A stretch of DNA of 15,817 nucleotides from Streptomyces sp. NRRL F-5727 (GTDB taxonomy: Bacteria; Actinomycetota; Actinomycetes; Streptomycetales; Streptomycetaceae), in NCBI RefSeq assembly GCF_000719555.1, contig NZ_JOGX01000098.1, positions 1 through 15,817 of the forward strand, read 5' to 3'. Position 1 is the stretch's first letter. The number at the start of each line of letters is the position of its first letter. The notes under the pieces are model-generated. The model was not told where the DNA came from. It searched no databases and was given only the letters and a program-made list of their open reading frames with translations. Position numbers and translations under genes: made by a program. Shown in pieces: positions 1 through 15,817 of this stretch.

Positions 1-418
1 GCGCTGGGGCGGCGGGCGGCTCGGGGGCGGGCCGCTGGCCGGGGACGCCGGCCGGGGCGGCGGCGACGGGCGCGGCGGGCTCGGCGGCCTGCCACTGCTG
101 TCCGGCGCCGCCGTAGGTGTCATAGGGGTCGTACGCGGGCTGGGCGTAGCCGCCCTGGGCCTGGCCGTGTCCCGGCATGCCGGCGTAGGGGTCGTACGCG
201 GGCTGCTGGGGCGCCTGGGGCTGCTGCGGGGCCTGGGGCTGCTGGGGCTGGGCGTAGGGGTCGTAGCCGTACGTCTGCTGCTGTCCGGCGTACGGGTCGT
301 ACGCGGACTGCTGCGGGGGCTCGGCCTGCTGCTGGTACACCGGCTGCCCGTACGCGTCGTAGCCGATGATCTGCGGCTGCGGGTAGTACGGGTCGTACGG
401 GTTCTGCTGATCGTTCAC
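1..418 (-). CDS. LytR-CpsA-Psr (LCP) family protein, N-terminal cytoplasmic part only
   Basis: Partial gene: it starts with GTG at 418 and runs off the window at base 1, so 139 codons are visible. A GGAGGGG ribosome-binding site lies just before the GTG. The visible protein begins VNDQQNPYDPYYPQPQIIGY and is a low-complexity tail rich in Tyr, Gln, Pro and Ala with repeated YDPY/YDAY motifs, then turns Ala/Pro-rich. No catalytic domain or membrane segment is inside the window. The call rests on this tail, which I recall from Streptomyces LCP proteins, and on the place directly after nadD, where Streptomyces carry an LCP gene (PdtA, SCO2578 in S. coelicolor, reported to attach polydiglycosylphosphate to the spore wall). 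LCP enzymes transfer lipid-linked anionic glycopolymers to peptidoglycan outside the membrane. It lies 24 bp after nadD, probably in the same operon. Another Tyr/Gln-rich membrane protein cannot be excluded. Confidence 0.6.
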   Translation of the reverse strand, partial: MNDQQNPYDPYYPQPQIIGYDAYGQPVYQQQAEPPQQSAYDPYAGQQQTYGYDPYAQPQQPQAPQQPQAPQQPAYDPYAGMPGHGQAQGGYAQPAYDPYDTYGGAGQQWQAAEPAAPVAAAPAGVPGQRPAPEPPAAPA

Positions 419-442
419 CGGTGCCCCTCCCCGGGACTGTGA

Positions 443-1060
443 CTAGCCGCGGTACAGCTGGCGCTTGTCGATGTAGCGGACGACGCCGTCCGGGACGAGA
501 TACCAGACGGGGTCGCCCTCGGCGACCCGTGCGCGGCAGTCGGTGGACGAGATGGCGAGGGCGGGGACCTCGACGAGGGAGACGCCGCCCTCGGGCAGTC
601 CGTCGTCGGTGAGGTCGTGGCCCGGCCGGGTGACGCCGATGAAGTGGGCGAGGGCGAAGAGCTCCTCCGCGTCGCGCCAGGTGAGGATCTGCGAGAGCGC
701 GTCGGCACCGGTGATGAAGAAGAGGTCGGCGTCGCTGTTGAGGGAGCGCAGCTCCCTCAGGGTGTCGATGGTGTAGGTCGCGCCGCCGCGGTCGATGTCG
801 ATGCGGCTGACCGAGAACTGCGGGTTGGAGGCCGTGGCGATGACCGTCATCAGATAGCGGTCCTCGGCGGGCGACACGGCCTTGTGGCTCTTCTGCCACG
901 GCTCGCCGGTCGGTACGAACACCACCTCGTCCAGGTGGAACAGGGCGGCGACCTCGCTGGCCGCCACCAGGTGTCCGTGGTGGATCGGGTCGAACGTCCC
1001 GCCCATCACGCCGAGGCGGCGCTTGCCGCGGCCGCCAGTAGGCACTTCCTGCTCTCCCAT
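443..1060 (-). CDS. nadD: Nicotinate-nucleotide adenylyltransferase (NadD)
   Basis: The 205-aa protein is a cytoplasmic nucleotidyltransferase that joins nicotinate mononucleotide and ATP to give deamido-NAD in NAD synthesis. Near the N-terminus it shows [15 protein letters not shown] (residues 17-31), carrying the GxFDPxHxGH ATP-binding signature, and near the C-terminus ISSTDCR (170-176), the ISSTxxR motif of this superfamily. Length fits the family. I chose the ATG at 1060, giving [10 protein letters not shown], because this N-terminus matches what I recall for Streptomyces NadD. An upstream in-frame GTG at 1081 would add seven residues but has no ribosome-binding site. The ATG also lacks a clear one; a TAGGCT hexamer 8 nt upstream suggests leaderless translation. 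The start lies within a 10-bp inverted repeat (1034-1079). The LCP gene follows 24 bp downstream. Confidence 0.93.
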
Positions 1061-1079
1061 GCGTGCAGAGCCTACTGGC
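1034..1079. promoter_or_regulatory. Inverted repeat bracketing the nadD start codon
   Basis: A perfect 10-bp inverted repeat, gccagtaggc at 1034-1043 and gcctactggc at 1070-1079, encloses a 26-nt loop that holds the nadD ATG (1058-1060). Within the loop the minus strand has a smaller CTCT/AGAG pairing around the same ATG. One arm is in the nadD coding region (codons around Val-Pro-Thr-Gly) and the other just upstream. It could be an mRNA hairpin limiting start access or a binding site for a repressor. The function is inferred. Confidence 0.4.
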
Positions 1080-1083
1080 ACGG
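1069..1083 (-). promoter_or_regulatory. Putative leaderless promoter -10 region of nadD
   Basis: On the minus strand CCGTGCCAGTA runs directly into TAGGCT (1074 to 1069), a TAnnnT-type -10 hexamer ending 8 nt before the ATG at 1060. No ribosome-binding site intervenes. The same 11-mer precedes proA at nearly the same distance. No convincing -35 box is visible, so the call is tentative. Confidence 0.35.
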
Positions 1084-1124
1084 CGGCGGACGCCGGCTCA
1101 GCGGCCTCCCGGTCCGCGTCCGGC

Positions 1125-1289
1125 TCAGCGGTCGCGGTTGAAGCGGGTGGTGATCCAGAGCAGCAGCATCAGCGCGAGGAAGGCGCCACCGCCGGTGACG
1201 TACGGGTTGAGGCTGTCGTGGTTGCCACCGTGCTCGGCGCCCTCGGAAGCAAGCGTGACGAGGTTGGCGGCGGTGCTGTGGAGGCTCAT
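1125..1289 (-). CDS. Small single-pass membrane protein, 54 aa
   Basis: From ATG at 1289 this encodes [20 protein letters not shown] followed by a Gly/His/Asn stretch, one hydrophobic segment at about residues 31-48 and a basic tail RFNRDR. The basic C-terminus predicts the tail in the cytoplasm and the short N-terminal part outside. The reading frame extends upstream to 1367, but I chose the internal ATG because it matches my memory of a small conserved Streptomyces protein next to nadD and because the upstream part has no similar character. The ribosome-binding site is weak (GAAG directly before the ATG). It sits between another small membrane protein and nadD (64 bp to the nadD start). Function is unknown, and I recognise no domain. 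Confidence 0.65.
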
Positions 1290-1373
1290 CTTCGGCAGAC
1301 CTATCAGATCGGGGGTGGGAGCGGAGACTTCGCGCACATCGTATGCGGGCGGTCGCGGCTCTCTCACGCCGAC

Positions 1374-1616
1374 TCAGGCGTTGGCGTCCTCGGCGTCCCC
1401 GGACGCCCCTCGGGCGGAGGTGTCGGCGGACCGGGTCTCGGCCGTCGTCTCGTCCGTCGTCTCGTCGCCTCCGTAGCCGCGGAGCAGAAACCAGGCGAGG
1501 AGGGCGCCGCCGACCAGGGAGACCAGCAGGACGATGCGGAGCGTGTCGCCCGGTCCCTGCTGAGCCGCCGCGGCGATGCCGGTGAGGGCGGCGGTGGCTG
1601 CGGCGATGTCCGGCAT
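1374..1616 (-). CDS. Small single-pass membrane protein, 80 aa, acidic tail
   Basis: The protein starts MPDIAAATAALTGIAAAAQQ, has one membrane segment at about residues 27-46 (IVLLVSLVGGALLAWFLL) and ends in a hydrophilic, Asp/Glu/Thr/Ala-rich tail (residues 51-80). I chose the ATG at 1616 because a GGGAG ribosome-binding site lies 9 nt upstream. A longer in-frame start near 1688 would force translation through the two DnaA-box-like repeats and is unlikely. It is divergent from the M48 peptidase gene and is followed 84 bp later by the 54-aa membrane protein and then nadD. No known domain is recognised. The tail could be a periplasmic or cytoplasmic interaction segment; topology is not clear from charge. 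Confidence 0.65.
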   Translation of the reverse strand: MPDIAAATAALTGIAAAAQQGPGDTLRIVLLVSLVGGALLAWFLLRGYGGDETTDETTAETRSADTSARGASGDAEDANA

Positions 1617-1647
1617 GCGGTCGTGCTCCCTTGTTCCACGGGGTTCT

Positions 1648-1674
1648 TTGTCCACAGGGCCCGAGTTGTCCACA
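1648..1674 (+). promoter_or_regulatory. Two tandem DnaA-box sequences (TTGTCCACA)
   Basis: TTGTCCACA occurs at 1648-1656 and 1666-1674, same orientation, start to start 18 bp. This 9-mer equals the preferred Streptomyces DnaA box as I know it. A third degenerate copy, ttgttccacg, lies at 1631-1640. They lie in the divergent spacer between the 80-aa membrane protein gene and the M48 peptidase gene. In this AT-poor DNA two exact copies within 27 bp are not expected by chance. There are no oriC-type genes nearby, so this would be an orphan DnaA site. Confidence 0.55.
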
Positions 1675-1703
1675 GGCTCTCCGCCCACGGTAGCGCCCTC
1701 GCC

Positions 1704-1741
1704 TAGGGTGGGGCGTGTCAGGGGGACGAGTACCGACTCGT
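1704..1741 (+). promoter_or_regulatory. Putative promoter and inverted repeat upstream of the M48 peptidase gene
   Basis: TAGGGT at 1704-1709 resembles an actinobacterial -10 box, but no good -35 is seen. Downstream is a perfect 6-4-6 inverted repeat (ACGAGT 1726-1731, ACTCGT 1736-1741), which would fall in the 5' leader, just before the GGGGG ribosome-binding site. It could be an operator or a leader hairpin. Low certainty. Confidence 0.3.
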
Positions 1742-1762
1742 ACGGATGGACAGGGGGCGTTC

Positions 1763-2911
1763 ATGACCGACAACCACGGCGGGAACCAGCAGGGAAGCGC
1801 GCCGAGCAGGCAGCGCAAGCGGTTCCCCGGTATCTCCTCGCGGGCCTACGAGCACCCGGCGGACCGGTCGGCGCTGGTGGCGCTGCGGAAGCTGAGCGGT
1901 TTCGACACGGTGTTCAAGGCACTCAGCGGACTGCTGCCGGAGCGCAGTCTGCGGCTTCTCTACCTCTCGGACTCCGTCCGGGTGAGCGACGCGCAGTTCT
2001 CGCACCTCAACGACATGCTGCGGGACGCCTGTTACATCCTCGACCTGGACAAGGTCCCGCCGATGTACGTCACGCAGAACCCGGTGCCGAACGCGATGTG
2101 CGTGGGCCTGGACGAGCCGGTGATCGTGCTGACCACGGGGCTCGTCGAGCTGCTCGACGAGGAGGAGATGCGGGCGGTCATCGGCCACGAGGTCGGGCAC
2201 GCCCTGTCGGGGCACGCGGTGTACCGGACGGTGCTGCTCTTCCTGACGAACGTGGCGCTGAAGGTCGCGTGGATCCCGCTGGGCAACGTGGCGGTGATGG
2301 CCATCGTGACCGCGCTGCGCGAGTGGTTCCGCAAGTCGGAGCTGTCCGCCGACCGGGCGGGGCTGCTGGTGGGGCAGGACCTGCGGGCGTCGATGCGGGG
2401 CCTGATGAAGATCGCCGGCGGCAACCATCTGCACGAGATGAACGTGGACGCGTTCCTCGCCCAGGCGGACGAGTACGAGAAGGCCGGTGACCTGCGGGAC
2501 TCGGTCCTGAAGATCCTCAACGTGCTGCCGCGCTCGCACCCGTTCACCACCGTGCGGGCGGCCGAGCTGAAGAAGTGGTCGGAGAGCCGCGACTACCAGC
2601 GGCTGATGGACGGCCACTACCCGAAGCGCTCGGAGGACAAGGACACCTCGGTCACGGACTCCTTCCGGGAGTCGGCCGGTCACTACGCGCAGACCGTGCG
2701 GGAGAGCAAGGATCCGCTGGTCAAGCTCGTCGGGGACATAGCCGGCGGGGCCGGGGAGCTCGCGGGCGACCTGGGCGGACGGCTGCGGACGGTGTTCGGC
2801 GGCGGCGCCCCGAAGGAGCCGGGCAAGGAGCCGGGCAAGGACTCGGGCCAGGACTCGGGCCAGGACTCGGGCGGGGACTCCTCCGCCAAGGACACGGGCG
2901 CCGGGGAGTAG
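1763..2911 (+). CDS. M48-family zinc metallopeptidase (HtpX/Ste24-like)
   Basis: The 382-aa protein carries the zinc-metallopeptidase motif HEVGH at residues 142-146 (two His ligands plus catalytic Glu). The probable third ligand is Glu193 in SELSADRAG, the ExxxD-type motif of M48 enzymes. A hydrophobic stretch at about 155-185 between the two motifs suggests membrane association. The N-terminal 20 residues and the C-terminal 35 are hydrophilic; the C-terminus is built of KEPG/KDSG/QDSG tetrapeptides. I chose ATG 1763 (MTDNHGGNQQ) for its GGGGG ribosome-binding site; an upstream start at 1715 would add 16 residues without support. M48 proteases usually clip or clear membrane and envelope proteins; the substrate here is unknown. 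It is the only plus-strand gene in the left half and converges on the next gene, leaving 7 bp. Confidence 0.88.
   Translation: MTDNHGGNQQGSAPSRQRKRFPGISSRAYEHPADRSALVALRKLSGFDTVFKALSGLLPERSLRLLYLSDSVRVSDAQFSHLNDMLRDACYILDLDKVPPMYVTQNPVPNAMCVGLDEPVIVLTTGLVELLDEEEMRAVIGHEVGHALSGHAVYRTVLLFLTNVALKVAWIPLGNVAVMAIVTALREWFRKSELSADRAGLLVGQDLRASMRGLMKIAGGNHLHEMNVDAFLAQADEYEKAGDLRDSVLKILNVLPRSHPFTTVRAAELKKWSESRDYQRLMDGHYPKRSEDKDTSVTDSFRESAGHYAQTVRESKDPLVKLVGDIAGGAGELAGDLGGRLRTVFGGGAPKEPGKEPGKDSGQDSGQDSGGDSSAKDTGAGE
2813..2872 (+). repeat. 12-bp tandem repeat in the peptidase 3' end (five copies)
   Basis: Five 12-bp units run head to tail: aaggagccgggc twice, aaggactcgggc once, caggactcgggc twice. They encode KEPG KEPG KDSG QDSG QDSG, a charged, flexible C-terminal tail. 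The low divergence suggests recent slippage, so copy number may vary between strains. Confidence 0.8.
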
Positions 2912-2918
2912 CCGGGCG

Positions 2919-3998
2919 TCAGGGCCTGGGCTGGGCGGCCGGGGCGAGGGCTCCGCAGAGCGCGGGGGCCGTGGGCCGGTCGGTGGCGTAGGGGTCGGTG
3001 AGGGCCGGTCCGGCCTTCGCCGGGACCTCGGCTCCGGCCAGCAGCGGCCTGAGCTCGCCTCCGGTGTCGGCGCCGCACGCCTGCGGCCCGGCCTCGACGG
3101 TGCTGACCAGCAGCTCGGCGCGGTGCATGCGCAGGTCCTCGCGGTCGAAGCGGAAGTGCAGGGTGCGGTGGACCGTGAAGAGGGAGGCGGCGGCGTCGGT
3201 GCCCGGGCCCTGGACGGCGGGGCGCAGCGCGTAGGTGAAGGTGTGGTCGGCGGTGACGTCGAGGGTGTCCGCGGTGGTCTCGGCGAAGCGCAGGGTGCCC
3301 TGGACGCGGGGCGCGGGCTCGGCCACGGTGACCTGCCGGGGGTCGAAGCGGACCACCCAGGCGGCGACGGCGTGCCGGCCGTCGTCGGCGGGTGCGGAGA
3401 CGCTGCGGTCGAACTGGGCCAGCTGGTCGGGGTCGAGCAGCAGGCGGGCGGGCCGGACGGTCTGGCCCGCGAGGACGTCGGGCTCCAGGGAGGAGGCGAC
3501 GAGGTAGTCCTTGGCGATGCTGAGGGCGGTGACGACCTGGCCCTCGGAGAAGTGGGTGGTGCGGGCGGCGACGGGGAGGTTGATGCCGGCGGCGCCGGTG
3601 CGGTACTCGGCGGCGGGGCTGCGGGCGAGGAGCCGGGCGGGGTCTCCGCCGGGGACGGGGCCCTGGGGGGCGAGCGGGACGACGGTGGTACGGAGCGGCT
3701 CGGCGCGCTGGTCGGGTGGGGGCTGGTAGGGGTTGCGCAGGCCGAGATAGACGGCCGTGCCGAAGGCGAGGAGGATCAGCAGGGCCAGGAGGAGGGCCTG
3801 GCCGGAGCCGTGGCGGCCGATGGGGCCGGGGCGGTTGCGGACGGCGAGCGCGTGCTCGCCCATTCGTTCCCGGGCGGAGTACTCCTGGAGGTGGGCAGCG
3901 CGGACGAACGCCTCGTCGAAGACGACGGATCGGTACTCGTCCTCACCGCCGGGGAGTCCCTCGGGAGTCCCCTCAGGCGGGTCGCCACGCCCTGCCAT
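2919..3998 (-). CDS. Single-pass membrane protein with large extracytoplasmic domain, 359 aa (SCO2583-like)
   Basis: Residues 1-65 form a hydrophilic cytoplasmic part with the motif SVVFDEAFVRAA (24-35) followed by EYSARERM. A membrane segment spans about 67-87, and residues 90-359 should lie outside. The outer part opens with a Pro-rich linker and has alternating strand-like sequence from about 140 to 305 with two cysteines (308 and 348) that could form a disulfide. I recognise no enzymatic motif. The start at ATG 3998 has a GAAGG ribosome-binding site. The next gene upstream encodes a shorter protein with the same FDExFVRAA motif, so the two probably act together. From gene order this corresponds to S. 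coelicolor SCO2583, annotated there, as far as I recall, only as a membrane protein. The stop lies 7 bp from the convergent M48 gene with no terminator between. Confidence 0.75.
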   Translation of the reverse strand: MAGRGDPPEGTPEGLPGGEDEYRSVVFDEAFVRAAHLQEYSARERMGEHALAVRNRPGPIGRHGSGQALLLALLILLAFGTAVYLGLRNPYQPPPDQRAEPLRTTVVPLAPQGPVPGGDPARLLARSPAAEYRTGAAGINLPVAARTTHFSEGQVVTALSIAKDYLVASSLEPDVLAGQTVRPARLLLDPDQLAQFDRSVSAPADDGRHAVAAWVVRFDPRQVTVAEPAPRVQGTLRFAETTADTLDVTADHTFTYALRPAVQGPGTDAAASLFTVHRTLHFRFDREDLRMHRAELLVSTVEAGPQACGADTGGELRPLLAGAEVPAKAGPALTDPYATDRPTAPALCGALAPAAQPRP

Positions 3999-4081
3999 AC
4001 CTTCAGGGTAGGTCGGCGGGGGCTTCGGTAAACGCCCAGGTACACGACAAGTTCGGAAGTTTTCCGCCGTCGGAGTGGCGG

Positions 4082-4097
4082 CCGGACGGCCGTCCGG
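4082..4097. terminator. Palindrome just after the 214-aa membrane protein gene, possible terminator
   Basis: ccggacggccgtccgg is a perfect 16-bp palindrome starting 6 nt past the stop codon at 4104. Its RNA could form a 6-bp stem with a 4-nt loop on either strand. A second weak hairpin (CCGCC/GGCGG) follows before AAAA on the minus strand. It may separate this gene from the 359-aa one or may only pause transcription. Confidence 0.35.
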
Positions 4098-4103
4098 GTG
4101 GTG

Positions 4104-4748
4104 TCAGGGTGTGCGGGGGGCGGCGGAGGCCGCGGGGGGCGTCCGGTCGGCGCTCGCCGGGTGGCCGGCGGCCGGCGGGGCGGCCGCGGTGGCCGGGGTG
4201 CCGGTGAGGACCGGTACCGGGGGCGCGGCGGCCGGGGAGGCGGCCGGCGGGGCCGGGTTGGGCTGGTCGACGCCGGTGGAGGCCGGCGGGACCTGGTCCT
4301 GCCGGTTGGCGGCGGCGCCGCGGTAGACGGCGGTGAAGGCGAGGGCCACCATGCCGATGCCCATCAGGAGGGCGAGGAGCCAGGCGACGGGCCGGTGCCA
4401 GCGGGCGCTGCTCCGGTAGGGGCGGAGGGCGCCGCCGTGGCGGCCGTAGGGGCTGGCGTCGTCGCCGATGTCGTCGGGCTCGTAGGTGAGGCCGACGGGG
4501 TCGCGGCCGTCGTCGTAGAGGTCGTCGTCGCCCGCGGCGCGGAGGGCGCGGGCGCGGGCCGATTCGGCGTCGGCGCGGGCTTGGGCGGCGGCGAGGAGGC
4601 GTTCGACGGCCGTCGGCTCGTGGACGGCGGCGGCCCTGACGAACTCCTCGTCGAAGACCACGTCCCAGTGGCCCTCGGCGGCGCCTCCGCGCTCGTCGTC
4701 GGGCTCCCAGCCGTTCGGGGACGGCCTGCCCCCCACGTCGTCCGGCAC
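4104..4748 (-). CDS. Single-pass membrane protein with FDExFVRAA motif, 214 aa (SCO2584-like)
   Basis: The protein has a long acidic cytoplasmic N-terminus with DVVFDEEFVRAA at residues 29-40, an Ala/Arg-rich helix (about 45-72), an acidic linker, a membrane segment at about 120-142 and a short Pro/Ala-rich outer tail (145-214). It shares the VVFDExFVRAA block with the 359-aa neighbour but lacks that protein's large outer domain. Start: GTG at 4748; no ribosome-binding site is present, but TACTCT ends 6 nt upstream, which suits a leaderless start. From gene order it matches S. coelicolor SCO2584, which I recall (unverified) as an interaction partner in the spore-wall synthesis complex. No enzyme motif is seen; a scaffold or localisation role is a guess. 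Confidence 0.7.
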   Translation of the reverse strand: MPDDVGGRPSPNGWEPDDERGGAAEGHWDVVFDEEFVRAAAVHEPTAVERLLAAAQARADAESARARALRAAGDDDLYDDGRDPVGLTYEPDDIGDDASPYGRHGGALRPYRSSARWHRPVAWLLALLMGIGMVALAFTAVYRGAAANRQDQVPPASTGVDQPNPAPPAASPAAAPPVPVLTGTPATAAAPPAAGHPASADRTPPAASAAPRTP

Positions 4749-4765
4749 GGTCTCAGAGTAGACCG
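4748..4765 (-). promoter_or_regulatory. Putative leaderless promoter within an inverted repeat at the 214-aa gene start
   Basis: On the minus strand CGGTCT ACTCTG AGACCG is a perfect 6-6-6 inverted repeat whose last G is the first base of the GTG start codon. The hexamer TACTCT (4760 to 4755) inside it fits a TAnnnT -10 box ending 6 nt before the start. If so, the mRNA would begin at or beside the start codon, and the repeat could be an operator covering the promoter. Confidence 0.35.
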
Positions 4766-4780
4766 GGGATGTGGTTTTGG

Positions 4781-4806
4781 GCAGGGAGAGTGCGAAGTCT
4801 CCCCGC
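4781..4806 (-). terminator. Probable intrinsic terminator of proA
   Basis: In the minus-strand RNA, GCGGGGAGA pairs with UCUCCCUGC over nine pairs including one G-U, with an 8-nt loop (4790-4797). The stem starts 30 bp past the proA stop. The G-U pair works only in the minus-strand transcript; the plus strand would have an A/C mismatch. There is no U-tract, which is common in actinobacteria. Confidence 0.55.
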
Positions 4807-4836
4807 CCGTACCGAAAGGAGGTGTGCGAGGTGGTG

Positions 4837-6120
4837 TTACCGGATGTGACCGTCGCCGGTCACGATGTACTTGGTGGAGGTGAGCTCCGGAAGGCCCATG
4901 GGGCCGCGGGCGTGGAGCTTCTGGGTGGAGATGCCGATCTCCGCGCCGAAGCCGAACTGTCCGCCGTCCGTGAAGCGGGTGGAGGCGTTCACGGCCACCG
5001 TGGTGGAGTCGACCAGCTGGGTGAAGCGGCGGGCCGCGGCCTGCGAGGTGGTGACGATGGCCTCGGTGTGGCCGGAGGTCCACATGCGGATGTGCTCGAC
5101 GGCCTTGTCGAGGGAGTCGACGACGGCGGCGGCGATGTCGTGGGAGAGGTACTCGGTCTCCCAGTCCTCGGGGGTGGCCGGGACGACGGTGGCCTTGGTG
5201 CCCTCGGTGTGGGCGAGGACCCGCTCGTCGGCGTGGACGGTGACGCCGGCCTCGGCCAGCGCGTCGAGCGCGCGGGGCAGGAAGGCGGCGGCGATGTCCT
5301 GGTGGACCAGGAGGGTCTCGGCGGCGTTGCAGACGCTGACCCGCTGGGCCTTGGAGTTGATCAGGATGTCGACGGCCATGTCGAGGTCGGCCGCGGCGTC
5401 GACGTAGACGTGGCAGTTGCCGGTGCCGGTCTCGATGACCGGGACGGTGGACTCCTCGACGACCGTCTTGATCAGGGAGGCGCCGCCGCGCGGGATGAGG
5501 ACGTCGACGAGGCCGCGGGCGCGCATCAGCTCGCGGACGGAGTCGCGGGACTCGCCGGGGACGAGCTGGATGGCGTCGGCGGGCAGCCCGGCGCCGCCGA
5601 CGGCGTCGCGGAGGACGGTGACGAGGGCGGTGTTGGAGGCGTAGGCGGAGGAGGAGCCACGGAGCAGGACGGCGTTGCCGGCCTTGAGGCAGAGGGCGGC
5701 GGCGTCCACGGTGACGTTGGGCCGGGCCTCGTAGATGATGCCGACGACGCCGAGGGGGACGCGGACCTGGCGGAGGTCGAGGCCGTTGGGGAGGGTCGAG
5801 CCGCGGACGACCTCGCCGACCGGGTCGGGCAGGGCGGCGACGTGGCGGACGTCGGCGGCGATGGCGCGGACCCGCTCGGGGGTGAGGGTGAGCCGGTCGA
5901 TGATCGACTCGCTGGTGCCGGCCTCGCGGGCCTTGGCGATGTCCTCGGCGTTCGCCTCGACGATCTCCGCGGTGCGGACTTCGAGGGCGTCCGCGATGGC
6001 GAGGAGGGCGTCGTCCTTGGCCGAGCGCGGCAGTGGCGCGATCTGTGCGGCGGCGCCACGGGCCCGGTAGGCGGCCCGGGTGACCGGGGAGAGGTTGTCG
6101 AGGGGCGTGAGCGAGGTCAT
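4837..6120 (-). CDS. proA: Gamma-glutamyl phosphate reductase (ProA)
   Basis: The 427-aa cytoplasmic enzyme reduces gamma-glutamyl phosphate with NADPH to glutamate semialdehyde, the second step of proline synthesis. It is a full-length aldehyde-dehydrogenase-superfamily protein. It shows [20 protein letters not shown] (121-140), the catalytic cysteine in [12 protein letters not shown] (Cys264) and the ProA signature around [18 protein letters not shown] (about 338-355). It starts at ATG 6120 and ends with TAA at 4837. No ribosome-binding site precedes the ATG, but TACCCT ends 6 nt upstream, so it may be leaderless with its own promoter. ProB, the kinase that makes its substrate, lies upstream on the same strand with one unknown gene between them. 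A hairpin terminator follows the stop. Confidence 0.97.
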
Positions 6121-6126
6121 GCCCGC

Positions 6127-6141
6127 AGGGTACTGGCACGG
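6127..6141 (-). promoter_or_regulatory. Putative leaderless promoter -10 region of proA
   Basis: On the minus strand CCGTGCCAGTA leads into TACCCT (6132 to 6127), ending 6 nt before the proA ATG. The 11-mer is identical to the one ahead of nadD. No clear -35 is seen. Confidence 0.35.
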
Positions 6142-6163
6142 GCGGGTGGACCCGGCACGTACG

Positions 6164-6196
6164 ACGGGCGCATCCCGCAGTGCGAGACGCGCCCGT
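6164..6196. terminator. Weak hairpin in the spacer between the 168-aa gene and proA
   Basis: acgggcgc at 6164-6171 pairs with gcgcccgt at 6189-6196, an 8-bp GC-rich stem with a 17-nt loop, in the 127-bp spacer. It could end or attenuate transcription coming from the upstream 168-aa gene. The long loop makes it doubtful. Confidence 0.25.
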
Positions 6197-6247
6197 GTCG
6201 GTGCGCGGACGGCGGCTGCCCGGTCCGTGGCCCGGGACCCCGGCCGG

Positions 6248-6754
6248 TCAGTAGGGGTGGACCCCGACGGGGGCGGCGGGCGGCGGGCCGTAGCCCTCCG
6301 CGATCCGCTGGTGGTAGGTCTCCCGGTCGATGACCTCCAGGCCGACGATCTCCCACGGGGGGAGCTTGGCGGTCTGCCGGTGCTCGCCCCAGAGCCGGAG
6401 GGCGACGGCGGCCGCGTCGTGCAGGTCGCGGGCCTCCTCCCAGTACCGGATCTCGGCGTGGTCGTTGGCGTAGCGGCTGGTCAGCAGGAAGGGGTGGTCG
6501 TGGGCCAGCTGTTCCAGCCCTCGGCGCACCTCCTTCAGCGGTGACTCGACGCCGGACACGCTGAGGGTGACGTGCCACAGCTTGGACAGCGGGCGCTCCC
6601 CCGCGCCGCCGTCCCGTGTGCCCGTCTCGGCTGCTGTGCCCTTGCCTTCCGTGGCCGTGTCCTGTGCCGCGTCGAAGTCGGCTCCGGCCTCGACACTCGT
6701 CAGGGCGCGTTCGGCCGTCCCGCGGGGCAGTGCCCCTGGGCGCGCTCGTCTCAC
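6248..6754 (-). CDS. Conserved hypothetical protein between proB and proA, 168 aa
   Basis: I do not recognise a named family. From GTG 6754 the protein has a disordered, Ala/Thr/Glu/Gly-rich N-terminus (residues 1-55). A compact domain follows at about 56-155, starting [20 protein letters not shown]. Predicted secondary structure by eye is strand-helix-strand-strand-helix, which could be a ferredoxin- or ACT-like fold, but that is speculation. There are no membrane segments and no cysteines, so a soluble cytoplasmic protein is expected. The start is well supported by a perfect AGGAGG six nt upstream of the GTG. It lies in the gap between proB (198 bp upstream) and proA (127 bp downstream). 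Gene order suggests the same insertion exists in other Streptomyces, but a role in proline synthesis is unproven. Confidence 0.75.
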
Positions 6755-6760
6755 CGGCGG

Positions 6761-6766
6761 CCTCCT
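6761..6766 (-). promoter_or_regulatory. Ribosome-binding site AGGAGG deciding the GTG start at 6754
   Basis: A full-strength AGGAGG lies 6 nt before the GTG at 6754. It is the strongest such site in the window and fixes the start of the 168-aa protein, even though the first 55 residues are low-complexity. Confidence 0.8.
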
Positions 6767-6951
6767 GTGTGATGCGTGTGGTGCTGTACCCCGCGTTTGC
6801 TCGTTACCCCCGAGACAAAGTTGACCAGTCCGAGCCGTCGCATGGGGCGGTTTTGGTAAAGGTCCCTTCCGGATGGCAGGAGTTTCAGCCGTTTCGGCGG
6901 TCGTTTCGCAAGGGCTTCCGCACCGGTTTCCGGCCTCGGAGGGGGGCGCGC

Positions 6952-8121
6952 TCAGCCGAGGACGACGAGGTCGTCGCGGTGGACGACCTCGCGCTCGTAC
7001 TCGGGGCCGAGCTCCGCGGCGAGTTCGCGGGTGGAGCGGCCCAGCATCCGGGGGAGCTCCCTGGCGTCGAAGTTGACGAGGCCGCGGGCGACGGGGCGGC
7101 CGTCGGTGTCCCGGAGCTCGACCGGGTCGCCGGCGACGAACTCGCCCTCGACGGCGGCGATGCCGGCGGCGAGCAGCGACTTCTTGCCCTCGACGACGGC
7201 GCGGACGGCGCCGTCGTCGAGCGCGAGGGAGCCCTGGGGGGTGGAGGCGTGGGCGAGCCAGAGCAGGCGGTCGGCGGAGCGGCGGCCGGTGCGCTGGAAG
7301 TACGTGCCGGTGTCGCGCCCGGCGAGGGCGTCGGCGGCGCGGCTGGCGGAGGTGAGGACGACGGGGATGCCGGCGGCTGCGGCGATCCGGGCGGCCTCGA
7401 CCTTGGTGACCATGCCGCCGGTGCCGACGCCGGCCTTGCCGGCGGAGCCGATCTCGACGTGGGCGATGTCCTGCGGGCCGCCGACCTCGGCGATCCGGGA
7501 GGTGCCGGGCTTGGCCGGGTCGCCGTCGTAGAGGCCGTCGACGTCGGAGAGGAGGACGAGGAGGTCGGCGCGGACGAGGTGGGCGACGAGGGCGGCGAGC
7601 CGGTCGTTGTCGCCGAAGCGGATCTCGTCGGTGGCGACGGTGTCGTTCTCGTTGACGACCGGCAGCGCGCCCATGGCGAGGAGCTGGTCGAGGGTGCGGT
7701 AGGCGTTGCGGTAGTGGGCCCGGCGGCTGGTGTCGTCGGTGGTGAGCAGCACCTGGCCGACGCGGACGCCGTAGCGGGCGAAGGAGGCGGTGTACCGGGC
7801 GACGAGGAGGCCCTGGCCGACGCTGGCGGCGGCCTGCTGGCGGGCCAGGTCCTTGGGGCGGCGGGTGAGGCCGAGCGGGGCGAGGCCGGCGGCGATGGCG
7901 CCGGAGGAGACCAGGACGATCTCCTTCTCGCCGCCGCTGCGGACCTTGGCGAGGACGTCGACGAGGGCGTCGACCCGGTCGGCGTCGAGGCCGCCGGCGG
8001 CGGTGGTGAGGGAGGAGGAGCCGACCTTGACGACGATCCGGCGGGCCTCGGTGACGAATGGGCGCGTCACGGTCTGCGGAGTCACGTCCGGTCGGTTCAT
8101 GTCCTGCTGCACCGTCGCCAT
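6952..8121 (-). CDS. proB: Glutamate 5-kinase (ProB) with C-terminal PUA domain
   Basis: The enzyme phosphorylates glutamate with ATP, the first and normally proline-inhibited step of proline synthesis. Counting from the ATG at 8121 (389 aa): VVKVGSSSL (30-38), VLVSSGAIAAG (69-79), VVNENDTV (155-162), FGDNDRLAALVA (169-180), LLSDVDGLYDGDP (190-202) and GTGGMVTK (233-240) are amino-acid-kinase motifs. Residues from about 300 to the end form the PUA domain. The start is uncertain: GTG 8148 would add nine residues and ATG 8100 would remove seven. ATG 8121 has AGGTGG eight nt upstream. The first ~25 residues are not conserved with what I recall of S. coelicolor ProB. It lies 74 bp after the GtrA-like gene, perhaps cotranscribed. 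Confidence 0.95.
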   Translation of the reverse strand: MATVQQDMNRPDVTPQTVTRPFVTEARRIVVKVGSSSLTTAAGGLDADRVDALVDVLAKVRSGGEKEIVLVSSGAIAAGLAPLGLTRRPKDLARQQAAASVGQGLLVARYTASFARYGVRVGQVLLTTDDTSRRAHYRNAYRTLDQLLAMGALPVVNENDTVATDEIRFGDNDRLAALVAHLVRADLLVLLSDVDGLYDGDPAKPGTSRIAEVGGPQDIAHVEIGSAGKAGVGTGGMVTKVEAARIAAAAGIPVVLTSASRAADALAGRDTGTYFQRTGRRSADRLLWLAHASTPQGSLALDDGAVRAVVEGKKSLLAAGIAAVEGEFVAGDPVELRDTDGRPVARGLVNFDARELPRMLGRSTRELAAELGPEYEREVVHRDDLVVLG

Positions 8122-8195
8122 CTCCGTCGCCACCTGGGCCGTCCTCACTCGCTGTTCCGGCGCCGTGCGCTCCCGGCACGGTCGCGAGGGGCAAT

Positions 8196-8633
8196 CTACG
8201 CGAGCCGGGACGGCTGCCGCTCCTCCGTTTCGCCCTCCGGACCGGCGTCCCGCGGACCGGGACCCCGGCTGACGAGGATCCGGCGGGAGATCACGTACGT
8301 GAAGGGGATGGCGACGACGGCGGCCACGAGTGGCGCGATCCGGTCGTCCGTTCCGGCCCAGGTGACGAGCGCGTACAGGCCGGCGCTCTGCACGACGTAG
8401 TTGGTGACGTTGGTGAGGGGGAAGAGGGCGAACTTCTTCCAGGTGGGGCGGGTGCGGTAGGTGAAGTACGTGTTGAGGAAGAAGGAGCCCACCATGCTGA
8501 GCAGGAAGGCGAGGGTGTACGCGGCGAAGTACGGCATCCAGGGGTGGAGGAGCAGGTAGCAGCCGAAGAAGGTGCCGGTGTTGATCCCGCCCACCACGCC
8601 GAAGCGGATGATCTGGCCGAGCTGGTCTCGCAT
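8196..8633 (-). CDS. GtrA-family membrane protein, 145 aa
   Basis: Small polytopic membrane protein with four predicted helices at about residues 8-30, 35-55, 70-92 and 98-118. Hallmark stretches are RFGVVGGINTGTFFGCYLLL (10-29), SFFLNTYFTYR (50-60) and a hydrophilic C-terminal tail from 121. GtrA-like proteins are thought to flip or otherwise handle polyprenyl-phosphate-linked sugars for glycosylation of envelope polymers, usually beside a GtrB-type glycosyltransferase. No GtrB gene is visible here. The start at ATG 8633 gives the complete first helix; its ribosome-binding site (GATGGG) is weak. It lies between proB and galE but is separated from galE by an 18-bp terminator hairpin. A role in the proposed envelope polysaccharide pathway is an inference from the neighbours. 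Confidence 0.85.
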   Translation of the reverse strand: MRDQLGQIIRFGVVGGINTGTFFGCYLLLHPWMPYFAAYTLAFLLSMVGSFFLNTYFTYRTRPTWKKFALFPLTNVTNYVVQSAGLYALVTWAGTDDRIAPLVAAVVAIPFTYVISRRILVSRGPGPRDAGPEGETEERQPSRLA

Positions 8634-8692
8634 GGGCCCATCAGATCGCCGAGAGATGAACGGGACATGCCGCGGGGGCGACACCCGCACGA

Positions 8693-8733
8693 CGAACGGC
8701 CCCCTCGTACGGTGGGTACGAGGGGGCCGTTCG
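8693..8733. terminator. Strong terminator hairpin after galE
   Basis: An 18-bp perfect inverted repeat (8693-8710 and 8716-8733) with a 5-nt loop ggtgg lies 17 bp beyond the galE stop. It should end the galE transcript and isolate it from the GtrA-like gene and proB. Its symmetry lets it work in either direction. Confidence 0.88.
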
Positions 8734-8749
8734 ACGATTCCGACGAATC

Positions 8750-9736
8750 CTAGACGGCGGCGCCGCGGCGGGCGGTCCAGCCGGCCCAGGCAGAGCCGAT
8801 CATGTCGCGGACGTCGTACCGGGCCTTCCAGCCCAGCTCTGCGGCGATGCGGTCGGCGGAGGCGACGACGCGGGCCGGGTCGCCGGGGCGGCGCGGGGTG
8901 ACGACGGGCTCGGTGGTGTGCTCGGTGATCTCGTTGATCAGGCCGACCATCTCGGTGACGGAGACGCCCTCGCCGCGGCCGATGTTGACGGTCAGGTCGC
9001 GCGGCTCGCCCGCCTCGGCCCACTCGGCGAGCTTGCGGGCGGCGACGAGGTGGGCGTCGGCCAGGTCCTCGACGTGGATGTAGTCGCGGATGCAGGTGCC
9101 GTCGGGGGTGGCGTAGTCGTCGCCGAAGATCCGGGGCGCCTCACCGGCGTCGAGCCGCTCGAAGACCATCGGCACCAGGTTGAAGACACCGGTGTCGGCG
9201 AGCTCGGGAGTGGCCGCGCCGGCCACGTTGAAGTAGCGCAGGCAGGCGGTGGCGATGCCGTGCGCCTGGCCGGCCGCGCGGACCAGCCACTCGCCCGCGA
9301 GCTTGGTCTCGCCGTACGGGCTGAGCGGGGCGCAGGGCGTCTCCTCGGTGACGAGGTCGACGTCCGGCATGCCGTACACGGCGGCGGAGGAGGAGAAGAG
9401 GAAGTTGCGCACGCCGGCCGCGGCGACCGCCTCCAGGAGGACGGTGAGGCCGACGACGTTCTCGCGGTAGTAGTGCAGCGGCAGCTCGACGGACTCGCCG
9501 ACCTGCTTCTTCGCGGCGAGGTGGACGACGCCGGTGACGGCGTGCTCGGCGAGCGTCCGGTCGAGCAGCTCGCGGTCGAGGGTGGAGCCGACGACGAGCG
9601 GCACGCCCTCGGGGACCCGGTGCGCGTATCCGGTCGACAGGTCGTCGAGGACGACCACCCGCTCGCCCGCCGCCGTCATGGCCCGGACCACGTGCGCGCC
9701 GATGTAACCGGCACCGCCGGTGATCAGGTACGTCAT
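8750..9736 (-). CDS. galE: UDP-glucose 4-epimerase (GalE), SDR superfamily
   Basis: The 328-aa protein interconverts UDP-glucose and UDP-galactose (some family members also UDP-GlcNAc and UDP-GalNAc) in the cytoplasm, using bound NAD. It shows the Rossmann motif TGGAGYIG (6-13), VVLDDLSTG (28-36), FSSSAAVYG (114-122), the catalytic YGETK (Tyr141, Lys145), LRYFNVAGA (166-174) and RDYIHVEDLADAH (217-229). I chose ATG 9736 (MTYLITGGAG) because a GGGGAG ribosome-binding site lies just upstream and the Rossmann fold begins there; a longer frame to 9790 is unsupported. It is divergent from the Stealth gene. This context suggests it supplies UDP-galactose for envelope polymer synthesis rather than Leloir galactose use, since no galK or galT is nearby. 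Confidence 0.94.
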   Translation of the reverse strand: MTYLITGGAGYIGAHVVRAMTAAGERVVVLDDLSTGYAHRVPEGVPLVVGSTLDRELLDRTLAEHAVTGVVHLAAKKQVGESVELPLHYYRENVVGLTVLLEAVAAAGVRNFLFSSSAAVYGMPDVDLVTEETPCAPLSPYGETKLAGEWLVRAAGQAHGIATACLRYFNVAGAATPELADTGVFNLVPMVFERLDAGEAPRIFGDDYATPDGTCIRDYIHVEDLADAHLVAARKLAEWAEAGEPRDLTVNIGRGEGVSVTEMVGLINEITEHTTEPVVTPRRPGDPARVVASADRIAAELGWKARYDVRDMIGSAWAGWTARRGAAV

Positions 9737-9772
9737 GCTCTCCCCACTCCCTTGTCGCTGAGCACCGCGGGA

Positions 9773-9820
9773 ACTCCGCCGCGGAGTCACACCGTACCTG
9801 CTGCCCGCCGCGACGTCGAA
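9773..9820 (-). promoter_or_regulatory. Putative galE promoter with adjacent inverted repeat
   Basis: On the minus strand TTCGAC (9820 to 9815) and TACGGT (9796 to 9791) are 18 bp apart, close to the TTGAC/TAnnnT pattern of housekeeping Streptomyces promoters. Just downstream, at 9773-9787, is a perfect inverted repeat actccg-ccg-cggagt that would overlap the start of transcription and may be an operator. Confidence 0.35.
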
Positions 9821-9962
9821 ACGCCTGCGTCCCGACGCGGGGGCGCACCCGCCTCAAGGGGGGCGCGTGACGGCTCTCGCGCGCCCCGGGGGTGTCCCCG
9901 GCAGGCTGCATACTGGTGCTGCTCACTCTCCGCATATGTACGTGTTCGAGGAGTAAACAGCA

Positions 9963-11720
9963 GTGCGAAATCCCGAGTCACCCCGGCTGCTGGGGGTCTA
10001 CCGCCGAGCCGTTCCCGACCGCGTGCGACGGGCCGTCGTCGCGCAGGTGGACGCCGATGTGCGCCGCCGCGTGAAGCTCCGCATCGCCAGCGGGACCGCC
10101 GCCGCCGAGCGTCTGCGCCGCAACCGGCTGGCCCGGCGGTACGCGGCGCTCACCGCCGGACCGGACCGTGCCGTGATCAGCGTCGGCCGGGAGCCGAAGG
10201 TGGCGCTGATCGCCGAGGGGATCACGCCGCTGCGCGCCCGACGGGCCAATCTGGAGGCGGTGCTCGGCGCGCTCGCCGCCGCCGGCGTCGCGCACTTCTG
10301 CGTCCCCGGCAAGTCGGACACCTCCTCCGCGGTGGCCGTGCGCGAGGAGGACCGGGCCGCCGTGCTGGCCGCCCTCGCCGCCGCCTGCGCGCGGGAGCCG
10401 GGCTACGCGACCCCGGTCGGCGGGAACGGCCCGGTCAGCCGCCCCTCCCAGCCCGGTTTCGCCGCCGGGACCTGGCACCGGCTGCGTACCGCCGCCGTCG
10501 TGCGGCTGACCTGGTACCGGGCCGACCCCACCCACCAGCTCAAGCTGGGCGACGCGTACGGCTGCGACGTGGAGTTCTGGCGCGAGGAGGATGGCGAGCT
10601 GACCGCGCCGCGCCCGGGCCGGGTCACCGCCGTCCTGCCCCCGCAGGGCCGGCTCGTGGACGCCCCGGAGTGCTGCTTCACGGACTTCACCGACGTCCGC
10701 CCCGGCGCCCGTACCGTCCCCGACGGCGCGCCGCTCGTGCCGGCCCGCGCCGAGACCGCCGTCGTCCGCACCGACCAGGTCACCTTCCCCGTCGACGTCG
10801 TCTACACCTGGGTGGACGGCTCGGACCCGGAGTGGCTGCGGCGGCGCGCGGAGTACGCCGGCGAGGCGTACCACGCGGAGGCGGCCAACGCGGCCCGCTA
10901 CCTCAGCCGCGACGAGCTGCGCTACTCGCTGCGCTCGCTGCACCTGTACGCACCCTGGGTGCGGACCGTCTTCCTGGTCACCGACGACCAGACGCCGTCC
11001 TGGCTGGACACCACCGTCCCCGGGCTGCGGGTCGTCTCGCACAAGGAGATCTTCCGCTCCCCCGAGGTGCTGCCGACCTTCAACTCGCACGCGATCGAGT
11101 CGCAGCTGCACCACATCGACGGGCTCTCCGAGCACTTCCTCTACCTCAACGACGACGTGATGCTCAGCCGCGAGGTGACCCCGGGGGACTTCTTCCACGC
11201 CAGCGGGCTCACCAAGTTCTTCCCCTCCCCCGCGCTGGTCCCGGTCGGCGAGCGCAGCCTCGACGACCCGCCGGTGGCCGCCGCGGGCAAGAACAACCGC
11301 CGGCTGATCGAACAGCGGTACGGCTCGGTCCTGGTGCAGAAGATGAAGCACATGCCGCATCCGCTGCGGCGCAGCGTGCTGGCGGAGATCGAGACGGAGT
11401 TCGCCGCCGAGTACCGCCGCACCGAGGCGAACCGCTTCCGCAGCGTCGACGACATCTCGATCGCCTCCTCGCTGCACCACTACTACGCCTTCCACACCGG
11501 CCGCGCGGTCCCGTCGACCGATCTGCCCTACGCCTACCTGGACCTCACCCACCCGTGGACGGAGACCCGGCTCGGCCGGCTGCTCGCCCAGCGCGACCGG
11601 GCGGTCTTCTGTGTCAACGACACGGTCTCCACGGAGCAGGACGCGGGCGGGCAGAAGGACCTCATCACCCCCTTCCTGGAGGCGTACTTCCCGGTCCCGA
11701 GCCCGTACGAGAAGCGCTAG
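9963..11720 (+). CDS. Stealth-family hexose-1-phosphate transferase, 585 aa
   Basis: All four Stealth regions are visible: CR1 [14 protein letters not shown] (275-288), CR2 about 315-412 with [30 protein letters not shown] and LYLNDDV, CR3 about 460-512 with [14 protein letters not shown], and CR4 [14 protein letters not shown] (571-584). Stealth enzymes, such as capsule polymerases of Neisseria meningitidis and the animal GlcNAc-1-phosphotransferase, transfer hexose-1-phosphate from a UDP-sugar to a sugar hydroxyl. A pre-Stealth domain (about 90-230) includes [13 protein letters not shown] and is shared with the GT4-Stealth protein. There is no signal peptide or membrane segment; the basic N-terminus could touch the membrane. 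The start is GTG 9963 with GAGGAG nine nt upstream. It is divergent from galE and convergent with the GT4-Stealth operon, with a strong terminator between. Donor and acceptor are not known from sequence. Confidence 0.9.
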
Positions 11721-11725
11721 GCGGT

Positions 11726-11767
11726 ACGCGTGAGGGGGGCGCCCGGGCGGGCGCCCCCCTCACGCGT
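11726..11767. terminator. Bidirectional terminator between the two Stealth genes
   Basis: A 19-bp perfect inverted repeat (11726-11744 and 11749-11767) with a 4-nt loop lies 5 bp after one stop codon and 11 bp from the other. The stem is very GC-rich and serves both convergent transcripts. Confidence 0.92.
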
Positions 11768-11778
11768 GTCCGGGTCGG

Positions 11779-14598
11779 TCAGTCCTTCTCGTACGGCGAG
11801 CGCACCGGGAAGTACGCCTCCAGGAAGGCGCGCAGCACCCGGTCCTGTTCGTCCAGCGGCACCTCCGCCTCCGCGGACTCGCCGATGCAGATGACGTCAC
11901 GGTGGCGGGCGGCGAGGAGGCGGCTGAGCGCCACGTGGTGCTTGTAGTCGCCGATGTTGGCGTACGCGGCGGAGATCGAGCCGGGCGACGCCTTTCCGGT
12001 CAGATAGCCGTAGTGGTGGTGGAGCGAGGAGGTGATCGACAGGTCGGTCCGGCCGCGGAACGGGGTCGCGGCGGTCCGCGCGGTCTCCTCCGGCCACCGC
12101 TCGGCGATCTCCGCCAGGACGCTGCGGCGCAGTGGGTGCGGGGTGTGCAGGAAGCCGTGGGTGGCGATCCGGCCGAACGCCTCCTCCAGGAGGACCTGGT
12201 TGTTCTTGGCGGCGACGAAGTAGCCCTCGGTCCCGTCGGTGACGTCGCCGGGCGGGACGGCGGTCGGCGAGCGGAAGAAGAGCGAGTTGCCGTTCGACTG
12301 GAAGAACTTGTTCGGTGCGAGGGGGCGGCCGAAGAACACGTCGTCGTTGATGTAGAGGAAGTGCTCGGCGAGGCCCTCGATGCGGTGCAGCTGGGACTCG
12401 ATGGCGTGCGAGTTGAAGCTGGGCAGCCACTGCGCGTCGGCGAAGAGTTCGCGGTGGCTCACCACCTCGACGTCGGGGTGGGCGGTGTCCAGCCAGGCCG
12501 GCGCCTGGTCGTCGGTGACGAGGAAGATCCGCCGGATCCAGGGGGCGTGCGCGGCGAGGGAGCGCAGCGAGTAGCGCAGCTCGTCGCGGTTGCGGAAGCG
12601 GACGTCGCCGGACTGGGCGTCGTCGGTGGCGAGCCCCTGCTCGCGGCGGGCGGCGTCGCGCTTGGCGCGCCACACCGGGTCGGTGTCGTCGACCCAGGTG
12701 TAGACGGCGTCGACGGGGAAGTCGACGTTCCACATGAGCTTCTTGGTGAAGACCGCCAGGGTCGGGTACTCCCGGCCGGCGACGGAGATCCGGGCGTCCC
12801 CGTCGAGGGAGGGCAGCCGGGGGCCGACGAGGGTGGTGCCGCGCGGGGCGGTGTACCAGCCGGTGTCGCCCTCTTCCTCGGACCAGAACTCGACGCCGCA
12901 GCCGTACACCGGCCCGTACCGCAGGGTCCGGCTGTCGCTGACGAGCGGTTTGAAGATCCGGACGCCGGCGACGTCGGGGGCGTGGGTGAGGGTCTCGGCG
13001 AGCCGGGCGCCGGGGGCGGCGGTCCGGGGGGCGACGAGCTCGGCGTAGACCGGCCGGCCGTGCAGCTCGGTGCCGAGGGCGCGCAGGGCGCGCTCCCGGT
13101 CGGGCTGCTTGACGGCGAGGCGGTGGCTGACGGTGGTGGGGTCGTGGAGCAGGACGTAGGGGACGCCGTGCCGTTCCAAAGCCTGCGCGGTCAGCTCCAG
13201 GTTGATCTCGCCCATGCGCCAGGACGGGACGTCGTCGCGGACCTCGGCGAGCCGGCCCGCCGAGCGGACCAGGGACTTGGGGTCCTTGGCCTGGAGGATG
13301 ACCTCGCGGGCCTTCTGTTCGTCCGTGGAGGGCGAGAGCCTGCTGATCGGCGCGGAGACGGCGAAGCTGCGGCTGCCGCCGGCGGCGACCCGGTGGGCGG
13401 CGCGGTCGGCGCGGGCGGCGGCGCGGGCGGCCGGGCCCTCGGCGTGGAGCGCGGCGAAGAGCTCGTCCCAGCGGGCGGTGACGACCTCCGGGGCGAAGCG
13501 CTCGCGGGCCCCGGCGCGCGCGGCGGCGCCGTAGCCGGTGCGCAGTTCGTCGTCGCCCATCAGCCGGGAGAGGGCGGCGCCCAGCGAGGCGATGTCGTCG
13601 GCGGGTACCAGCAGGCCGTCCACCTCGTGGCGGACGATCTGGGAGGGGCCGGTGAGGGTGTCGTACGCGACGACGGGGACGCCGGCGGTGAACGCCTCCA
13701 GCATCACCAGCCCGAAGGACTCGACGCGCGAGGGCATCAGACAGATCGCCGCCGTGGCCCACTCCTCGGCCATCCGGCGGCTGCGGCCGACGAGTTCGAC
13801 CCGGTCGTGCACGCCGAGGCCCTCGACGAGCCGGCGCAGGGCGGCCAGCTGGGGGCCGTCGCCGAAGATCCGCAGCCGCCAGCCGGGGTGCTCGTCGGCG
13901 ACCTCGGCGAACGCCTGGATCGCGTGGTCGAGCTGCTTCTCCGGGACCAGCCGGCCGGCCACCACGATGGTCTTCGAGCCGAGGTCGGAGCGGGGCCGGT
14001 AACCGTCGGGCATGGCGTTGGGGATGGTGGCGAGGCGCGGGGCGGCGGTGCCGAGCGACTCGGCGAACCAGTCGGTGGTCAGCTCGGTGAGCGAGACCAG
14101 GGCGTCCAGCCGGGGGGCGTGGGTGAGGAGCGGTTCGCCGGTGGCGCCGCGCAGCTGGGAGACCCGGTGCTCCTGGTGGACGACGGCGACCCCGGCCGGG
14201 ACGAGGGCGACGGCGGCGGCCATCAGGGCGGGGGTGGTGGTCACCAGGACGTCCGCGTCGAGCCCGGAGAGGGCGGCGGTCATCTCGATGTCGGAGAGCC
14301 GGTCGAAGGTGGGCTCCCAGGCGGTCTCGATCAGCTCGCTGGGCAGCTTGGCGAGGGCCTCGCACTCGCCCGGGGTGAGCGTGGAGGGGCGGACCGGGCG
14401 CGGCGAGCGGCCGGTGCGGTCCACCAGGTAGCGGATGGCCATCCCCTTCGCCTCCGGCAGGAACGGCTCCTCCTCCGTCCTGAACACGCTGAGGATCTCG
14501 ACCTCGTGACGCGGCATCAGCTGGGCGGCCTGGGTGTAGGCGGCCATCTCGGTGCCACCCATGGCGTCGCCCCAGGTGAGCAGGATGGTGATCTTCAT
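11779..14598 (-). CDS. Bifunctional GT4 glycosyltransferase - Stealth phosphotransferase fusion, 939 aa
   Basis: Two enzymes are joined in one chain. Residues 1-390 are a GT-B fold family-4 glycosyltransferase: MKITILLTWGDAMGGTEMAA at the start (donor-loop GGTE), VVAGRLVPEKQLDHAI (212-227), FGDGPQ (245-250) and the EX7E motif from Glu293 to Glu301 in SRVESFGLVMLEAF. A Ala/Arg-rich linker (385-410) leads to a pre-Stealth domain (about 465-600) with YGCGVEFWSEEEG, then Stealth CR1 FPVDAVYTWVDDTD (627-640), CR2 (668-763), CR3 [14 protein letters not shown] (818-831) and CR4 [14 protein letters not shown] (925-938). It could add a sugar and then a hexose-1-phosphate in turn, so building a phosphodiester repeat. 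ATG 14598 has GGAGG before it and overlaps the upstream stop by 4 bp (ATGA). No membrane segment is seen. The sugars used are unknown. Confidence 0.9.
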   Translation of the reverse strand: MKITILLTWGDAMGGTEMAAYTQAAQLMPRHEVEILSVFRTEEEPFLPEAKGMAIRYLVDRTGRSPRPVRPSTLTPGECEALAKLPSELIETAWEPTFDRLSDIEMTAALSGLDADVLVTTTPALMAAAVALVPAGVAVVHQEHRVSQLRGATGEPLLTHAPRLDALVSLTELTTDWFAESLGTAAPRLATIPNAMPDGYRPRSDLGSKTIVVAGRLVPEKQLDHAIQAFAEVADEHPGWRLRIFGDGPQLAALRRLVEGLGVHDRVELVGRSRRMAEEWATAAICLMPSRVESFGLVMLEAFTAGVPVVAYDTLTGPSQIVRHEVDGLLVPADDIASLGAALSRLMGDDELRTGYGAAARAGARERFAPEVVTARWDELFAALHAEGPAARAAARADRAAHRVAAGGSRSFAVSAPISRLSPSTDEQKAREVILQAKDPKSLVRSAGRLAEVRDDVPSWRMGEINLELTAQALERHGVPYVLLHDPTTVSHRLAVKQPDRERALRALGTELHGRPVYAELVAPRTAAPGARLAETLTHAPDVAGVRIFKPLVSDSRTLRYGPVYGCGVEFWSEEEGDTGWYTAPRGTTLVGPRLPSLDGDARISVAGREYPTLAVFTKKLMWNVDFPVDAVYTWVDDTDPVWRAKRDAARREQGLATDDAQSGDVRFRNRDELRYSLRSLAAHAPWIRRIFLVTDDQAPAWLDTAHPDVEVVSHRELFADAQWLPSFNSHAIESQLHRIEGLAEHFLYINDDVFFGRPLAPNKFFQSNGNSLFFRSPTAVPPGDVTDGTEGYFVAAKNNQVLLEEAFGRIATHGFLHTPHPLRRSVLAEIAERWPEETARTAATPFRGRTDLSITSSLHHHYGYLTGKASPGSISAAYANIGDYKHHVALSRLLAARHRDVICIGESAEAEVPLDEQDRVLRAFLEAYFPVRSPYEKD

Positions 14599-15605
14599 AC
14601 GCGTTCCTCCGCGCCGTCGGGGGCGCCTTCGAACCCGACGCAGGAGACGGCGAGCGCCCCGGCCGAGGTGATGTAGGCATGCACTCGGAGGAGCGAGCCG
14701 TCTTCCAGGGCGATGATCCGGAACGAGGTGCGGATCACCTGGTCGCGCCGGCGCAGGTCGGTGAGCCGGCGGCCGATCTTGAGGCCGGTGCGGCCCTGCT
14801 GGAGCTGGATGTCCCAGCGGTGGGCGCGGCGGCCGGAGACCATGCCGGCGAGCGGCAGGTCGAAGGCGAAGCGGTCGCCGTCCCACTCCAGCGGGGCCCG
14901 GAGGACCGCGCCGCCGCCGCGGCGGACCGCCTGGGCGGTGTACGCGGCGGGCGGGGCCTGCGGGGCGACGACCCGGCCGCGGACCGTGATCCGGTCCCAG
15001 CGGAGGGCGAAGGTGTCGAGTTCGGCCTGGTGGGCGGGGGCGCGGACCTTGAGGACGGCGAAGCCGTCGACGGAGCGCATCAGCCGGAAGTGGGCGCCGC
15101 CGGCCGGGTCGGGCGAGACGGGGGCGACCGGGCCGTCGGTCGCGGGGAGGGCCACGGCGGCGACGCCGGTGCGGGTCTCCTGGCCGTCGGGGCCGGTGAG
15201 GACGGTGGCGACCCGCCACAGCCCGGCGGTGAGGGCGAGACCGGGGTCGCTCGCGCTGTCGCCGTCGGGTGCGTCCGTGAAGCGGAGGGCGGTGGTGGCG
15301 GTGAGCAGACGGGTGCCGTCGCTCTGCGGTTCGAGCTCCAGCGGGAGCCGGTGCGTCCGTCCGCCGCGGGCGAGTTCGAGCCGGGCGGAGGCGACGGCGG
15401 TGGTGGGCGGCACGAGCAGGGCGACGTTGAGGGTGCGGCCGCCGAGGACGGAGAGGTGGAGCGGGCGGAGCGCGGGCCGGGGCGGGATCCCCCCGCCGAA
15501 CGCCGGCGCGGTGTGCAGCCGTTCGACCCGGCGGCGCATCCGCACCGCCACCCGCCGGGCTCGTTTCGCGGCACCCACCGCGTAGGGCAGCAAGGCGTCA
15601 CTCAC
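14595..15605 (-). CDS. Hypothetical beta-rich protein coupled to the GT4-Stealth gene, 336 aa
   Basis: I do not recognise a named domain. The first 35 residues are very basic (AAKRARRVAVRMRRRVERLH), without a hydrophobic core, so not a signal peptide; they could bind membrane phospholipid or an anionic polymer. Residues 45-155 and 170-320 read as two strand-rich sandwich-like units, the second with WDGDRFAFDLPL (241-252), RWDIQLQQGRTGLKIGRRLT (263-282) and a closing YITSAGALAVSC (311-322). I have seen similar stretches beside Streptomyces wall-polymer transferases, so an accessory role is plausible. GTG 15605 is the likely start (GGGA five nt upstream); the frame extends to 15800 but that part is promoter-like. 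The stop overlaps the next ATG as ATGA, indicating translational coupling with the GT4-Stealth enzyme. Confidence 0.72.
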   Translation of the reverse strand: MSDALLPYAVGAAKRARRVAVRMRRRVERLHTAPAFGGGIPPRPALRPLHLSVLGGRTLNVALLVPPTTAVASARLELARGGRTHRLPLELEPQSDGTRLLTATTALRFTDAPDGDSASDPGLALTAGLWRVATVLTGPDGQETRTGVAAVALPATDGPVAPVSPDPAGGAHFRLMRSVDGFAVLKVRAPAHQAELDTFALRWDRITVRGRVVAPQAPPAAYTAQAVRRGGGAVLRAPLEWDGDRFAFDLPLAGMVSGRRAHRWDIQLQQGRTGLKIGRRLTDLRRRDQVIRTSFRIIALEDGSLLRVHAYITSAGALAVSCVGFEGAPDGAEERV

Positions 15606-15649
15606 GACAATCCCGGCTTCCGTTCTGGGGGTTGACAGTCGGGCGCCAC

Positions 15650-15678
15650 ATAGTGGCAAGGCCCCCGAACGAAGGCAA
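15650..15678 (-). promoter_or_regulatory. Putative promoter of the GT4-Stealth operon
   Basis: On the minus strand TTGCCT (15678 to 15673) and CACTAT (15655 to 15650) are separated by 17 bp. The -35 is good, the -10 only fair. Transcription would start near 15643, giving a leader of about 38 nt before GTG 15605. Confidence 0.35.
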
Positions 15679-15696
15679 ATCCCCTGCGGGGCGTCC

Positions 15697-15718
15697 GGGG
15701 GGTGACGATCAGGTGACC
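15697..15718 (-). promoter_or_regulatory. PHO-box-like direct repeat (possible PhoP site)
   Basis: On the minus strand two 11-nt units lie end to end: GGTCACCTGAT (15718 to 15708) and CGTCACCCCCC (15707 to 15697). Against the recalled Streptomyces PhoP repeat G(G/T)TCAYYYR(G/C)G they match at 9 and 8 of 11 positions, with the exact 11-bp period. The box lies about 18 bp upstream of the putative -35, a place suited to an activator. Inferred, not proven. Confidence 0.4.
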
Positions 15719-15817
15719 GTTCACCGTCCTGACCCACACAGGTGTACGGGCTACGCCGCCGGTCCCCCACGCGTTCTCGGCCGGGCCCCCGCGCGCGCAC
15801 GCCCCGCCCGCCCCCCG

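Follow-up and report, generated by a model that had tools for sequence, protein, structure and literature searches.

A GT4::Stealth fusion, a second Stealth enzyme and a detached teichoic-type accessory protein as a candidate wall phosphoglycan synthase in Streptomyces

Which enzymes polymerize the sugar-phosphate polymer of the Streptomyces wall is the question that this locus raises. In the excerpts available from a review, PdtA attaches polydiglycosylphosphate in Streptomyces coelicolor, and proper spores as well as growth of the tips under stress depend on it; the literature searched named no polymerase for this polymer. The window, meaning the whole stretch of DNA analysed here, is one entire contig of 15,817 bases from a 7.9-Mb Streptomyces draft genome. 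We propose that three of its genes, encoding a stand-alone Stealth enzyme, a GT4 glycosyltransferase fused to a Stealth domain (GT4::Stealth) and a beta-rich partner (beta), may form a wall phosphoglycan synthase.

Gene content of the window

From left to right, and on the reverse strand unless marked otherwise, the window carries the cut N-terminus of an LCP gene, nadD, an M48 peptidase gene (forward), genes without a named family, proA, proB, gtrA, galE, a Stealth gene (forward), the GT4::Stealth gene and the beta gene. The last five and the LCP gene starting at 418 had been listed by the first-pass annotation, and all were found where it had placed them (with refined coordinates). The proB gene (6952..8148, reverse) borders one side of the obg-proB wall-polymer interval. 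It is followed by a GtrA-type membrane protein (8196..8633, reverse; PF04138, E 4.3e-22), a UDP-hexose 4-epimerase of the GalE type (8750..9736, reverse; Epimerase, E 3.1e-57), the stand-alone Stealth of 585 aa (9963..11720, forward), which is convergent with the fusion of 939 aa (11779..14598, reverse), and beta, with 336 aa (14595..15605, reverse). Third-position G+C is 0.90-0.96 in the galE, beta and both Stealth frames; the frame of gtrA, which is over-long, has 0.79.

Throughout the draft genome, PF17101 and PF11380 are matched by the two window Stealth genes only, and the stand-alone Stealth shares 93% identity with a protein of S. filamentosus. The genome with the closest proB in our sample (G076, 97%) has the gene order of the window, with obg adjoining beta.

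Domain architecture of the Stealth proteins

Both Stealth proteins carry CR1 to CR4 in order, each over its Pfam cut-off, and the catalytic E, N, D and R mapped in CpsY are intact in both. These residues are kept in 39 of 39 aligned module domains; the alignment, like the beta-fusion spacing given below, omits two of the 22 fusion loci (L008 and L013) whose gene calls are broken or whose domains are degenerate, L013 being without the motifs. In CR1-CR4, fold and catalytic residues, the window proteins resemble CpsY, GNPTAB and the meningococcal single-domain capsule polymerases. Whereas Stealth-family polymerases were believed to be single-domain in the accessible text of a 2018 paper, one window copy is fused to a GT4 domain and adjoins a second Stealth.

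The fusion begins with a GT-B domain of the GT4 type (residues 1-388; 13435-14598, reverse; Pfam and structure model) and ends with the Stealth domain (residues 620-939; 11782-12741, reverse; CR1-CR4). The part between them, on the same strand, is common to the stand-alone Stealth, and the region ahead of CR1 in both proteins (about 80-260 of the stand-alone enzyme) has no Pfam match. The AlphaFold model of the fusion has a pLDDT of 90.2 and a pTM of 0.89, and the GT-B fold of its GT4 part (Glycos_transf_1, E 2.5e-34), together with an E-x7-E motif, fits the retaining glycosyltransferases of GT4. In a quick tree of 114 Stealth domains, fused and stand-alone partners occupy separate supported parts, neither label being one clean clade (3 and 6 changes).

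Like the fusion, the TagF-like capsule polymerases CslB, Cps1B, Ccs2 and Cps7D are described, in the accessible text, as single chains that pair a glycosyltransferase with an enzyme part transferring sugar phosphate or polyol phosphate. The window fusion differs from them in using Stealth for phosphate transfer, in its N-terminal GT4 domain and in its separate beta. It has no match to PF04464, the TagF-like domain, at E 0.001; it might act like these polymerases yet, judged by its domains, would belong outside them. The literature searched, which covered few subscription papers and was queried by words other than fusion or GT4, held no report of a GT4::Stealth protein. Nor did that literature describe the overall design, a Stealth domain where those polymerases carry TagF and a Tar-type accessory part made as a protein of its own, which varies an established theme.

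The beta partner

Although a Pfam search assigned beta to no family, its AlphaFold model (pLDDT 84.6, pTM 0.75) gives this protein a fold: an N-terminal helix, an Ig/FN3-like sandwich (residues about 44-189) and a C-terminal domain (residues 191-328; 14622-15035, reverse). Over most of its length, the last is predicted to share the accessory fold of teichoic acid enzymes found in TarS, RmlT and the N-terminal part of TarK and TarL. Thus the accessory beta domains of TarS, TarL and RmlT are like that of beta, as the GT4 domain of TarM is like that of the fusion; in contrast to TarM, TarS, TarK/TarL and RmlT, the window has its accessory domain as a separate protein, and the trio is without a polyol-phosphate enzyme.

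The association of beta with Stealth is close. The beta stop codon and the fusion ATG share 4 bases in the window, and in all 20 loci measured (20 of 20) the gene immediately upstream of the fusion, in the same orientation, is beta, with spacings from a 4-base overlap to a 79-base gap. Across 150 Streptomyces genomes, beta occurs in 15, including the window genome (E 1e-5), at 16 places, all 16 within a few kilobases of a Stealth match. It was called in 21 of 22 fusion loci, and tblastn recovers it in the remaining one (L008). Evolutionary distances of the fusion, the stand-alone partner and beta agree over 17 loci (r 0.85 to 0.91, 0 of 5000 shuffles in a Mantel test that ignores kinship).

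Elsewhere, GT4 enzymes carry a beta-like domain in the same chain (GT4::beta, detected even by an HMM built solely from stand-alone betas, E 1.9e-7 to 5.6e-3). Since beta and GT4 parts thus swap between proteins, they behave like parts of one machine. The trio may also move between genomes, because one beta (P0102) and one fusion (P0272) are both listed with a 2,010,573-base record of Streptomyces sp. BI20 that its source labels a plasmid.

Stealth loci across Streptomyces

Stealth_CR2 was found in 58 of the 150 genomes, including the window genome, and in 57 of them over the Pfam cut-off. We took the Stealth loci of this sample and mapped their gene content with HMMs built for this analysis, omitting matches below the Pfam cut-off (G010, G073:C253, G078:C65, G090 at 6.70 Mb, G112:C11 and G142:C80) and a piece at a contig edge (G008:C723). 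Among the resulting 69 loci, 22 have the fusion, 46 have Stealth without it and one (L102) is without a Stealth call; a second, stand-alone Stealth was called in 19 of the 22.

Within 6 kb of the fusion, the 22 loci include an LCP gene in 7, a TagF-like gene in 7 and any of LCP, TagF-like or TarIJ in 14, along with galE in 3, gtrA in 2 and obg or proB in 5; these counts are not independent, many of the loci being positional orthologs, and neighbours beyond the contig ends at which some stretches stop can escape them. Eight fusion loci have no LCP, TagF-like or TarIJ gene in that range. Three of them sit in the obg-proB interval (the window, L007 and L018); in the other five (L004, L008, L016, L085 and L091), the surrounding genes gave no link to the wall. 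As an internal contrast, there is no wall marker within 6 kb in 12 of 13 loci with a tandem pair of Stealth genes.

These observations uphold the central suggestion of the first-pass annotation, that the Stealth and GT4-Stealth proteins make a phosphodiester-linked wall glycan: the teichoic-enzyme fold of beta, the 14 of 22 loci with wall neighbours and the trio in the S. coelicolor stand-in described below all support it, and we regard such a product as probable.

GalE, GtrA and the LCP gene

The assignment of GalE and GtrA to the same pathway fared differently. Both genes also occur in Stealth-less cassettes at the site of the window, with identities of up to 91% for galE and up to 82% for gtrA; at obg-proB, L039, L040, L049-L052 and L055 hold them with GtrB and GT2::TagF genes and without Stealth. 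Neither gene is present in the S. coelicolor-type obg-proB interval, as represented by the stand-in genome G245. No GtrB was found at the window locus, where the GtrAB sugar-flipping pair is incomplete, and the best GtrB-like match of the genome lies on contig C60. Given that cassettes without Stealth carry the same galE, a role for GalE as dedicated sugar supplier is not supported, and GtrA was rejected as exporter of the trio's polymer, being without its partner at the locus and near the fusion in only 2 of 22 loci (galE, 3 of 22).

The LCP gene occupies the position of pdtA after nadD (443..1060, reverse), which anchors synteny to SCO2579-SCO2578. Its N-terminal part (1..418, reverse) comprises 139 aa without a Pfam match and is broken off at the contig end; the gene is incomplete because the window is the whole contig. 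In the closest sampled relative, a single stretch after nadD matches this N-terminus and, following it, an LCP open frame located at the end of contig C7 of the window genome. By this comparison, the gene is very likely split between the window contig and the end of contig C7 (L136); the assembly may have stopped at the low-complexity sequence of its N-terminus. The LCP domain itself is seen in the relatives and on contig C7. An LCP gene follows nadD in four of four relatives checked, one of which (G098) is without a Stealth match, so its nearness alone says little about a link to Stealth.

A single dedicated pathway in the window, made up of GalE, GtrA, the two Stealths and the LCP gene, is consequently very improbable, even though all these genes share one contig, L022 has galE after the fusion at another site (82% identity) and a Stealth gene and a GtrA gene are reported from one gene cluster of Actinoplanes missouriensis (PMC13390465, in the text available). 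Against these points stand the Stealth-less cassettes with GtrB and GT2::TagF at the same site, the lack of GtrB in the window, the occurrence of nadD-LCP with and without Stealth and the S. coelicolor-type interval.

The obg-proB interval

TagF-like genes occur in 38 of 40 stretches upstream of proB (L034-L073), usually with TarIJ and glycosyltransferases; five of these stretches were chosen for their Stealth genes, the others are the best-ranking proB matches on long contigs, and L034 and L067 fall short of obg. What Streptomyces genomes carry between obg and proB is a wall-teichoic locus, variable and with widely differing gene content; the fusion module is among its cassettes, present there in the window genome, G076, G129, G077 and G118. 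Such variability may be relevant to phages and toxins whose targets are wall glycans. Umbrella toxins of Streptomyces are reported to bind variable wall glycopolymers (PMC13274773, in the text available), and Stealth cassettes could be a further source of the variation that they meet.

The teichoic setting also suggests that the trio could decorate or extend an existing wall teichoic acid, adding sugar-phosphate side chains to ribitol or glycerol phosphate. Besides the TagF-like genes in nearly all of these stretches, this reading draws on the likeness of the beta and GT4 parts to decorating enzymes of the TarS and TarM type, on the two TagF-like genes that the window genome has elsewhere and on S. 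griseus, in which, according to the same partial source (PMC13274773), a teichuronic-like chain is linked to the ribitol phosphate of teichoic acid. We nevertheless consider decoration unlikely: a GT4::Stealth fusion would suit alternating rather than single additions, and the S. coelicolor sugar-phosphate polymer is described, in the excerpts available, as a separate glycopolymer.

The S. coelicolor counterpart

To represent S. coelicolor, we used G245, the only one of 392 genomes with a 100% match (next best, 91%) to what we take to be the actinorhodin ACP sequence. It has five CR2 matches. Two belong to a trio in the obg-proB interval, made up of a Stealth of 579 aa, a beta of 319 aa and a GT4::Stealth of 942 aa, with identities to the window proteins of 55%, 34% and 58%, respectively. 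Beyond this trio lie proA, nadD and then an LCP gene, 13 genes away. Unlike the window, the interval also has GT2::TagF genes and is without galE and gtrA. The other three CR2 matches form one cluster beside an LCP gene, with a GT4::beta gene and a PIG-L type gene.

PdtA is SCO2578, suggested to be co-transcribed with SCO2579, a nicotinate-nucleotide adenylyltransferase gene (PMC7831098, in the text available). By gene count from SCO2578/SCO2579, the trio would correspond to SCO2592 (GT4::Stealth), SCO2593 (the Tar-type beta partner) and SCO2594 (the counterpart of the window's stand-alone Stealth). The count fits the roles printed in the accessible sources, where SCO2589 and SCO2590 appear as teichoic glycerophosphotransferases and SCO2592 among wall-teichoic glycosyltransferases, all three falling on matching G245 genes. 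The literature searched, which covered few subscription papers, yielded no functional study of SCO2592 or SCO2593. A link to PdtA, which the first-pass annotation had drawn from the LCP gene on the contig itself, thus gains better support from this trio near nadD-LCP than from the contig, where nearness says little.

Proposed function

We suggest, at a probability of roughly 0.55, that the trio works as a wall phosphoglycan synthase. Within the fusion, GT4 would transfer an alpha-linked hexose and Stealth a hexose-1-phosphate, so that alternation of both steps by one chain would yield a poly(disaccharide phosphate). The stand-alone Stealth would start the chain or pass on the first sugar phosphate; beta would serve the fusion as the built-in accessory domains serve TarL, TarS and RmlT, in assembling the enzyme or holding the polymer; and an LCP enzyme would attach the finished chain to peptidoglycan. 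This scheme is built on observed domains and fold predictions, on catalytic residues that are intact, and on the conserved association and genomic contexts, while we infer the donors, the order of steps, the product and what beta and each of the two Stealth copies do.

For S. coelicolor, this would mean the known polydiglycosylphosphate, 6)-alpha-Gal-(1-6)-alpha-GlcNAc-1-P, with PdtA attaching it; in the window strain, the polymer would be identical or related. As the first-pass annotation proposed, the GT4 part might then add Gal and the Stealth parts GlcNAc-1-P. GT2 enzymes have the GT-A fold. In two-domain capsule polymerases, as far as the accessible text goes, a TarM-like GT-B domain accompanies alpha and a GT-A domain beta linkages. 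Since the polymer is alpha-linked, GT4::Stealth fits this rule and the GT2::TagF proteins of the same interval do not; the argument predicts a linkage type, and does so from the kinds of enzyme rather than from the sugars. We therefore put forward the trio as the polydiglycosylphosphate synthase of S. coelicolor tentatively, at somewhat below even odds. This narrows the polymerase candidates to three adjacent S. coelicolor genes, plus two rival sets, and makes the synthase idea directly testable in a species where the polymer is known.

The rival sets belong to a reading that we hold doubtful, in which the trio makes another phosphodiester glycan, such as exopolysaccharide or spore material, and polydiglycosylphosphate comes from the GT2::TagF pair SCO2589-2590 or a cluster of the SCO6021-6024 type. 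GT::TagF-like fusions are described as making capsule poly(oligosaccharide phosphate), the second Stealth cluster with GT4::beta adjoins an LCP gene, the Actinoplanes missouriensis cluster with a Stealth gene was studied for exopolysaccharide (PMC13390465, in the text available) and many sources name such proteins exopolysaccharide phosphotransferase. The association of GT-A domains with beta linkages, when the polymer is alpha, speaks against it, as does the statement in the review excerpts that PdtA is not replaceable by other LCP proteins.

Returning to the synthase reading, a broader form of it is also offered with reserve: SCO2592-SCO2594 and their counterparts, including the window trio, could constitute the Streptomyces polydiglycosylphosphate synthase and a new class of bifunctional polymerase in which Stealth replaces TagF, its genes travelling as a mobile cassette that is exchanged into loci for teichoic acid. 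If true, such swaps would change the surface polymer between species.

Other Stealth loci

The Stealth genes have a second home beside an LCP gene, followed by fadB and thiolase genes where the stretch reaches them (L006, L009, L010, L015, L017, L019-L021, L023, L089, L092, L099, L103, L114 and L124). It holds either Stealth-beta-GT4::Stealth sets or Stealth genes in twos or threes, in most cases accompanied by GT4::beta, and accounts for 7 of the 22 fusion loci, with the LCP gene there. In the window's own genome, a second wall locus (L126, contig C42) carries two GT2::TagF genes and a GT4::beta gene.

A gene for a PIG-L type deacetylase adjoins 7 of the 22 fusion loci (L004, L015, L016, L019, L021, L085 and L091) and is also found in 2 of 7 GT4::beta loci and 1 of 39 other Stealth loci (L081, a cut locus with a beta piece). 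At 7 of 22, it was rejected as a fixed part of the set and is regarded as optional; its presence near fusion loci is a hint of N-acetylhexosamine in the polymer.

The 13 tandem Stealth pairs that have no GT4::Stealth, beta or LCP gene inside 6 kb are a separate group (L080, L082-L084, L086, L098, L106, L110, L111, L115, L117, L118 and L123), whose two copies form two clades of 13. Lastly, in triple clusters one Stealth copy is highly diverged (L154:9853-11445, and one copy each in L089, L099, L103 and L114); the L154 copy may be a pseudoenzyme, because the active-site N, D, D and R are lost.
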